From: Roseovarius autotrophicus
GTDB taxonomy: Bacteria; Pseudomonadota; Alphaproteobacteria; Rhodobacterales; Rhodobacteraceae
NCBI RefSeq assembly: GCF_018069895.1
Contig: NZ_JAGQDH010000008.1
Span: 62,001 to 126,000 of the forward strand
Direction of reading: 5' to 3'
DNA length: 64,000 nucleotides
Under the pieces are notes generated by a model. It had not been told where the DNA came from. It did no database searches and saw only the letters and a program-made list of their open reading frames with translations. Position 1 is the stretch's first letter. The number at the start of each line of letters is the position of its first letter. Both the position numbers and the translations under genes were made by a program. Positions 1 to 64,000 of this stretch are shown one piece after another.

Positions 1-203
1 AGGGCAGCCGGATCAGCGAGATGACCCTGCTCCGGACTGGCGAGGCGATTGTTCCGTCAAAAAATTACGTCGTCGCCGGCTGGGCCAGCGTCAACGAGGG
101 CACCGAGGGCCCGCAGATCTGGGACGTGGTGGAAAACCACATCCGCAAGCAGGGCACCATCCGCCTTGCCCCCAATGACAGCGTCAAGGTCATCGGCGCG
201 TAA
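1..203 (+). CDS. soxB: SoxB, thiosulfohydrolase subunit (C-terminal end only)
   Basis: Only the last 66 or so residues are present; the reading frame enters from the left edge (codons in phase with base 3) and stops at 201-203. The segment includes GSRISEM, a stretch rich in VVAGWASV, and ends KVIGA, which I recognise as the tail of SoxB, the di-manganese enzyme that hydrolyses sulfate from the sulfur substrate bound to SoxYZ in the periplasm. Identity is supported mainly by the next gene, 26 bp downstream, being soxC, as in the Paracoccus order soxB-C-D-E-F. The catalytic nucleotidase core lies outside the window, so nothing can be said about its active site. Confidence 0.8.
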   Translation, partial: GSRISEMTLLRTGEAIVPSKNYVVAGWASVNEGTEGPQIWDVVENHIRKQGTIRLAPNDSVKVIGA

Positions 204-229
204 GAGCATGTTGAAAGGAGGCATTCGAG

Positions 230-1513
230 ATGTCTGAACTCATCAAGGGTAAACCCACCTCGCGCCGCGCCTTCCTGCGCGGCAGCGTGGCAGCGGCAGC
301 GGGCGCCGTGGCCGCAGGCACGGCGCAGGCGGGCACGCCCGATCCACTGATCACAGAGGTGCAGCCCTGGGCAAATGGTTTTGGCGATGGCGTCGATGCC
401 ACCCCCTACGGCCTGCCGATTCAGTATGAATCCGACGTGATCCGCCGCAATGTGGAATGGCTGACCGCCGACACGACATCTTCGATCAACTTTACCCCGA
501 TTCATGCGCTCGACGGCACGATCACGCCGCAGGGTTGCGCCTTTGAACGTCACCATTCCGGCGCGATCGACCTGCGCAAGGAAGATTACCGCCTGATGAT
601 CAACGGCCTTGTCGATACGCCGCTGGTCTTTACCTATGCCGATCTCGAACGCTTCCCACGCGAGAACCACGTTTATTTCTGCGAATGTGCCGCCAATACC
701 GGCATGGAATGGGCTGGCGCGCAACTCAATGGCGCACAGTTCACCCATGGCATGATTCACAACATGGAATATACCGGCGTGCCGCTGCGCACCCTGCTGG
801 AAGAGGCCGGGCTGGACGTGGCGGGCGATCTCAAGGACAAGTGGGTCTATGTCGAGGGGGCTGACGCCTCGTCCAATGGCCGCTCGATCCCGATGGCCAA
901 GGCGCTTGGCGATTGCCTTGTCGCGTTCAAGGCCAATGGCGAGGCGCTGCGCAAGGAGCACGGCTATCCCGTGCGCCTCGTCGTGCCGGGCTGGGAAGGT
1001 AACATGTGGGTCAAGTGGCTACGCCGCATCGAAGTGACCGATGCCGCCGTCGAAAGCCGTGAAGAAACCAGCAAATACACCGATACGCTGGCCGATGGCA
1101 CCAGCCGTAAATGGACCTGGGTGATGGATGCCAAATCGATCATCACCTCGCCCAGTCCGCAAGCGCCCATCACTCACGGAACGGGGCCGCTTGTGATCAC
1201 GGGTCTCGCCTGGTCCGGCCATGGCGCAATTACGCGCGTGGATGTGTCCAAGGACGGTGGCAAGACATGGGAAACCGCCCGTCTGGCCAAACCGGGCGAG
1301 GCCAAGGCGCTGACGCGGTTCTATCTCGATACCACCTGGGACGGTGAGGAGATGCTGCTGCAAAGCCGCGCCATGGACGAGACCGGCTATATCCAGCCGA
1401 CCAAGGCACAGCTGCGCGAGGTGCGGGGCGAGAACTCGATCTATCACAACAACTGCATCCAGACCTGGTGGGTTCGTCCGAACGGGGAGGCCGAGAATGT
1501 CGAAATTTCTTAA
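230..1513 (+). CDS. soxC: SoxC, sulfane dehydrogenase molybdenum subunit
   Basis: A 427-residue protein of the sulfite oxidase family. With SoxD it removes electrons from the sulfane sulfur on SoxYZ, letting thiosulfate be oxidised fully to sulfate in the periplasm. The N-terminus carries a twin-arginine signal (SRRAFLR, residues 11-17) followed by an Ala/Gly-rich stretch, as expected for a folded molybdopterin protein exported by Tat. The segment CECAANTG near residues 151-158 contains the probable molybdenum-ligand cysteine (C153 by position). The C-terminal third fits the family's dimerisation domain. A good AAAGGAGG lies 8-10 bases before the ATG. It overlaps soxD by 17 bp, so the two are translationally linked. 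Confidence 0.93.
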   Translation: MSELIKGKPTSRRAFLRGSVAAAAGAVAAGTAQAGTPDPLITEVQPWANGFGDGVDATPYGLPIQYESDVIRRNVEWLTADTTSSINFTPIHALDGTITPQGCAFERHHSGAIDLRKEDYRLMINGLVDTPLVFTYADLERFPRENHVYFCECAANTGMEWAGAQLNGAQFTHGMIHNMEYTGVPLRTLLEEAGLDVAGDLKDKWVYVEGADASSNGRSIPMAKALGDCLVAFKANGEALRKEHGYPVRLVVPGWEGNMWVKWLRRIEVTDAAVESREETSKYTDTLADGTSRKWTWVMDAKSIITSPSPQAPITHGTGPLVITGLAWSGHGAITRVDVSKDGGKTWETARLAKPGEAKALTRFYLDTTWDGEEMLLQSRAMDETGYIQPTKAQLREVRGENSIYHNNCIQTWWVRPNGEAENVEIS

Positions 1514-2546
1514 ATTCACCCTTGTGACGGGGCTGGCAATCAGCGCCACGGCCACAGCTGTCTGGGCTGCTCCCTTTGGCCTCGGTCGCCCGGCCCTGCT
1601 CGAGGAAATCGCCGCCTGGGATGTCAAGGTCATGCCCGACGGGCGCGGCCTGCCCGAGGGGCGCGGCGACGTGGAAACCGGCGACGAGGTGTTTGGCGAC
1701 CAGTGCGCCGTCTGCCACGGCGATTTCGCCGAAGGTGTCGGGAACTGGCCCAAGCTGGCCGGCGGCTGGGGCACGCTTGACCATGACGACCCGCTCAAGA
1801 CCGTCGGCTCCTATTGGCCCTATCTTTCGACGCTTTGGGATTACGTCAACCGCTCCATGCCCTTCGGCAATGCCCAGACCCTGAGCCCGGACGAGGTCTA
1901 TGCCATCGTCGCTTACATCCTCTATTCCAACAACCTGGTAGAGGATGATTTCGAACTGAGCCACGAGAACTTTATGGATGTTGAACTGCCCAATGCGGGT
2001 GGCTTCATCGTCGATGACCGGGCCGAGACCGAATACGCGATCTGGCACGGCGAGCCCTGCATGGAGAATTGCAAGGATACGGTCGAGATCACCATGCGCG
2101 CCCGCGTGCTCGATGTGACCCCCGACGATGCAGATTCCACGGCCACACCGGAGCCGGCGGCCGAGCCCGAACAGAAGGCCGAAGCGTCGGCAGAACCCGC
2201 CCCCGTCGCCGTCGCCGCCGTCGATCCGGCGCTGATCGAGGCGGGTGAAAAGGCATTCAGGAAATGCAGCGCGTGCCACCAGGTGGGCGAGGGTGCCAGC
2301 AATCGCGCCGGCCCCGCGCTCAACGGCATCATGTGGCATCCGGCGGGCAGCGTCGATGGATTCAAGTATTCCGGCGCGCTTCAGGCCATGGCCGAGGGTG
2401 GGCTGGTCTGGACCGAAGAGACGCTCTCGGCTTTCCTGGAAAGCCCAAAAGGCTTTATGAAGGGCACGAAGATGGGCTTTGCAGGTCTCAAATCCGCCGA
2501 CGAACGCGCGGCGATCGCCGCCTATCTCGCCAGTTTCAGCGAGTAG
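1497..2546 (+). CDS. soxD: SoxD, diheme cytochrome c subunit of sulfane dehydrogenase
   Basis: Electron-accepting partner of SoxC, 349 residues. The start at 1497 was chosen because it follows GGGGAGG and opens with a Sec signal (MSKFLKFTLVTG, cleavage near residue 25). Two c-type heme motifs are visible: CAVCH at 70-74 and CSACH at 257-261. Between the two cytochrome domains is a low-complexity Ala/Pro/Glu linker around residues 215-240, the usual flexible tether of SoxD. Both heme sites are intact, so a complete SoxCD is encoded; Sox systems without SoxCD leave sulfur globules instead of reaching sulfate. It is followed 3 bp later by soxE. Confidence 0.93.
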   Translation: MSKFLKFTLVTGLAISATATAVWAAPFGLGRPALLEEIAAWDVKVMPDGRGLPEGRGDVETGDEVFGDQCAVCHGDFAEGVGNWPKLAGGWGTLDHDDPLKTVGSYWPYLSTLWDYVNRSMPFGNAQTLSPDEVYAIVAYILYSNNLVEDDFELSHENFMDVELPNAGGFIVDDRAETEYAIWHGEPCMENCKDTVEITMRARVLDVTPDDADSTATPEPAAEPEQKAEASAEPAPVAVAAVDPALIEAGEKAFRKCSACHQVGEGASNRAGPALNGIMWHPAGSVDGFKYSGALQAMAEGGLVWTEETLSAFLESPKGFMKGTKMGFAGLKSADERAAIAAYLASFSE

Positions 2547-2549
2547 CGG

Positions 2550-3254
2550 ATGGCGCGCCGGTCGCCATTGACCCTTGGCCTTGCCGCGATCCTCGCGGCG
2601 GGGCTTGCCCAAGCCGAGCCTGTCGGCGACGCCGCGCGCGGCGATACCGCCTTCCGGGACTGCTCCGGCTGTCACCAGATCGGGAGCGGTGCCGCCGACG
2701 GCATCGGCCCCCATCTTAACGGCATTTTCGGGCGGCGAGCGGGCGCGCATGAGGGCTTTCCCTATTCCGCGTCGATGACGCGTGCGGGCGTGGACGGGCT
2801 GACCTGGGATTTCCGGACGCTCGATGCCTATATCGAGAATCCCCGCGCGCTCGTGTCGAAAACCCGTATGAGTTATCGCGGCATGAAGGACGCGCAGGCG
2901 CGCGCCGACCTCATTGCCTTTCTGCGCCGCTTCTCCGACAACCCCTCCAACATACCCGAGGCCGCGCCTACGGCGCGCGGCACCGATCATGCGGTCGCGC
3001 CCGAGATCCTGGCCATTCAGGGCGACCCGGACTATGGCGAATATCTCAGCAGCGAATGCGTCAGTTGCCATCAGGTCGATGGCAGCGCCAACGGCATCCC
3101 CTCGATCACGCAATGGCCCGAAGAGGATTTCGTCGTGGCCATGCACGCCTACAAGAACAGGCTGCGCCCGCATCCGGTGATGCAGATGATGGCCGGGCGC
3201 CTCGCGGACGAGGAGATTGCAGCCCTGGCCGCTTATTTCAAGGCCCTGGAATGA
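2550..3254 (+). CDS. soxE: SoxE, diheme cytochrome c
   Basis: A 234-residue periplasmic diheme cytochrome c. After a short signal peptide (to about residue 22) there are two class I cytochrome folds: CSGCH at 38-42 with a distal Met region (SKTRMSY), and CVSCH at 170-174. It occupies the soxE position, directly between soxD and the flavoprotein soxF, as in Paracoccus. SoxE pairs with SoxF as the cytochrome partner of a flavocytochrome c-sulfide dehydrogenase-like module. The start at 2550 lies 3 bases after the soxD stop; GCGAGTAGCGG is the only purine-rich stretch before it, so expression probably depends on coupling to soxD. Confidence 0.85.
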   Translation: MARRSPLTLGLAAILAAGLAQAEPVGDAARGDTAFRDCSGCHQIGSGAADGIGPHLNGIFGRRAGAHEGFPYSASMTRAGVDGLTWDFRTLDAYIENPRALVSKTRMSYRGMKDAQARADLIAFLRRFSDNPSNIPEAAPTARGTDHAVAPEILAIQGDPDYGEYLSSECVSCHQVDGSANGIPSITQWPEEDFVVAMHAYKNRLRPHPVMQMMAGRLADEEIAALAAYFKALE

Positions 3255-3283
3255 TCCGTGGCCAAGCGAGGGAGGAGAAGACA

Positions 3284-4552
3284 ATGACATTGGACAGACG
3301 CGGATTTCTCGCCGCAACGGTCGCAACGGCGGCGAGCCTGTCAGCCCCGGCCGTGCTGGCCGATGGCCATGGCAAGCCGCGCGTCGTCGTGATCGGCGGC
3401 GGGGCAGGGGGCGCGACGGCGGCGCGCTATATCGCCCGCGACAGCAAGGGCGCGATCGACGTCACGCTGGTCGAACCCACGCGCAGCTATTTCACCTGCT
3501 TCTTCTCCAATCTCTATATCGGCGGTTTTACCGAGCTTGACGATATCGGCCATACCTACGGCACACTGGCCGCGAAATACGCAATCAACGTCGTGCATGA
3601 CTGGGCTGTCGATGTGGACCGGTCGGCCCGGACCGTCAGCCTCGCAGGCGGCGCGGTGCTGCCCTATGACAAACTGATCCTCAGCCCCGGAATCGATTTC
3701 GTCGAAGACGCCGTGCCCGGTTGGTCGCTCGCGGCGCAGAACGCCATGCCCCACGCTTACAAGGCCGGCTCGCAAAGCGAACTTCTCAAGGCGCAGATCA
3801 TGGCGATGCCGCAGGGCGGGCGCTTTGCCATGGTGGCGCCGCCCAACCCGTTCCGCTGCCCGCCTGGGCCATATGAGCGGATCTCGATGGTCGCGCATGT
3901 GCTGAAACAGATCAACCCTACCGCCAAGATCCTGCTCATCGACCCCAAAGAGAAATATTCCAAGCAGGCGCTGTTCGAGGAAGGCTGGGACCGCCACTAT
4001 CCCGGCATGATCGAGCGACTCGGTCCCGATTTCGGCGGCGAAACCGTCAGCGTGGATCCTGCGGCGATGACCGTCGATATCGACGGCACGGTTGAAAAGG
4101 TCGATGTCTGCAACGTCATTCCGGCGCAGCAGGCGGGCCGCATCGCCCATCTGGCCGGCGTGACCGATGGCCGTTGGGCGCCCGTCAACGCCGCTGACAT
4201 GTCATCCAAGGCGGACCCGGATGTGCATGTTCTGGGCGATGCGGCGGCGCAGGGCGACATGCCCAAATCCGGCTTTGCCGCCAATTCCCAGGCCAAGGTC
4301 TGCGCCATGGCGGTGCGCGGCGCGCTCACCGGTTCCAAGGTCTTTCCCGCAAAATTCACCAACACCTGCTGGTCGCTGATCGCGCCCGAGGATGGGGTCA
4401 AGGTCGGTGCGACCTACGAGGCCACCGAAGACCGGATCGCCAAGGTAGATGGCTTCATCTCCGACACCGGCGAGGATGCGGTAACGCGGCGGGCGACCTA
4501 TGAGGAATCGGTCGGCTGGTATGCCGGGATCACCGCGGACATGTTCAGTTGA
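3284..4552 (+). CDS. soxF: SoxF, FAD-binding sulfide dehydrogenase flavoprotein
   Basis: Flavoprotein of the flavocytochrome c/sulfide dehydrogenase family, 422 residues. The chosen ATG follows GGGAGGAG and gives a twin-arginine signal (LDRRGFLAA, residues 3-11). Next comes the Rossmann motif VVVIGGGAGGATAARY (about 34-49). YFTCFFSNLY places C72 where family members attach FAD covalently. Further cysteines in NPFRCPPGP and FTNTCWSL are at the positions of the redox disulfide. SoxF accepts electrons from reduced sulfur and passes them to SoxE; in Paracoccus it is also reported to help reactivate SoxYZ (family knowledge). Upstream in-frame ATGs lie inside soxE and were rejected. Confidence 0.92.
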   Translation: MTLDRRGFLAATVATAASLSAPAVLADGHGKPRVVVIGGGAGGATAARYIARDSKGAIDVTLVEPTRSYFTCFFSNLYIGGFTELDDIGHTYGTLAAKYAINVVHDWAVDVDRSARTVSLAGGAVLPYDKLILSPGIDFVEDAVPGWSLAAQNAMPHAYKAGSQSELLKAQIMAMPQGGRFAMVAPPNPFRCPPGPYERISMVAHVLKQINPTAKILLIDPKEKYSKQALFEEGWDRHYPGMIERLGPDFGGETVSVDPAAMTVDIDGTVEKVDVCNVIPAQQAGRIAHLAGVTDGRWAPVNAADMSSKADPDVHVLGDAAAQGDMPKSGFAANSQAKVCAMAVRGALTGSKVFPAKFTNTCWSLIAPEDGVKVGATYEATEDRIAKVDGFISDTGEDAVTRRATYEESVGWYAGITADMFS

Positions 4553-4586
4553 AGATGCCCGCAATTTAGACAAAGGAGAAATACCC

Positions 4587-5015
4587 ATGAGAAAGACTAT
4601 TCTGGCAGGGCTGTTCGGCCTTGTGGCCCTTCCCGCGCTGGCGGGCGAGGCCACCACCTATCCCTTCGAGGGCACGTTCGACGATGCCACCTTTGCGGTC
4701 GAAAGCGCCATCGTCGGGCGCGGCCTTGTCATTGATCTGCGCAGCCATGTGGGCGAGATGCTCAACCGCACCGGCGCCGACGTGGGCAGCGATGTGAAGA
4801 TCTTCGAGGCGGCAGACATCTTCCTGTTCTGTTCCGCCACCCTCTCGCGAGAGGTGATGGAGGCCGATCCCATGAACATCGCCCATTGCCCCTACGGCAT
4901 ATTCGTGGCCGAGCGCGAGGGCGGGGTAATGGTCGGTTATCGCAACATGCCCGAGGGCGAGATGCAGAAGGTGCAGGCTTTCCTCGACGAGATCGTGCAA
5001 GAGGCGCTGAAGTAA
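4587..5015 (+). CDS. DUF302-family periplasmic protein
   Basis: A 142-residue protein with a clear Sec signal peptide (MRKTILAGLFGLVALPALA, 19 residues) and a DUF302-type domain after it. Features of that family seen here are a paired pattern of DVKIFEAADIFLFCSA and HCPYGIFVAE in the second half. AAAGGAG sits 7 bases before the ATG. It is 34 bp downstream of soxF and is followed by a hairpin, so it is probably the last gene of the sox transcript. DUF302 proteins occur next to several sox clusters; the role is unknown, and binding of a metal, heme or sulfur species through the two cysteines is only speculation. Confidence 0.75.
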   Translation: MRKTILAGLFGLVALPALAGEATTYPFEGTFDDATFAVESAIVGRGLVIDLRSHVGEMLNRTGADVGSDVKIFEAADIFLFCSATLSREVMEADPMNIAHCPYGIFVAEREGGVMVGYRNMPEGEMQKVQAFLDEIVQEALK

Positions 5016-5025
5016 CGCCCTCGAC

Positions 5026-5048
5026 CGGGCCGCAGATCCTGCGGCCCG
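5026..5048 (+). terminator. Hairpin ending the sox transcript
   Basis: Perfect 10-bp GC-rich stem CGGGCCGCAG/CTGCGGCCCG (bases counted just inside the ends) with a 3-base ATC loop, 12 bases after the DUF302 stop codon. There is no T-tract, only ATTGACA, so it may slow or process transcripts instead of terminating on its own. Its position separates the sox operon from the transporter gene that has its own candidate operator. Confidence 0.5.
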
Positions 5049-5064
5049 ATTGACACAGGTCAAG

Positions 5065-5084
5065 ACATTCGTGTGGGTGAATGT
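5065..5084. promoter_or_regulatory. ATTC-N8-GAAT inverted repeat, SqrR-like operator
   Basis: A perfect inverted repeat with 6-bp arms ACATTC and GAATGT and an 8-base spacer. It exactly fits ATTC-N8-GAAT, the operator consensus I recall for SqrR, the persulfide-responsive ArsR-family repressor of Rhodobacter capsulatus. It lies about 38 bases before the chosen start of the YeeE/YedE transporter and 10 bases after a TTGACA (5050-5055), so a bound repressor would cover the promoter. A second copy of the same pattern is at 8109-8128. Confidence 0.65.
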
Positions 5085-5121
5085 GTATGCTCGCCGCATA
5101 TCTTCACGATGGACACCCGCA

Positions 5122-6186
5122 ATGCTGGAAATCCTCCTCGACACCTATGGCGATGGCGCCGTTCTGGCCATGGCGGGCGCGCTTGTTGGCCTGCTTTTCG
5201 GCGCGGCGGCGCAGCATTCGCGCTTCTGCCTGCGCGCGGCGACGGTGGAGCTGGCCGAACGCCGGATCGGTGCGCGCGTTGCCGTCTGGCTCATCGCGTT
5301 TTCTGCCGGTGTGCTCTCGGTGCAGGGCGCCATCGCGCTTGGCTGGCTCGACGTGAGTGCCGCCCGTCCGCTGGCCGCCACGGGCAGCCTGTCGGGCGCG
5401 ATCATCGGTGGACTGATGTTCGGCGCGGGCATGATCCTCGCGCGTGGTTGCGCAAGCCGCCTTCTGGTGCTTTCGGCCTCGGGCAACCTGCGCGCGCTGG
5501 TGGCGGGACTGGTGTTGACGCTGGTGGCGCAGGCATCGTTGCGCGGGTTCCTCTCGCCCGCGCGCGAGGGGCTGGCGACGCTCTGGACGGTGCCGGGCGG
5601 GGCGGCGCGCAACCTGCTCAACACGGTCAGCCTCTCGTCAGAGGCGGCAGCAGGTATCGCCGTGCTGATCCTGCTCGGCTCCTTTGCTCTCGCTCATGTC
5701 CGAAAGGTGCGCCCCACCCATGCGCTTGCCGCCGCGCTGGTGGGACTGGCCGTTGGGCTGGGCTGGCTTGCGACCTATGCCATCGCGCAAAGCTCGTTCG
5801 AGGTTGTGCCGATCTCTTCGGTCACTTTCACCGGCCCGTCCACGGACACGCTCATGGGGCTTGTCAACGAAACCGCGCTGCCGCTCGGTTTCGGCGTCGG
5901 GCTGGTGCCGGGGGTGTTTGTGGGGGCGGGCGGCATGGCGCTGGTCACGGGGGACTGGAAGATCGAGCGTTTTGGCTCCGGCACGCCGATGGAGCGCTAT
6001 CTGATCGGCGCGGCCCTCATGGGCTTCGGCTCGATGCTCGCGGGTGGCTGCGCGGTCGGCGCGGGCATGTCGGGCGGCGCGATCTTCGCGCTTACCGCCT
6101 GGATTGCGGTCGGCGCGATGTGGCTGGGCGCGATGGCGACCCATCTGGCGCTTTCCGCGCGCAGCCCTCACGCCGCTCTCGGCTGA
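5122..6186 (+). CDS. YeeE/YedE-family sulfur (thiosulfate) transporter
   Basis: A polytopic membrane protein of 354 residues with about nine hydrophobic segments. Three conserved cysteine contexts of the YeeE/YedE (sulfur transport) family are visible: HSRFCLRAA just after the first helix, LARGCASRLL and LAGGCAVGAGMSGG. Those glycine-flanked cysteines line the thiosulfate path in the structurally known relative TsuA. It most likely imports thiosulfate or another reduced sulfur species across the inner membrane. I start it at the ATG giving MLEILLDTYGD; a TTG at 5050 in the same frame would add 24 residues but would place the operator inside the coding region. It converges with the MBL gene at 6240. 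Confidence 0.85.
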   Translation: MLEILLDTYGDGAVLAMAGALVGLLFGAAAQHSRFCLRAATVELAERRIGARVAVWLIAFSAGVLSVQGAIALGWLDVSAARPLAATGSLSGAIIGGLMFGAGMILARGCASRLLVLSASGNLRALVAGLVLTLVAQASLRGFLSPAREGLATLWTVPGGAARNLLNTVSLSSEAAAGIAVLILLGSFALAHVRKVRPTHALAAALVGLAVGLGWLATYAIAQSSFEVVPISSVTFTGPSTDTLMGLVNETALPLGFGVGLVPGVFVGAGGMALVTGDWKIERFGSGTPMERYLIGAALMGFGSMLAGGCAVGAGMSGGAIFALTAWIAVGAMWLGAMATHLALSARSPHAALG

Positions 6187-6190
6187 AGAA

Positions 6191-6213
6191 CCGCCGTCGG
6201 TGTCTTCCGGCGG
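6191..6213. terminator. Weak bidirectional hairpin between convergent genes
   Basis: CCGCCG and CGGCGG pair across an 11-base loop in the 53-bp gap between the convergent transporter and MBL genes. There is no T-run on either side, so this is only a position-based guess at a shared 3' end. Confidence 0.3.
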
Positions 6214-6239
6214 GAAATGTTCGGGGAACTGGCGCCCGG

Positions 6240-7181
6240 CTATTCCCACTCCATCTGCTCGAAGACGCGGCCCGCGTTCTTGGTCGCCAGTTCCTCGAAC
6301 GTGTCGAGCCGCACAAAGGGCGACTGATCGACGTAATAGGCCCCGGCCAGATCGCCGCCCGCATCGATATGTTCGGCGATGCGCGCACGCAGATATTCCA
6401 GATAGCCCTTTGTATACCGCCGCACCTGATCCATGTTTGTTGGGTGGCCGTGGCCGGGGATCACATAGGTGGCATTCAGCGGCTCGAACTCATTGTCCCA
6501 GGTTTCCAGCCAGTCGGCGGTGATCGTGTTCTCGAAGATCGGCAACATGCGCTCGTGAAAGGCCATGTCGCCCGAGATGACAAGGCTTTGCCGGGGTAGC
6601 CAGACGACGATATCGCCGGGGCTGTGCGCGGGCCCGAGATGGCGCGCCTCGATACGGAAATCGCCCAGCTCCACGATATATTCGTCCTCGAAGGTCTCGG
6701 TGGGCGGCACCACCCGCGTGCCCTCGGCCTTCTCGCCGGTGATCCGTTGTGCGGTTGCAAGAGAACTTCCGCCATCATGGGCGAACTCCGCCGCCGCGTC
6801 CACATGCGCGATGACCGGCACGCCCTGATCCACCCAGTAGGCATTGCCCAGCATGGCGTGTCCTTGCCCGTTCTCGGCAAGGACCATCCTCACCGGCTCA
6901 TCGGTCACCTCGCGGATCTCCGCGTGCAGCGCCTCGGCCAGGGCGTAAGAGGCTCCGGAATTAACCACCACGATCCCCTCGCCGGTGACGATGAAGCTCA
7001 GGTTGTTGTTATGGCCCGCATTCTCGTAGGTTGGCGGGGCAGTCGCGCCGATGGCGGACCAGACGTTCGGAATGACCTCGACCGGCTTGTTGTAGAGGGG
7101 TGAGCCGGGATATTTGTCGGCGATCCCCTCACTGGCAAGGGCAGGGGAGGCGAGAAAGAGGATCGTGAGAAGCGCGCGCAT
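6240..7181 (-). CDS. Periplasmic MBL-fold protein with degenerate metal motif (SoxH-like)
   Basis: A 313-residue exported protein (signal to about residue 17) of the metallo-beta-lactamase fold, of the type next to sox genes (SoxH of Paracoccus) and quinoprotein relay hydrolases. NNNLSFIVTGEGIVVVNSG and GPAHSPGDIVVWLP match the fold; VIPGHGHP supplies a late histidine. The key motif is altered: where HxHxDH should stand the protein has ENGQGH (residues 103-108), so two metal-ligand histidines and the aspartate are lost and only H108 remains. It therefore either binds one metal differently or works as a non-hydrolytic binding protein. Its start is 3 bp after the stop of the upstream MBL gene, so the pair is one operon. 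Confidence 0.82.
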   Translation of the reverse strand: MRALLTILFLASPALASEGIADKYPGSPLYNKPVEVIPNVWSAIGATAPPTYENAGHNNNLSFIVTGEGIVVVNSGASYALAEALHAEIREVTDEPVRMVLAENGQGHAMLGNAYWVDQGVPVIAHVDAAAEFAHDGGSSLATAQRITGEKAEGTRVVPPTETFEDEYIVELGDFRIEARHLGPAHSPGDIVVWLPRQSLVISGDMAFHERMLPIFENTITADWLETWDNEFEPLNATYVIPGHGHPTNMDQVRRYTKGYLEYLRARIAEHIDAGGDLAGAYYVDQSPFVRLDTFEELATKNAGRVFEQMEWE

Positions 7182-7184
7182 GGT

Positions 7185-8096
7185 TCAGACCTCTGCCACG
7201 AAGCGATAGGCGCCGTCATGACGCTCCACCCGGCCCAGCCCGCCCTCGGGCAGGTGAAAGCCCACCATCGCCATACGATCCGTCGCCAGCATGTCCAGCA
7301 GGCGCGTGCGCGTGGCGATGCCGGTGTCGGCATCGTGATCCGCACCCGCAGGCCAGTCGGGACGCACCAGCGCCAGATGGCCGTTGCCGATGGCGTCGCC
7401 CACCACCAGCACCGCCTCTGATCCCTGCCGGATCTCGAAGGCGATGTGGCCTGGCGTGTGGCCGGGCGTGTCGTGGGCGAGGATCCCGGGCAGAACCTCT
7501 TGCCCGCCGCGAATGAACTCGATTCGGTCCTCGATCTCCGAGAGCCTGCGCGCTGCCCCCACGGCAAAGGCCGCGCGCGCCGCGCCGATGCTCTCGACGG
7601 TGTCGGGATCGGTCCAGTAATCCCACTCTGCCTGCCCGATCATGTAGCTGGCATTGACAAAAACCGGATCGTCGAACTCGTCCAGAACCCCCCAGAGGTG
7701 ATCGGGATGGGCGTGGGTAAAGATCACATGGGTGATCTCGTCCGCGCCAACCCCGATCTCGTCGAGCGACTCGGCCAGCTTGCCCGCACTGGGCATGAAC
7801 CCGGCACCCGAGCCGGCATCGAACAGCACCTTGCGCGGCCCGTCCTGCCAGAGCGTCAGGTTGCAGGGCGGCGCCACCGTGTCTCCCGTCACCCCGTGGG
7901 CGGCAAGGACCGGCCCCGCCTCGGCCTCGGACAGCGACCCGAGAACAAAGTCGCGCGGCAAAAGCAGGTGCCCGTCACTGAGCGTGTCAAGGCGCCCCGA
8001 ACCGAGGTCAAGCGCCCCGGCATGACCGCGTGCCGCGGCAAGGGCAAGAGGTGTGGCCGCGGCAAGTTCAAGCAATCTGCGCCGGGTGAGGATCAT
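7185..8096 (-). CDS. Tat-exported MBL-fold metallo-hydrolase (SoxG-like)
   Basis: A 303-residue protein with a twin-arginine-like leader (ILTRRRLLELAAA) and an intact metallo-beta-lactamase motif, THAHPDHLWG (H128, H130, D132, H133). Later HDTPGHTPGHIAFE and VVGDAIGNGH supply the remaining ligands. Length, export signal and position beside sox genes suit SoxG of Paracoccus, a predicted periplasmic zinc hydrolase. The substrate is unknown; persulfide or thioester cleavage during sulfur oxidation is a reasonable guess. GGAG lies 8 bases before the ATG. Transcription should start at or just above the operator-like repeat at 8109-8128. The second MBL gene follows 3 bp later. Confidence 0.83.
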   Translation of the reverse strand: MILTRRRLLELAAATPLALAAARGHAGALDLGSGRLDTLSDGHLLLPRDFVLGSLSEAEAGPVLAAHGVTGDTVAPPCNLTLWQDGPRKVLFDAGSGAGFMPSAGKLAESLDEIGVGADEITHVIFTHAHPDHLWGVLDEFDDPVFVNASYMIGQAEWDYWTDPDTVESIGAARAAFAVGAARRLSEIEDRIEFIRGGQEVLPGILAHDTPGHTPGHIAFEIRQGSEAVLVVGDAIGNGHLALVRPDWPAGADHDADTGIATRTRLLDMLATDRMAMVGFHLPEGGLGRVERHDGAYRFVAEV

Positions 8097-8108
8097 GATG
8101 GCATCTCC

Positions 8109-8128
8109 ATATTCGTATTATGGAATAT
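8109..8128. promoter_or_regulatory. Second ATTC-N8-GAAT inverted repeat, SqrR-like operator
   Basis: A perfect inverted repeat with 6-bp arms ATATTC and GAATAT and an 8-base spacer, 12 bases upstream of the start codon of the minus-strand MBL pair and touching its ribosome-binding site. It is the same ATTC-N8-GAAT pattern as at 5065-5084, in an A/T-rich island within GC-rich DNA, as expected for a promoter-overlapping repressor site. Confidence 0.68.
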
Positions 8129-8332
8129 GATCGCGCAAACCTGCCCCAAACACAAGGCAAGATATCGTCGCAGCCACGGCGCTGCCAGCAAGCTGCGGCG
8201 CCCGGGTCCCGCTCCGGCATGGGGGGCCATGCTGCTGCCTGATGCGCGCGTGTTCGCGCCATATGCCTCGCCAGGACGCGATCTTGCCAAACCACATGCC
8301 CCCTGCCGTGACACGGCGCCGGATGGCTGCCC

Positions 8333-9436
8333 TCAGGTTCTGAACAGCGATTTCAGGGTATGGGGCTGGCTGCGCCAGTATTGCGGCGGCGCGGTGATCT
8401 CGGCCCCGAGTTCCGCGGCGGCGTGCCAGGGCCAGCGCGGATTGTAGAGTATCCCGCGGGCCAGGGCGATCATGTCGGCATCGCCTGTGCCGATGATCGC
8501 CTCGGCCTGCTGCGGCTCGGTGATCAGCCCCACGGCGATGACGGGCATCGACACCGCCGCGCGCAGCGCACGCGCGAGCGGGACCTGATAGTTCGGACCG
8601 ACGGGAATCGCCTGTCTCGGGTCCAGCCCGCCACTCGAGACATGGAGCGCGGCGCAGCCCAGACGCGCGAGTTCCCGCGCCAGTATGGCTGTCTGTTCGA
8701 CATCCCAGCCCCCCTCGACCCAATCCGTCGCGGAAACCCGCATCGTGACCGGCCGGTCGGCCGGAAACGCGGCACGCACCGCCTCAAACACCTCGAGCGG
8801 CAGGCGCATACGGTTGTCAAGGCTACCGCCATAGCCATCGGTGCGGGTGTTCGAGAGGGGCGACAGGAACTGATGCATCAGATAGCCATGCGCGCCGTGC
8901 AACTCGACCGCGTCAAAACCCAGACGGGCGGCGCGCCGGGCCGCTTCGGCGAATGCGGCAACCACGGCTTGCAAGCCCGCCGCATCCAGCGCCAGCGGCG
9001 GCCGGTCGGTTTCGGCGAAGGGCAACGCCGAGGGTGCGACGGTCTGCCAGCTGCGGTCATCGTCCGAAGGCAGTTGCTGGCCGCCCTTCCAGGGCTGCGC
9101 GCAACTGCCCTTGCGTCCCGCATGGGCAAGTTGCAGCCCCAGCGGCATGGCGGACCATTGCCGCACCCCCTGCATGACGCGGGCCATCGCCGCCTCGGTC
9201 GCGTCATCGTAAAGCCCTGCATCGGCCCATGAGATCCGCCCCTCGGGGGCGACGGCGGAGGCTTCGAAGATCAGGAGCCCCGCCCCCGACATCGCCAGTT
9301 GGCCGTAATGCATCAGGTGCCAGTCGGTCATGCAGCCGTCTTGCGCGGAATACTGGCACATGGGCGCGATGACGATGCGGTTCTCCAACTCAAGTGGGCC
9401 GATTCGGGTGGGGGTGAAAAGTGCGGGTGTGCTCAT
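8333..9436 (-). CDS. NADH:flavin oxidoreductase, old yellow enzyme (YqjM-type)
   Basis: A 367-residue soluble FMN-dependent ene-reductase. The N-terminal strand gives IVIAPMCQYSA with the regulatory/catalytic cysteine C27 of the thermophilic-like YqjM/NamA class. LAHAGRKGS (near residue 125) and HGAHGYLMHQFLSP carry the substrate-binding and FMN-contact residues; MIALARGILYNPRWPWHAA is the family's C-terminal signature. It probably reduces activated alkenes with NAD(P)H; the physiological substrate cannot be read from sequence. It is transcribed toward the MBL pair but is separated by 236 bp that hold the second operator, so it is probably a separate unit. Confidence 0.88.
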   Translation of the reverse strand: MSTPALFTPTRIGPLELENRIVIAPMCQYSAQDGCMTDWHLMHYGQLAMSGAGLLIFEASAVAPEGRISWADAGLYDDATEAAMARVMQGVRQWSAMPLGLQLAHAGRKGSCAQPWKGGQQLPSDDDRSWQTVAPSALPFAETDRPPLALDAAGLQAVVAAFAEAARRAARLGFDAVELHGAHGYLMHQFLSPLSNTRTDGYGGSLDNRMRLPLEVFEAVRAAFPADRPVTMRVSATDWVEGGWDVEQTAILARELARLGCAALHVSSGGLDPRQAIPVGPNYQVPLARALRAAVSMPVIAVGLITEPQQAEAIIGTGDADMIALARGILYNPRWPWHAAAELGAEITAPPQYWRSQPHTLKSLFRT

Positions 9437-9764
9437 CTGCTGTGCCTCTCTTGTGTCATGTGCTGCGCCAGGCTACCGGACCGGATTTGTGGATCGGATT
9501 GCCGGGGATGTCCACGATCACCATGAGCGGCATGTCCTCTGGCCGCAATGTGCCGACCACCGCCATTCCAGGATCGAGAAGGCCGAGGGGCCGCGCCCCG
9601 CCAAAAGGCAGGCGCGCTTCTCTGGGGTCTGCTTCACGATCCGCAGCCGTCATTGGTATGGCCGCCCGCTTGATCCGTTCCGCTGTCGCGTGGCGGCAAG
9701 CAAGGTTTTTCATACGCCGCACTCCACGCTTGACTTGGCCGTCGGCAGCATTCATCCAGTAAGG
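9437..9764. other. Unassigned stretch between old yellow enzyme and riboswitch
   Basis: About 330 bp with no confident gene. On the minus strand one frame is open from about 9713 to 9456 and reads protein-like in its second half (for example GGARPLGLLDPG and LPLMVIVDIPG-like text), so a remnant or small unknown gene is possible. I do not recognise it, and it has no convincing ribosome-binding site. The right end should hold the promoter of the cobalamin transcript: TTGACT at 9730-9735 lies about 30 bases before the riboswitch begins, but no good -10 element follows. Confidence 0.4.
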
Positions 9765-9952
9765 GCTGGTGCCTGTCCATGACAGGTGAAAAGGGAATGT
9801 GACAAGGGCCATCGCGCCCCCAAGCACAGCCGCCCCCGCGACCGTGACCGGAGAGGTCACCCAAGGCCACTGGTGTATCCGCACCGGGAAGGCAGGGTGA
9901 GCACTCGGGGCCCTTCAGCCCCGAAAATCCGCAAGCCGGGAGACCTGCCAGC
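9765..9952 (+). ncRNA. Cobalamin (AdoCbl) riboswitch aptamer
   Basis: All landmarks of the class appear in order: a closing stem GCTGG (9765-9769) with CCAGC (9948-9952); GGTGCC at 9768; GGTGAAAAGGGAAT near 9785; GCCCCCGCGACCGTGA near 9833-9847; GCCACTGG from 9866; CGGGAAGG ending 9892; and the B12 box AAGCCGGGAGACCTGCCA at 9933-9950. Length is near 190 nt, usual for the family. It lies in the leader of hupE and the cob operon, so high adenosylcobalamin should lower expression of cobalt uptake and corrin synthesis. Confidence 0.93.
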
Positions 9953-9965
9953 GCGAACGACGTGA

Positions 9966-10048
9966 ACCGGACGGGGTGTTCCGGTGACGGGTCGATGCGT
10001 TTGCGCCTTCCCGCCATCAAACCCTTGTCCCCTAATGATTGAGGGACA
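9966..10048 (+). promoter_or_regulatory. Riboswitch expression platform with RBS-sequestering hairpin
   Basis: Downstream of the aptamer a hairpin ACCGGA/TCCGGT (9966-9971 with 9980-9985) exposes a G-rich loop CGGGGTGT that could kiss the C-rich loop of the aptamer. A second hairpin TGTCCC/GGGACA (10026-10031 with 10043-10048) buries the only purine-rich ribosome-binding site (GAGGGA) of hupE. There is no T-tract terminator, so control is probably at translation initiation. Confidence 0.6.
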
Positions 10049-10049
10049 C

Positions 10050-10664
10050 ATGAAGAAAACCATTCTTTTGCTGGCGCTGCTGGGCGCGACACCGGCGCTG
10101 GCGCATCACCCGATGGGGGGCGCGGCACCACAGACGCTGATGCATGGTCTGCTGAGCGGGCTGGCGCATCCGGTGATCGGCATTGACCATTTTGCCTTCG
10201 TCATTCTTGTCGGTCTGGCGGCGGCCCTGTCGGGGCGGATGCTGGCGGCGCCGACAGCTTTCATCGTGGCGACGGTAGCGGGGACGCTGCTGCAACTGGG
10301 CGGGGTCGTCCTGCCGCTGGCAGAACCGGTGATCGCGGGATCGGTTGTCGCCCTCGGCGCGCTTCTTCTCGCGGGGCGCAAGCTGGACGGGACAGCGGCG
10401 CTTGTCGGGTTCGCGGCGATCGGCCTGTTCCACGGCTGGGCCTATGGCGAGGCGGTAATCGGATCCGAACCGATGCCGGTGCTAGCCTATCTGGCGGGTT
10501 TCGCGGCGGTGCAGTTCGCCATTGCCTCGGGCGTGGCGCATCTGGCCGCGCGCGCACTGGCGACCGAACGTGGGCAGGGGCAGACGCGGATCGCGGCGGC
10601 GCTGTGCTGTGGGATCGGTATCGCCTTCGCGCTGGAAACGCTTGAGGCGATGATCATGGCCTGA
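10050..10664 (+). CDS. hupE: HupE/UreJ-family metal (predicted cobalt) transporter
   Basis: A 204-residue membrane protein. It starts with a signal-like segment (MKKTILLLALLG) ending in a histidine-rich N-terminus HHPMGG, then HPVIGIDHFAF, the metal-binding signature of the HupE/UreJ family, followed by about six membrane helices. Family members near hydrogenase or urease genes carry nickel. Those under B12 riboswitches, as here, are predicted cobalt importers supplying corrin synthesis. The start was set at the ATG following the GAGGGA held in the riboswitch hairpin; an upstream in-frame start would lie inside the leader RNA. It is the first gene of the cobalamin operon. Confidence 0.85.
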   Translation: MKKTILLLALLGATPALAHHPMGGAAPQTLMHGLLSGLAHPVIGIDHFAFVILVGLAAALSGRMLAAPTAFIVATVAGTLLQLGGVVLPLAEPVIAGSVVALGALLLAGRKLDGTAALVGFAAIGLFHGWAYGEAVIGSEPMPVLAYLAGFAAVQFAIASGVAHLAARALATERGQGQTRIAAALCCGIGIAFALETLEAMIMA

Positions 10665-10697
10665 GTGGCCGGGCTGCGCTTTTAACCGGAGAAACCC

Positions 10698-11072
10698 ATG
10701 ACAATCGTTGACCTTCTCGTCTGCACGACGTGCAGGGCGGGCAATGTGCCTGCGACCGATGACGCCCCGCGCGCGGGCGCCACGCTGCTGGACCAGTTAG
10801 CGCGGGACATGCCCGATGGTGTGCGCCTGCGCGGGGTGGAGTGTCTTTCGAACTGTTCGCGCGGTTGCACGATCGCGCTGCGCGGACCGGGGCGATGGAC
10901 CTATGTTTATGGCAATATCGCCCCCGACAGCACCGATCTGTCCGCACTGCTCAAGGGGGTCGCGCGCTATCGCGACACCCTTGACGGGCTGGTGCCCTGG
11001 CGCGAGCGGCCTGAACATTTCCGCAAGAACTGCATTGCCCGCATTCCCCCGCAGGAGGCCCCGCATGACTGA
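10698..11072 (+). CDS. DUF1636 metal-binding protein of cobalamin operon
   Basis: A 124-residue soluble protein of the DUF1636 family, which has a thioredoxin-like ferredoxin appearance: CTTC near the N-terminus (residues 9-12) and CLSNCSRGC about forty residues later give four or five cysteines spaced like a [2Fe-2S] or metal site. It is found in alphaproteobacterial cob operons between the cobalt transporter and cobW, which suggests cobalt handling or a redox partner for a corrin enzyme; no biochemical function is known to me. GGAGAAACCC precedes the start. Its end overlaps cobW by 8 bp, so the two are translated together. Confidence 0.75.
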   Translation: MTIVDLLVCTTCRAGNVPATDDAPRAGATLLDQLARDMPDGVRLRGVECLSNCSRGCTIALRGPGRWTYVYGNIAPDSTDLSALLKGVARYRDTLDGLVPWRERPEHFRKNCIARIPPQEAPHD

Positions 11073-12102
11073 TCTGTCCAAGGTTCCCGTCACCGTCGTC
11101 ACCGGCTTTCTGGGGGCGGGCAAGACGACGCTGATCTCCCATCTGATCCGTGCCGGCACCGGTCGGCGGCTGGCGGTCGTGGTCAATGAATTCGGCACGC
11201 TGGGGGTGGATGGCGAAATCCTGAAATCCTGCGCCATTCCCGATTGCCCGGCGGAGAATGTCGTTGAACTGGCGAACGGCTGCATCTGCTGCACCGTGGC
11301 TGATGATTTCATTCCGACGATCTCGGGGTTGCTGGCGCTCGAGCCGCGCCCCGACCATATCCTGATCGAGACATCTGGCCTTGCGCTGCCCAAGCCGCTG
11401 CTGCGCGCCTTCGACTGGCCCGAAATCCGGTCGCGCGTGACGGTGGATGGGGTGATTGCCCTCGCCGATGCCGAAGCGGTGGCGGCGGGCCGGTTTGCCG
11501 CTGATCCGGCGGCGATCGAGGCGCAGCGCGCCGCTGATGACAGTCTTGACCACGACACGCCGCTGGCCGAGGTGTTCGAGGATCAGATCGCCTGCGCCGA
11601 TCTGGTGGTGCTGACCAAGCCCGATCTGGCCGGCGCGGGCGGTGTCGCGAAGGCCCGCGCCGTGATCGCCGCTGAAGCGCCGCGCAGACTACCGGTGATC
11701 GAGGCCATCGAAGGCCGGGTGGATCCGGCGCTGCTGCTGGGTTTGAACGCGGCGGCCGAGAGCGATCTGGCCGCCCGCCCCTCGCATCACGATGGCGCCG
11801 ATGACCATGAGCACGACGATTTCGAAACGCTCGTTCTGGATCTGGGCGAAGTGGCGGACCTGCCTGCACTGGCCGGGCGGATCGAGGCGCTGGCGCAAAC
11901 AGAGGACATCCTGCGCGTCAAGGGCCATGTCGCGGTGGCGGGCAAGCCCTTGCGCGCGCTGGTGCAGGCGGTCGGCGCGCGGGTGCGCCATCAGTTCGAC
12001 CGGCCCTGGCAGGCGGGCGAGACGCGGCTGACCCGGCTGGTGATCATCGCCGAGCATGGGCGGCTCGATCCGGCGACGATCCGGGCGGCACTGGAAGGCT
12101 GA
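11065..12102 (+). CDS. cobW: CobW, GTP-dependent metallochaperone
   Basis: A G3E-family GTPase of 345 residues. The N-terminus holds Walker A GFLGAGKTT (about 14-22), then NGCICC (the CxCC metal site), the switch segment ETSGLA and the guanine-specificity motif TKPD. A histidine/aspartate-rich linker (SHHDGADDHEHDD) precedes the CobW C-terminal domain. CobW is thought to deliver Co(II) to the CobNST chelatase, and here it immediately precedes cobN. The start at 11065 follows GCAGGAGG and lies inside the end of the DUF1636 gene; the open frame upstream is antisense-like and was rejected. Confidence 0.93.
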   Translation: MTDLSKVPVTVVTGFLGAGKTTLISHLIRAGTGRRLAVVVNEFGTLGVDGEILKSCAIPDCPAENVVELANGCICCTVADDFIPTISGLLALEPRPDHILIETSGLALPKPLLRAFDWPEIRSRVTVDGVIALADAEAVAAGRFAADPAAIEAQRAADDSLDHDTPLAEVFEDQIACADLVVLTKPDLAGAGGVAKARAVIAAEAPRRLPVIEAIEGRVDPALLLGLNAAAESDLAARPSHHDGADDHEHDDFETLVLDLGEVADLPALAGRIEALAQTEDILRVKGHVAVAGKPLRALVQAVGARVRHQFDRPWQAGETRLTRLVIIAEHGRLDPATIRAALEG

Positions 12103-12108
12103 CTACCC

Positions 12109-15100
12109 ATGCATGTCGTCTTTCGCGAAAGTCACGGGCTGGAGGAAACGGCCACGCCCATCGATCCGGGACAAGGCCCCGCCGATCTGGTGGTGCTGTC
12201 CTTTTCTGACAGCGATCTTGGCGCTTTCGCGGCTGGCTGGCATCGGGCGGGCGGGGCCTTGCCGTCGCTGCGGCTGCTCAACCTGGCGGCGCTGCGGCAT
12301 CCGCTGTCGGTGGATACCTATGTCGATACCACCCTTTCGGGAGCGAAGGGCATCCTGATCCGGTTGATCGGGGGGCGGGCTTACTGGCCGTACGGGTTGC
12401 AGGCGGTCGCGGCCCTGGCGCAGGAACGCGGCATCGCACTGGCGGTTCTGCCCGGCGATGGCCGCCCCGATCCCCAGCTTGACGAGATATCGACGCTGCC
12501 GCGCAGCACCCTGCGCCAACTGGCACATCTGTGCGCGCAGGGCGGGGTGGTGGCGGCCCAGGCGGCGTTGCAGCAACTGGCGCTGGCCTCGGGGCTGTAT
12601 GCGTCACCGGTTCGCGGGGTGCGCGCGCTGTCCGCAGTCAATGGCTGGACTGTCGGCGCGGGGCTGTGCTGCCCCGCCGCCTGGCACCTTGCCGCCACCC
12701 GCCCGCGCGTGCTGCTGGCGTTCTACCGAAGCTGGCTCGCCGCCGCCGACCTGCACCCGATCGAGGCGCTGGCGACACGGCTTGACGCCCTGGGCTTCGA
12801 TGTTCTGGGCCTTGCCGTGCCCTCGCTGAAAGAGCCGCAGGCGCGCGCCTGGACCCGTCGCTGGATCGTCGCGCTGGCACCGCAGGCGGTGGTCAACGCC
12901 ACCGCCTTTTCGGCGCGTGACGATCAGGGCTGCGCGGTGCTCGATATCGCGGGCGTGCCCGTGTTCCAGATCGCGCTGGCCACCAATGACCGCGCCCGCT
13001 GGCAGGGGGCTGCGCGTGGCCTGTCGCCCGCCGATCTGGCGATGCATGTCGTGCTGCCCGAGGTCGATGGTCGCGTCTTTCTGGGCGTGGCGAGTTTCAA
13101 GGAAACCGCCCCGCCCGATCCTGACCTGCAATTCTCGCGCGCCGAACATCGCGCCGACCCTGACCGCATCGCCGCCATCGCTGATCGTATTTCCGCCCAT
13201 GTCGGGCTTTGCCGCCGGCCCGTCCGCGACCGGCGGCTGGCGATTGTGCTCTCGACCTATCCGGGCAAGCCGTGGAACATGGCCCACGCGGTTGGTCTCG
13301 ATGCGCCCGCCTCGACCGAAGCGATGCTGCACGATCTGGGGCAGGCGGGCTATGGGGTGACGCCGGTTGACGATCTGGCGGGGCGCCTTGGGCGCGCGCG
13401 GTTGCGCTGGCCGTTGGCGGCGTATCGCACGGCGTTCGCGCGTCTGCCGCAGGCGCTGCGCGACGATCTCGCGGCAAGCTGGGGCGCGCCCGAGGATGAT
13501 CCGGCGGTGCGGGACGGCGCCTTTGTCTTTGCTGCGTTTGAGGCAGGGCAGGCGCTTCTGGCGCTGCAACCAGAACGCGGCCACCCGGATCGGCGCAAGG
13601 ACGCCTATCACGACATCACCCTGTGTCCGCGCCATGCCTATGTGGCCTTTTACCTCTGGTTGCGGGCGCGGGGCACCGATGCTCTGATCCATGTCGGCGC
13701 GCATGGCACGCTGGAATGGCTGCCGGGCAAGGCGGTGGCGCTTTCGGATGACTGCTGGCCCGAGGCGCTTCTGGGTGATCTGCCGGTGATCTATCCCTTC
13801 ATCGTCAACGATCCGGGCGAGGCGGCACAGGCCAAGCGGCGGCTGTCGGCGATCACGCTCGGCCATGTGCCGCCGCCGCTGGTGCAGACACGCACAGGCG
13901 CGGGTCTCGACCGGCTCGAGGCGCTGCTGGACGAGTTCTCCAACGCTGACGGGCTGGACCCGGCGCGTCGCGACCGTCTTTCGGCCGATATCCGCGACGA
14001 GGCGGGTGCGCTTGGTCTTGGCGCGGAACTGGGCCTTGACGTCACCACCTGCGCGACCGAGGCGATCACCCGCATCGACCGTTTCGTCTGTGACGTCAAG
14101 GAAAGCCGCTTCAGCGACGGGCTGCATGTCTTTGGCCGGGGCGATCATGGCGCGGCCGAACGGCAGGGGTTGTTGCAGGCGCTGTCGGGTGGATTCGTGC
14201 CGCCGGGGCCTGCCGGTTCGCCCTGGCGGGGGCGCGGCGATGTGCTGCCGACGGGGCGGAACCTCTTTGCCACCGACCCGCGCGCCGTGCCCTCGCGCGT
14301 GGCGTACGCGCAGGGCGTGCGGCTGGCAGACGAAGTGCTGCGCCGCCATTTGCAGGATCATGGCGACTGGCCGCGCGCGCTGGTGGTGAACCTCTGGGCC
14401 AGCGCGACCATGCGCACGGCGGGCGAGGAGTTTGCCATGGCGTTGCACCTGATCGGCGCACGACCCCTGTGGGATGACGGGTCGGCGCGTGTCTCGGGGG
14501 TCGAGATCCTGCCGCTGGCGGAACTCGACCGCCCCCGCATCGACGTGACGCTGCGCGTCTCGGGCCTGTTCCGCGATGCCTTCGCGACCCTGCCGCAGTT
14601 ATTTGCGCAGGCCGTGCAGGCGCTGGCGGCGCGCGACGAGGCCCCGGATTTCAACCCGTTCGCAGGCCGCGATCCCGGCGCGCGGGTCTATGGCCCGGCA
14701 CCGGGGCGCTACGGGGCCGGGATCACGCTGACCGAAACCGATTTTTCCCACGCGGCCCGTGCGGCTGCGGGCGCGGCCTGGCTCGCGGCCTCGGATCACG
14801 CGCTGGATCTGCACCGCGCCGACCCCGATGGCCTGCGCGCGCGGCTGGTTGAGGCCGAAGGATTCGTCCAGACGCAGGATCTGCCCGAAACCGATCTGCT
14901 GCTGGCCGCCGATCACGCCACGCATGAGGCAGGCTTTGCCGCTGCTCAGGCGCTGACAGGGGGCAAGGCCGCGCTCTATCATCTGGACAGCACCCGCCCC
15001 GAAGCCCCCCGTGCCCGCGCCCTGACCGAGGAAATTGCCCGCGTTATCCGCGCCCGTGCGGCAAATCCCGACTGGGCCAGCGGCATGATGCGCCACGGCT

Positions 15101-15354
15101 TTCGCGGTGCGGCCGAGATCGCGGCGACGCTCGATCATCTGGCGGGGTTCGCGCATCTGGCCGATGCGGTGCCGTCGCATCTGTTCGATCTTTACTACGA
15201 TGCCACGCTGGGGCGCGACGATCTGCGCGCCTTCATGGCCGAGCACAATCCCCAGGCGTTCGAGGCGCTGCGCGCGCGTTTTTCGGCGCTGCGCGCGGCG
15301 GGGCTCTGGATAACGCGGCGCAACTCGATCCTGGCCGATGAGGCGACGAAATGA
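12109..15354 (+). CDS. cobN: CobN, large subunit of aerobic cobaltochelatase
   Basis: A 1,081-residue protein of the CobN/ChlH family, which binds hydrogenobyrinate a,c-diamide and inserts cobalt with ATP-driven help from CobS and CobT. Recognisable stretches include LIHVGAHGTLEWLPGKAVALSDDCWPE-like text (near residue 525), the strongly conserved chelatase core, and TGRNLFATDP (about 715-724). It is somewhat shorter than the Pseudomonas denitrificans protein but close to what I recall for Rhodobacterales. CobS and CobT are not in this window. It starts 6 bp after cobW and ends in an ATGA overlap with cobG. Confidence 0.94.
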   Translation: MHVVFRESHGLEETATPIDPGQGPADLVVLSFSDSDLGAFAAGWHRAGGALPSLRLLNLAALRHPLSVDTYVDTTLSGAKGILIRLIGGRAYWPYGLQAVAALAQERGIALAVLPGDGRPDPQLDEISTLPRSTLRQLAHLCAQGGVVAAQAALQQLALASGLYASPVRGVRALSAVNGWTVGAGLCCPAAWHLAATRPRVLLAFYRSWLAAADLHPIEALATRLDALGFDVLGLAVPSLKEPQARAWTRRWIVALAPQAVVNATAFSARDDQGCAVLDIAGVPVFQIALATNDRARWQGAARGLSPADLAMHVVLPEVDGRVFLGVASFKETAPPDPDLQFSRAEHRADPDRIAAIADRISAHVGLCRRPVRDRRLAIVLSTYPGKPWNMAHAVGLDAPASTEAMLHDLGQAGYGVTPVDDLAGRLGRARLRWPLAAYRTAFARLPQALRDDLAASWGAPEDDPAVRDGAFVFAAFEAGQALLALQPERGHPDRRKDAYHDITLCPRHAYVAFYLWLRARGTDALIHVGAHGTLEWLPGKAVALSDDCWPEALLGDLPVIYPFIVNDPGEAAQAKRRLSAITLGHVPPPLVQTRTGAGLDRLEALLDEFSNADGLDPARRDRLSADIRDEAGALGLGAELGLDVTTCATEAITRIDRFVCDVKESRFSDGLHVFGRGDHGAAERQGLLQALSGGFVPPGPAGSPWRGRGDVLPTGRNLFATDPRAVPSRVAYAQGVRLADEVLRRHLQDHGDWPRALVVNLWASATMRTAGEEFAMALHLIGARPLWDDGSARVSGVEILPLAELDRPRIDVTLRVSGLFRDAFATLPQLFAQAVQALAARDEAPDFNPFAGRDPGARVYGPAPGRYGAGITLTETDFSHAARAAAGAAWLAASDHALDLHRADPDGLRARLVEAEGFVQTQDLPETDLLLAADHATHEAGFAAAQALTGGKAALYHLDSTRPEAPRARALTEEIARVIRARAANPDWASGMMRHGFRGAAEIAATLDHLAGFAHLADAVPSHLFDLYYDATLGRDDLRAFMAEHNPQAFEALRARFSALRAAGLWITRRNSILADEATK

Positions 15355-16481
15355 GCGCGCCCGAGGTCAAGGGCTGGTGCCCCGGTGCGTTGCGCCCGAT
15401 GATGTCGGGGGACGGGCTGGTGGTGAGGGTGCGCCCGATGCTGGCGCGGCTCACGCGCGCGCAGATGCTGGGCCTGTGCCAGGCCGCCACGCGTTACGGG
15501 GCCGGGCTGATCGACCTGACCAGCCGCGCCAACCTGCAACTGCGCGGTGTGGCCGAGGCATCGTTGCCCGCGCTTCAGACGGCGCTGGCCGGTCTGGGGC
15601 TGCTCGATCGCGACGAGAGCACCGAGGCGCGCCGCAACGTCCTTGTCGCACCCGACTGGCGCGCGGGGGACGATACGCACCGGCTTGCTCTTGCACTGAC
15701 GGCGCGGCTGGCAGACCTGCCGCCCCTGCCTGCAAAGGTGGGCTTTGCCATCGACGCGGGCGCCGCGCCGGTTCTGCGCGACACCCCGGCCGATTTCCGC
15801 ATCGAGCGCGGCGCTGCTGGCGGGCTGATCCTGCGTGCCGAGGGCCGTGCGTGGGGCAGGGCGCTGCCGCCGGGTGGCGAGATCGACGCGCTGATAGCAC
15901 TTGCGCATTGGTTCGTGGCCACGGGCGGCGCGCAGGCGGGGCGCATGGCGCGCCACGCGGCGCCCTTGCCGGAACCAGACGCCCCCGCGCCGCCGCGTCC
16001 GGCGCTGGAACCGGGGCCGTGCTCCGCAGGTCTTGCCGTCGGCTTTGCCTTTGGCCAGATCGCAGCGCCTGCGCTGGCCACCCTGGTCGCGCGCAGCGGC
16101 GCGCAGGGCGTGCGGATCACTCCGTGGCGGATTGCGGTTCTGGAAGGGGTGCGTTGGCTGCCCGCCGCCTTGCCCGCGGGCGTTCTGGCCGACCCAGAGG
16201 CCCCGGCCCTGCGTGTCGATGCCTGTGCGGGCGCACCCTACTGCCCGCAGGCCCAGGCCGAGACGCGTGCGCTGGCGCTGCGTCTTGCGGGCCATGTGCC
16301 GGGGCGGCTGCATGTGTCGGGCTGCGCCAAGGGCTGCGCCCGTGCCGGCCCCGCCGATGTCACCCTGACCGCCACGGCGCCGCACCGCTTTGACCTGGCG
16401 CGCAGGGCGCGCGCCGGTGCGCCCCCTGATCTGCCGGCGCAAAGCCCGGCGCAACTGCTTGCGCATTTCGGAGCATCCTGA
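15351..16481 (+). CDS. cobG: CobG, precorrin-3B synthase
   Basis: A 376-residue member of the nitrite/sulfite reductase ferredoxin-like family. CobG uses O2 to convert precorrin-3A to precorrin-3B by hydroxylation and lactone formation, the step that marks the aerobic pathway. The N-terminal ferrodoxin-like half has GLIDLTSRANLQLRG, and the C-terminal half has the [4Fe-4S] ligands in CAGAPYC and SGCAKGCAR. It overlaps cobN by 4 bp and cobH by 1 bp (TGATG). Its presence argues that this organism makes B12 under oxygen, in agreement with cobF and cobN in the same operon. Confidence 0.92.
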   Translation: MSAPEVKGWCPGALRPMMSGDGLVVRVRPMLARLTRAQMLGLCQAATRYGAGLIDLTSRANLQLRGVAEASLPALQTALAGLGLLDRDESTEARRNVLVAPDWRAGDDTHRLALALTARLADLPPLPAKVGFAIDAGAAPVLRDTPADFRIERGAAGGLILRAEGRAWGRALPPGGEIDALIALAHWFVATGGAQAGRMARHAAPLPEPDAPAPPRPALEPGPCSAGLAVGFAFGQIAAPALATLVARSGAQGVRITPWRIAVLEGVRWLPAALPAGVLADPEAPALRVDACAGAPYCPQAQAETRALALRLAGHVPGRLHVSGCAKGCARAGPADVTLTATAPHRFDLARRARAGAPPDLPAQSPAQLLAHFGAS

Positions 16482-17110
16482 TGCCTCATGTCTACGAAAC
16501 CGACGGCGCGGCGATCTATCGCCAGTCCTTTGCCACGATCCGCGCCGAGGCCGCGCTCGGGCGTTTCGCCCCCGAGGAGGAACCCGTCGCCGTGCGCATG
16601 ATCCATGCCGCCGGGATGGTCGATCTTGCTCGCCATATCCGCTTTTCGCCCGGTTTCGCCACCATCGCCCGCGCGGCGCTGGAGGGTGGCGCGCCGATCC
16701 TGTGCGATGCGCGCATGGTGTCCGAAGGGATCACCCGCGCGCGCCTGCCTGCCGACAATCCGGTGATCTGCACCCTTCACGACCCGGCCGTGCCCGATCT
16801 GGCGCGCGCCATGGGCAATACCCGCTCGGCCGCCGCGCTGGAATTGTGGCGCCCGCATCTGAGGGGTGCGGTGGTTGCCATCGGCAATGCGCCGACCGCA
16901 CTTTTTCATCTGCTCGACATGATGGAGGCACCCGATTGCCCGCGCCCGGCGGCAATCATTGGCTGTCCCGTCGGTTTTGTCGGCGCGGTGGAATCCAAGG
17001 CCGCGCTCTGGCAGGCCACGCCTGCGCCCTGCTGCATCGTCGAGGGGCGGTTGGGGGGCAGCGCCATCACCGTTGCCGCGCTCAATGCGCTTGCCAGCCG
17101 AAAGGAATGA
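16481..17110 (+). CDS. cobH: CobH, precorrin-8X methylmutase
   Basis: A 209-residue enzyme that moves the methyl group from C-11 to C-12 of precorrin-8X, giving hydrogenobyrinic acid. Family marks are IYRQSF near the N-terminus, the active-site histidine in RMIHAAGMVD (about residue 43), ILCDARMVSEGI and IGNAPTALFHLL. The length is normal. The start codon shares its A with the last base of the cobG stop, and the 3' end overlaps cobI by 4 bp, so it depends on coupled translation. Confidence 0.95.
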   Translation: MPHVYETDGAAIYRQSFATIRAEAALGRFAPEEEPVAVRMIHAAGMVDLARHIRFSPGFATIARAALEGGAPILCDARMVSEGITRARLPADNPVICTLHDPAVPDLARAMGNTRSAAALELWRPHLRGAVVAIGNAPTALFHLLDMMEAPDCPRPAAIIGCPVGFVGAVESKAALWQATPAPCCIVEGRLGGSAITVAALNALASRKE

Positions 17111-17832
17111 CCGTGGGGCGTATAATCGGCGTCGGGCTTGGCCCCGGGGCGCAGGATCTGATGAGCGTGCGCGCCGACCGGCTGATCCGGGCGGCGCGCC
17201 ACGTCGCCTATTTCCGCAAGGCTGGCAAGCCCGGCCAGGCACGTCGCATCGTTGAGGGAATGCTGCACCCGCAGGCGGTGGAATACCCGATGGAATATCC
17301 GGTCACTACAGAAATTTCCGTTGCGAACCCACGCTACAATGCACTCTTGTCGGGGTTCTATGCCGACTGGACCGGGCGTCTGGCCGCGCTGGTCGGGCTG
17401 GGGCGCGATGTGGTGGTGCTCTGCGAGGGCGATCCGTTCTTCTATGGCTCGTTCATGCATCTGCACGCGCGGCTCTGCGGTCAGGTGCCGGTCGAGGTGG
17501 TGCCGGGCATCACCGGCATGTCGGGGGCCTGGACGGCGACGGGCCAGCCGATCACCTGGGGCGATGACGTGCTGACGGTGGCAATGGCCACGCTGCCCGA
17601 AGAGGAACTGACCCGCCGTATCCGCGATACCGATGCGCTGGTGGTGATGAAGATCGGGCGCAACCTGCCCAAACTGCGCCGCGCGGTTCACGCTGCCGGA
17701 CGCGACGATCAGGCCTGGCTGGTAGAACATGCGCAGATGCCGGGACAACGCCTGACACCACTGGCCGAGGCGGATAGCGTGACGCCCTATTTCTCGATCC
17801 TGCTGATCCACGGTCAGGGGCGACGGCCATGA
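17107..17832 (+). CDS. cobI: CobI, precorrin-2 C20-methyltransferase
   Basis: A 241-residue SAM-dependent tetrapyrrole methylase converting precorrin-2 to precorrin-3A. Seen are the N-terminal GVGLGPG loop (residues 7-13), LCEGDPFFYGS near residue 105 and VVPGITGMSGAW, the three SAM-site segments of the superfamily; the FFYGSF text is typical of CobI/CbiL. The start was placed at 17107, where ATGA overlaps the cobH stop, with AAAGGA before it. The same frame is open for a long way upstream, but that is a shadow of cobG and cobH. It ends in a 4-bp overlap with cobJ. Confidence 0.94.
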   Translation: MTVGRIIGVGLGPGAQDLMSVRADRLIRAARHVAYFRKAGKPGQARRIVEGMLHPQAVEYPMEYPVTTEISVANPRYNALLSGFYADWTGRLAALVGLGRDVVVLCEGDPFFYGSFMHLHARLCGQVPVEVVPGITGMSGAWTATGQPITWGDDVLTVAMATLPEEELTRRIRDTDALVVMKIGRNLPKLRRAVHAAGRDDQAWLVEHAQMPGQRLTPLAEADSVTPYFSILLIHGQGRRP

Positions 17833-18587
17833 GCGGCGGCTGGCTGATCATTGCCGGGCTGGGGCCGGGGGCGGATGCGCTGGTGACGCCCGAAGTTTCG
17901 TTGGCGCTGGCTGATGCGACGGATGTCGTGGGCTATATCCCCTATGTCGCCCGCATCGCCCCGCGCGAGGGGCTGCATCTGCACGCCTCCGACAACCGGG
18001 TAGAGCGTGAGCGCGCGGCCCATGCGCTCGGCCTCGCGCAGGCGGGGCGGCGGGTGGTGGTTGTCTCGTCGGGCGATCCCGGCGTTTTTGCCATGGCTGC
18101 GGCGGTGTTCGAGGCGGTCGAGACCGGCCCGCGCGGCTGGCGCAATCTTGATATTCGCGTGCTGCCCGGCATCACCGCCATGCTGGCCGCAGCGGCGCGG
18201 GCGGGCGCGCCGCTGGGGCATGATTTCTGTGCGATCAATCTCAGCGACAATCTCAAGCCCTGGGCGCTGATCGAAACCCGGCTGCGGCTCGCGGTGCAGG
18301 CCGATTTCGCCATGGCGTTCTACAACCCGCGCTCTCGTGCACGCCCCGAGGGCTTTGCCCGCGCGCTTGACGTGTTGCGCGCGGTCTGCGCCGATACCCG
18401 CCCGGTGATCTTTGCGCGCGCTGTCTCTACCCCCGACGAGACGCTGCGCGTTGTCCCCCTGCCCGAGGCGCGCCCCGAGATGGCCGACATGCGCACCATG
18501 GTCATCGTCGGTTCCAGCCAGACGCGGGTGCTGGCGCGGGGGCGAGGGCGCGGCCCATGGGTCTATACACCGAGGTCGGCCCCATGA
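17829..18587 (+). CDS. cobJ: CobJ, precorrin-3B C17-methyltransferase
   Basis: A 252-residue tetrapyrrole methylase that carries out ring contraction with C-17 methylation, making precorrin-4. It has IAGLGPGAD at the N-terminus, GYIPYVARI, VSSGDPGVFAMA (about residues 78-89), VLPGITAMLAAA, and AFYNPRSRAR, the last being a good CobJ/CbiH signature. It overlaps cobI by 4 bp. Its last 25 bases lie opposite the end of cobK, which is on the other strand. The next + gene, cobL, starts only after cobK. Confidence 0.95.
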   Translation: MSGGWLIIAGLGPGADALVTPEVSLALADATDVVGYIPYVARIAPREGLHLHASDNRVERERAAHALGLAQAGRRVVVVSSGDPGVFAMAAAVFEAVETGPRGWRNLDIRVLPGITAMLAAAARAGAPLGHDFCAINLSDNLKPWALIETRLRLAVQADFAMAFYNPRSRARPEGFARALDVLRAVCADTRPVIFARAVSTPDETLRVVPLPEARPEMADMRTMVIVGSSQTRVLARGRGRGPWVYTPRSAP

Positions 18588-19309
18588 AGCCATCGCAACA
18601 CCTCGTCCACGCTGTGCACCTCGGCCCGGTCGGGCAGGGGCGGGCGGCCGATCATCATGACCGGCAGGCCAAGGGCGCGGGCGGCTGCAAGTTTGGCCTC
18701 GGCGCCGCTGCCGCCGGCGTTCTTCGACACGATCAGGTCGATCCCGTGGGCGCGCATCAGCGCCGTATCGCCCGCCACCGTGAACGGCCCGCGATCCACG
18801 ATCACGTGGCAGTCGGGCAGGGGCGGCGCCACTTCGGGCGGATCGACAAGGCGCAGCAGATAGCTGTGCTGTGGCTGCGCGGCGAAAGCATCGAGATGCA
18901 TCCGGCCAATCGCCAGCATCACCCGGCGCGGCGGTCCCGCCAGCGCGGCGACGGCGGCAGGGATATCCGGCATGTGCCGCCAGTCGTCGCCCTGTTCCGG
19001 TTGCCATGCCGGTCGGGTCAGTGCCAGAAGCGGCACGCCGGTCGCGGCACAGGCGGCGATGGCATTGCCGCTCATGGTCGCGGCAAAGGGATGGGTGGCA
19101 TCGACCAGATGCGTGACCCTTTCGCGCCGCAGATGATCGGTCAGCCCCGCGACCCCGCCAAAGCCGCCCACCCGCACCGGCACCGGCTGCGACCGGAGGC
19201 GTGCCACCCGGCCCGCATAGCTGAGCGTCGCGGGAAGGCGCGCCTCGGCCAACCGCTGCGCAAGAAGGCTGGCCTCGGTCGTGCCGCCAAGGACAAGGAT
19301 ATGCGGCAT
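18563..19309 (-). CDS. cobK: CobK, precorrin-6A reductase (antisense within the cob operon)
   Basis: A 248-residue NADPH-dependent enzyme reducing precorrin-6A to 6B. It begins HILVLGGTTEASLLAQ (nucleotide loop), then VDATHPFAATMS (about residue 70), RPAWQPEQGDDW and LIVSKNAGGSGAEAKLAAA, all CobK marks. It is the only cob gene on the minus strand. Its 3' end overlaps cobJ by 25 bp. Its start codon overlaps the start of cobL: the four bases CATG at 19307-19310 hold both ATGs, reading in opposite directions. It therefore needs a promoter inside cobL, and its mRNA is complementary to the middle of the cob transcript. Confidence 0.93.
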   Translation of the reverse strand: MPHILVLGGTTEASLLAQRLAEARLPATLSYAGRVARLRSQPVPVRVGGFGGVAGLTDHLRRERVTHLVDATHPFAATMSGNAIAACAATGVPLLALTRPAWQPEQGDDWRHMPDIPAAVAALAGPPRRVMLAIGRMHLDAFAAQPQHSYLLRLVDPPEVAPPLPDCHVIVDRGPFTVAGDTALMRAHGIDLIVSKNAGGSGAEAKLAAARALGLPVMMIGRPPLPDRAEVHSVDEVLRWLHGADLGV

Positions 19310-20507
19310 GGCTGACACTCCTTGGTTGACCATCGTGGGACTGGGCGAGGATGGCCCGGATGGCCTGCCATCCGCAAGCCGCGCCGCGCTGGATCGGGCA
19401 GAGATCATCGCCGGGGCACCACGGCATCTTGCGCTTTTGCCCGATGTCGGGGCGGAACGGCTGGTCTGGCCGGTGCCCTTCGCCGATGGCATCGCGCAGC
19501 TTCTGGCGTATCGGGGGCGGCGGGTGGTGATGCTGGCCTCTGGTGATCCGTTCTGGTTTGGCGCGGGCAGCACCGTGGTTCGGCATCTTGAGCGGGGCGA
19601 ATGGGTGGCGCTGCCGGTGGCGGGCACATTCTCGTTAGCGGCATCCCGGCTTGGCTGGGCGCTGGAGGCGGTCGCTTGCCTTGGCCTGCACGCGGCGCCC
19701 CTTGAACGGTTGCGCCCGCATCTGGCGCCGCGCGCACGTGCGCTGGTGCTGCTGCGCGACGGCGCGGCGCTGGCGGCGCTGGCGGGCTGGCTGGAGGGGC
19801 TGGGCTTTGGCAACACCGTGCTGCATGTGCTGGAACGCCTCGGCGGTCCGAACGAGCGCCACCGCAGCACCACTGCGCAGGGCTTTGGCCTGTCCGATGT
19901 GGCCCATCCCGTCGCCGTCGGGCTGGAGGTCGCGGGCCCTGGGCCTGTGCTGCCCTGTGCCGCTGGTCTGCCCGATGACCTGTTCGCGCATGACGGGCAG
20001 ATCACCAAACGTCCGATCCGGGCGCTGACGATGTCGGCGCTGGCACCGCGCGCGGGCGAGTTGCTGTGGGATATTGGCGCCGGGGCGGGTTCGATCGGGA
20101 TCGAATGGCTGCTGGCGCATCCGGCAAACCGCGCCATCGGGTTCGAGGCCGACCCGACCCGCGCCGCCCGCGCCCGCGACAATGCGCTGGCGCTCGGTGT
20201 GGATCGCTTGCAGATTGCCCTTGGCCGCGTGCCCGAGGCTCTGGCGGGCCACCCTCTGCCCGATGTGGTGTTCATCGGCGGCGGGCTGTCGGCGGCGCTG
20301 CTCGATCATCTCTGGTCGGTGCTGTGCCCCGGCACGCGGGTTGTGGCCAATGCGGTCACGCTCGGATCCGAGGCGCTGCTGGGCGACGCGCAGGCGCGAC
20401 GGGGCGGTACGCTGATGCGGGCCGAGATATCTCACGCCGCCCCGATTGGCCGCCATATGGGCTGGCGCGCGGCCTGGCCGGTCATGCAATGGTCGGTGGA
20501 GATATGA
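19308..20507 (+). CDS. cobL: CobL, precorrin-6Y C5,15-methyltransferase (decarboxylating)
   Basis: A fused enzyme of 399 residues. The N-terminal CbiE-like half (about 1-200) has IVGLGEDGPDG and MLASGDPFWFGAG. The C-terminal CbiT-like half begins TKRPIRALTMSAL and carries the methyltransferase loop LWDIGAGAGSIGIEW (near residue 253). Together they methylate C-5 and C-15 and decarboxylate precorrin-6B, giving precorrin-8X. The start at 19308 overlaps the cobK start on the other strand and has no strong ribosome-binding site visible. The 3' end overlaps cobE by 4 bp (ATGA). Confidence 0.94.
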   Translation: MADTPWLTIVGLGEDGPDGLPSASRAALDRAEIIAGAPRHLALLPDVGAERLVWPVPFADGIAQLLAYRGRRVVMLASGDPFWFGAGSTVVRHLERGEWVALPVAGTFSLAASRLGWALEAVACLGLHAAPLERLRPHLAPRARALVLLRDGAALAALAGWLEGLGFGNTVLHVLERLGGPNERHRSTTAQGFGLSDVAHPVAVGLEVAGPGPVLPCAAGLPDDLFAHDGQITKRPIRALTMSALAPRAGELLWDIGAGAGSIGIEWLLAHPANRAIGFEADPTRAARARDNALALGVDRLQIALGRVPEALAGHPLPDVVFIGGGLSAALLDHLWSVLCPGTRVVANAVTLGSEALLGDAQARRGGTLMRAEISHAAPIGRHMGWRAAWPVMQWSVEI

Positions 20508-20869
20508 AGATTGCGGGGTTCGGATATGCCAGCCGCGCGACGATCCGCTCGTTGCAGGACGCCCTCGCGCGGGCCGAGGCACTGACCGGCCCGGTGGACG
20601 CCCTGGCCGGTCCGGATGACAAGGTCGCGCAGCTGGCCCTTCTGGCCGAGGCCCGTGCGTTGCCGCTGATCGCTGTTTCCGCCGCCGCCCTGACCTCGCA
20701 GGATACTGCCTCCCGATCGCCCCGCAGTCTTGCCACGCGAGGCACCGGCAGCGTGGCAGAGGCCAGCGCCCTTGCCGCTCTTGGGCCTCCGGCGCGGTTG
20801 ATGGCGACGCGCGTTCTGTCCACTGACCGTCTGGCCACCTGCGCCATTGCCGAAAGGATCCGCCCATGA
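20504..20869 (+). CDS. cobE: CobE / CbiG C-terminal domain protein
   Basis: A 121-residue protein matching the C-terminal domain of CbiG, called CobE in the aerobic pathway. It begins [17 protein letters not shown] and continues with alternating short strands and alanine-rich helices. The function of CobE is not settled; it has been described as binding hydrogenobyrinic acid and as needed for B12 synthesis in Pseudomonas denitrificans. Here it is locked between cobL and cobM by ATGA overlaps on both sides, which supports it as a real member of the operon despite its small size. Confidence 0.85.
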
Positions 20870-21636
20870 CCGTTCATTTCATAGGCGCAGGCCCCGGCGC
20901 GCCCGACCTGCTTACCTTGCGCGGGCGCGACCTGATCGCGGCCTGTCCCGTCTGTCTTTTTGCCGGGTCGCTGGTGCCCGAGGCGGTGCTGGCCCATTGC
21001 CCGCCGGGTGCGCGGATCGTGAACACCGCGCCTTTGTCGCTGGATCGGATCATCGCGGAAATCGCTGATGCCCACGCCGCCGGCCAGGATGTCGCACGGC
21101 TGCATTCGGGCGATGTTTCGGTGTGGTCGGCCATGGGCGAGCAGTTGCGCCGCCTGCGCGCGCTGGACATTCCCTGTAGCGTCACGCCGGGGGTGCCCGC
21201 CTTTGCCGCCGCCGCCGCCGCCTTGGGCGCGGAACTGACCTTGCCGGGGCTGGCGCAATCGGTGGTGCTGACGCGCACACCGGGTCGCGCCAGCGCCATG
21301 CCAGCGGGCGAGACGCTGACGGCTTTCGGGGCCACGGGTGCGACGCTGGCGATTCACCTGTCGATCCATAACCTTCCGCGCGTGGTGGCGGACCTGACCC
21401 CGGCCTATGGCCCTGATTGCCCCGTCGCGGTTGTCTGGCGCGCAAGCTGGCCCGACCAGCGCATCCTGCGCGCCACGCTTGCCACGATCGAATCCGAGGT
21501 GGCCGAGAGCATGGAGCGCACGGCGCTGATCCTGGTGGGTCGTGCCCTCGCTGCCGAAGGCTTTGCCGAAAGCTGCCTTTACGCCCCGGATTACGACCGC
21601 CGCTTTCGTCCCGCCCGCGCGGATGGCGACGCATGA
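20866..21636 (+). CDS. cobM: CobM, precorrin-4 C11-methyltransferase
   Basis: A 256-residue SAM-dependent methylase producing precorrin-5. Text supporting this: [16 protein letters not shown] at the start, [10 protein letters not shown] (about 27-36, a CobM/CbiF signature), [16 protein letters not shown] (about 78-93) and [15 protein letters not shown]. Its length and order of motifs are standard. It overlaps cobE and cobB by 4 bp each, continuing the coupled series. Confidence 0.95.
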
Positions 21637-22940
21637 CACCCGGTCTGCTGATCTCTGCCCCGGCCTCGGGCTGCGGCAAGACAACCGTGATGCTGGGCCT
21701 GTTGCGCGCCCTGTCCGAGGACGGGCTGGCCGTGCAGCCGTTCAAGAGCGGCCCGGATTATATCGACCCCGCCTTTCACCGCGCCGCCAGCGGACGGGAG
21801 TCGGTCAACCTTGACAGTTGGGCGATGGGGCCGGGGATGCTGGCTGCGATCCTCGGGCAGGCGGCGGGCGCGGACCTGGCGCTGGCCGAAGGCTCGATGG
21901 GGCTTTTCGACGGCGTGGCGCGGAACGGTGCGAGCGGTAACGGCGCCAGTTCATCGCTGGCGATGCTCACTGGCTGGCCCGTGGTGCTGGTTCTGGATGT
22001 GTCCGGGCAGGCGCAATCGGCGGCGGCCACGGCGCTCGGATTTGCCCGTTTGCGCGCCGGGCTGCCCTTTGCCGGCGTGATCCTGAACCGCGTGGCCAGC
22101 CCCCGGCACGAGCGGCTTGTCCGGCTGGGCATGGCAGAAGCCGGGATTCCCGTTCTCGGTGCGCTGCCCCGTCGCGGCGACCTGGCCCTGCCAGAGCGCC
22201 ATCTCGGGCTGGTGCAGGCCAGCGAACACCCCGATCTGGCGTGCGCGATAGCCGGTTACGCGGCCTTTCTGCGCGATCATGTCGATCTGTCGGCGATCCG
22301 CGCCGCCGCCCGCGCCACCCCCTTTGATGTGCCGCCCGCCGCCTTGCCGCGCCCGCCCGCGCAACGCATCGCGCTGGCGCAGGATGCGGCGTTTTCCTTT
22401 TCCTATCCGCATCTTCTGCAAGGCTGGCGTAAGGCGGGTGCGCAGATCCTGCCTTTCTCGCCGCTGGCCGATGAGGCCCCTGACCCGGCCGCCGATCTGG
22501 TCTGGCTGCCCGGCGGCTATCCCGAGTTGCATGCCGCCACGCTGGCGGGGGCGGGGCGGTTTCATGCGGGTCTGCGCCGCCATGCCGAAACCCGGCCCGT
22601 GCATGGCGAATGCGGCGGCTACATGGCCCTTGGCGCGGCGTTGATCGACAAGGCCGGGCTGCGCCATCCCATGGCCGGGCTTCTGGGGCTTGTGACCAGC
22701 TTTTCCGCCCGCAAGCTGCATCTGGGTTACCGCCGGGCGCATCTTCTGGCGCCGATGCCGGGGCATGGTCCGGGCGCTGCGCTGCGCGGGCACGAGTTTC
22801 ATTATTCCACCATTCTGGACCAACCCGACCCTCCGCTGGCCCGCGTCACCGATGCCGAGGGCGCGAACGTGCCCGAGACCGGATCACGCCGGGGTCTTGT
22901 CACCGGCACGTTCTTTCATCTGATAAGCGAGGACACATGA
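21633..22940 (+). CDS. cobB: CobB, hydrogenobyrinate a,c-diamide synthase
   Basis: A 435-residue amidotransferase which, using glutamine and ATP, amidates the a and c side chains and so makes the substrate of the cobalt chelatase. The N-terminal dethiobiotin-synthetase-like domain has the P-loop [12 protein letters not shown] (about 6-17) and [13 protein letters not shown]. The C-terminal glutaminase domain has [10 protein letters not shown] and the nucleophile cysteine in [11 protein letters not shown] (near residue 330). The ATG used overlaps the cobM stop (ATGA). The 3' end overlaps cobA by 4 bp. Confidence 0.94.
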
Positions 22941-23659
22941 GTGGTTTTGTCTCCTTTGTGGGCTCTGGTCCCGGCGCCGTCGATCTGCTGACGCTGCGCG
23001 CGCTCGACCGGTTGCAGACGGCCGATGTCGTGCTGTTCGATGATCTGTCCGCCGGTCCGGTCCTTGCCCGCGTCCGGTCCGGGGCCGAGATGGTGGCGGT
23101 CGGCAAGCGCGCGGGCCGCGCCTCGCCCAGACAGGACCATGTCAGCCGCCTGCTGGTTGATCACGCCGCGACCGGCGCGCGGGTGGTGCGACTGAAATCG
23201 GGCGATCCGGGGATTTTCGGGCGTTTGGAAGAGGAAATCACCGCCCTTGCCGCCGCCGGCATCGGCTACGAGATCGTGCCTGGCATCACCGTCGCCAGCG
23301 CGGCGGCGGCGGCGGCGGGCATCCCGCTCACGCGCCGCGTCAGCGCCCGGCGGGTGCAGTTCGTCACCGGCCACGACCAGACCGGGGCGCTGCCCGAGGG
23401 GTTGGATATGGCCGCGCTTGCCGATCCGGGCGCGACGACGGTGGTGTTCATGCCGCGCCGCACCTTTGCCGCGCTTGCCGCCCGGCTTATCGCCGCCGGA
23501 TTGTCGCCGGACACCCCCGCATTGCTGGCCGAGAATGTCAGTCACCCCGATCAAAGCCTCAGCCGCAGCACCTTGGGGGCGCTGGCGCGCGCGCTGGCGG
23601 CGGGGGCAAACCCGGCGGTGGTGCTCTATGGTCCGCTGGCCGAGGGGGATGGCGCATGA
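22937..23659 (+). CDS. cobA: CobA, uroporphyrinogen-III C-methyltransferase
   Basis: The first committed enzyme, 240 residues, making precorrin-2 from uroporphyrinogen III with two SAM. It shows FVGSGPGAVDLLTLRA (about 6-21), VLFDDLSAGPVL, VGKRAGR, VRLKSGDPGIFGRLEEE (near 83-99) and EIVPGITVASAAAA. It lacks the N-terminal dehydrogenase domain of CysG, so it serves corrin synthesis, not siroheme as a fused enzyme would. GAGGACAC precedes the ATG, which overlaps cobB by 4 bp. It is placed late in the operon although it acts first. Confidence 0.94.
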   Translation: MSGFVSFVGSGPGAVDLLTLRALDRLQTADVVLFDDLSAGPVLARVRSGAEMVAVGKRAGRASPRQDHVSRLLVDHAATGARVVRLKSGDPGIFGRLEEEITALAAAGIGYEIVPGITVASAAAAAAGIPLTRRVSARRVQFVTGHDQTGALPEGLDMAALADPGATTVVFMPRRTFAALAARLIAAGLSPDTPALLAENVSHPDQSLSRSTLGALARALAAGANPAVVLYGPLAEGDGA

Positions 23660-24441
23660 TCCAGCTGTCACTTGTCGGGATCGGCACCGGCAATCCCGAC
23701 CATCTGACCGGGCAGGCCATCGCGGAAATGCGCGCCGCGGATCTGGTGATGGTGCCGCTGAAAGGCGCAGACAAGGCCGATCTGGCGGATCTGCGCCTTC
23801 AGCTATGCGCGTCCCTTGCGCCGGATACGCCCGTCGCCACCTTCGATCTGCCGCGCCGTGCCGCCGATGGCGATTATCTGCCCGCGGTCGCCGACTGGCA
23901 CGACGCCATCGCGCGGATCTGGGCCGAGACCCTCGCCGGCCATTTTCCGAAGGGCGGCAAGGCGGTGCTGCTGGTGTGGGGTGATCCGTCGCTTTACGAC
24001 AGCACCCTGCGCATCGCGGAGCGGGTGCGGGCGGGCGGCATGGTGCTGAGGGTCCGCGTCGTGCCCGGCATCACCAGCCTGTCGGCGCTGACCGCCGCCC
24101 ATGCGATCCCGCTGAACACGCCGGGCGCGCCGGTTGTCATTACCACGGGGCGGCGGCTGCGTGATGGCGGCTGGCCCGAGGGGGCGGACAGCGTGGCGGT
24201 GATGCTGGATGCAGGTGGCGCCTTTCAGGCGATCGACCCCGAGGGTGTGCAAATCTGGTGGGGGGCCTATCTGGGCATGCCGCAGGAACACCTGATCGCC
24301 GGGCCGCTGGCCCGTGTCGGAGCGCAGATCATCTCTGAACGCGCAAGTCTGCGTGCGCGCCATGGCTGGATCATGGACATCTATCTCTTGCGAAAGGCCC
24401 GGCCTGATGGTCCAGGTCGCGGGGCCTCATCCACTCCATGA
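23656..24441 (+). CDS. cobF: CobF, precorrin-6A synthase (deacetylating)
   Basis: A 261-residue tetrapyrrole methylase that methylates C-1 of precorrin-5 and releases acetate, a step specific to the aerobic route. It has LVGIGTGNPDHLT (about 6-18), the CobF-specific LVMVPLKGADKADL, LVWGDPSLYDSTLRIA and VVPGITSLSALTAAH. It overlaps cobA by 4 bp and is the last gene of the operon. A short unlinked hairpin (CCTCAT/ATGAGG, 24425-24443) straddles the stop codon, but no T-rich terminator follows before the convergent glycosyltransferase. Confidence 0.93.
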   Translation: MIQLSLVGIGTGNPDHLTGQAIAEMRAADLVMVPLKGADKADLADLRLQLCASLAPDTPVATFDLPRRAADGDYLPAVADWHDAIARIWAETLAGHFPKGGKAVLLVWGDPSLYDSTLRIAERVRAGGMVLRVRVVPGITSLSALTAAHAIPLNTPGAPVVITTGRRLRDGGWPEGADSVAVMLDAGGAFQAIDPEGVQIWWGAYLGMPQEHLIAGPLARVGAQIISERASLRARHGWIMDIYLLRKARPDGPGRGASSTP

Positions 24442-24509
24442 GGTCCGAGGCCGCACCATGGCACCTGCCTTGTCGCTTGGCACCGCCTTCGGGCTTGTTG
24501 GCGCGGGAC

Positions 24510-25532
24510 TCAGACCCATCCCCCCCGCGACATCAGCCCCCGAGCCTCCAGTTGCCGCCAGCCCCGGAGCCTCGTGGAGCGGTCGCACCACAGGTCCGGG
24601 TCGGCGGCGAGCGCGTCGTAATAGCCCTCGTAAAGCGCGCTGTTGGCGAAATGCTCCTGCCGGCGTTTCTCCTCGGTCGAGCGGTCCACCACCGTATTGA
24701 GAAACTTGGAGTGCAACAGCACGCCTGAGGTAAGCTCCCCCCCGTCGCGGTCATGGACATGGTTGAGCCGTCGCGGCAGGACCGAATGGGTGGAACTGAC
24801 ATAGGCATAGCGCCAGTGCCATTTGACCAGCGGCACCTTGCCCATCGTGGGGGCGCGGCGGGGATCGGCGGCAAAGAACATGCGCGCGCGCGGGCCGCCC
24901 TGAATCCAGAGCGTCTGCAAGTCCGGCTTGGGGCGCATCGAATAATTCCCGGCATCGAACCAGCACAGCGTCTCGAACGGGTTATCCCCGGCCCGGTAGG
25001 GATGGGTCGAGAGCGGGCCGCGCGGATACATGTCAAGCATCAGCGCCCCCATGGAGGCCCGCCCCTGCGCCTCGAGCCAGCCGCAGAGCGCGGGCAGCGG
25101 GCGGGTGGCGTGATAGGGGTAGATCAGGCATTCATCGGCGTCGAGCGTCAGGCACCAATGGCCGTGCCCGTGCCGCATCATCAGCCAGGTGAGCCAGTCC
25201 ATGCCGAAGCGTGCGCGTTTATAACTGTGCGCCGTGGTCCAGAGCGACACATCGCCTTGCGCGGCAAGGTAGTCGCGCGTGCCATCGCTGCTGTCATTCT
25301 CCACGATCAGGAACTGCGCCACGCCAAGACGGCGGTGATGCTCGAGGAAATGCGGCAGGCGATGCGCCTCGTTGCGCATCGTGGCGAAACATAGGATGTC
25401 GCCGCATGCGATCTGCCCGGTGCGGTTGTTGACAGCCGTCAACTGCCGCCGCATCGCCACCGCGCGCGCCAGCAGTCGCCGTCGCCGCAGGCGAAGACGA
25501 TAGGCCATGGCCAGATCGTTCAGCCGCTCCAT
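24510..25532 (-). CDS. Glycosyltransferase family 2 protein
   Basis: A 340-residue cytoplasmic protein. After a basic N-terminal segment (LRLRRRRLLARA) it has DILCFATMRNEAHRLPHFL (near residue 60), the opening of a GT-A fold of the group that includes family 92/DUF4422-like bacterial enzymes, then VENDSSDGTRDYL and LTLDADECLIYP with the DxD-like metal motif. It probably adds a sugar to a surface glycan. The start at 25532 follows CAGGGGCGGT; in-frame ATGs at 25553 and 25616 are possible, the last overlapping galE by 41 bp. It follows galE and galU on the same strand, in keeping with a polysaccharide role. Confidence 0.78.
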   Translation of the reverse strand: MERLNDLAMAYRLRLRRRRLLARAVAMRRQLTAVNNRTGQIACGDILCFATMRNEAHRLPHFLEHHRRLGVAQFLIVENDSSDGTRDYLAAQGDVSLWTTAHSYKRARFGMDWLTWLMMRHGHGHWCLTLDADECLIYPYHATRPLPALCGWLEAQGRASMGALMLDMYPRGPLSTHPYRAGDNPFETLCWFDAGNYSMRPKPDLQTLWIQGGPRARMFFAADPRRAPTMGKVPLVKWHWRYAYVSSTHSVLPRRLNHVHDRDGGELTSGVLLHSKFLNTVVDRSTEEKRRQEHFANSALYEGYYDALAADPDLWCDRSTRLRGWRQLEARGLMSRGGWV

Positions 25533-25575
25533 ACCGCCCCTGCCGGTCTCCATACCCCAGGGTGCAGCGTCGGGG

Positions 25576-26559
25576 CTATTTTTCGTAATGTCCAGCCTCG
25601 TGCCAGCGCCATGCATCCTCGATCATTGCCTGAAGCGTCGAGCGCACGGGCACCCAGCCAAGCTCTGCCCGCGCTCGCGTCGAGCCGGAAACAAGGCGGG
25701 CGCAGTCGCCCGGACGGCGCATCCCCTCGATCACCGGCACGGGCGTGCCGGTCACCGTCTCGGCCGTCTCGATCACCTTGCGCACGGAGAATCCGTGCCC
25801 GGTGCCGAGGTTGAACACGCGGACGCCGTGCCCGTCTTCCAGCCAGCGCAGGCCAAGGATATGCGCCTCCACCAGATCCATCACATGCACATAGTCGCGG
25901 ATGCAGGTGCCGTCAGGGGTGTCGTAATCGGTGCCGAAGATCGTGACCGCGTCGCGCCGCCCGGCGATGGCGTCAAGCACCAGCGGAATGAGATGCGTCT
26001 CGGGTTGGTGAAACTCGCCCACCTCGGCCTCGGGGTCCGCGCCCGCCACGTTGAAATAGCGAAAGATCACATGGCGCAGCCCGTGCGCGGCCCCGAAATC
26101 GCGCAGCATGTCCTCGATCGCGCGTTTCGACTTGCCATAGGCGTTGATCGGGTTCTGCGCGCAGCCCTCATCAAGAAGCACGTTGTCCTGATCGCCATAG
26201 GTGGCACAGGTCGATGAGAACACGAAATCAAGGCACCCCGCCGCCACCGCCGCCTCGATCAGGTTCAGCGATCCCGCCACGTTGTTATGCCAGTAAAGCC
26301 CCGGCGCGCTCATGCTCTCGCCCACCTGGCTCAGCGCGGCGAAATGCATGACCGCCTGTGGCTGGTAGGCGGCAAAGACCTGATCGAGCCGCGCACGGTC
26401 GGTCAGACAGCCCTCCTCGAAGGGGCCGAATTTCACCGCGTCGCGCCAACCGGTGCAGAGATTGTCATAGCTGACAGGTGTATGGCCCGCGCGCGCCAAG
26501 GCCTTGCAGGCGTGGCTGCCGATATAGCCTGCCCCGCCAGTGACCAGAATATTGCCCAC
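25576..26559 (-). CDS. galE: UDP-glucose 4-epimerase GalE
   Basis: An extended short-chain dehydrogenase of 327 residues interconverting UDP-glucose and UDP-galactose with bound NAD. The nucleotide motif GGAGYIGSH is at residues 8-16, the catalytic pair is seen in FSSTCATYGD and YGKSK (Tyr-x3-Lys), and the family signatures FRYFNVAGADP, DYDTPDGTCIRDYVHV and FNLGTGHGFSV follow. I start at GTG 26559, which yields VGNILVTGG directly after a GGGGCGGGT stretch; an upstream ATG would put 23 unnatural residues on the front and run into galU. It sits 20 bp after galU, so one transcript is likely. Confidence 0.9.
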   Translation of the reverse strand: MGNILVTGGAGYIGSHACKALARAGHTPVSYDNLCTGWRDAVKFGPFEEGCLTDRARLDQVFAAYQPQAVMHFAALSQVGESMSAPGLYWHNNVAGSLNLIEAAVAAGCLDFVFSSTCATYGDQDNVLLDEGCAQNPINAYGKSKRAIEDMLRDFGAAHGLRHVIFRYFNVAGADPEAEVGEFHQPETHLIPLVLDAIAGRRDAVTIFGTDYDTPDGTCIRDYVHVMDLVEAHILGLRWLEDGHGVRVFNLGTGHGFSVRKVIETAETVTGTPVPVIEGMRRPGDCARLVSGSTRARAELGWVPVRSTLQAMIEDAWRWHEAGHYEK

Positions 26560-26579
26560 ACCCGCCCCCGTGCCGCGCC

Positions 26580-27473
26580 TTATTGCGCGGCCTTGTCCGC
26601 ATGCACCATGTCGGTGATGTAGTTCCACAGGTCGTCACGCAGGTCGTCGCGCGCCAGCGCAAAGGCCACCGTCGCCTGAAGAAAGCCCGCCTTGGAGCCG
26701 CAGTCGAAACGCTGGCCCTGAAAGCGGTAGCCATAGACCTCCTCGCCATCCTCGCGCGCCGCGTCGATGGCGTCGGTCAACTGGATCTCACCGCCCGCGC
26801 CGGTCTGTTTCCGGTTCAGTTTCTGCAACACCGTGGGCGTCAGGATGTAGCGCCCGATCACCGCAAGGTTCGACGGCGCCGTGCCCGGTTCGGGCTTTTC
26901 CACCATCCCCTTGGTCGAGACGAGACTGCCCATATCGTCCTTGACGTCGAGAATGCCGTAGGATTTGGTCATCGCGTCAGGCACTTCCATCGCCGCAACC
27001 ATGTTGCCGCCGGTTTCCTCGAACGCCTCGACCATCTGTTGCAGGCAGGGTTTTTCGGCGGCGATCACGTCATCGGGCAGGATCACGGCGAAGGGTTCAT
27101 TGGCGATGAAGCGTCGCGCGCACCAGACCGCATGCCCAAGGCCGAGCGGCTTGTGCTGGCGCATATAGGCGATTTCGCCAGAGTCCATGTTGGTGGTCCT
27201 GAGGATGTCGAGCAGGTCATCCTTGCCCTTGCGGCGCAATTCTGCCTCAAGCTGCGGCGCGTTGTCGAAATAATCCTCAAGCGCGCTTTTGCCGCGCGAG
27301 GTGATGAAGATGAATTCCTTGATGCCCGCCGCGCGCGCCTCGTCGATGGCGTATTGCACCAGGGGCCGGTCCACGAGCGTCATGATCTCTTTTGGAACCG
27401 ACTTGGTTGCCGGCAAGAAGCGTGTTCCCAGACCCGCCACAGGAAAAATCGCCTTGGTCACTCGTTTACGCAT
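26580..27473 (-). CDS. galU: UTP-glucose-1-phosphate uridylyltransferase GalU
   Basis: A 297-residue nucleotidyltransferase making UDP-glucose from glucose-1-phosphate and UTP. The N-terminus gives AIFPVAGLGTRFLPATKSVPKE (nucleotide-binding loop, about residues 8-29, quoted in part), then VQYAIDEARAAGI, the standard GalU pattern; GIVDVKDDMG-like text and VEKPEPGTAPS follow. UDP-glucose feeds GalE and envelope glycan synthesis. It heads a minus-strand group galU-galE-glycosyltransferase. The 161 bp upstream, to kdsB, is AT-richer than its surroundings and presumably contains the promoter, but no clear -35/-10 pair was identified. Confidence 0.94.
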   Translation of the reverse strand: MRKRVTKAIFPVAGLGTRFLPATKSVPKEIMTLVDRPLVQYAIDEARAAGIKEFIFITSRGKSALEDYFDNAPQLEAELRRKGKDDLLDILRTTNMDSGEIAYMRQHKPLGLGHAVWCARRFIANEPFAVILPDDVIAAEKPCLQQMVEAFEETGGNMVAAMEVPDAMTKSYGILDVKDDMGSLVSTKGMVEKPEPGTAPSNLAVIGRYILTPTVLQKLNRKQTGAGGEIQLTDAIDAAREDGEEVYGYRFQGQRFDCGSKAGFLQATVAFALARDDLRDDLWNYITDMVHADKAAQ

Positions 27474-27634
27474 ACTTTGCCTCCGACCGCATCAGTTTGC
27501 TCGCACGATATACAACATCGCCAAGCTTTGCACCCGTATAAGGGGAAATCTTGTAATCTTTATGTTCAATCAAGGCCCGGCACGCGGCTAGCGGCTAGAG
27601 GTCGCAAGGCGCGCCCCGTTCCTGTCCGGGCTTT

Positions 27635-28435
27635 TCAGTCCAGTCCCATCTCGCGCATCATCGACTCGATGCGGGGCACGTCCTCGGGGTTGTTCAACTC
27701 CCAGAATTGCCGCCCGCGTGCCTCGACCTCGACGCAGAGAACCGAGCGCCCGTTTTCCAGAAACCGCAACTGCTCCAGCCCCTCGAGCCCTTCGAGCGGC
27801 CCCGGCGTCCAGGTCGGATAGGCGGCCAGCGCGTCGGGGCGATAGGCATAGACTCCGACATGATGAAAAACCGGCGTGGGCGCGTCGTCATCGTAACGCC
27901 GCCCGGTATAGGGGATCACTTCCTTGGAGAAATAGAGCGCGTGACCGCGCCGATCAAACACGGCGGTGGTGCCGCCGACGCGCCCCTCGGTGCGGTCCTG
28001 AAGAAAGCCATTGAGCGCGCGCCCCTCGCAGCGCAGCACGGGTGTGGCCACCTCGGCGGCGGGATCGGCGCGAAGCCCGGCGATGAGATCCTCGATGAAC
28101 CAGGGCGGGGTCAGCGGCGCGTCGCCCTGAAGGTTGACCACGATCTCATGGCCAGCGCCAAACGCGGCATGGGCCTCGGCGCAGCGTTCGGTGCCGTTGG
28201 CACAGGTCTCGGAGGTCATCACCACCTCGGCGCCGAATGCCTCGGCCGCGTCGCGGATGCGCGCGTCATCGGTCGCAATCACCACGCGATCCACGCCTTT
28301 CACCGCCATCGCCGCGCGCCAGGACCGTTCCACAAGTGAGCGCGCCTGCCCGCTCGCGCCGGTGAGCGGCACCAGCGGCTTGCCCGGATAGCGGGTCGAG
28401 GCATAGCGCGCGGGGATGGCGATGAGGACGGACAT
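27635..28435 (-). CDS. kdsB: KdsB, 3-deoxy-manno-octulosonate cytidylyltransferase
   Basis: A 266-residue enzyme activating Kdo as CMP-Kdo for lipopolysaccharide or capsule. It starts VLIAIPARYASTRYPGKPL (about residues 3-21, given in part), the hallmark nucleotide loop, with IATDDARI, VVNLQGDAPL and FHHVGVYAYR further on. LQGDAP carries the metal-binding aspartate. It lies 5 bp after cysQ on the same strand, so the two are co-transcribed. Some alphaproteobacterial homologues are annotated as related cytidylyltransferases for other 8- or 9-carbon sugars, so the exact sugar is inferred. Confidence 0.9.
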   Translation of the reverse strand: MSVLIAIPARYASTRYPGKPLVPLTGASGQARSLVERSWRAAMAVKGVDRVVIATDDARIRDAAEAFGAEVVMTSETCANGTERCAEAHAAFGAGHEIVVNLQGDAPLTPPWFIEDLIAGLRADPAAEVATPVLRCEGRALNGFLQDRTEGRVGGTTAVFDRRGHALYFSKEVIPYTGRRYDDDAPTPVFHHVGVYAYRPDALAAYPTWTPGPLEGLEGLEQLRFLENGRSVLCVEVEARGRQFWELNNPEDVPRIESMMREMGLD

Positions 28436-28440
28436 GGAAC

Positions 28441-29268
28441 TCAGCCTTCCTTGAGATCGACACCCGGCGCGCAGGCGATGAAGAACGGATTCTCGAACCC
28501 TGGCTTGCCATAGCCAAGCGGTGTCAGGTCATCAAAGCGCAGAACACGTCCGCCGGCCCCCAGCAGGACCGCATGGCCCGCGGCGGTGTCCCATTCCATC
28601 GTCCGGCCAAGGCGCGGATAGAGATCGGCCTCGCCGGTCGCCACGAGGCAGAACTTGAGCGAAGATCCCGCGCTCGTCATGTCCTTGACGGCGTATTTAC
28701 CGATATAGTCGTCTGTCGCCTGATCGCGGTGTGATTTCGAGGCCACCACCATAAGCGCGGCATTGTCCGGCTCGGCCACCCGGATCGGGCGGGTTGCGCC
28801 CGGCGTCCCGGCGTCGAACGGGCCAGTTTCCTCGACCGCGCCACCATCGGGCAGCGTGTAGAACATCCGCCCCTTGGCGGGGGCATAGACGATGCCACGG
28901 GTGGGCTGTCCATCCTCGACCAGGGCGATATTGACGGTGAAATCACCGCGCCGGTTGATGAATTCCTTGGTTCCGTCCAGCGGATCGACGATCAGGAAGG
29001 TGCGCACGCTCTGCCCATGAGAGGCGGCCTGTTCCTCGGTCACCAGCGCCAGATCGGGAAAGGCCGCGCGCAGACCGGCGGAAATCAGGGCGTCGGCGGC
29101 CTCGTCGGCCTCGGTCACGGGGCTTGCGTCGGATTTCACCTTAACGTCGAAATCGTTTGCGTCATAGATTTCCATGATGCGCTCGCCCGCCTCAAGCGCC
29201 AGTTGCCGCATCACCTGTGAAAGCCGTTGATACTCCAAATCGCCGCTCCTTCGCCCGTTTGCCGCCAT
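28441..29268 (-). CDS. cysQ: CysQ, 3'(2'),5'-bisphosphate nucleotidase
   Basis: A 275-residue inositol-monophosphatase-fold enzyme that removes the 3'-phosphate from PAP, the by-product of PAPS use, protecting sulfur assimilation and sulfotransfer. The signature metal motifs are present: VTEEQA (near residue 82), VDPLDGTKEF (about 101-110) and WDTAAGHAVLLGAGG near the C-terminus. A start about 17 residues further in (VMRQLALEAG) is possible, but GGAGCGG stands before the chosen ATG. It is followed by kdsB, and it is divergent from the ABC permease with 104 bp between. Confidence 0.9.
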   Translation of the reverse strand: MAANGRRSGDLEYQRLSQVMRQLALEAGERIMEIYDANDFDVKVKSDASPVTEADEAADALISAGLRAAFPDLALVTEEQAASHGQSVRTFLIVDPLDGTKEFINRRGDFTVNIALVEDGQPTRGIVYAPAKGRMFYTLPDGGAVEETGPFDAGTPGATRPIRVAEPDNAALMVVASKSHRDQATDDYIGKYAVKDMTSAGSSLKFCLVATGEADLYPRLGRTMEWDTAAGHAVLLGAGGRVLRFDDLTPLGYGKPGFENPFFIACAPGVDLKEG

Positions 29269-29372
29269 CTTGCGGCGCTATTGCATGACTCATCCGGGCG
29301 CCCTTATGATACGACAGCGGCGCGACGGCAAGAAACCATTGGACGCAGCCCGGAGGCGTGAGGCGCCAGACC

Positions 29373-30194
29373 ATGTTCAAGACCGCTCGTCCCAGATCTT
29401 CGCTCCAATCCGCGATCTCCATCCTCGAACTCATCTATCACGCGACCGTGCGCAGCATCCGCCAGGGCCATGGCAACGCCTTTGTCGCGCTCGGCATGAA
29501 CATTCTTACTGTGGTGATCATGGTCCTGGCGTTCTACCTGCTGTTCACCGTTCTCGGCCTCAAGGCGGCCAAGCTGCGCGGCGATTTCCTGCTGTTCATG
29601 ATGTCGGGGATCTTCCTCTACATCACCCATATCAAGGCCGTGGGCGCGGTTGCGGGTGCCGAGGGCCCGGCCTCGCCGATGATGCAGCACGCGCCGATGA
29701 ACACGGCGATCTCGATTGCCTCGGCCGCGCTCGGGGCGCTCTACATCCAGGTGCTGTCACTCCTGATCGTGCTCTTCGTCTATCATGTGATCTTCGTGCC
29801 GATCTCGATCTACCAGCCCATCTACGCCTTCGGCATGGTGCTGTTGGCCTGGTTCACGGGTTGCGGTGTGGGGCTTGTGCTTCTGGCGATCCGCCCGTGG
29901 TTTCCCACCTTCGTCAAGTTGTTCACGACGATCTATCAGCGCGCCAACATGATCGCTTCGGGCAAGATGTTCGTGGTCAACGTGCTGCCACCGTTCATGT
30001 ACAACCTGTTTTCCTGGAACCCGCTATTTCACAATATCGACCAGGCGCGTGGCTTTGTTTTCATAAACTATTTCCCGCACAAGACCTCGCTCATGTATCC
30101 GGTTTATGTCGGAATTGCCCTGATCATGCTCGGGCTGATCGGAGAGTTCTACACCCGGCGCCGTGCCTCGCTGTCCTGGGAGGCGCGCCGCTGA
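29373..30194 (+). CDS. ABC-2-type polysaccharide export permease (KpsM-like)
   Basis: A 273-residue inner-membrane protein with six hydrophobic segments and a long amphipathic N-terminus (LIYHATVRSIRQGHGNAFVAL), the layout of KpsM/RkpT permeases that export capsule polysaccharides. The late segment LFSWNPLFHNIDQARGF is typical of this family. No ATPase (KpsT) or other exporter gene is beside it in the window, so its partner lies elsewhere. ATG 29373 was preferred to a GTG at 29358, whose ribosome-binding site would be too close. Neighbours kdsB, galU, galE and a glycosyltransferase support a surface-glycan role. Confidence 0.82.
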   Translation: MFKTARPRSSLQSAISILELIYHATVRSIRQGHGNAFVALGMNILTVVIMVLAFYLLFTVLGLKAAKLRGDFLLFMMSGIFLYITHIKAVGAVAGAEGPASPMMQHAPMNTAISIASAALGALYIQVLSLLIVLFVYHVIFVPISIYQPIYAFGMVLLAWFTGCGVGLVLLAIRPWFPTFVKLFTTIYQRANMIASGKMFVVNVLPPFMYNLFSWNPLFHNIDQARGFVFINYFPHKTSLMYPVYVGIALIMLGLIGEFYTRRRASLSWEARR

Positions 30195-30295
30195 GCGGGC
30201 GTGGTCCGTGGCCCATGGCTTGACAAACCCGGCCAGTGGCGCTGTCTGAATGCAGTCATGTCATATCCGCGCGCGGCAATGTAACATGTGAGTCG

Positions 30296-31066
30296 ATGAA
30301 ACAGCTCCTGTCCAGTCTCCTGGCCCGCCGACGGCTGTCTGGCACCCGCCGGGCCAATATACCGATCCGCCCCGATCAGCCCTTTGTCGCGATTGGCGAT
30401 GTGCACGGGCGTGCCGACCTTCTCCAGACACTCGATTCCTTGATCCAGGCGCAGGCCAGCGGATATCCGGTGGTGTTCCTGGGCGATTATGTGGACCGCG
30501 GCGAACAGAGCCGCGAGGTGATTCAGATGCTCATGGAGGCCGCCGAAAGCGGGCCGGGGCGCGTGACCTGCCTCATGGGAAATCACGAGCGGATGATGCT
30601 CGATGTTCTGGACGAGCCGGGGAAATACACCGCCCGCTGGCTGCGCAATGGCGGTTTGCAGACGCTTGCCAGCTTTGGCGTCAGGCTGCCGCAGGGTGGG
30701 CAGAACGAGGTTGATGCGCTCCTTGACATGCGCGACGCTCTGGCCGAAGCCATGGGCGCGGCGATGATCGGCTGGCTGCGTGCGCGCCCGCTGATCTGGC
30801 AGAGCGGCAATGTCTGGGCAATCCATGCCGGGGCTGATCCCGCGCAGCCGATGGCGGCGCAAGCCGAGGACACGCTTCTCTGGGGTCACCCCGGATTTCG
30901 CAAAAGGCCACGCGCGGATGGGCAATGGGTGATCCACGGCCACACCATCGTCGAGGCACCGCATGTCGCGGGCGGGCGCATTGCCATCGACACCGGGGCC
31001 TATGCCACCGCGCGCCTCACCGCCGCGATCGTGCGTCCCGACGACGTATCGTTCCTCCAGACCTGA
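30296..31066 (+). CDS. Serine/threonine-type metallophosphoesterase
   Basis: A 256-residue calcineurin-like phosphatase. The complete PPP motif series is present: GDVHGRADLL (about residue 33), GDYVDRGEQS, GNHERMML, and late HGHTIV. In bacteria such proteins act as protein phosphatases or as nucleotide hydrolases (ApaH-like); the sequence does not decide which. The ATG at 30296 gives MKQLLSSLLARRR; an upstream start at 30236 would add a poorly formed leader. TTGACA at 30220-30225 could be its -35 box, with no convincing -10. Confidence 0.82.
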   Translation: MKQLLSSLLARRRLSGTRRANIPIRPDQPFVAIGDVHGRADLLQTLDSLIQAQASGYPVVFLGDYVDRGEQSREVIQMLMEAAESGPGRVTCLMGNHERMMLDVLDEPGKYTARWLRNGGLQTLASFGVRLPQGGQNEVDALLDMRDALAEAMGAAMIGWLRARPLIWQSGNVWAIHAGADPAQPMAAQAEDTLLWGHPGFRKRPRADGQWVIHGHTIVEAPHVAGGRIAIDTGAYATARLTAAIVRPDDVSFLQT

Positions 31067-31081
31067 GCGCGGATCGGTAAA

Positions 31082-31100
31082 CCTTGAACTGAATTCAAGG
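31082..31100. repeat. Perfect inverted repeat between convergent genes
   Basis: CCTTGAA and TTCAAGG with a 5-base centre, 16 bp after the phosphatase stop, in a 187-bp gap before the end of the EVE gene. It could form the stem of a transcript end, although no T-tract follows, or be a protein-binding palindrome. No function is claimed. Confidence 0.4.
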
Positions 31101-31253
31101 CATTGCAGAGTTGGCCATGGCCGCGGTTTCAGCTATGCATGATGTGTTCGGGTCAGTATGGCCGGGGCCTTCCAGAGAGAACACGTGTGGTGCGTAGGGA
31201 GCACGTGGGGTGGCGGGGGGTGTCGGCGATGGCGCGGATGCCCCCCGTTTCCG

Positions 31254-31673
31254 TTACGGTCTCAGCCCCGCCAGATCGCAGACAATTCGCCACTCCTCGG
31301 GCGTCACCGGCTGCACCGACAGGCGCGAACTGCGCACCAGCACCATCTCGGCCAGACGCGGATCGGCCTTGATCTCCTCCAGCGTCACCGGGCGTTGCGT
31401 CGCCTCCAGTGCCTTGATATCCACGCATTCCCAACGCGGGTCATCCGCCTTGCTGTCGGGGTGGGCCGGGGCGATCACTTCGACCGTGCCAACCACGGCC
31501 TTTTCGCTTTGGGAATGGTAGAAGAACCCGCGATCCCCCACCGCCATCTCGCGCATGAAGTTGCGCGCCTGATAATTGCGCACGCCGTCCCATTCCTCGC
31601 CCGCCGCCCCCTTTGCCACCTGATCGGCCCAGGACCATGTGGAGGGTTCGGACTTGAACAGCCAGTAGCGCAT
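31254..31673 (-). CDS. EVE-domain protein
   Basis: A 139-residue single-domain protein. RYWLFKSEPSTWSW at the start, WDGVRNYQARNFMREM and GFFYHSQSE are the standard EVE (PUA-like) pocket elements, known from structures to hold modified nucleobases in DNA or RNA. The chosen start shares one base with the stop of the upstream yciI gene (TGATG), so it is translated in series with it. It is the last gene of a coupled tsaD-gpsA-yciI-EVE run. The presence of tsaD (tRNA t6A) in the same run makes an RNA-modification link attractive, but it is unproven. Confidence 0.88.
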   Translation of the reverse strand: MRYWLFKSEPSTWSWADQVAKGAAGEEWDGVRNYQARNFMREMAVGDRGFFYHSQSEKAVVGTVEVIAPAHPDSKADDPRWECVDIKALEATQRPVTLEEIKADPRLAEMVLVRSSRLSVQPVTPEEWRIVCDLAGLRP

Positions 31674-31945
31674 CAGATGACCTTTTTCCACGCGATGAGA
31701 TCGACCGAGGCGAAGAGTCCCGCCTTCGCATAGGGGTCATTGGCCGCCCAGTCGCGCGCGGCGGCCATGTCGGCCACGTCGAGCACGATGAGCGAGCCGG
31801 TCATGCCGCCTTCCTCGTCCAGCAGGGGGCCAGCCTGAGAGACGACGCCGGTCTCTTTGAGATAGGCCAGATGCGCCTCGCGGTTGTCGAGACGGGTTTG
31901 CAGCGCGCCGGGCTTGTCGCGGGCGATAAGGGCAATCAGCATCAT
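31673..31945 (-). CDS. YciI-family protein
   Basis: A 90-residue ferredoxin-fold protein of the YciI family. It begins [18 protein letters not shown] and has the conserved histidine in [12 protein letters not shown] (about residue 24) and the aspartate in [24 protein letters not shown], the residues proposed to form a small active site. The YciI family has no agreed physiological role. It overlaps gpsA by 4 bp upstream and the EVE gene by 1 bp downstream, so it is certainly expressed with both. Confidence 0.87.
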
Positions 31946-32895
31946 TCCTCCTTGAGTGGTCTTGAAAGCAGCATATCCATCGCCTCCGCCACGCGCAATT
32001 CACCCGCCACCAGCGCCGCCACCGCCGCCGTCACCGGCAGATCGAGGTCAAGTGCGCAGGCGCGGGCGAGGGCGGCGCGCGCGGTGGCAGCACCTTCGAC
32101 GGTGATCGCGGGATCGAAGGCCGCGCCGCGTCCGAGGCTTTCGCCATAGCGGTAGTTGCGCGAGAGAGCCGAGGTGCAGGTCAGCGCCAGATCGCCCAGC
32201 CCCGACAGCCCCGCCAGCGTTTCGGGCTGCGCGCCAAGCGCGTGCGCCAGCCGGTTCATCTCGGCAAAGCCGCGCGTCATCAGCGCCGCGCGCGCGCTTT
32301 CTCCCAGCCCCGCGCCCATTACCGCGCCACAGGCGATGGCGATGACGTTCTTGAGCGCGCCACCCAGTTCCGCGCCGATGGTGTCGGTGCTGCGATAGAG
32401 CCTCAGCGTGGGCGTGGTCAGCGCAGCTTGCAGCGCGCGGCCCGTCTGCGCGTCGGCGCACGCGAGCGTCAGCGCCGTCGGCAGGCCGCGCGCGATGTCG
32501 GCGGCAAAGCTAGGGCCGGTGAGAATGGCGGGCACGGCCTCGGCAACGGCGCGCGCGATGAGCGCGGTGGGGCCAAGCCCCGTGGTCAGGTCCATCCCCT
32601 TGCAACAGGCGACAAGCGGGCGGGCAAGGGCGGCGCGATGTGCCTCCAGAAACCCGTTCAAGGTCTGCATCGGCATGGCAAGCAGACAGGGGCCATCCCC
32701 CTCGGGCAGGGCGCCCGAAATGATCGTCACGCCATCGGGCAGGGCGATGCCGGGCAGGCGCCGTGCATTCTCGCGCGCCGCCCTCATCGCGGCGGCGTGG
32801 CCCGCGTCCCGCGCCCAGAGCGTCACCGGCCCGTTTTGTGCCAGCGTCACCGCCAGCGCCGTGCCGAACGCCCCCGCACCGCAAATCAGTGTCAT
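31942..32895 (-). CDS. gpsA: GpsA, glycerol-3-phosphate dehydrogenase [NAD(P)+]
   Basis: A 317-residue cytoplasmic enzyme reducing dihydroxyacetone phosphate to sn-glycerol-3-phosphate for phospholipid synthesis. It shows the Rossmann loop [11 protein letters not shown] (about residues 5-15), [23 protein letters not shown], the catalytic lysine region [14 protein letters not shown] (near residue 180) and [11 protein letters not shown]. Its start overlaps the end of tsaD by 4 bp and its end overlaps yciI by 4 bp. The tsaD-gpsA pairing is common in alphaproteobacteria. Confidence 0.94.
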
Positions 32896-33974
32896 GCCTT
32901 GGCCCCCCGCTTGCCGTGGCCCAGCATCGCCGGGCTTGCCGCATCGAGCGGCCAGCGCGGGCGCGCGGCAAGGCCCATGTCATCGCGGTGGCCCGACAGG
33001 TAAAGCTCCGCCCCCGCATAGGCGATCATCGCGGCGTTATCGGTGCAGAGCGCCAGAGGCGGCGCGACAAGGCGCGCGCCCTGCGCCTCGGCCACCGCCA
33101 TCAGCGCCGCGCGGATTGCCCCGTTGGCCGCCACGCCCCCGGCCACGGCAAGCACCGGCGCGCCGGTCGCGGCCAGCGCGCGGCGGGTCTTTTCCGCCAG
33201 CACCTCGCAGACCGCCGCCTGAAATCCCGCGCAAAGGTCGGCCCGGTCCTGCCGGGTGATCCCGCCCTTTTCCGTCACCAGCGCATCGCGCGCCCGCAGC
33301 ACTGCCGTTTTCAGCCCCGAGAAGGACAGATCGCAACCGGGCCGGTCCAACAGCGGGCGTGGCAGGCGAAAGCGGTCCGCGTCACCCGTGCTGGCCGCGC
33401 GCTCCACCTCCGGCCCGCCGGGCTGCGGCAGGCCCAAAAGCCGCGCCACCTTGTCGAACGCCTCGCCCGGCGCGTCGTCGATGGTGCCGCCAAGGCGGGT
33501 GAATGTCTGCGGTCCCGCGACGGTCAGGAACTGGCAATGCCCGCCCGAAACCAGAAGCATCAGATAGGGATAAGCCACGCCATCGGTCAGGCGCGGCGTC
33601 AGCGCGTGCCCCGCAAGGTGGTTGACCCCGATCAGCGGCAGCCCCGCGCCCGCCGCAATGCCCTTGGCGCACATGACACCCGCCAGCACGCCGCCGATGA
33701 GGCCCGGCCCCGCTGTCACCGCCACCGCATCCACCTGCGCAAGGGGGGTGTCGGCCTGCTTCAGCGCTGCGCGCACGGCCAAGTCGATCTTTTCCGCATG
33801 GGCGCGCGCCGCGATCTCGGGCACGACCCCGCCAAAGGCCGCATGAAGCGCGCTCTGCCCCATCACCACCGAGGACAGGATCTCCGGGCCGTTCACCCCG
33901 ATGCGCAGCACCGCCGCGGCGGTGTCGTCGCAACTGCTCTCGATCCCAAGGATGGTCAGCGTCTGGTGCATCAT
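32892..33974 (-). CDS. tsaD: TsaD, tRNA N6-threonylcarbamoyladenosine transferase
   Basis: A 360-residue ASKHA-fold enzyme that moves threonylcarbamoyl onto A37 of ANN-decoding tRNAs. It opens [16 protein letters not shown] (about 5-20), with metal ligands in [10 protein letters not shown], then [28 protein letters not shown] and [12 protein letters not shown], the full TsaD/Kae1 signature. There are two adjacent ATGs; I took the first (33974), the second removing one residue. It is divergent from hemD with 70 bp between the starts, and is the first gene of the coupled tsaD-gpsA-yciI-EVE run. Confidence 0.95.
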
Positions 33975-34044
33975 GGCCCGGCATTGCCTGAACGGTGCAA
34001 GGCAGGTAACACCTTGTGAGCCGCCCAACAACCGCCGAGCGCCG

Positions 34045-34773
34045 ATGCCCACGCTTCTCATCACCCGGCCCGAACCCGAGGCCAGCCGCATGGCGCGCGC
34101 CATGCGCGCCGCGTGGCCGGGTGTGAGCGTGATCGTCGCGCCGCTGATGCGCATCGGGTATTGCGGAGCTTTGCCTGCCCTTGCCGGCAAGGAAGTGCTG
34201 ATCTTCAGCTCGCGCCACGGGGTCGAGGGCTTCTGCCGCCTGTCCCCCCGTCGCGACCTGCGCGCGATTGCCGTGGGGGCGGCCACGGCAAAGGCGGCGC
34301 GCGCACATGGCATCGACGCGCGTCCGGCAGGCGGCGATGCGGCCTCGCTTCTGGCGCTGATCGCGCGTGACGGTGTGCAAGGCCCGTTCCTGCATCCGCG
34401 CGGTGCGCATGTCGCCGCCGATATCGCCGGGGCACTGCGCGCACGCGGCTTTGAGGCGGTCGATGTGGTGGTCTATGCGCAGGAGGCGGTGCCCCTCTCC
34501 GAGGCGGCGCGCGCCGCGCTTGACGGGGATGATCCCGTGATCCTGCCACTGATGTCGCCCCGCAGCGGGCGGCTGTTCTTCGCCGAAGCGGGTGATATCC
34601 GCGCGCCACTCTTCATCGCGGCAATGAGCCGCAATGTGGCCGAAACCGTGCTGCCGGGGGCCGCAACCCGACTTATCGTGGCAAAAACCCCTGATATGGC
34701 GTCGCTTTGTGCGGGACTGCACGATCTGGTGAGCCATGCCAAGCGGGTTGAGGGGCGGGAAGGCCCGCAGTAA
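34045..34773 (+). CDS. hemD: HemD, uroporphyrinogen-III synthase
   Basis: A 242-residue enzyme that cyclises hydroxymethylbilane with ring-D inversion; its product is also the starting point of the cob pathway in this window. HemD is poorly conserved, but [16 protein letters not shown] at the start, [46 protein letters not shown] and [11 protein letters not shown] follow the HEM4 pattern. The two downstream genes, a mitofilin homologue and hemY, are its usual alphaproteobacterial neighbours. Start 34045 was preferred to earlier in-frame ATGs that lie opposite the start of tsaD. Confidence 0.88.
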
Positions 34774-34821
34774 GGTCTGCCTAACAGGTTGGAGTGACAA
34801 GATTCGAAAGGCTGGCGCGCC

Positions 34822-36096
34822 GTGGCACGAGAAAAGACGACCCGGACGAAAAAGACCGACGACTCCGACGCCGAGGATGCGCGCCTGACAGAGCCGTCAG
34901 CGAACGATGCACCGCAGGACAGCCGCCTCGAGACCATCGCGAAAGAGACGCACGAGGACAGCCCTCCGGCCCCGCAAGAAGACCTTGCCGGCAATGACGC
35001 CGGAACGCAGGACGACGGCGCGCCATCCACAAGCGATACGACAGGGACAGGGCCGGGTGCCGCGCCGGACGGGACTGCGCCGGAAGGGACGGATGACGCT
35101 CAGCCAGCCGAGACGGCCGATACCGTGCCCGCCCCCGTTATGCGCACCGAACAGGTGACGGTGCGCCAGGGCGGGTTCTGGTCGATGCTTTTCGGCGGGA
35201 TCGCCGCCGCCGGGATCGGCCTTCTTGCCGCGCCCTATGTCCTGCCGCCCGACTGGTTCAGGCCGCAGGGGGCCGACGAGGCGCACCTGATCGAGCGCAT
35301 CGCGAAGCTGGAAGGCGACCTGGCAAAGCTGGAGGGCCCCGCCGACCAGGGCGGCGAGATCGACGGGCTGAGCCTGGCGATCACCGATCTCACCGGGCAG
35401 GTCGCCGATCTGGAGGCGCGCGTAAGCGAACTGGCGGCCCGGCCCGTGCCGCAGGCACAATCGGGCGGGTCGCCCGACGAAGCGGTTGCGGCCCTGCGCG
35501 CACAGCTCGAGGCACAGCTTGCCGAGGGCGCGGATCAGATTGACGCGCTGCGTGTCCGCATCGATGCGCTGACCGCCGAGGCCGAGGCGCAGGAGGCCGC
35601 CGCGCGCGAGAGCGCCCGCGCGACCCTGCGGCGCGCGGCGCTGGTGCGGGTGCGGACCGCGCTTGACACCGGAGAGGGTTTTGCGCCCGCGCTGGCCGAT
35701 CTGCGCGCCACCGGCACCGAGGTGCCCGAGGCGCTGACGGCGGCAGCCGGTGCAGGCGTGCCGACCCGTGCCGACCTCGTTGACAGTTTCCCCGAGGCGG
35801 CCCGCGCGGCACTGGCCACCGCCCGCCGCGAGGCGGGCGAGGGCGCTTCGATGACCGGCTTTCTGCGCGCGCAGCTTGGCGTGCGTTCGCTCAGCCCACG
35901 CGAGGGCAACGATCCTGACGCGATCCTGTCGCGCGCCGAGGCGGCGCTGGCGCAAGGGCGGCTTGGCGATGCGCTCGCCGAGATCGAGACCTTGCCCGAG
36001 GGTGCACGCGCCGCGCTGGATGACTGGGGCGCGCAGGCAAGCATGCGGCGCGATGCCCTGGCCGCGGCCGAGGCGCTTTCGGCGGCGATGAATTGA
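34822..36096 (+). CDS. Mic60/mitofilin-like inner-membrane protein
   Basis: A 424-residue protein with the architecture of alphaproteobacterial Mic60 (COG4223): an acidic, disordered N-terminal 110 residues, one membrane helix (119-141, FWSMLFGGIAAAG), a coiled-coil region (about 155-265, LERIAKLEGDLAKLEG-like heptads) and a C-terminal helical mitofilin-type domain. In mitochondria Mic60 forms crista junctions; in alphaproteobacteria it shapes intracytoplasmic membrane. The position between hemD and hemY is the known arrangement. It starts with GTG after GGCGCGCC; no ATG is better placed. hemY follows 19 bp later. Confidence 0.87.
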   Translation: MAREKTTRTKKTDDSDAEDARLTEPSANDAPQDSRLETIAKETHEDSPPAPQEDLAGNDAGTQDDGAPSTSDTTGTGPGAAPDGTAPEGTDDAQPAETADTVPAPVMRTEQVTVRQGGFWSMLFGGIAAAGIGLLAAPYVLPPDWFRPQGADEAHLIERIAKLEGDLAKLEGPADQGGEIDGLSLAITDLTGQVADLEARVSELAARPVPQAQSGGSPDEAVAALRAQLEAQLAEGADQIDALRVRIDALTAEAEAQEAAARESARATLRRAALVRVRTALDTGEGFAPALADLRATGTEVPEALTAAAGAGVPTRADLVDSFPEAARAALATARREAGEGASMTGFLRAQLGVRSLSPREGNDPDAILSRAEAALAQGRLGDALAEIETLPEGARAALDDWGAQASMRRDALAAAEALSAAMN

Positions 36097-36115
36097 GCTT
36101 GAAAGGGCATTTGCC

Positions 36116-37618
36116 ATGCTTTGGTTGATTATTAAGGTAGCTGTTTTCATCACCCTCGTCGGGGCTGCGAGTTTTGGCGCCGCCTACCTGCTGGAACTGG
36201 ATGGCGGGGTGCGCATCGTCATGGCGGGGGTGGAGATCAACCTCACCCCGATCAAGGCGGTGCTGGCGCTCGCGGTCCTTGTTCTCGTGATCTGGCTGCT
36301 GATGAGGCTGGCGGGCATGCTGGTCGCGGTGCTGCGCTTTATCAACGGTGACGAAACCGCGCTTTCGCGCTATTTCGACCGTAACCGTCAGGAAAAGGGC
36401 TATCGCGCGCTGGGCGAGGGGGTTCTGGCGCTGGCTGCGGGTGAGGGCGACAAGGCGATGGCGCAGGCGGCCAAGGCCGAGAAATACCTGCGCAAGCCCG
36501 CGCTTACCGATCTCATCAGGGCGCAGGCGGCAGAGCTTGCGGGCGACAAGGCCGAGGCCGAAGCCGCGTTCAAGCGTCTGCTTACCAATGAGAAAACCCG
36601 TTTTGTCGGCGTGCGCGGCCTGTTGCGGCAAAAGCTTGAGGCCGGCGATATCGACACCGCGCTCAAGCTGGCCAAGACCGCCTTCACGCTGAAGCCCCGC
36701 CATGCCGAGGTGCAAGACACACTGTTGCAGCTACAGGCCGACAAGGGCGACTGGAAGGGCGCGCGCGCCACGCTTGGGGCCAAGCTCAAATACGGCGCGC
36801 TGCCGCGCGACGTGCACAAGCGGCGTGACGCGGTGCTGGCGCTCTCGGAGGCGCGCGACGTGCTCGACGAGGGCAAGAGCATCGAGGCGCGCGAGGCGGC
36901 GATCGAGGCCAACCGGCTCTCGCCCGATCTGATCCCGGCGGCGGTGCTGGCGGCGCGCGGCTATGTCGAGGCGGGCAAACCGGCCAAGGCGGTCCGGGTG
37001 ATCAACAAGGCGTGGCTGATGCGCCCCCATCCCGATCTGGCCGCGGCCTTTGCCGCCATCGAGCCTGACGAGACACCGCAGGCGCGGCTCAAGCGGTTCT
37101 CCAAGCTTCTGAAGGTGCATCCTGACAACCGCGAAACGCGTCTGCTGGAGGCCGAGTTGAACCTTGCGGCCGAGGATTTCCCGGCGGCGCGGCGCGCGCT
37201 CGGCGATCTGGCCGAGGTGGCGCCGGATGCGCGCGCGCTGGCGATCATGGCGGCCGTCGAGCGCGGAGAGGGATCGTCCGATGCGGTGGTCAGGGGGTGG
37301 CTGGCGCGCGCGCTCGGCGCGCCGCGCGGCCCGCAATGGTGCTGCGACAATTGCCAGCATGTCCATGCCGAATGGCGGCCTGTCTGCGAAAGCTGCCATT
37401 CCTTTGATACGCTAAGCTGGCGCGCCCCCGCCGACGGCGTGCTCAGCACGTCGACGGGGCTCGAGATGCTGCCGCTCCTGATCGGGCCGGTGGAGGAGCA
37501 GGAGACCGGGGAAGACGAGGAAGACAGGGAAATCCCTGACGCCGAGGTGATCGAGGACGGGCCCGCAACCGGCGACGACGCCCCGCCGGCACGCGCCGAA
37601 GACGCGCCGCGCCCGTGA
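36116..37618 (+). CDS. hemY: HemY-type TPR membrane protein with C-terminal zinc ribbon
   Basis: A 500-residue protein. Two N-terminal membrane helices (about 3-25 and 45-67) form the HemY_N domain, followed by TPR-like helical repeats (about 90-390). Near the C-terminus is a rubredoxin-like ribbon with cysteines at 410/413 and 424/427 (CDNC, then CESC) inside a tryptophan-rich frame, and then an acidic tail. This layout of N-terminal anchor, TPRs and terminal rubredoxin knuckle recalls LapB/YciM. The name hemY is historical for this family; it is not protoporphyrinogen oxidase. It follows the mitofilin-like gene and hemD. GAAAGGGC lies before the ATG. Confidence 0.87.
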   Translation: MLWLIIKVAVFITLVGAASFGAAYLLELDGGVRIVMAGVEINLTPIKAVLALAVLVLVIWLLMRLAGMLVAVLRFINGDETALSRYFDRNRQEKGYRALGEGVLALAAGEGDKAMAQAAKAEKYLRKPALTDLIRAQAAELAGDKAEAEAAFKRLLTNEKTRFVGVRGLLRQKLEAGDIDTALKLAKTAFTLKPRHAEVQDTLLQLQADKGDWKGARATLGAKLKYGALPRDVHKRRDAVLALSEARDVLDEGKSIEAREAAIEANRLSPDLIPAAVLAARGYVEAGKPAKAVRVINKAWLMRPHPDLAAAFAAIEPDETPQARLKRFSKLLKVHPDNRETRLLEAELNLAAEDFPAARRALGDLAEVAPDARALAIMAAVERGEGSSDAVVRGWLARALGAPRGPQWCCDNCQHVHAEWRPVCESCHSFDTLSWRAPADGVLSTSTGLEMLPLLIGPVEEQETGEDEEDREIPDAEVIEDGPATGDDAPPARAEDAPRP

Positions 37619-37646
37619 CCGGGCGTGATCGGATGATCCGGGCGGG

Positions 37647-39380
37647 ATGGGCCTGACGCTTCGGTCTCTGGCGCTGATGGCGGCGCTTGGCGTCGCCTTG
37701 GCCGTTTTTCTCGTCTCACTCGGCTTTTTCCGCTCGGAGGAAGAGGCCAAGGCGGCGGGTCGGCTCTCGCTTTACCGCAGCACGGTGATTTCCGAGGTCG
37801 AGCGGTTCTCGCATCTTACCTATGTTCTGGCCCGTGACAGCCGGGTGATCGAAACGGCGGCGGGCGGGGCGGTCTCGGTGCTTGATGCCCGGCTTGCCAC
37901 CTTTGCCGCGCGCGCCGGGCTTGACGCGATCTATCTCATGCGGCCCGACGGCGTAACCATTTCCGCCTCCAACGCCGGCACGCCCGAGAGCTTTGTCGGT
38001 CATGATTACGGCTTTCGTCCCTATTTTCAGACGGCGCTCGCGGGTGCACAGGGGCGGTTCTACGGCATCGGGGCGACAACCGGCCTGCCTGGTTATTTCA
38101 TCGCCGATCCGGTGCGTGCGAACGATGGCGGCTTGTTGGGGGTGATCGCCATCAAGCTCGATCTCACTGGGCTGGAAGAGACCTGGCGCAGGGCGGGGGA
38201 ACAGGTGTTTCTGGCCAATCGCGACGGGGTGGTGATGCTGTCCTCGGACCCGGACTGGCGCTATCGCAGCTTGCGCGCCCTGCTCCCGGAACAGCGCGCC
38301 CGGATCGCGCAGGACCGGCAGTTTCCGGGGCAGGATCTCACCCCGCTTGACTGGCGACCCAAGGCAGGCGCGCGCGCCGTGGTCGACGGGGCCGAGCGCA
38401 TTCATCTCTCGGCCCTTGTCGCGCCGCATGACTGGGTGCTGCACTATTTCGCCGATGACAGCGCGGCGGTGACCCGGAGCCTGCTTTCGACCGGGCTCGT
38501 CATGATCCTCACCGGGGCCGGGTTCCTTGTGGCGCAGGTGCGCCGGACGCGGCGGATCGGGGCGGCGCTGCGCCGGTCTGAGGCGGAAGAGGCGCAGTTG
38601 CGCGAAGCCAACGAGCGGCTGGCAGTCGAAATCGAAGAGCGCCGCGCGGCAGAGCGCCGGCTTGAGCGCACGCAGGACGAACTGGAACGCGCAAGCCGCC
38701 TGGCGGCGCTTGGCCAACTGGCGGCCTCGGTCACGCATGAATTGGGCCAGCCGATCGCGGCCATGCGCAATCATCTGGCGGCGGCCGAGATCGGTGGCCA
38801 GCCGCCAGAGCGGATCATGCCGAAGATCACCGGCATCGTTGACCGGATGGAGGCGATCACGCGGCAGCTCAAGTTCTTTGCCCGCGACACCCGCGAGGAG
38901 TTCGGCCCGGTCGATCTGCGCGCGGCGGTGCAGGCGGCGCTGGCCCTGGTGGAGCCGAATATCGCGCGTGTCGGGGCCGAGATATCGCTCGATGCGCCGG
39001 ATCGTCCGGTGCTCGTGCGCGGCAATCAGTTGCGGCTTGAACAGGTGCTGACCAATGTGCTGCGCAACGCCGTGGACGCGGTGGAGGAGTGCGCCGAGCG
39101 GCGGATCGACCTACGCCTCGGGCTGGGGGCTGGCGCGGGCTGGATCGAGGTGCGCGATACCGGGCACGGGCTGGGACAGGCGAGCCTTGACGAGTTGCAG
39201 GAGCCGTTCGTGACCACCCGAGAGAGTGGGCGCGGCATGGGGCTGGGCCTTGCGATCTCGGCCAATATCGTCAAGGCGCATCAGGGTCGGTTGAGCGCCC
39301 GCAATACCGCCAGGGGCGGCGCGCTGTTTCGGATCGAGATCCCGCAAGAAGACATGGAAGATGATCTGAGCGCCGCATGA
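37647..39380 (+). CDS. dctB: DctB, C4-dicarboxylate sensor histidine kinase
   Basis: A 577-residue membrane kinase. One helix (about 5-27), a periplasmic double-PAS/Cache sensor (about 28-280, with the ligand-site text DYGFRPYFQTAL and TGLPGYFIADPV), a second helix (about 270-295), a coiled coil, and a kinase core with H-box HELGQPIAAMRNHL (H364), N-box NVLRNAVDAVEE and G-boxes DTGHGLG and GRGMGLGLAIS. It senses succinate, fumarate or malate and phosphorylates DctD. It overlaps dctD by 4 bp. The transporter genes dctPQM that the pair should control follow on the same strand. Confidence 0.92.
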   Translation: MGLTLRSLALMAALGVALAVFLVSLGFFRSEEEAKAAGRLSLYRSTVISEVERFSHLTYVLARDSRVIETAAGGAVSVLDARLATFAARAGLDAIYLMRPDGVTISASNAGTPESFVGHDYGFRPYFQTALAGAQGRFYGIGATTGLPGYFIADPVRANDGGLLGVIAIKLDLTGLEETWRRAGEQVFLANRDGVVMLSSDPDWRYRSLRALLPEQRARIAQDRQFPGQDLTPLDWRPKAGARAVVDGAERIHLSALVAPHDWVLHYFADDSAAVTRSLLSTGLVMILTGAGFLVAQVRRTRRIGAALRRSEAEEAQLREANERLAVEIEERRAAERRLERTQDELERASRLAALGQLAASVTHELGQPIAAMRNHLAAAEIGGQPPERIMPKITGIVDRMEAITRQLKFFARDTREEFGPVDLRAAVQAALALVEPNIARVGAEISLDAPDRPVLVRGNQLRLEQVLTNVLRNAVDAVEECAERRIDLRLGLGAGAGWIEVRDTGHGLGQASLDELQEPFVTTRESGRGMGLGLAISANIVKAHQGRLSARNTARGGALFRIEIPQEDMEDDLSAA

Positions 39381-40717
39381 CACCGCCCACGACCCCCCGT
39401 ATCCTGATCGTCGAGGATGACAAGGCCATGCGCCTGTCGCTGATCGACCTGCTGGAGGTATCGGGATGGCAGGTCGAGGCGCTGCCGCGCGCCGAGCGGC
39501 TGGCCGGGCGGCTGGCAGAGTTTCAGCCCGATGTGATCCTTTCGGATGTACGGATGCCGGGCATGTCGGGGCTGGACCTGCTCGACAGTCTCGACCGGGA
39601 TCTGTCGCCGCCGCTGGTGCTGATTTCGGCGCATGGTGATATCGCCATGGCGGTGGATGCGATGCAGCGCGGCGCCTACAGTTTCGTCGAGAAGCCCTAC
39701 GAGCCGCGCCGCCTGCTCAACATCCTGCGCCATGCCGCCGATCAGCACGCGATGCGGCGCACGACCGAGCGGCTGAAATCGCGGCTGTTGCAGCTTTCGG
39801 GGCTGGATCGGGTGCTCGCTGGGCGGACGCTCGAGTCAGCCGCCCTGCGCGAGGAGGTGCTGAACCTGGCGCAAAGCGGCGCGGCGGTGATGTTGCAGGG
39901 CGAAACCGGCACTGGCAAGGAACTGGTGGCGCGCGCCCTGCACGATCTGGGGGCTCAGCCCGAGGGGCCGTTTCTCGCGCTCAATTGCGCCGTGCTCGCG
40001 GTCGAGGGTTTCGAGGCCGGGATGTTCGGCATGGCGGGCGGGGCCAGGGGACGGTTGCAGGGCGCGGATGGCGGCACGCTCTTTCTTGATGAATTCTGTT
40101 CCTGCCCGATCCCGGTGCAGGCCAAGCTGTTGCGGGTGATCGAGGACAAGCAGGTGCTGCCACTCGGCGCCGAGGCGCCGGTGCCGCTGCGCTTTCGGGT
40201 AATATCCGCCACCAACGAAGACCCCGCGCAGGCGGTGCGCGAGGGGCGGCTGCGCGCTGATCTGCTCTACCGGCTCAATACCACGGTGATCGCGCTGCCC
40301 ACGCTGCGGCAGCGACGCGATGACGTGATGCTTCTGGCGGCGCGGTTTCTGGATGAGTTCGCCCGCGTCTACGAGACCCGCGCGCCGGATCTCATGCCCG
40401 AGGACAGCGCCGCGCTTCTGGCGCATGACTGGCCCGGCAATGTGCGCGAATTGCGCAGCGTCTGCGAACGTCGGGTGCTCATGGCGCGGCGCGGGGGCGG
40501 CTCGATGGTGCAGGCGCTGCGCCGCGACGCGCTGGCCGATGACGTGCCCGACACGCTGCGCGCCGCCGTGGCGACCTTCGAGCGCGAGCTGATCGCCAAG
40601 GCAATCACCGCGCATGAGGGCCGGATGGAGGCGGTGGCCGAGGCGCTGGGCATAGGGCGCCGCACGCTCAACGAGAAGATCGTCAAGCTGGGGCTGGACA
40701 AGGAGGCTCTGCTGTAG
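39377..40717 (+). CDS. dctD: DctD-type response regulator with AAA+ domain lacking GAFTGA
   Basis: A 446-residue NtrC-family regulator. The receiver (1-120) has D57 in ILSDVRMPG; the AAA+ domain has Walker A GETGTGKE, Walker B GGTLFLDEF and the sensor text VRELRSVCER; the C-terminus is a Fis-type helix-turn-helix (EALGIGRRTLNEKI). The anomaly is in the AAA+ L1 loop. Normal DctD has about 21 residues between FG and GGTLFLDE, including GAFTGA. Here there are 13 (MAGGARGRLQGAD, residues 219-231) and no GAFTGA. As that loop touches sigma-54, this protein may control a sigma-70 promoter instead, as Rhodobacter capsulatus NtrC does. It overlaps dctB by 4 bp. Confidence 0.9.
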   Translation: MTPPTTPRILIVEDDKAMRLSLIDLLEVSGWQVEALPRAERLAGRLAEFQPDVILSDVRMPGMSGLDLLDSLDRDLSPPLVLISAHGDIAMAVDAMQRGAYSFVEKPYEPRRLLNILRHAADQHAMRRTTERLKSRLLQLSGLDRVLAGRTLESAALREEVLNLAQSGAAVMLQGETGTGKELVARALHDLGAQPEGPFLALNCAVLAVEGFEAGMFGMAGGARGRLQGADGGTLFLDEFCSCPIPVQAKLLRVIEDKQVLPLGAEAPVPLRFRVISATNEDPAQAVREGRLRADLLYRLNTTVIALPTLRQRRDDVMLLAARFLDEFARVYETRAPDLMPEDSAALLAHDWPGNVRELRSVCERRVLMARRGGGSMVQALRRDALADDVPDTLRAAVATFERELIAKAITAHEGRMEAVAEALGIGRRTLNEKIVKLGLDKEALL

Positions 40718-40723
40718 TCACCT

Positions 40724-40737
40724 TGCGGATATCCGCA
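40724..40737. promoter_or_regulatory. Perfect palindrome between dctD and dctP
   Basis: TGCGGAT followed at once by ATCCGCA, a perfect 14-bp palindrome 7 bp after the dctD stop and about 100 bp before dctP. Its place beside a two-component regulator and ahead of the transporter operon suggests a DctD operator. No GG-N10-GC (-24/-12) promoter was found by eye in the 122-bp gap. Confidence 0.5.
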
Positions 40738-40839
40738 GGGCGGCTGCCGGGGGGGCGTGCGGTTTTCTTCCTAGTCAGGATGGCCGACATGCCCCAAGAT
40801 AGCGCCCACAAGAATGGATGACATCTGGGAGGATACACC

Positions 40840-41859
40840 ATGAAGAAATATCTCGGCTATACCGCCGTCGCGGCGATCAGTCTGGCCTTTGCCGGCGAAG
40901 CGATGGCCACCGAATGGAATGTCTCGGTCTGGGGCAAGCGGCGGGCCTTTACCGAACATGTGGAAAAGCTGGCCGAGTTGGTGAGCGAAAAGACGAATGG
41001 CGAGTTCACCCTCAACCTGAGCTACGGGGGCCTCTCGAACGAGCGCGAGAACCTTGACGGCATTTCCATCGGCGCTTTCGAGATGGCGCAATTCTGCGCG
41101 GGCTATCACCCCGACAAGAACCCCTCGCTGACCGTGCTGGAACTGCCCTTCCTCGGGGTCGAGACGCTGGAGCAGGAGCGCGCGCTTTCCGAGGCGCTCT
41201 ATGCGCATCCGGCGGTCAAGGCCGATCTCGGGCGCTGGAACGCGCTGGCGATCATGCCCTCGCCCATGCCGCAATACAATTTTGTCGGCACCGGCGACGC
41301 GCCGCGCACGCTCGACGATTACAAGGGCCTGACCGTGCGCGCGCTTGGCGGCATCGGCAAGGCGATGGAGGCCGTGGGCGCTGTGCCCACCTCGATGTCG
41401 GCGACCGAGGTGCGCCAGGCGATGGATAGCGGCGTGGTCAAGGCGGTCAGTTTCGCACCCCACGCGCACATGTCCTTTGCCACCATCGAAACCGCGAAAT
41501 GGTGGACCTCGAACCTCAACCCCGGCACGGTGAACTGCCCGGTGGTGGTCAATACCGACGCACTTGACGCGCTCTCGGACGCGCATCGCGAGGCGCTGCT
41601 TGGCTCGGTCGGCGAGGCGCTCGATCACTATATCGACTACTATCAGAACCAGACCATGGCGGCCTGGGGCCCGGCGCTCTCGGAGCGGGGGATCGAGGTG
41701 ATCGCCTATGATCAGGCGACGCTCGACAGCTTTTCCGGCACGGTGGCCGGACCTGCGGCCGAGGCCTGGATCAAGGACAATGCCGCGCGCGGCCTGCCGT
41801 CGCAGGATATCTATGATTTCGTGACCACGACGCTTGCGGATCTCAAGGCAGGCTCCTGA
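40840..41859 (+). CDS. dctP: DctP, TRAP transporter solute-binding protein
   Basis: A 339-residue periplasmic binding protein. The signal peptide runs to about residue 23 (MKKYLGYTAVAAISLAFAG). The mature part has the DctP-family pattern: VWGKRRAFTEHVEKLAELV, GEFTLNLSYGG, a loop ending LTVRALGGIGKAMEAVGAVPTSM (residues about 160-182, quoted in part) with the arginine that normally pairs with the substrate carboxylate, and late DFVTTTLADL. The substrate is probably a C4-dicarboxylate given dctBD next door, but TRAP binding proteins vary widely. TGGGAGG precedes the ATG. It is first in the transporter operon. Confidence 0.9.
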   Translation: MKKYLGYTAVAAISLAFAGEAMATEWNVSVWGKRRAFTEHVEKLAELVSEKTNGEFTLNLSYGGLSNERENLDGISIGAFEMAQFCAGYHPDKNPSLTVLELPFLGVETLEQERALSEALYAHPAVKADLGRWNALAIMPSPMPQYNFVGTGDAPRTLDDYKGLTVRALGGIGKAMEAVGAVPTSMSATEVRQAMDSGVVKAVSFAPHAHMSFATIETAKWWTSNLNPGTVNCPVVVNTDALDALSDAHREALLGSVGEALDHYIDYYQNQTMAAWGPALSERGIEVIAYDQATLDSFSGTVAGPAAEAWIKDNAARGLPSQDIYDFVTTTLADLKAGS

Positions 41860-41868
41860 GACCGTCCC

Positions 41869-41897
41869 GGCCCGCCGTCACGACGCGGCGGGCCTTT
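41869..41897 (+). terminator. Hairpin between dctP and dctQ (partial terminator)
   Basis: GGCCCGCCG and CGGCGGGCC form a perfect 9-bp stem with an 8-base loop, followed by TTT then CCC. It lies 10 bases after the dctP stop and before the ribosome-binding site of dctQ. Such attenuators are typical where the binding protein is needed in excess over the membrane subunits. Confidence 0.65.
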
Positions 41898-41927
41898 CCC
41901 GTTCCCCGGATATGAAGGAGGCAGCGC

Positions 41928-42560
41928 ATGGCCGGTGCCGCGACTGTCTTTGCCGATAACAGCCTGCTCAGCCGCGCCGATCGCGCGCTTTACCGTGCTG
42001 AACGGTTTCTTGCGCTTCTGAGCGGTATTGCGGTGTTCTCACTCATGGTGCTGGCCGTGGTCTCTGTCGGCGGGCGCAATTTCTTCGGCCAGCCGCTGCG
42101 CGGTTATGTGGACTGGATCGAGCAGATCATGCCGCTCATCGCCTTCATGGGCGTGGCTTATGCGCAGCGTGACGGCGGGCATATCCGCATGGATATCGTC
42201 GTGGGCATGTTGCGCGGGCGGGTGCTGTGGCTTGTGGAACTGATCACGACCTTGGCGGTGCTGGTTCTGATGGTGCTGATGGTCTGGGGAAGTTGGGCGC
42301 ATTTCGACCGGAGTTTCGACTGGAACGCGCCACTCTGGAGCCGTGACAGCAGCATTGATATCGGCCTGCCGATCTGGCCTGCGAAACTGCTGGCCCCGGT
42401 GGCCTTTGCCGTCCTGTCTCTGCGGCTCGCGTTGCAGGCCTGGGGGTTCGGGCGCGCCTTTGTCACCGGGGCAGAGCGGCCCGTGGCTGTGCCGCTGATC
42501 GAGGACGTTGCGACCCAGGCGGCGCGCGAGGCCGCGCATGTCAGCGGGCGCGAAGAATGA
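41928..42560 (+). CDS. dctQ: DctQ, TRAP transporter small membrane subunit
   Basis: A 210-residue protein with four hydrophobic helices in the arrangement of DctQ. VSVGGRNFFGQPLRGYVDWIEQ after the first helix (part of the family motif with R-F-x-x-x-x-x-W-xE) and FMGVAYAQRDGGHIRMDI after the second are clear signatures. Its C-terminal tail of about 35 residues is hydrophilic and cytoplasmic. AAGGAGG is 8 bases before the ATG. It works with dctM, 12 bp downstream, as a sodium-driven importer of the ligand carried by DctP. Confidence 0.91.
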   Translation: MAGAATVFADNSLLSRADRALYRAERFLALLSGIAVFSLMVLAVVSVGGRNFFGQPLRGYVDWIEQIMPLIAFMGVAYAQRDGGHIRMDIVVGMLRGRVLWLVELITTLAVLVLMVLMVWGSWAHFDRSFDWNAPLWSRDSSIDIGLPIWPAKLLAPVAFAVLSLRLALQAWGFGRAFVTGAERPVAVPLIEDVATQAAREAAHVSGREE

Positions 42561-42572
42561 GGGGGCGGATGC

Positions 42573-43973
42573 ATGGATCCGATTGAAATCGGGCTGGTCG
42601 TAACCGGCCTCATGCTGGTCGTGGTGGTGCTGGGAATGCGCGTGGCCTATGCGGCGGCGCTGGCGGGCATGATCGGCCTCATCTGGATATTCTGGGCGCG
42701 CAAGGGCTATGCGGGCGATCAGTTCCTCTGGGCGCTCACCGTCGCGGTCAAGACGGCCGGGCAGGTGCCCCATTCCAAGGTAAGCTCTCAGGCGCTCAGC
42801 CTCATTCCCACCTTCATTCTGATCGGCTATCTCGCCTATTACGCGGGGCTCACGCGCGCGCTCTTCGAGGCGGCGAAACGCTGGATCGCCTGGGTGCCGG
42901 GGGGGCTTGCGGTCTCGACGATCTTCGCCACGGCGGGCTTTGCGGCGGTGTCGGGGGCAAGCGTGGCGACGGCGGCGGTGTTTGCCCGCATCGCCATCCC
43001 CGAGATGCTTAAGATCGGCTATGACAAGCGGTTCGCGGCGGGCGTGGTCGCGGCAGGCGGCACATTGGCAAGCCTCATTCCACCCTCGGCACTTCTGGTG
43101 ATCTACGCGATCATCGTCGAGCAGGACGTGGGGAAACTCCTGCTCGCGGGCTTCATCCCCGGCGTCTTTTCGGCCTTCATCTATGCATTTCTCATCATCG
43201 GGATGGCGCTCACGATCAAGGGCTTCGGCCCGCCGGTGGGCGGGTTCACCTGGCGCGAGCGGTTCGTGTCGCTGCCGCCCGCCCTGCCCATCGTGTTCGT
43301 CGTCGTGACGATCATCTTCTTCGTCTACAACCCGTTTGGCGGCGATGCCTGGGGCACGCCCACCGAGGGCGGCGCGATCGGCGCCTTCGTCGTGTTTCTC
43401 ATGGCGCTCTACCGGGGGATGCGCTGGCCGGAACTCAAGGACGCGCTGCTGGAGACGGCCAAGCTCTCGGTGATGATCTTCACCATCATTTGGGGGGTGC
43501 TGGTCTATGTGCGCTTCCTGGGCTTCGCGGACCTGCCAAGCGCGTTTTCCGACTGGATCACCTCGCTCACGCTCTCGCCCATGCTGATTCTCGTCTGCAT
43601 CCTGCTGGCCTATGCGGTTCTGGGGATGTTCATGGACGCGATCGGGATGCTGCTTCTGACGCTTCCGGTGGTCTATCCGGCGGTGATGGCGCTTAATGGC
43701 GGGGTCTATGTCAGCGCGGCGGACAGCACTTTCGGCATGTCCGGCCCGATGTGCGCGATCTGGTTCGGAATCCTGGTGGTCAAGATGGCCGAGTTCTGCC
43801 TGATAACCCCGCCCATCGGTCTCAACTGTTTCGTGGTGGCAGGCGTGCGCCCCGATATCAGCGTTCAGGACGTGTTCCGTGGCGTGATGCCCTTCTTCGT
43901 CGCCGATGCGGTGACCATCGCGCTTCTGGTGGCCTTTCCGATGATCGTGCTCTGGTTGCCGGGGCTGGCGTGA
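42573..43973 (+). CDS. dctM: DctM, TRAP transporter large membrane subunit
   Basis: A 466-residue polytopic protein of the DctM/ion-transporter superfamily with about 12 helices. SSQALSLIPTFILIGYLAYYAGL, GGLAVSTIFATAGFAAVSGASVATAA and the proline-rich re-entrant segment AAGGTLASLIPPSALLVIYAI are highly characteristic (each quoted only in part here as landmarks near residues 70, 110 and 165). A second re-entrant segment, LITPPIGLNCFVVAG, lies near residue 408. It forms the transport channel with DctQ. The stop is followed by the leader of the flagellar block. Confidence 0.92.
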   Translation: MDPIEIGLVVTGLMLVVVVLGMRVAYAAALAGMIGLIWIFWARKGYAGDQFLWALTVAVKTAGQVPHSKVSSQALSLIPTFILIGYLAYYAGLTRALFEAAKRWIAWVPGGLAVSTIFATAGFAAVSGASVATAAVFARIAIPEMLKIGYDKRFAAGVVAAGGTLASLIPPSALLVIYAIIVEQDVGKLLLAGFIPGVFSAFIYAFLIIGMALTIKGFGPPVGGFTWRERFVSLPPALPIVFVVVTIIFFVYNPFGGDAWGTPTEGGAIGAFVVFLMALYRGMRWPELKDALLETAKLSVMIFTIIWGVLVYVRFLGFADLPSAFSDWITSLTLSPMLILVCILLAYAVLGMFMDAIGMLLLTLPVVYPAVMALNGGVYVSAADSTFGMSGPMCAIWFGILVVKMAEFCLITPPIGLNCFVVAGVRPDISVQDVFRGVMPFFVADAVTIALLVAFPMIVLWLPGLA

Positions 43974-43993
43974 GATCGTGAAAACTTGAGGTG

Positions 43994-44008
43994 TTAACGC
44001 CCCCTTAA
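43994..44008. promoter_or_regulatory. CtrA-like site TTAA-N7-TTAA upstream of motB
   Basis: An exact match to the full CtrA consensus TTAA-N7-TTAA, 45 bp before the motB start. CtrA is the master regulator of flagellar genes in Caulobacter and is required for motility in many Rhodobacterales, so both position and target are as expected. Confidence 0.7.
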
Positions 44009-44053
44009 TGGCCTGCGTGCTAAGCCTCTCTCCGGGCGAGAGAGGTGGTGAGA

Positions 44054-44890
44054 ATGGATGCGCGCAGCAATGCCGCGCCGGTCATCATCAAACGGAAGAA
44101 GATCGTCGCTGGCGGCGGGCATCACGGCGGGGCGTGGAAGGTCGCCTATGCCGATTTTGTCACCGCGATGATGGCGTTTTTCCTGCTGATGTGGCTTCTG
44201 GGCGCGACGACCGAGAAACAACGCAAGGGCATTGCCGATTACTTCAACCCGACCGTGCCGGTAAACCGTGTGTCGGGCGGCGGCAGCGGTGCCTTTGGCG
44301 GGGATTCGGTGTTTTCCGAACAGGCTCTTGCGCAAAGCGGCACCGGCGCCTCAGGCCTCCAAGGCACCGAGAGCAGGCAGGCGCGGGGTGATCTCGGCGT
44401 GGCGAATCCGGGGGCCGAAGAAGACGAGGCAACCTTCGCCGAGGTCTCGGAGGCGCTGCGCGCGCGCAGCGGCGAGAGCCTCGCCTCGGAGGACATCCTG
44501 CGCCATATCGTGACGCGCGTGACCGACGAGGGGCTGATCATCGAGATTTCAGACCTCGACGGCGCGCCGCTCTTTCAGGCCGAGGGGGCCGAGCCGACAC
44601 GCCTCTTGCACGAAATCGTGACCCTCGTCGCCTCGGTGGTGGAACTTGCGCGCAATGAGCTGGCGATTGCCGCGCATACCCACGCGCGTCCGGTGGTTCT
44701 CGCCAGAAATCCGGTCTGGGACCTGTCCGCCGCGCGCGCCAACCGGATGCGCGCCCTTCTGGAAGAGGCGGGTCTGCGGCCTGCGCGGATGCGCCGGGTG
44801 ACGGGCCATGCGGACCGCAACCCAAGCGTGCCCAACCCAATGGATGCACGCAACAATCGGGTCGGGGTGATCCTGCTGCGGTCGGGCTGA
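44054..44890 (+). CDS. motB: MotB, flagellar stator protein
   Basis: A 278-residue stator subunit. One membrane helix near the N-terminus contains the essential proton-binding aspartate (D34 in VAYADFVTAMMAF). A low-complexity periplasmic linker (about 70-120) follows, and the C-terminal OmpA-like peptidoglycan-binding domain carries HTHARPVVL, LSAARANRMRALLEEAG and VTGHADRNPSVPN. No motA is adjacent. The ATG at 44054 is 9 bases after GAGAGG; the GTG codons at 44045 and 44048 are alternatives. It begins the block motB-flgE-flgK-flgL-flgI, whose order I recall from roseobacter flagellar clusters. Confidence 0.9.
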   Translation: MDARSNAAPVIIKRKKIVAGGGHHGGAWKVAYADFVTAMMAFFLLMWLLGATTEKQRKGIADYFNPTVPVNRVSGGGSGAFGGDSVFSEQALAQSGTGASGLQGTESRQARGDLGVANPGAEEDEATFAEVSEALRARSGESLASEDILRHIVTRVTDEGLIIEISDLDGAPLFQAEGAEPTRLLHEIVTLVASVVELARNELAIAAHTHARPVVLARNPVWDLSAARANRMRALLEEAGLRPARMRRVTGHADRNPSVPNPMDARNNRVGVILLRSG

Positions 44891-44917
44891 GACGACAGAT
44901 CGGCGCAAGTTTAGACA

Positions 44918-44932
44918 TTAGCGGCCTGTTAA
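44918..44932. promoter_or_regulatory. CtrA-like site TTAG-N7-TTAA upstream of flgE
   Basis: One mismatch from TTAA-N7-TTAA, in the 99-bp gap between motB and flgE and 57 bp before the flgE start. It suggests that flgE has its own CtrA-linked promoter in addition to read-through from motB. Confidence 0.5.
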
Positions 44933-44989
44933 GCCAACGCGCTTATGACTGAGAGTCGACGATGTTCGAACCAGTTGAAAGGCGTGTCC

Positions 44990-46291
44990 ATGACGATCTC
45001 TTCTTCCCTGAACGCAAGTGTCGCGGGGCTCAATGCCAACGCCTCGCGGCTGGCCGCGATTTCCGACAATGTCGCGAACTCCTCGACCTTTGGCTATCGC
45101 CGGGTCGAAACCAGCTTCGAATCGCTCGTGATATCGGGCAATGGCGGCAAGTATGTTGCGGGTGGCGTGCGAGCCGATTCCGAGCGTCTGGTCGATCAGG
45201 GCGGCTCGCTCTCGCCCACGTCGAACCCGACCGACCTCGCGGTGCGCGGACGCGGGTTCATCCCGGTGGCACTGGCCAGCGAGGTTGATGGTGGCAATGG
45301 TTCGCCGCAGATGCTGCTCACCTCAACGGGCTCCTTCCGAACCGATTCAGACGGCAGGCTGGTGACGACCTCCGGTCTTGTGCTCATGGGCTGGCCGGCC
45401 AATCCGGACGGTACGATCCCGCCTTTTCCGCGCGACACCAGTGACGGGCTGGAGCCAGTCCGCCTCAACGTCAACCGCCTGATCGGAGAACCGACGACCT
45501 CGGTCAATTTCGGGATAAACCTGCCCGCGACCGATACCGAATCGACCGCTTCGGGCGTCCCGCAACAGCTCTCGGTGGAATATTTCGACAATCTCGGGCG
45601 ATCCGAAACGATTGGCGTGATCTTCAGCCCGCTGATTCCGGCCTCCGGTTCCTCGAACCAGTGGACGATGACGGTGACCGACTCGGCGCTTGGCGGTGCC
45701 GTCATTGGTGAATACGATCTGACATTCGACGATGCGCGTGGCACCGGCGGCACGCTGCTGAACGTGAACACGCTTAGCGGCGGGCCCTACGATCCGGCCA
45801 CCGGACGCCTCATCGTGCAGGTCGGCGGCGGCCCGATGGAGATCACCATCGGGCGTCCCAACACATCCGAGGGGCTGACCCAGCTGTCCAACAGTTTCGC
45901 GCCGCTCTCGGTCTCGAAGGACGGCTCGCCCGTGGGCAACATGACCACGGTCAATGTGGACGCGAACGGCTTTGTCCACGCGACCTTCGACACCGGTGTG
46001 ACACGGATCATCTTCCAGGTGCCGCTGGTGGATCTGCCGAATCCCAACGGCATGATCTCGCTCGACAGCCAGACCTTCCGGCCCTCGATCGACAGCGGCA
46101 CCTTCTTTCTCTGGGATGCGGGCGACGGGCCGACCGGCGACGTGATTTCCTTTGCACTACAGGAATCGGCGACCGACGTGGCGCGCGAGTTGACCGACAT
46201 GATCCAGACACAGCGCGCCTACTCCTCGAATGCGCGGGTGATCCAGACCGTTAATGAAATGCTTCAGGAAACCACCAATATGGTCCGTTGA
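44990..46291 (+). CDS. flgE: FlgE, flagellar hook protein
   Basis: A 433-residue axial protein. The N-terminal helix has the rod/hook motif NASVAGLNANASRLAAISDNVANSSTFGYRR (landmark: ANSSTFGYRR near residue 35), and the C-terminus has QTQRAYSSNARVIQTVNEMLQE (landmark: AYSSNARVIQ), the heptad-rich ends that pack together in the hook. The middle is variable and exposed. There is no signal peptide, as expected for type III flagellar export. ATG 44990 follows GTTGAAAGG; an earlier in-frame ATG at 44945 would disturb the conserved N-terminus. Confidence 0.92.
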   Translation: MTISSSLNASVAGLNANASRLAAISDNVANSSTFGYRRVETSFESLVISGNGGKYVAGGVRADSERLVDQGGSLSPTSNPTDLAVRGRGFIPVALASEVDGGNGSPQMLLTSTGSFRTDSDGRLVTTSGLVLMGWPANPDGTIPPFPRDTSDGLEPVRLNVNRLIGEPTTSVNFGINLPATDTESTASGVPQQLSVEYFDNLGRSETIGVIFSPLIPASGSSNQWTMTVTDSALGGAVIGEYDLTFDDARGTGGTLLNVNTLSGGPYDPATGRLIVQVGGGPMEITIGRPNTSEGLTQLSNSFAPLSVSKDGSPVGNMTTVNVDANGFVHATFDTGVTRIIFQVPLVDLPNPNGMISLDSQTFRPSIDSGTFFLWDAGDGPTGDVISFALQESATDVARELTDMIQTQRAYSSNARVIQTVNEMLQETTNMVR

Positions 46292-46324
46292 TCGCGGGCC
46301 GAACCAGCTTGAAGGAGGCGTGCC

Positions 46325-47743
46325 ATGACACTTACCGCCGCCCTTGGCAACGCGCTGACCGGGCTTGTGGCCAATGCGCGCATGACCGATGTGATCGCGG
46401 GCAACCTCGCCAACATGCTGACGCATGGCTATGCCCCGCGCGAGGTCGTGCTTCAGGCGCGGCTCGATTCCGGTGTTCGCGTGATCGGGATCACGCGCAA
46501 CCTCGATCCGGTGCTGCTGGCGGACCGGCGTCTTGCGGACGGCGCGATGGCCGGCGCCGATGCAAGCGCGGCCTTTGCCGCCGCGCTGGAGCGTATCATT
46601 CCGGGCGCGACCATGCCGGGCAGTCTCTCGGACCGGCTGAGCAGTTTCGAGGCGACGCTTGTCGCCGCCTCCGCGCGCCCCGAGGACGAACTGCGTCTTG
46701 CCGCAGTGCTGACCGAGGCGCGCGGTCTAGCCTCCGCGCTCAACACAGCCTCGGCCCGGATCGATACCCTGCGCCAGCAGGCGGATGCCGGGATCGCTCG
46801 GGCGGTGGCCGACCTCAATTCCGGGCTCGAGCGGGTCGGGCAGATCAACGCGCGGATCATTGCCGCGCGCAGCACGGGCCAGGAGACCGCGACGCTCGAG
46901 GATCTGCGCCAGCAGGAGGTCGATGCGCTGGCCGCGCTCGTGCCACTGCGCCAGCTCGAGCGCGCGAACGGGAGCGTGGCGCTCGTGACCACGGGCGGGG
47001 CGCTGTTGCTTGACGGCCGCGCGGTAACGGTCGCCTTCGACGCAACCCGGCTGGTGACTGCCGACATGAGCCTTGAGGGCGGGCAACTCTCGGGCCTTAG
47101 CATCGACGGTCACGCGATACCGGTCTCCGGTGGGGGGCCTCTCGGCGGCGGGCGGCTGGGGGCGCTCTTCGACAACCGCGACCGGCTCGGGCCAGAGGCA
47201 CAAAGGGCGCTGGATGCGCTGGCGCGAGATTTGATCGAGCGGGTCGAGACGTTGACTCCGCCGCCCGTGCCCGCGCTGTTCACCGATGCCGGCGCGCGCC
47301 TCGATCCGCTGTCCGGAACGGGCCTTGCCGGGCGCGTGACGCTCAACCCGGTCGTGGACCCCGGGCGCGGCGGCGCATTCTTTCGGTTTCGGACCGGGCC
47401 GGATGCCGCCACACCATCGGCCCCCGCCCATGCTCCCTATCTTGCCGCCCTTGCCGAGGCCCTGAATGCGCCGCGCGCCCTTGATGCCTCTGCTCCGGCC
47501 CGCTCGTTGGCGGGGGGGCTCGCCGATCTCGAAAGTCGGGTGGCGCAGACCCGGCTGGCCGCCGAGCGCGCGGTGGGTTTCGCCGCCGGCCAGGTCAACG
47601 AGTTGCGCGCCCTCGAGATGCAGGGCGGCGTCGACAGTGACGCGGAACTGCAACGGCTTTTGCTGGTCGAACAGGCATTCGCGGCCAATGCCCGGATGAT
47701 CCAGACCATCGACGACATGATGCAAACCCTATTGAGGATCTGA
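46325..47743 (+). CDS. flgK: FlgK, flagellar hook-filament junction protein 1
   Basis: A 472-residue hook-associated protein joining the hook to the filament. It has the conserved axial N-terminus (TAALGNALTGLVANARMTDVIAGNLAN, with GYAPREV), a middle with long helical repeats including ARIDTLRQQADAGIARAVADLN, and the C-terminal helix LLLVEQAFAANARMIQTIDDMMQTLL typical of FlgK. It is shorter than enterobacterial FlgK (about 550), mainly in the exposed domain. AAGGAGG is 7 bases before the ATG. It follows flgE by 33 bp, and flgL begins 2 bp after it. Confidence 0.9.
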   Translation: MTLTAALGNALTGLVANARMTDVIAGNLANMLTHGYAPREVVLQARLDSGVRVIGITRNLDPVLLADRRLADGAMAGADASAAFAAALERIIPGATMPGSLSDRLSSFEATLVAASARPEDELRLAAVLTEARGLASALNTASARIDTLRQQADAGIARAVADLNSGLERVGQINARIIAARSTGQETATLEDLRQQEVDALAALVPLRQLERANGSVALVTTGGALLLDGRAVTVAFDATRLVTADMSLEGGQLSGLSIDGHAIPVSGGGPLGGGRLGALFDNRDRLGPEAQRALDALARDLIERVETLTPPPVPALFTDAGARLDPLSGTGLAGRVTLNPVVDPGRGGAFFRFRTGPDAATPSAPAHAPYLAALAEALNAPRALDASAPARSLAGGLADLESRVAQTRLAAERAVGFAAGQVNELRALEMQGGVDSDAELQRLLLVEQAFAANARMIQTIDDMMQTLLRI

Positions 47744-47745
47744 CC

Positions 47746-48756
47746 ATGGCCATACAATCCATAGGCGATCTGGCGCAGGAATTCGCGCTGCGCCGCCAGG
47801 TGGTCTCGCTGACGCGCGAGATGAACCGCCTCACCCAGGAAGTGTCAACCGGGCAGGCCGCCGACACGGCACGGCACCTCTCGGGGCATCTTCAGCCGCT
47901 GGCGGATATCGAGCGCGCGCTGGTGCTGGCCACCGCCCAGGGCGATGCCGCCCGGCTTGCGGCGGTGGATGGCGGGCTCATGCAGGCGGCGCTTGAACGG
48001 GTCCAGTCCGAGGCGCAGGGTCTGGCCGAGGCCGCGTTGACAGTCAGCACCGTCGCGGGGGCATCCGGTCTGGCGCCGCTGGCCGCCGAGGCGCGCATGG
48101 CGCTGGAGGCGATGATCGGCGCCCTCAACGTCTCATCCGCCGGGCGGGCCCTGTTTGCCGGGGACCGCTCGGACAGCGTGCCGCTGGCCTCGGCCGGGAC
48201 GCTTCTGTCGGAGTTGCGTCTGGTGCTTTCCGGGCAGGGCGACCGCGCCGGGATAGAGGCCGCCCTCGATGCGTTTTTCGACGTGCCGGGCGGCCCGTTC
48301 GAGACGATCATCTACAGGGGCGGTGCGGATGCGGCCTCGGGCGTGGCTCTCGGCGCGGGTGAAACGGTCACGCTCGACATCCGCGCCGAAGACGACGCGC
48401 TGCGCGGGCAGATCAGGAATGCGGCCATGGTCGCCCTGCTTGACGACGGGGTTCTCGCGCTCGACATGGGCGAGCGGCTGGCGCTCGGGCGGGATCTTGG
48501 CGGCCGGCTGCTTTCCGGGCAGGGCAGGATGGTGGGCCTGCGCGCGCGCCTGGGCGATGCCGAAGCCCGCATCGCCCAGGCTGAAAGCCGCATCGCGGCA
48601 GAGCGGACGAGCCTCTCCATCGCCCGTAACGACCTTGTATCCGTGGACATTTTCGCCTCGGCAACGGCACTGGAAGGGGTGCAGTTCCAGCTCGAGGCAC
48701 TCTATACGCTGACTGTAAGGGCCTCTCGGCTGAACCTTGCGGCGTTCCTGTCATGA
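47746..48756 (+). CDS. flgL: FlgL, flagellar hook-filament junction protein 3
   Basis: A 336-residue flagellin-related protein. The N-terminal helix (QEFALRRQVVSLTREMNRLTQEVSTGQ, landmark LTQEVSTGQ near residue 30) and the C-terminal helix (ARNDLVSVDIFASATALEGVQFQLEALYTLTVRAS, landmark FQLEALY) match the coiled-coil ends of FlgL/flagellin, and the middle is variable. It is identified partly by position between flgK and flgI. It overlaps flgI by 4 bp. Confidence 0.86.
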   Translation: MAIQSIGDLAQEFALRRQVVSLTREMNRLTQEVSTGQAADTARHLSGHLQPLADIERALVLATAQGDAARLAAVDGGLMQAALERVQSEAQGLAEAALTVSTVAGASGLAPLAAEARMALEAMIGALNVSSAGRALFAGDRSDSVPLASAGTLLSELRLVLSGQGDRAGIEAALDAFFDVPGGPFETIIYRGGADAASGVALGAGETVTLDIRAEDDALRGQIRNAAMVALLDDGVLALDMGERLALGRDLGGRLLSGQGRMVGLRARLGDAEARIAQAESRIAAERTSLSIARNDLVSVDIFASATALEGVQFQLEALYTLTVRASRLNLAAFLS

Positions 48757-49877
48757 GCAGGGTGGTCCGGATTCTCTTCGGTATCCTGGCGCTCGGGGCT
48801 GTCACATTCGCGACGGGTTCGCCCCCGATGGCAAGTCCGATCCGAATCAAGGATCTTGTCGAATTTGACGGGGTGCGCGGAAACGATCTTCTCGGATATG
48901 GCCTTGTCGTCGGCCTGAACGGTACCGGTGACGGGCTGCGCAATTCCCCCTTCACCGAAGAGCTTATGTCGAACATTCTGGAACGGCTCGGGATCAATGT
49001 CACCGGAGAGCAGTTTCGCCCCCGCAACGTTGCCGCCGTGATGGTGACGGCGGAATTGCCGGCCTTCGCGCGCGTCGGCAGCCAGATCGACGTGACCATT
49101 TCGGCCATCGGCGACGCCAAGAGCCTTCTGGGCGGCACGCTGATCATGACGCCGCTCAATGCCGCCGACGGGCAGATCTACGCGGTGGCGCAGGGTATGA
49201 TCATCGCCGGCGGGGCTGCGGCCCAGGGCGAGGCCGGGGGCGTCATCCAGGGGGTGCCGACCTCTGGCACGATTCCTTCGGGCGCGCGGATCGAGCGCGA
49301 GGTGGATTTCGACTTCGCCGGGCTCGATGTCGTCCGCCTGGCGCTGCGCGAGCCCGATTTCACCACCGCAGCCCGGATCGAACAGGCGATCAACGGGGCG
49401 GTCGGGCAGTCGGTGGCGCTCATGCTTGATGCCGGCACGGTGCGGCTCGACGTTGCGGGGATGCGCGCGCGCTCTTCCGCCCATGCGCTTGGCCGGGTGG
49501 AGAACCTGCTGGTCGAGCCGCAGCGCAAGGCGCGCGTCGTGGTTGATCAGAGATCGGGCACCATCGTGATGGGGCAGGATGTGCGAATCTCGCGGGTGGC
49601 GGTGTCACAGGGCAACCTGACCCTGCGGATACAAGAGGCGCCGCTGGTGGTGCAGCCCAACCCGTTTGCCCGCGGCGAGACGGTGGTGGTGCCCCGCACC
49701 CGGGCCGAACTCGATCAGGAGCCAGGGATCGGCCTTGCCGAAGTGCCGGACGGCACCTCGCTTGCAGAGGTGATCGCGGGGCTCAATGCGCTTGGCGTGG
49801 CCCCGCGCGACATGATCGACATTCTCAAGAGCATCAAGGCGGCAGGTGCGCTTCATGCCGAATTCGTGGTGCGATGA
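48753..49877 (+). CDS. flgI: FlgI, flagellar P-ring protein
   Basis: A 374-residue periplasmic protein forming the P-ring around the rod. The signal peptide ends near residue 27; the mature sequence begins SPIRIKDLVEFDGVRGNDLLGYGLVVGLNGTGD, of which GLVVGLNGTGD (near residue 55) is the FlgI hallmark. RPRNVAAVMVTAELP and the C-terminal PRDMIDILKSIKAAGALHAEFVV (landmark ALHAEFVVR) are also typical. It overlaps flgL by 4 bp and converges on pncB with only 5 bp between, leaving no room for a separate terminator. Confidence 0.94.
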   Translation: MSRVVRILFGILALGAVTFATGSPPMASPIRIKDLVEFDGVRGNDLLGYGLVVGLNGTGDGLRNSPFTEELMSNILERLGINVTGEQFRPRNVAAVMVTAELPAFARVGSQIDVTISAIGDAKSLLGGTLIMTPLNAADGQIYAVAQGMIIAGGAAAQGEAGGVIQGVPTSGTIPSGARIEREVDFDFAGLDVVRLALREPDFTTAARIEQAINGAVGQSVALMLDAGTVRLDVAGMRARSSAHALGRVENLLVEPQRKARVVVDQRSGTIVMGQDVRISRVAVSQGNLTLRIQEAPLVVQPNPFARGETVVVPRTRAELDQEPGIGLAEVPDGTSLAEVIAGLNALGVAPRDMIDILKSIKAAGALHAEFVVR

Positions 49878-49882
49878 GCGCG

Positions 49883-51175
49883 TCAGACCAGCACGTCGAT
49901 CTCGGCCTGTTCCCCGACGCCAAAGACACGGCGATAGCGTGCGATTTCCCCGGCCGGACCCATCGCCTTGCGCGGGTTGTCCGAAAGCTTGACGGTGGGG
50001 CGCCCGTTGGCCGCGACGGCCTTGCAGACCAGCGAGAACGGGGCGAGCGCGTCCTCGGGGGTGAGGCCGCGAAAATCGTTCGTCAGCAAGGTGCCCCAGC
50101 CGAAGGATGTGCGCACCCGCCCGGAAAAGCGGGCATGCAGATCGATGATGCGGTCCACGTCCAGCCCGTCGGAAAAGATCACCATCTTGGTGCGCGGATC
50201 CTCGCCGCGCGATTGCCACCAGCGGATCGCCGTCTCGGCGCCATCCTCGGGCTTGCCGGAATCGATCCGGATCCCAGTCCAGCCGGCAAGCCAGTCGGGT
50301 GCCCGTTCAAGAAATCCGCTGGTGCCGAATGTATCGGGCAGGATGATGCGCAGGTTGCCGTCATGTTCTTCGTGCCAGTCGGCCAGCACCTTGTAGGGCG
50401 CGCGGGCCAGATCCTCGTCGCTGTCGGCGAGGGCGGCATAGACCATGGGCAGTTCATGGGCATTGGTGCCGATCGCCTCGAGATCACGGTTCTTGGCGAT
50501 CAGGCAGTTCGACGTGCCGACGAACCGGTCGCCCAGCCCCTCGTGCATGGCCTGCACACACCAGTCCTGCCAGAGAAACGAGTGCCGCCGCCTTGTGCCG
50601 AAATCTGCGATGCGCAGGCCCTGCAAGGGGCGAAGACGCTCGACCTTTTCCCAAAGCTTGGTCATTGCGCGGGCGTAAAGCACCTGAAGCTCGAATTTCT
50701 TCATCCTCCCCAGAACCGCGCGCGCACGCAATTCCATCAACACGGCAAGCGCGGGGATTTCCCACAGCATCACCTCGGGCCATGAGCCCTCGAAGGTCAG
50801 CTCGTATTGCCCGTCGCGCCGCTCCAGGTGATAAGGCGGCAGGCGCAACGCCTCGAACCAGTCCATGAATTCGGGCGTGAACATCTGCCGCTTGCCGTAA
50901 AACGTGTTGCCGCGCATCCAGGTGCTTTCCCCCCGCGACAGCGACAGCTTGCGGATATGGTCAAGCTGCTCGCGCAACTCGCCCTCGTCCACCAGATCGG
51001 CAAGCCTCACCGCCGAGGTCCGGTTGATCAGCGAGAATCTCACCTGCGTGTCTGGCTTGTTGCGCAGCACCGACTGGCACATCAGCAACTTGTAGAAATC
51101 CGTGTCGATCAGCGACCGCACGATCGGGTCCATCTTCCAGCGGTGATTGTAGACGCGGGTGGCGATATCGACCAT
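49883..51175 (-). CDS. pncB: PncB, nicotinate phosphoribosyltransferase
   Basis: A 430-residue enzyme of NAD salvage, joining nicotinate with PRPP. It has [14 protein letters not shown] near residue 22, [14 protein letters not shown], the catalytic histidine region [13 protein letters not shown] (near residue 192), [10 protein letters not shown] and [12 protein letters not shown], all typical. It lies between the flagellar block and a LysR gene and shows no functional link to them. Its upstream gap to the LysR gene is 36 bp, so the two minus-strand genes could share a transcript. Confidence 0.94.
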
Positions 51176-51211
51176 GGCACGGCCTCCGGGCAGGGCAATG
51201 CGGCGGTTAAA

Positions 51212-52102
51212 TCAAAGCCCCGTGCCCTGCGCAAGGCCGGGCATGTCCGCAAGACGCCGCCAATCCTCCTCCCAGCCCGCGCCGGGGCCTGCGAGGCGCA
51301 GCATCCACAATTCCATGTCGAGCGCGGGAAGGCGTGGGGCGAGGCTTACCAGACGGCCTGCGTCCAGATCGGCGCGCGCCATCGCCTGAGGCAGCCAGGC
51401 CACGCCGATACCACGGCGTGCGTATTCATGTGCGGCAAGCGTCAGCGCCGTTTCGGCGCAGCGGCGCAACCGCAGGCCGGGGGCGATGCGCGGCAGGAGG
51501 GCGCGATCCATCACCTGCCCCAGAAACACGTCGCCGGGATAGCCAACATAGGGCAGCTCGTCCGGAAGCCCCGCCAGCGTCGGCGCGGCCACCGGCAAGA
51601 GGCGTTCGGGGCCAAGCGGCACGCGCTCGAACGCGCCGCTGATAGAGAGCGGTGCGATGCCGGGCACGTCATAGACCACCGCCAGATCGGCCTCGCCCGC
51701 CAGCAGCCGCAACAGACATTCCTCGCGGTTCTCCGAGCGCACGCGCACCGGGCGGCTCTGGCCTTCGGTCAGGGCTGCGACGATGGCCGGAGAATGGGTG
51801 GTGGTGATGGCGTGCTGACAGGCAAGCGTGAGGCCGCGCAGCCCGCCGCCCTGTGCAAGCCCTTCGCGCAATTGGCGCAGTTGCGCGGCAAGGCTGCGCA
51901 TGGCGGGCAGATGCTGCGCCAGTTCGGGCAGAAGTGTCAGCGGCTTTCGCCGCCTCTCGAACAGGGCCACGCCAAGCGCCGCCTCGATCGCCCGCAGCCG
52001 CCGGGTAAAGGCCGACTGGCTGACATGGCGCAAGGCGGCGGCGCGCGCCAGCGATCCGGCATCGGCCACGGCCAGGATATCGTCAAGCCATTCGAGTCGC
52101 AT
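51212..52102 (-). CDS. LysR-family transcriptional regulator
   Basis: A 296-residue regulator. The N-terminal winged helix-turn-helix reads FLAVADAGSLARAAALRHVSQSAFTRRLRAIEAALG (landmark SQSAFTRRLRAIE, about residues 28-40), with the family's FERRRKPL immediately after. The rest is a periplasmic-binding-protein-like effector domain. It is divergent from the pyridoxal enzyme at 52200, with 97 bp between the starts, the classical LysR layout, so that gene is the probable target. If the neighbour is cysteate sulfo-lyase, this would play the part of CuyR; the effector would then be cysteate or a product, which is inference. Confidence 0.88.
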   Translation of the reverse strand: MRLEWLDDILAVADAGSLARAAALRHVSQSAFTRRLRAIEAALGVALFERRRKPLTLLPELAQHLPAMRSLAAQLRQLREGLAQGGGLRGLTLACQHAITTTHSPAIVAALTEGQSRPVRVRSENREECLLRLLAGEADLAVVYDVPGIAPLSISGAFERVPLGPERLLPVAAPTLAGLPDELPYVGYPGDVFLGQVMDRALLPRIAPGLRLRRCAETALTLAAHEYARRGIGVAWLPQAMARADLDAGRLVSLAPRLPALDMELWMLRLAGPGAGWEEDWRRLADMPGLAQGTGL

Positions 52103-52199
52103 CTTGCAATCCGTGCATGATTTTCAACGATATTAGTATTAGACAGGGTGTTTGTCGCGCCTTAACGTGCGGAAATCGCATATTGATGGAGTGATCCCC

Positions 52200-53216
52200 A
52201 TGCATCTCGCCCGCTTTCCCCGCCATTTTCTTGCCCATCTGCCGACCCCGCTGGAACGTCTCGACCGGCTCAGCGCCGAGTTGGGTGGCCCGGAAATCTG
52301 GATCAAGCGCGACGATTGCACCGGGCTCTCGACCGGGGGCAACAAGACCCGCAAGCTTGAGTTCCTGATGGCCGAGGCCGAGGCGCAGGGCGCCGATATG
52401 GTAATGACGCAAGGCGCCACGCAATCGAACCACGCGCGCCAGACCGCCGCCTTCGCCGCCAAGATTGGGATGGATTGCCACATCCTGCTCGAGGACCGGA
52501 CCGGCTCGAACAACGCGAATTACAACAACAACGGCAACGTGCTGCTGGATCACCTGCACGGCGCCACCACCGAAAAGCGCCCGGGCGGCGGTGACATGAA
52601 CGCCGAGATGGAGAAGGTGGCGGACCGTCTGCGCGCAGAGGGCCGCCGCGTCTATACCATTCCCGGCGGCGGCTCGAATCCCACCGGCGCGCTTGGCTAT
52701 GTCAATTGCGCCTTCGAGATGCTCGGGCAGTTCAACGACCGGGGGCTGAAAGTGGATCATATCGTCCACGCCACCGGCAGCGCGGGCACGCAGGCGGGTC
52801 TCATCACGGGGCTGAAGGCGATGAACGCGCAGATCCCGCTTCTGGGCATCGGCGTGCGCGCGCCCAAGGCCAAGCAGGAAGAGAACGTCTACAACCTCGC
52901 GTGTGCCACCGCCGAAAAACTGGGCTGCGCGGGCGTGGTCGCGCGCGAGGATGTGGTCGCCAATACCGATTACGTCGGCGAAGGTTACGGCATCCCTACC
53001 GAAGCCGGGCTGGAAGCGATCCGCATGTTCGCCGAGCTTGAGGCGATCCTGCTCGACCCGGTCTATTCGGCCAAGGGCGCGGCAGGCTTCATCGATCTCA
53101 TCCGCAAGGGCCATTTCCGGAAGGGCGAGCGGGTGGTGTTTCTCCATACCGGCGGCGCGGTCGCCCTGTTCGGGTATGACAGTGCGTTCGATTTCTCGGG
53201 CCGCTGGACGGGCTGA
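52200..53216 (+). CDS. cuyA: PLP-dependent L-cysteate sulfo-lyase / D-cysteine desulfhydrase
   Basis: A 338-residue fold-type II pyridoxal enzyme of the ACC deaminase/D-cysteine desulfhydrase group. It has [24 protein letters not shown] (landmark [10 protein letters not shown] with the PLP lysine near residue 51), [18 protein letters not shown], and [15 protein letters not shown]. Length and sequence are close to what I recall for CuyA, which releases sulfite and ammonia from L-cysteate in marine roseobacters. D-cysteine desulfhydrase (dcyD), releasing sulfide, is the main alternative. A sulfite exporter usually found with cuyA is not adjacent. Start 52200 follows GGAG; a strong terminator follows the gene. 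Confidence 0.75.
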
Positions 53217-53240
53217 GACGGCCGCGACAGCCCTGATCCG

Positions 53241-53268
53241 GAAAGCCCCGCCGCAAAGCGGGGTTTTC
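53241..53268 (+). terminator. Rho-independent terminator after cuyA-like gene
   Basis: AAAGCCCCGC pairs with GCGGGGTTTT (one G-T wobble) around a short loop CGCAAA, giving a GC-rich stem flanked by A and T runs. It lies 25 bp after the lyase stop and about 60 bp before pheT, cleanly separating the two units. Confidence 0.85.
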
Positions 53269-53327
53269 CCTTGCGCGCATATCCGCTAAAGCGCGGAGAT
53301 ACCCGGCATTGCAGGCGGAAACGACCC

Positions 53328-55727
53328 ATGAAATTCACCCTCTCCTGGCTGAAAGAGCATCTCGACACCACGGCCTCGGTCGATGAAATCGCCGAGGCGC
53401 TGACCGATCTGGGCCTTGAGGTCGAAGGCGTCACCAACCCGGCGGCGCGGCTCTCGGCCTTTACCATCGGCAAGGTGCTGAGCGCCGAACAGCATCCCGA
53501 TGCCGACCGGTTGCGCGTCTGCCGGGTGGCGACGGATGCGGGCGAGGTGCAGATCGTCTGTGGCGCGCCCAATGCCCGTGCGGGCATCACCGTGGTGATC
53601 GCGCAACCCGGCACCTATGTGCCGGGGATCGACACGACCATCGGCGTGGGCAAGATCCGGGGTATCGAGAGCGCGGGCATGATGTGCTCGGAACGCGAGA
53701 TGGAGCTTGGCGACGCGCATGATGGTATCATCGAGTTGCCCTCGGGTGAGGTTGGCGAACGCTTTACCGACTGGCTGGCGGTCCATCATCCGGCCAAGGT
53801 CGATCCGGTGATCGAGATCGCGATCACGCCGAACCGGCCCGATGCGCTTGGCGTGCGCGGCATCGCGCGCGACCTGGCGGCGCGCGGCCTCGGCACGCTG
53901 CGCCCCGATAGCCCGGCCCATATCGAGGGGCAATTTCCCTGTCCCATCACCGTGACCATCGATGAGGACGCGGCGACCGAGGGTTGTGAGGTCTTTGCCG
54001 GGCGGCTCATTTCCGGGGTGCAGAACGGCCCCTCGCCCGACTGGCTTCAGGACCGCCTGCGCGCCATCGGGCTGCGGCCCATCTCGGCGCTGGTCGATAT
54101 CACCAATTTCTTTACCTATGACCGCAACCGCCCGCTGCATGTCTTCGACGCCGACAAGGTGACGGGCAATCTGCGGGTGCATCGCACGGCGGGCGGCGAA
54201 ACCCTCCTTGGCCTTGACGAGAAGGAATACACCTTTGGCCCCGGTCAGGTGGTGATCTCGGACGAGGCGGGAATCGAGAGCATCGGCGGCATCATGGGCG
54301 GGCTGGCCACCGGCTGCACGTCAGAGACGGTCAACGTCTTTCTTGAGGCCGCCGTGTGGGACCGGGTGCAGATCGCGACAACGGGGCGCGCACTCAGGAT
54401 CAACTCGGACGCGCGCTATCGCAACGAGCGCGGGATCGACCCGGCCTTCAATATGGAGGCGCTCGATCTGGCCACGCAGATGATCCTCGATCTCTGCGGC
54501 GGCGAGCCGTCCAATCGCGTCATCGCGGGCAAGGTGCCGGATGTGACCCGTGCCTACCGGCTCGATCCGGCGCGGGTGCAGTCGCTCGTCGGCATGGACA
54601 TCCCCGAAAGCGAGCAGCGCCAGACGTTGACGGCGCTCGGCTTCCGGCTTGAGGGCAACATGGCCCATGTGCCAAGCTGGCGACCCGACATTCTGGGTGA
54701 GGCCGATCTTGTCGAGGAGGTGGCGCGCATTGCGTCACTCACCAAGCTCATGGGCCGCCCGATGGCGCGTTCCCTGCCGGGCGTGCCCAAGCCGATCCTC
54801 AGCCCCGCGCAGAAGCGCGAGCAGATCGCGCGCCGCACCATGGCGAGCCTTGGCTATAACGAATGCGTCACCTACAGCTTCATCGACCACGAAGCCGCTA
54901 CGCTTTTTGGCGGCGGCGATGACGCCACCATGCTCGCCAACCCGATCAGCAGCGACCTGAGCCACATGCGCCCCGACCTGCTTCCGGGCCTCTTGCGCGC
55001 GGCGGCGCGCAATCAGGCGCGCGGCATCATGGATCTGGCGCTTTTCGAGGTGGGGCACGCCTTTCATGGCGGCGAGCCGGAAGAGCAGCATATGCAGGTG
55101 GCGGGCGTGCTCATCGGGCGCAACGGGCCGCGCGACCTGCATGGCGGCACCCGCGCGGTGGATCTCTTTGACGCCAAGGCCGATGCCGAGGCGGTGCTGG
55201 CCGCCATCGGTGCCCCCACCAAGGTGCAGATCCTGCGCGACGGGCCGACATGGTTTCATCCGGGGCGGCACGGGCGCATCTGTCTGGGTCCGAAAAAGGT
55301 GCTTGGCGTCTTTGGCGAGGTGCACCCGCGCATCCTGCGGGCGCTTGACGTGAAGGGGCCCGCCGTGGCCTTCACGCTCTATCCGGCCGAGATCCCGCTG
55401 CCGCGCAAGGCCGGCGCATCGCGCGGCGCACTTGACATCAGCGACCTGCAAGCGGTGGAGCGCGATTTCGCTTTTGTCGTCGATGCGGGTGTCGAGGCGC
55501 TCAGCCTCGTCAACGCCGCCGCCGGGGCCGACAAGACCCTCATCGAGGAGGTGCGCGTCTTTGACGAGTTTATCGGCGGCAACCTTGGCGAGGGCAAGAA
55601 ATCTCTGGCCATCACCGTGCGCCTGCAACCGCGCGAGACGACGCTCAAGGAGGCCGATATCGAGGCGGTGTCTGCCAGGATCATCGACAAGGTGACCCGT
55701 GCCACCGGTGGCACGCTGCGCAGCTGA
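53328..55727 (+). CDS. pheT: PheT, phenylalanyl-tRNA synthetase beta subunit
   Basis: A 799-residue subunit. The N-terminus KFTLSWLKEHLDTTAS and the tRNA-binding (EMAP-like) domain (about 40-150, with GKVLSAEQHPDADRLRVCRV and VCGAPNARAG as landmarks) are followed by the B3/B4 editing module, the B5 domain, a catalytic-like core (NPISSDLSHMRPDLLPGLL) and a C-terminal anticodon-binding ferredoxin domain (AVERDFAFVVD). Length is standard. No pheS is next to it: upstream stand a terminator and the cuyA-like gene, downstream a ytoQ gene, so the alpha subunit must be encoded elsewhere. GGCGGAAACGACCC precedes the ATG. Confidence 0.95.
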   Translation: MKFTLSWLKEHLDTTASVDEIAEALTDLGLEVEGVTNPAARLSAFTIGKVLSAEQHPDADRLRVCRVATDAGEVQIVCGAPNARAGITVVIAQPGTYVPGIDTTIGVGKIRGIESAGMMCSEREMELGDAHDGIIELPSGEVGERFTDWLAVHHPAKVDPVIEIAITPNRPDALGVRGIARDLAARGLGTLRPDSPAHIEGQFPCPITVTIDEDAATEGCEVFAGRLISGVQNGPSPDWLQDRLRAIGLRPISALVDITNFFTYDRNRPLHVFDADKVTGNLRVHRTAGGETLLGLDEKEYTFGPGQVVISDEAGIESIGGIMGGLATGCTSETVNVFLEAAVWDRVQIATTGRALRINSDARYRNERGIDPAFNMEALDLATQMILDLCGGEPSNRVIAGKVPDVTRAYRLDPARVQSLVGMDIPESEQRQTLTALGFRLEGNMAHVPSWRPDILGEADLVEEVARIASLTKLMGRPMARSLPGVPKPILSPAQKREQIARRTMASLGYNECVTYSFIDHEAATLFGGGDDATMLANPISSDLSHMRPDLLPGLLRAAARNQARGIMDLALFEVGHAFHGGEPEEQHMQVAGVLIGRNGPRDLHGGTRAVDLFDAKADAEAVLAAIGAPTKVQILRDGPTWFHPGRHGRICLGPKKVLGVFGEVHPRILRALDVKGPAVAFTLYPAEIPLPRKAGASRGALDISDLQAVERDFAFVVDAGVEALSLVNAAAGADKTLIEEVRVFDEFIGGNLGEGKKSLAITVRLQPRETTLKEADIEAVSARIIDKVTRATGGTLRS

Positions 55728-55742
55728 CGAAAGGAGACAATG

Positions 55743-56189
55743 ATGCTCAAGGTCTATCTCTCGGGCGAAATCCATACCGATTGGCGCGAGCAGATCATCG
55801 CCGGGGCCGAGGGGCTCGACGTGATGTTTGCAAGCCCCGTCACCGATCATGCCGCAAGCGACGATTGCGGGGTGGCGATCCTCGGCGCGGAGGCGGACAA
55901 GTATTGGCACGACCACAAGGGCGCGATGGTCAACGCGATCCGCACCCGCAAGGGGATCACCGAGGCCGATGTGGTGGTGGTGCGCTTTGGCGAGAAATAC
56001 AAGCAGTGGAACGCGGCCTTTGATGCCGGTTACGCCGCCGCACTCGGCAAATCGTTGATCATCCTGCAACAGCCCGAGCACGACCATGCGCTCAAGGAGG
56101 TCGATGCCGCCGCCCTCGCCGTGGCGCGAGAGCCCGCGCAGGTGGTGGCGATCCTGCGCTATGTGCTGGCGGGCTCGCTGCCCGGTTAA
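55743..56189 (+). CDS. YtoQ-family protein
   Basis: A 148-residue cytoplasmic protein of the YtoQ family, related to nucleoside 2-deoxyribosyltransferase-like folds. It starts LKVYLSGEIHTDWRE and includes DHKGAMVNAIRTRKGI and DVVVVRFGEKYKQWNAAFDAGYAAALGK (landmark WNAAFDAGYAAA), where the conserved acidic residues suggest a nucleotide-like ligand. The function is unknown. There are two adjacent ATGs (55740, 55743); AGGAG is better spaced for the second. It follows pheT by 15 bp and overlaps the end of the convergent acyltransferase by 4 bp. Confidence 0.85.
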   Translation: MLKVYLSGEIHTDWREQIIAGAEGLDVMFASPVTDHAASDDCGVAILGAEADKYWHDHKGAMVNAIRTRKGITEADVVVVRFGEKYKQWNAAFDAGYAAALGKSLIILQQPEHDHALKEVDAAALAVAREPAQVVAILRYVLAGSLPG

Positions 56190-57079
56190 GACGCTGCCTG
56201 ACGCTCGCCAAGCGACAGCGTATGCGCGCGCAGCCACTGCATGAAGCCGCGCGGATCGCTTTCGAGCATCGTCATGCGTTCGGCGGGAATAGGGGCGCCC
56301 ACCACCGGCTTTTGCGGGCGCTTGCAACTGCGCACCACCTCGTGCAGCAGGAGGCCCTGCCGCATCGTCGCCGAGATCCGGTTGGCCATCTGATACCAGC
56401 GCGAATTCGCACCGGGAAAGTAGATCGGCACCACCTGCGCGCCCGACCGGCGGATCATCTGCGCCGTGAACACGGCCCATTCGCGCTCGATCACCGGTCC
56501 GAACAGCGTATCGGATGACGCCACCACCCCAGAGGGAAAGACGCTGATCACGCCGCCGTCGCGCAAATGCGCCATCGCCTTGGCCCGCATTTCCACCGAT
56601 TTGCGCTGCGCCTCGGGGTCATGCGGAAAGGGCACCGGGATCATGTAGGAGGCCGCCACCTCGTCGATGCCAGTCAGAAGCGCGCGCGTCAGGATCTTGT
56701 AATCCGTGCGCCGCTTTCCGATCAGATCGGCCAGGATCATCCCGTCCACAAGGCCATGGGGATGGTTCGCCACCACCACCACCGGCCCCTCCGGCGGAAT
56801 GTTCGCCACCTCGTCGTCAGGCGTCAGCAACGGAATGCCCATCGTATCGAGCGCCGCGCGCCAAAACGCCTGTCCCGTCGGCGCACCGCTCTTCTCGAAG
56901 GCGCGGATCATGCGCAGGATCGTCAGCTTGCCCGTCATCCACTCCATCGTGCGGATGATTCTGGCGGTCGACGGATCGTCGAAACTGTTGGCATAGGTCA
57001 GGCTGCGGCGGTCATACTTGGTGAAGAGAACCTCATCCCCCCCCTCGTCGCCGGTTTGTGGCTGCGCCTTGGTGCTCAC
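56186..57079 (-). CDS. Lysophospholipid acyltransferase-family protein (PlsC-like)
   Basis: A 297-residue acyltransferase. The catalytic HX4D motif is in VVVANHPHGLVDGMIL (near residue 105), followed by a substrate-binding block VFPSGVVASSD and VVPIYFPGANSRWYQMA, as in the hemolysin/ornithine-lipid (OlsA-like) acyltransferase group. It probably acylates a lysolipid at the inner membrane; glycerolipid and ornithine lipid are both possible. It follows the PTS genes on the same strand by 38 bp. Its end overlaps ytoQ. Confidence 0.83.
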   Translation of the reverse strand: MSTKAQPQTGDEGGDEVLFTKYDRRSLTYANSFDDPSTARIIRTMEWMTGKLTILRMIRAFEKSGAPTGQAFWRAALDTMGIPLLTPDDEVANIPPEGPVVVVANHPHGLVDGMILADLIGKRRTDYKILTRALLTGIDEVAASYMIPVPFPHDPEAQRKSVEMRAKAMAHLRDGGVISVFPSGVVASSDTLFGPVIEREWAVFTAQMIRRSGAQVVPIYFPGANSRWYQMANRISATMRQGLLLHEVVRSCKRPQKPVVGAPIPAERMTMLESDPRGFMQWLRAHTLSLGERQAAS

Positions 57080-57117
57080 TCGGTCCGTTCCGTTTCGTTC
57101 TGTCAGGGGCGTGCGGC

Positions 57118-57396
57118 CTACATCTCCTCGCCAAACCGGTCGGCGACAAGCGCGGCCAGAGCGTCGGCAAGCGGTTCGGCATCGGCCCCAGTAATCTCGA
57201 CGTCAATAGTGCTTCCCCGCGCCGCTGCCAACATCAAAAGCCCCATGATGCTGTCACCCGAGGCCGATTGTCCGCCGTGAAGCACCTCTGCCTGGGCGTC
57301 AAAGCCCTCGACCACCTCGACGAACTTGGCCGCAGCGCGGGCATGCAGCCCTTTTTCGTTGACGATTTCGAGCTGCCGCCGCGTCGTTTCCGTCAT
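57118..57396 (-). CDS. ptsH: HPr, PTS phosphocarrier
   Basis: A 92-residue HPr of the regulatory PTS. The phosphorylated histidine is H18 in EKGLHARAAAKF, and the HprK target serine is S49 in SGDSIMGLLMLAAARG. No sugar permease is present; together with the EIIA and hprK nearby this is the incomplete, regulatory PTS usual in alphaproteobacteria, where HPr phosphorylation state reports nitrogen and carbon status. It lies 11 bp after the EIIA gene. Enzyme I is not in the window. Confidence 0.94.
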   Translation of the reverse strand: MTETTRRQLEIVNEKGLHARAAAKFVEVVEGFDAQAEVLHGGQSASGDSIMGLLMLAAARGSTIDVEITGADAEPLADALAALVADRFGEEM

Positions 57397-57407
57397 GGTG
57401 CGATCCC

Positions 57408-57800
57408 TTACTGCGCTGACACATTGTGACTGTCGATATACTTGCGCCCCGCCTCGAGCGCAGCCCTAACCGCGTCGGGCACCGGGCGGTGGCGGCTTTT
57501 GGCCAGCTTGATCAGCATCGGCAGGTTGGCCCCATAAAGGATTCGCCGGTTGTCAGGTTGGCAGGCGCGCAGCGACAGGTTCGATGGCGAGCCGCCGAAG
57601 ATATCGGTCACCACCACCACCCCGTCGCCCGTGTCAACGGCATCGGCGGCGGCGCAGATTTCGGCCTGCTTGTCGGCGCGGTCGTGGTCGCCCTCCACGG
57701 TTACGGCCACGATTCCACCCTGCGCGCCGACCACATGCTCGACCGCTCTCAGATACTCGCGGGCCAGCCCGCCATGCGCCACGATCACGATGCCGATCAT
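57408..57800 (-). CDS. EIIA-Man-family PTS protein
   Basis: A 130-residue mannose-family EIIA domain. The active histidine is H9 in [32 protein letters not shown] (near residue 62) is the second signature. In rhizobia the homologous protein (EIIA-Man/ManX) receives phosphate from HPr, and together they affect the ChvG/ChvI two-component system encoded just upstream. There are no EIIB, EIIC or EIID genes around, so it is regulatory. It overlaps rapZ by 4 bp. Confidence 0.92.
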
Positions 57801-58708
57801 GACCGGTCACTCCCCGGCTCGCGCCGCTCGATTTCCCGATGCCTTATTGACACCGGCCAGCCCTGTTCTGCAAGCCTTGCCGTCAGCATTTCCGCAACCG
57901 CGACACTTCGGTGTTGCCCGCCGGTGCAGCCCAGACCGATCGCGAGATAGGCCTTGCCCTCGGTCTCATGCGCGGGCAGCACCAGATCGAGCAGCGCGCC
58001 AAGCCGCCCAAGGAACGCGGCAAGGCGCGGATCGGCCTCGACATGCGCGCGCACTTCGGGTGCGCGCCCGTCCAGCCCGCGCAGCGCGTCGATCCAGTGG
58101 GGGTTGCTCAGAAAGCGGCAGTCGAACACCATGTCCATGCCGCGTGGCAGGCCGCGCTTGTATGAAAACGACTGCACAGAGATCGCGAGCCGCCCTGCGC
58201 CCTCGGGCGCAAACCAGCGCGCGAGTTCCGCACGCAGGTCGTTGGGGGACATGGTCGAGGTGTCCACCATGATATCCGAGCGGGCCCGGATCGGGCCGAG
58301 CAGGTCCATCTCCTGCGCAATGCCGACTTCGGGGCTGTCGGCCGGGGACAGCGGATGGCGCCTGCGGGTCTCGGAGAAGCGGCGAAGCAGGATCTCGGGC
58401 TGGCAATCAAGGTAAAGAACCTGCATCACGCCGGGTGGAGCGAAGGCACCGCTGTCGATCACCTCGATCAGCGCCCGGGTCGAGAAATCGCGGTTGCGCA
58501 CGTCGATGCCAAGCGCCAGCGGCCGTTCCGCTCCATGCCCGTCAAGCAGACGCGGCAGGAACGACATCGGCAGGTTGTCGATCGCCTCGAAGCCCAGATC
58601 CTCAAGCACGTTGATCGCCGTGCTGCGTCCTGCGCCCGATGGGCCGGTGACCAGAACCAGCGGGCAGGGGGGCTTGGGGGGCGGGGCAGGGGTCATCTTG
58701 GTGGTCAC
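57797..58708 (-). CDS. rapZ: RapZ, RNase adapter / nucleotide-binding protein
   Basis: A 303-residue P-loop protein. The N-terminal Walker A is in [21 protein letters not shown] (landmark GPSGAGRST near residue 22), next to IDNLP, a RapZ/YvcJ hallmark; the C-terminal domain has [25 protein letters not shown] and [15 protein letters not shown]-like text ([11 protein letters not shown]). In Escherichia coli RapZ guides RNase E to the sRNA GlmZ to control glucosamine-6-phosphate synthesis; in alphaproteobacteria its job is less clear. It overlaps hprK upstream and the EIIA gene downstream by 4 bp each. Confidence 0.92.
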
Positions 58709-59157
58709 ATTTCTTCCGACAGATAGCCATCATGTCTCAGATAGAGCAGGATCGCGGCCGGAAAATAAGGAAATGGCGCGTTTTTGATCAGGGGCAGCCG
58801 AATCCCGACCAGTTCCGCGGTCTCAGGCGGTGGCAGCCGCGTTGTGGCCTCGGTGTCGAGATCGACCACAAGCGCGACCTGCACTGGCCCGGTGGCGGGC
58901 ATCTGCAGAATGCCCATGCCGCGCGCCTCGATCTTGCCATGGATCGTTTCGGGTGCCTGCGCCATCACGCGTGCTCCCTCTCGCCAGAGTCGGGTCCGGT
59001 CATCGGCCACCAAGTCTGCGCCAAGGGCCAGAAGTTGCAGTGCGAGGCCCGACTTTCCCCGCCCCGACGCACCCCTTATCAGCACCGCGCGCCCGTCGAT
59101 GGCGACGCAGCTTGCGTGAAGCACGACACCGGACCCGACAGTATCGGTGCCCCTCAT
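58705..59157 (-). CDS. hprK: HprK, short HPr kinase/phosphorylase
   Basis: A 150-residue protein corresponding only to the kinase domain of HPr kinase/phosphorylase; Firmicute enzymes have an extra N-terminal domain and are about 310 residues. The P-loop [15 protein letters not shown] is at about residues 29-43, [10 protein letters not shown] contains the general acid/base aspartates, and ARGMGILQM is the HprK signature region. It phosphorylates the serine of HPr. The short form is normal for alphaproteobacteria. It lies 5 bp after chvG and overlaps rapZ. Confidence 0.91.
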
Positions 59158-59162
59158 CGTGA

Positions 59163-60875
59163 TCAGACCGGCAGGCCCACGACAAACCGTGCTCCAAGCG
59201 GTTCGGATGTGGCATCGGCATGGGTCGGGCGGATGTTCTCTGCCCAGATCACGCCCTCATGCGCCTCGACGATCTGTTTGGATATCGCCAGGCCCAGACC
59301 GGAATTGTTTCCGAAATCACCCTCTGGCCGTTCCGAGTAAAAGCGCAGGAATATCTTCTCCAGCGCCTCGGGCGGGATGCCCGGCCCGGTATCCTCGACC
59401 ACCACCAGCACACGATTGGCGCGGTGGCGCGCCCAGATCCGGATGGCATCGCCCTCGTCGCAAAAGCTGATCGCATTGGTGATCAGGTTGACAAAGACCT
59501 GTGCCAGCCGCGCCTCCAGCCCGGTGATAAGGACCGGCTCCTTGGGGAAATCGGTGATGAATTCGATGCCCTTCTTCGCGGCCTCCTCGCCCAGATACGA
59601 GCCGAGATTGCGCAAGAGCGTGACGAGATCGAAAACCTCCTGGGTTTCCCGCACAAGTTCGCTGTCAAGCCGCGAGGCGTTGGAAATGTCACTGACCAGC
59701 CGGTCGAGACGGCGCACGTCGTGCTCGATCACCTCAAGCAGGCGCTCGCGCTGGTCCTCGCGCTTGGCAATGCGCATCGTGCCGACGGCCGAGCGCAGGC
59801 TCGCGAGCGGGTTCTTGATCTCGTGCGCCACGTCGGCGGCGAACTGCTCGTTGCTTTCGATCCGGCTGTAAAGCGCGCCCACCATGCCGCGCAGGGCGGC
59901 CGAAAGCCGACCGATCTCGTCGGGGCGCGCGGTAAGGTCGGGAATGCGGATGCGCCCGCCTGCCCCCTTGGCGCGGTTGCGATCGCGCCCGATTTCGGCC
60001 GCCGCCGCCAGGTCGGCCAGCGGGTTCGAGATGGTGGAGGCCAGAACAAGGCTCAGCCCCACCGATATCAGCGTGGCGATGAGGAACATCTCCAGGACGC
60101 GCTCTCGCTCGACGGCGGACAGCCGCGCGATCTCGCCCGAGGTATCGGCCAGCGCGATCACGCCGACCGGGGTGCCTGCCCGCATGACCGGGGCGCTTGC
60201 CGCAACGATCACCTCGGACGTGCCCCGCTCGATGCGGGCCTGTGCCCCCCCGTCGAGCGCCGTCGCCGCCATGTCGCGCAGGCGGTCGGTCATGGCCTGT
60301 TCCGGCGACTTGGCTGCTTCGGTCGCGAAGGGCCGCGAAATCACCGCCCAGATACGCGATATCAGGTCCGTCAGCGGCGTGTCCGGCAGCGATTCAACAT
60401 GGCGGGGGCGCGGCAGGTTGCCTGACTTCCGTCCCACCAGGTTGCCCTCGGCATCGAAAAGAAAAAGTTCCGTCCCCGCGCGTACAGACAGCCGCTCAAG
60501 CGTATCCGATACGTCGATCCCGTCGCCGGTGACAAGGTTGACCGGCGCGCTCTGCGGCAGGCGCGCGGCCACCACATCGGCGGTAAGAGAGGCGCGTTCA
60601 CGCAGCCCGTCGATCGTCTGATCGACCAGCGAGCTCTGGGTGCCGTTGAGATGGAGGATGCCGATCACGAGAATGTTGAGCGCGATCAGGTTGAAGGTGA
60701 CGATCTTGCGCGTCAGCGGCGAGCCGCGCAGCGACAGCCAGCCACGCCGCGCCCGCCGCGCGGTGATTTCGCTGTCCTCCACGCGATCAGGCGCGACGAA
60801 ATCGTCGCCAAGGACCAGATCGCCTTCATTTCGCGGTGGCATGTCGCGCACCTTCATCCCCTCGGCAAGGGCCAT
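59163..60875 (-). CDS. chvG: ChvG-type sensor histidine kinase
   Basis: A 570-residue membrane kinase. A basic cytoplasmic start, helix 1 (about 52-75, with LTRKIVTFNLIALNILVIG), a periplasmic sensor domain of about 190 residues (75-265), helix 2 (about 266-288), HAMP, and a kinase core with H-box AADVAHEIKNPLASLRS, N-box VNLITNAISFC and G1 box DTGPGIPPEAL. ChvG (ExoS) responds to acid or envelope stress in alphaproteobacteria and controls ChvI. Its ATG shares one base with the chvI stop (TAATG). The hprK-PTS genes follow in the same direction. Confidence 0.9.
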   Translation of the reverse strand: MALAEGMKVRDMPPRNEGDLVLGDDFVAPDRVEDSEITARRARRGWLSLRGSPLTRKIVTFNLIALNILVIGILHLNGTQSSLVDQTIDGLRERASLTADVVAARLPQSAPVNLVTGDGIDVSDTLERLSVRAGTELFLFDAEGNLVGRKSGNLPRPRHVESLPDTPLTDLISRIWAVISRPFATEAAKSPEQAMTDRLRDMAATALDGGAQARIERGTSEVIVAASAPVMRAGTPVGVIALADTSGEIARLSAVERERVLEMFLIATLISVGLSLVLASTISNPLADLAAAAEIGRDRNRAKGAGGRIRIPDLTARPDEIGRLSAALRGMVGALYSRIESNEQFAADVAHEIKNPLASLRSAVGTMRIAKREDQRERLLEVIEHDVRRLDRLVSDISNASRLDSELVRETQEVFDLVTLLRNLGSYLGEEAAKKGIEFITDFPKEPVLITGLEARLAQVFVNLITNAISFCDEGDAIRIWARHRANRVLVVVEDTGPGIPPEALEKIFLRFYSERPEGDFGNNSGLGLAISKQIVEAHEGVIWAENIRPTHADATSEPLGARFVVGLPV

Positions 60876-61576
60876 TATTCCTCGTTGTAACGATACCCGA
60901 TCCCGTAAAGCGTCTCGATGGCCGAGAATTCGGGATCGACCATCCGCAGTTTCTTGCGCAGTCGCTTGATGTGGCTGTCGATGGTGCGATCGTCCACATA
61001 GACCTGATCGTCATAGGCCACATCCATCAGCTGATCGCGGCTCTTGACGAAGCCGGGCCGCTGCGCGAGGGCCTGAAGCAGAAGGAATTCGGTCACCGTC
61101 AGGGATACGTCCTGCCCTTTCCATGTCACGGAATGGCGCAGCGGATCCATCCGCAACTCGCCCCGCTCGATCACCTTCTGATCTTCGGTCTCGGCCACGA
61201 TGCTACCAGCCACGGCCTCCTGCCGACGCAGAAGAGCGCGGATGCGCTCGACCAGAAGCCGTTGGGAAAACGGCTTTTTCACATAGTCATCGGCACCCAT
61301 GCGCAGGCCGAGAACCTCGTCGATCTCATCATCCTTCGAGGTCAGGAAAATCACCGGGATCTGCGATTTCTGCCGCAGGCGCTGCAACAGGTCCATCCCG
61401 TCCATGCGCGGCATCTTGATGTCAAGCACCGCCATGTCCGGCAAGTTCTTGGAAAAGGCGTCAAACGCCTGCTGGCCATCGTTATAGGTTTCAACCTCGA
61501 AGCCTTCAGCCTCGAGCGTCATCGAGACAGATGTCAGAATATTCCTGTCATCGTCCACCAGGGCGATTTTGGACAT
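60875..61576 (-). CDS. chvI: ChvI-type response regulator
   Basis: A 233-residue OmpR/PhoB-family regulator. The receiver domain has [14 protein letters not shown], the phosphorylated D52 in [10 protein letters not shown] and the conserved lysine in [11 protein letters not shown]; the winged helix ends with [17 protein letters not shown] and YGIGYRYNE. The sequence is strongly of the ChvI type. In relatives it governs exopolysaccharide, motility and central carbon metabolism. Here it is divergent from pckA, the recurring alphaproteobacterial arrangement, with 368 bp between the starts. It is the first gene of chvI-chvG-hprK-rapZ-EIIA-ptsH. Confidence 0.92.
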
Positions 61577-61944
61577 TTGGTGATCCTTATGCTGCTCGTG
61601 TTATCCGTTTTTTGCCATCATTATGCTCAGTTTCAGTCTCTTTTAGCAATCCAATTCTGCGAATCAGCCGGGGTGATCCGCCTCCAGTAAGGCAGAAATT
61701 TCTTGCTGATGACTAAATTGACTCAGTTTTCCGCTTTCGGGCCCGTCCGCTCAAAGCCCGGCACGGGGTGGTTGCGCTAACGTTCAGGCTGGTTGCGCTA
61801 ACTGTGTGTCGCCGCTCTGTTATTTCATGAAACCATCATGTTAAGACCGCGGCAGCCGGGACAGAGTGCCCGACCGGTGCCCGTGGTGGCACCCTCTTTT
61901 ACAACCGCGCCGTGTCGCGGTGTGATCGCAAGGAGCATGACAGG
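61577..61944. promoter_or_regulatory. Divergent chvI-pckA control region
   Basis: 368 bp without a gene. The chvI-proximal half is AT-rich and includes TGACTAAATTGACTCAG (61710-61726). The pckA side holds the two 13-bp repeats described separately and then TTGCGC (61794-61799), an 18-base spacer and TGTTAT (61818-61823), a possible pckA promoter whose -35 overlaps the second repeat. AAGGAG at 61930 serves the pckA start. Confidence 0.5.
61769..61802 (+). repeat. Tandem 13-bp direct repeats upstream of pckA
   Basis: TGGTTGCGCTAAC occurs at 61769-61781 and again, identical, at 61790-61802. The copies start 21 bp apart, two helical turns, so bound proteins would sit on the same DNA face. The core GTTGCGCTAAC resembles the partly symmetric sites of LacI-family regulators, a family that includes PckR of rhizobia; that link is inference. 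Confidence 0.65.
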
Positions 61945-63543
61945 ATGACAATCGGACGGGTCAATCCGGATTTCCGGCTGGAGGATCAGGGCATCACCGG
62001 TCTGGGCAAGGTGCATTACAACCTGCTCGAGCCGGCGCTCGTCGAGGCCGCGCTCAAGCGCGGCGAGGGCACTCTGGGCCGAGGCGGCGCGCTTCTGGTG
62101 TCGACCGGCAAGTTCACGGGGCGCTCGCCCAAGGACAAGCACATCGTGCGCACGCCCTCGGTCGAGGATACGATCTGGTGGGAAAACAATGCCGCCATGT
62201 CGGCGCAGGGGTTCGACGCGCTCTATGACGACATGCTGGCCTACATGAAGGATGGCGAGGTCTTCGTGCAGGATCTTGTCGGCGGGGCCGATCCTGCGCT
62301 GTCGATCAATGTGCGCATGGTTTCGGAACTGGCCTGGCACAGCCTGTTCAACCGGACCATGCTGCGCCGCCCCGAGCGTGACACGCTCGACAGCTTTGTT
62401 GCCGATTTCACCGTGATCAACTGCCCCGGCTTCAAGGCTGACCCCGAGAAACACGATTGCCGCTCCGAGACGGTGATCGCGATGAATTTCGACCGCAAGC
62501 TGATCCTCGTGGGCAACACGGAATATGCCGGCGAGAACAAGAAATCCATCTTCACCCTGCTCAACTACCTGCTGCCGGAAAAGGGCGTGATGCCGATGCA
62601 TTGCTCGGCCAACCATGCGACGGGCAATCCGGTCGATGCCGCCATCTTCTTTGGCCTCTCGGGCACCGGCAAGACCACGCTTTCGGCCGATCCCGCGCGC
62701 ACGCTTCTGGGCGATGACGAGCATGGCTGGTCCGACAAGGGCACGTTCAATTTCGAGGGCGGCTGCTATGCCAAGACCGTGAACCTCAGCGCCGAGGCAG
62801 AGCCGGAAATCTATGCCACCTGTTCGATGTTCGGCACGGTGATCGAGAACATGGTGTTCGACCCCGAAACACTGGAGCTTGATTTCGAGGATGACAGCCT
62901 GACGCCCAACATGCGCTGCGCCTACCCGCTGCATTACATCCCGAACGCCTCTGAAACCGCCATTGGCGGGCATCCCAAGAATGTCATCATGCTGACCTGC
63001 GATGCCTTTGGCGTGCTGCCGCCGATCTCGCGGCTGACGCCTGCGCAGGCGATGTATCACTTCCTGTCGGGTTTCACCGCCAAGATGGCGGGCACCGAGC
63101 GTGGCGTGACCGAGCCGCAGCCGGTATTTTCGACCTGCTTTGGCTCCCCCTTCATGCCACGCCGCCCCGAGGTCTATGGCAATCTGCTCAAGGAAAAGAT
63201 CGCCAGGCACGGCGCATCCTGCTGGTTGGTGAATACCGGCTGGACGGGCGGGGCCTATGGCACAGGCGCGCGGATGCCGATCAAGGCCACTCGCGCGCTG
63301 CTGACCGCCGCGCTTGACGGCTCTCTGGGCGCGGTGAAGTTCCGCAAGGATCCGAATTTCGGCTTCGAGGTGCCGGTGTCGGTTCCCGGCGTGGCCGAGG
63401 TGCTGCTCGATCCGCGTCGCACCTGGTCGGATCCCGACGCCTATGACCGGCAGGCGGCGAAACTGGTGCAGATGTTTGCCGAGAATTTCGCGCAGTATGT
63501 CGATTTCATCGACGAAGACGTGAAGGCCGCCGTGATCGGTTAA
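61945..63543 (+). CDS. pckA: PckA, ATP-dependent phosphoenolpyruvate carboxykinase
   Basis: A 532-residue enzyme converting oxaloacetate to phosphoenolpyruvate, the entry to gluconeogenesis during growth on C4 acids such as those taken up by dctPQM in this window. It has [13 protein letters not shown] (about residues 54-66), the kinase loop [15 protein letters not shown] (P-loop near residue 238), LLGDDEHGW for metal binding and [15 protein letters not shown]. Start 61945 follows AAGGAGCATGACAGG; an ATG at 61937 is out of frame. It is followed by a strong terminator. Confidence 0.96.
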
Positions 63544-63569
63544 GGCCCCACGGTCTGCTCACAGAGCAT

Positions 63570-63609
63570 AGGGCCCGCCGCGTTGATCGCGGCGGGCCCT
63601 GGCTTTTTG
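63570..63609 (+). terminator. Rho-independent terminator after pckA
   Basis: GGGCCCGCCGCG and CGCGGCGGGCCC form a perfect 12-bp stem around a TTGAT loop, followed by TGGCTTTTT. It starts 28 bp after the pckA stop and is the strongest terminator in the window. Confidence 0.92.
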
Positions 63610-63743
63610 CCGCGACAACATAGCCCCATGGCCCGCGCCGCATCCTGGCTATCGGCTGTCGCGAACATACGCGAAGGTAGGCATGGGCGGCCCTAGCATC
63701 ATGGGGATCGCGTGACACGCGTCCCCTTGCGAAAGGTATTCCC

Positions 63744-64000
63744 ATGCGCACCCATGCCCAGGCGGTTGTGATCGGTGGCGGCCTTGTCGGCTGTTCGATC
63801 CTCTACCATCTCGCGCGCGCCGGCTGGTCGGATGTGGTGCTCCTGGAGCGCTCCGAGCTGACCTCCGGCTCGACCTGGCACGCCGCGGCCAATATCCACG
63901 GGCTGCATGACAGCACCAATATCAGCCGGATGCAGCATTACACGATGCAGCTCTACCGCCAGCTCGAGGCCGAGACCGGTCAGGGCTGCGGGATCTTTCA
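63744..64000 (+). CDS. FAD-dependent oxidoreductase, N-terminal part (cut by window edge)
   Basis: The first 85 residues of a longer protein. It opens with the FAD-binding loop AVVIGGGLVGCSILYHLARAG (landmark GGGLVGCSILYH), then VLLERSELTSGSTWHAAANIHGLHD; the STWHAA segment with its histidine is characteristic of the dimethylglycine/sarcosine dehydrogenase group with a C-terminal GcvT domain. The substrate is probably an N-methylated glycine or similar amine, but the deciding part lies outside. GAAAGG is 7 bases before the ATG. It is separated from pckA by 200 bp and a terminator. Confidence 0.8.
   Translation, partial: MRTHAQAVVIGGGLVGCSILYHLARAGWSDVVLLERSELTSGSTWHAAANIHGLHDSTNISRMQHYTMQLYRQLEAETGQGCGIF

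Follow-up and report, generated by a model that had tools for sequence, protein, structure and literature searches.

The window analysed here, a stretch of 64,000 nucleotides from Roseovarius autotrophicus, covers the right part of a sox cluster. To the left of the window, by our reading, a YeeE-like gene, soxR and soxS lie on the minus strand and soxV, W, X, Y, Z, A and B on the plus strand, with soxB running into the window; the SoxX and Sulf_transp domain assignments are backed by family search. Within the window follow soxC, soxD, soxE, a gene for a soxF-like flavoprotein, a DUF302 gene, a SoxT2-like gene and then, on the minus strand, a pair of genes encoding MBL hydrolases. The YeeE-like transporter in the SoxT2 position (5124 to 6186, plus strand) was assigned from its similarity to sox-linked YeeE-like genes and from its position; its open reading frame had no match in the family searches, and the name soxT2 follows the available part of PMC11582611. 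To the right of the pair (10041 to 16481), a HupE/UreJ-like gene is followed by CobW-, CobN- and CobG-like genes, as read from their translations. With regard to related sox regions, a cluster of 5-aminolevulinate synthase-like genes is found near soxG in L079 and 12 other loci, possibly serving the haem supply for Sox cytochromes, and such a gene is also named in the accessible part of PMC11034169.

The first protein of the MBL pair, in the SoxG position, has 303 amino acids (7185 to 8096, minus strand) and matches Pfam Lactamase_B with 68.3 bits. Its metal ligands, H128, H130, D132, H133, H213, D234 and H281, fall in alignment columns that are invariant in 23 of 23 sequences, its own included, and our reading of the alignment places a twin-arginine-type motif at its N terminus. 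The second protein, in the SoxH position, has 313 amino acids (6240 to 7181, minus strand) and its gene starts 3 bp beyond the stop codon of the first gene. The invariant ligands and the twin-arginine-type motif point to exported metal-dependent hydrolases. The SoxH-position protein scores below the cut-offs of two quinoprotein relay metallohydrolase families, TIGR04559 SoxH_rel (146.4 bits, cut-off 280) and TIGR04558 (132 bits, cut-off 300). The first protein shares its sequence family and conserved metal ligands with AidB-type lactonases and methyl parathion hydrolase, but differs from the AidB quorum-quenching lactonase family in staying below its cut-off (141.5 of 360 bits) and in being sox-associated. 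A role as persulfide dioxygenase was considered for this protein and rejected, its best solved relatives being an MBL hydrolase, organophosphorus and methyl parathion hydrolases and lactonases.

In Paracoccus ferrooxidans, an adjacent MBL pair starts 17 bp after a soxF-like gene, and its members are 56% and 66% identical to the first and second protein described here, respectively, so that the pair is common to the Paracoccus soxFGH arrangement and the Roseovarius locus. On account of this shared gene order and homology the two genes are placed as soxG and soxH, names that follow the gene order. To our knowledge, neither SoxG nor SoxH has a settled role. The soxF/G/H naming is used in a 2024 survey of Sulfitobacter, which, in its available part, describes the unnamed genes intervening between soxF and soxH, DUF302 and YeeE genes among them, as in need of further study (PMC11034169).

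The dyad before soxGH and its conservation

An exact dyad, ATATTC-GTATTATG-GAATAT, occupies positions 8109 to 8128 with 0 mismatches and no strand assigned (surrounding window sequence: CCATATTCGTATTATGGAATATG), its core ATTC-N8-GAAT spanning 8111 to 8126. It is separated by 12 bp from the ATG (8096) of the first MBL gene on the minus strand and lies at -30 from that start; an earlier, sequence-only reading of this DNA had described a perfect repeat 12 bp from the start of the MBL operon, which is exact. The site has an operator matrix score of 26.8, the second best among the 28 exact sites of the genome. No sigma-70-like promoter was found near the dyad. The motif itself is not new, since ATTC-N8-GAAT has been published as the deduced SqrR site (PMC9774250, in the part available); in the accessible portions of the open-licence literature, no report of an operator for soxGH was found.

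Conservation was assessed in two sets of relatives, which share species and within each of which related loci are not independent. For the family set, 149 genomes were searched, and larger loci were taken for 48 orthologs, 21 middle-group homologs and 11 weaker paralogs, these last being part of the remaining weaker matches; a site was counted if the exact motif fell within -120 to +15 of the start. The named-genome set consists of the best 80 of at least 492 relatives. In the family set the exact motif precedes 30 of the 48 orthologs (45–59% identity, the window's own excluded), where mononucleotide shuffling leads to an expectation of 0.05, as well as 6 of the 21 middle-group homologs (34–40% identity) and 0 of the 11 weaker paralogs. 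Before the named-genome loci (best 80 of at least 492, the window's own again excluded) it is present in 56 of 80. Spacings other than N8 reach at most 5 of the 48 family orthologs, and the distance from site to start varies in relatives from -25 to -78, mostly -25 to -66.

A scan of 5,376 dyads (256 four-base arms by 21 spacings), from which in-operon loci were excluded (4 of 48 and 15 of 80), ranked ATTC-N8-GAAT first in both sets, with 30 of 44 family loci (runner-up 10) and 56 of 65 named loci from the best 80 of at least 492 (runner-up 11). Outside the sox operon the exact site is missing from 14 of these 44 and 9 of these 65. An operator matrix trained on the named set (best 80 of at least 492) and applied to the family set reached 12 or more at 39 of the 44 orthologs not lying in a sox operon, compared with 12 of 867 background regions, and fell below 0 at L093, L096 and L102. 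When the MBL cluster was taken by called rather than aligned starts, 27 of 61 had the site. With regard to specificity, the site turned up before 8 of 891 other genes of these loci, the window's own included; among the 8 are four soxB genes, the window's own SoxT2 gene and at least two genes that diverge from the MBL gene and share its upstream region. Upstream of soxX the exact motif also ranks first and is found in 24 of 30 loci, own included, the loci coming from the best 30 of the 93 genomes in which SoxX was matched. The proposal of a persulfide-sensing, SqrR/SoxR-class operator before a SoxG/SoxH-like pair, for which the sequence-only reading had itself named conservation in relatives as one test, is supported by the ortholog counts and the scan rank: the dyad has the ATTC-N8-GAAT form, is promoter-proximal and conserved before orthologs, and belongs to a genome with two candidate dithiol ArsR repressors.

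In L085, L087, L094 and L095, soxB has an ATTC-N8-GAAT of its own at about -40, so that the sox genes of these genomes may form two or more units.

Further sites in the genome

Within the window, ATTC-N8-GAAT occurs three times (755, 5067 and 8111) where 0.56 are expected, and three or more were reached in 2 of 100 shuffles. Taken alone this count is modest evidence, the strong part being the conservation in relatives; the earlier reading had counted two of the three sites. The third exact match (755 to 770, no strand assigned) lies inside soxC, has a matrix score of 3.8 and is probably a chance occurrence outside the system. The whole genome (3.68 Mb) holds 28 exact sites, 4 of them inside 12 kb of the sox region, where the fourth (C80:58154) is found 84 bp upstream of the soxX start within a longer palindrome. 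Only five of the 28 score above 20, namely those before soxX, soxGH, a rhodanese-domain gene, a gene in a phage-like region and SoxT2, and the sixth-ranked site scores 10.3. Judged by the matrix, a small regulon under this operator, as had been suggested, is plausible, but the SoxT2 site is not conserved.

That companion dyad, ACATTC-N8-GAATGT (5065 to 5084, no strand assigned, score 21.7), turned up in just 1 of 14 upstream regions, namely that of the window itself, and in 0 of 3 SoxT2 orthologs above 100 bits, and is thus either lineage-specific or due to chance. The idea of a companion operator before a second sulfur unit is not sustained, and the two dyads are of one identical class in their 8 core bases, while the outer arms (ATATTC and ACATTC) and the N8 differ.

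The site before the rhodanese-domain gene is an exact ATATTC-N8-GAATAT (C11:413279-413298; L009:1499-1518) with a score of 23.8, 15 bp before the ATG (C11:413314). It is carried by 0 of 17 homologs, which are only 31–44% identical and so perhaps not orthologs. According to the available part of PMC9995734, a rhodanese is under SqrR control in Rhodobacter capsulatus. The site at C44:37801-37816 (L023:2002; score 21.9) precedes a gene without Pfam match in a region that reads as phage-like to us; it was set aside as probably a chance match.

The site and its gene context

To classify gene contexts, SoxF, SoxE, SoxC, SoxB and DUF302 served as the five tblastn queries against the flanking DNA, which in the named set measured at most 6 kb per side, or less where contigs were short, for which reason a locus with no sox hit does not amount to a sox-free genome. 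In this set (best 80 of at least 492), 0 of 15 loci carry the site when the gene is preceded by sox genes of the same orientation, the estimated end of SoxF lying 13–113 bp before the gene in 13 of these 15. Of the loci with nearby sox genes in other arrangements, 37 of 44 carry it, with 4 more at one mismatch, and of those with no sox match in the DNA examined around the gene, 19 of 21 do. The contrast of 56 of 65 with 0 of 15 has a Fisher probability of 2e-10, calculated on related loci that are not independent. The family set agrees less sharply, with 0 of 4 in-operon loci, 15 of 21 otherwise sox-linked and 15 of 23 unlinked; the four in-operon loci, hand-picked from the gene map, have matrix scores of -12.0 or less. 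P. ferrooxidans, where the pair follows the soxF-like gene, has no exact site in the 14.8 kb examined. As the site is absent in the operon and usual elsewhere, the SoxG gene as a rule carries a separate site only where the sox promoter cannot be shared.

Among the unlinked family loci, 17 have one or more neighbours from a group made up of rpe, an AhpC/TSA-Redoxin gene, a phosphoglycolate phosphatase gene and a second HAD hydrolase gene, families of the neighbour clusters being assigned from representatives, and the exact site is present in 12 of these 17. Unlinked SoxG homologs adjoining rpe, redoxin-family and phosphoglycolate phosphatase genes are seen in L063, L075, L076, L077, L086 and similar loci, a neighbourhood that hints at a link from sulfur oxidation to the Calvin cycle or photorespiration. 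In the middle group, the exact site precedes 6 of 9 genes beside a redoxin gene, a ferredoxin-reductase-like gene and rsmD, 0 of 7 beside riboflavin-synthesis genes (six assigned by ribB and ribH clusters, L121 by one shared neighbour only) and 0 of the remaining 5 in other contexts; L117 and L118, in non-redoxin contexts and lacking an exact site, have matrix scores of 13.0 and 16.4. These counts indicate that the site follows context more than protein fold.

At the level of genomes, SoxB is present in 49 of 49 genomes with a SoxG ortholog, own included, against 94 of 149 overall (hypergeometric 2e-13), and this holds also where the SoxG gene is far from the sox cluster. The reverse fails, as 45 of the 94 SoxB genomes are without a SoxG ortholog and 27 without either an ortholog or a middle-group homolog. 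A SqrR-type regulator (E 1e-18) was detected in 125 of 149 genomes, among them all 49 with a SoxG ortholog and all 70 with an ortholog or middle-group homolog, so that none of these 70 falls among the 24 genomes without such a match.

Candidate regulators and a proposed place of soxGH in the Sox regulon

The sox cluster encodes a SoxR of 104 amino acids (C80:56007-56318, minus strand) of the ArsR family, with an HTH_5 match of 39.7 bits and two sensor cysteines. Among solved structures it is closest to the 6o8k-6o8o chains, which carry an ArsR-family label and which we take to be R. capsulatus SqrR, and its cysteines in MILCHL and YDMFCR align to those in MIMCYL and YEQFCS of these chains. At 99.3 bits it stays below the cut-off of 155 for the NCBIfam BigR equivalog; it is SqrR-like and not filed as BigR. 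A second SqrR-type regulator, 66% identical to SoxR and with both sensor cysteines, is encoded at C75:68861-69154 (L137) and also falls below the BigR cut-off, at 100.2 bits.

The dyad is very probably the binding site of a dithiol repressor of the SoxR/SqrR type, most likely the SoxR of the same sox cluster, a prediction made from the DNA and its relatives. The core motif is that of the SqrR operators of R. capsulatus, and a two-cysteine ArsR-family repressor is present here too. There, a peroxiredoxin, sqr, a sulfurtransferase, a rhodanese and a disulfide reductase are raised by sulfide and by loss of sqrR, soxGH being unnamed in the available part of that report (PMC9995734). The locus type and the regulator family are also those of the sox clusters of Paracoccus and Pseudaminobacter, in whose promoter-operator segments SoxR binding regions have been reported (PMC10451225, in the part available), whereas the Roseovarius site serves a soxGH unit transcribed apart from the sox operon. 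The geometry is comparable to that of the E. coli homolog YgaV, which, according to the accessible part of PMC9774250, has its binding site close to a transcription start 28 bp ahead of the start codon.

The operator could instead belong chiefly to the paralog encoded at C75:68861-69154, which would make soxGH a target of sulfide stress and not of the Sox pathway. This paralog has both cysteines, and its match to 6o8k is slightly stronger than that of SoxR (131.2 against 120.9 bits); yet the motif is also found before soxX, whose resident regulator is SoxR, every genome with a SoxG ortholog has SoxB as well, and no operator scoring above 9 was found in the 14 kb around the paralog gene, which leaves this explanation unlikely. 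Far less probable still is a leader RNA hairpin acting on translation. Although the dyad can pair beside the ribosome-binding site, it folds little better than shuffled sequence (z -0.55, equalled or surpassed by 54 of 200 shuffles), its distance to the start varies widely in relatives, and the scan yields a single arm sequence at a single spacing and no other pairing arms, as for a protein site. That the dyad is a chance palindrome in AT-rich promoter DNA, for which the modest excess in the window alone might speak, is practically discounted by its conservation far beyond the shuffled expectation, its spacing specificity and its context dependence.

The best reading of these data is therefore that the detached soxGH unit is kept in the Sox regulon by a SoxR/SqrR-type operator, with SoxR, encoded about 14 kb from the dyad, as the candidate repressor. 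When oxidisable sulfur is lacking, a repressor dimer would occupy the dyad, which, reaching to 12 bp from the soxG start codon, probably covers the transcription start, and would thereby block soxGH transcription. Sulfane sulfur from the oxidation of thiosulfate or sulfide would then enter the cell and bridge the two cysteines of the repressor, much as Hyphomicrobium SoxR is described to respond to sulfur bridging its cysteines (PMC10451225, in the part available). The bridged repressor would leave the dyad, and soxGH would be transcribed along with the sox operon. As for the task of the enzymes, a site that is usual where the genes are detached from the sox operon and absent inside it makes it very likely that the MBL proteins belong to the sulfur-oxidation programme.

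A wider reading, which we put forward tentatively and at somewhat less than even chance, is that SoxG is an overlooked member of the Sox regulon, widespread but not universal, and that selection keeps or recreates a SoxR operator once its gene has moved out of the sox operon, including at loci beside rpe, redoxin-family and phosphoglycolate phosphatase genes. The operator matrix derived here can be used across this bacterial family. The presence of the operator outside the sox operon and its absence inside provide independent evidence of a role of soxGH alongside thiosulfate or sulfide oxidation and, if SoxG does belong to the Sox regulon, the pathway would include an exported metallo-hydrolase step that is absent from the standard Sox cycle.
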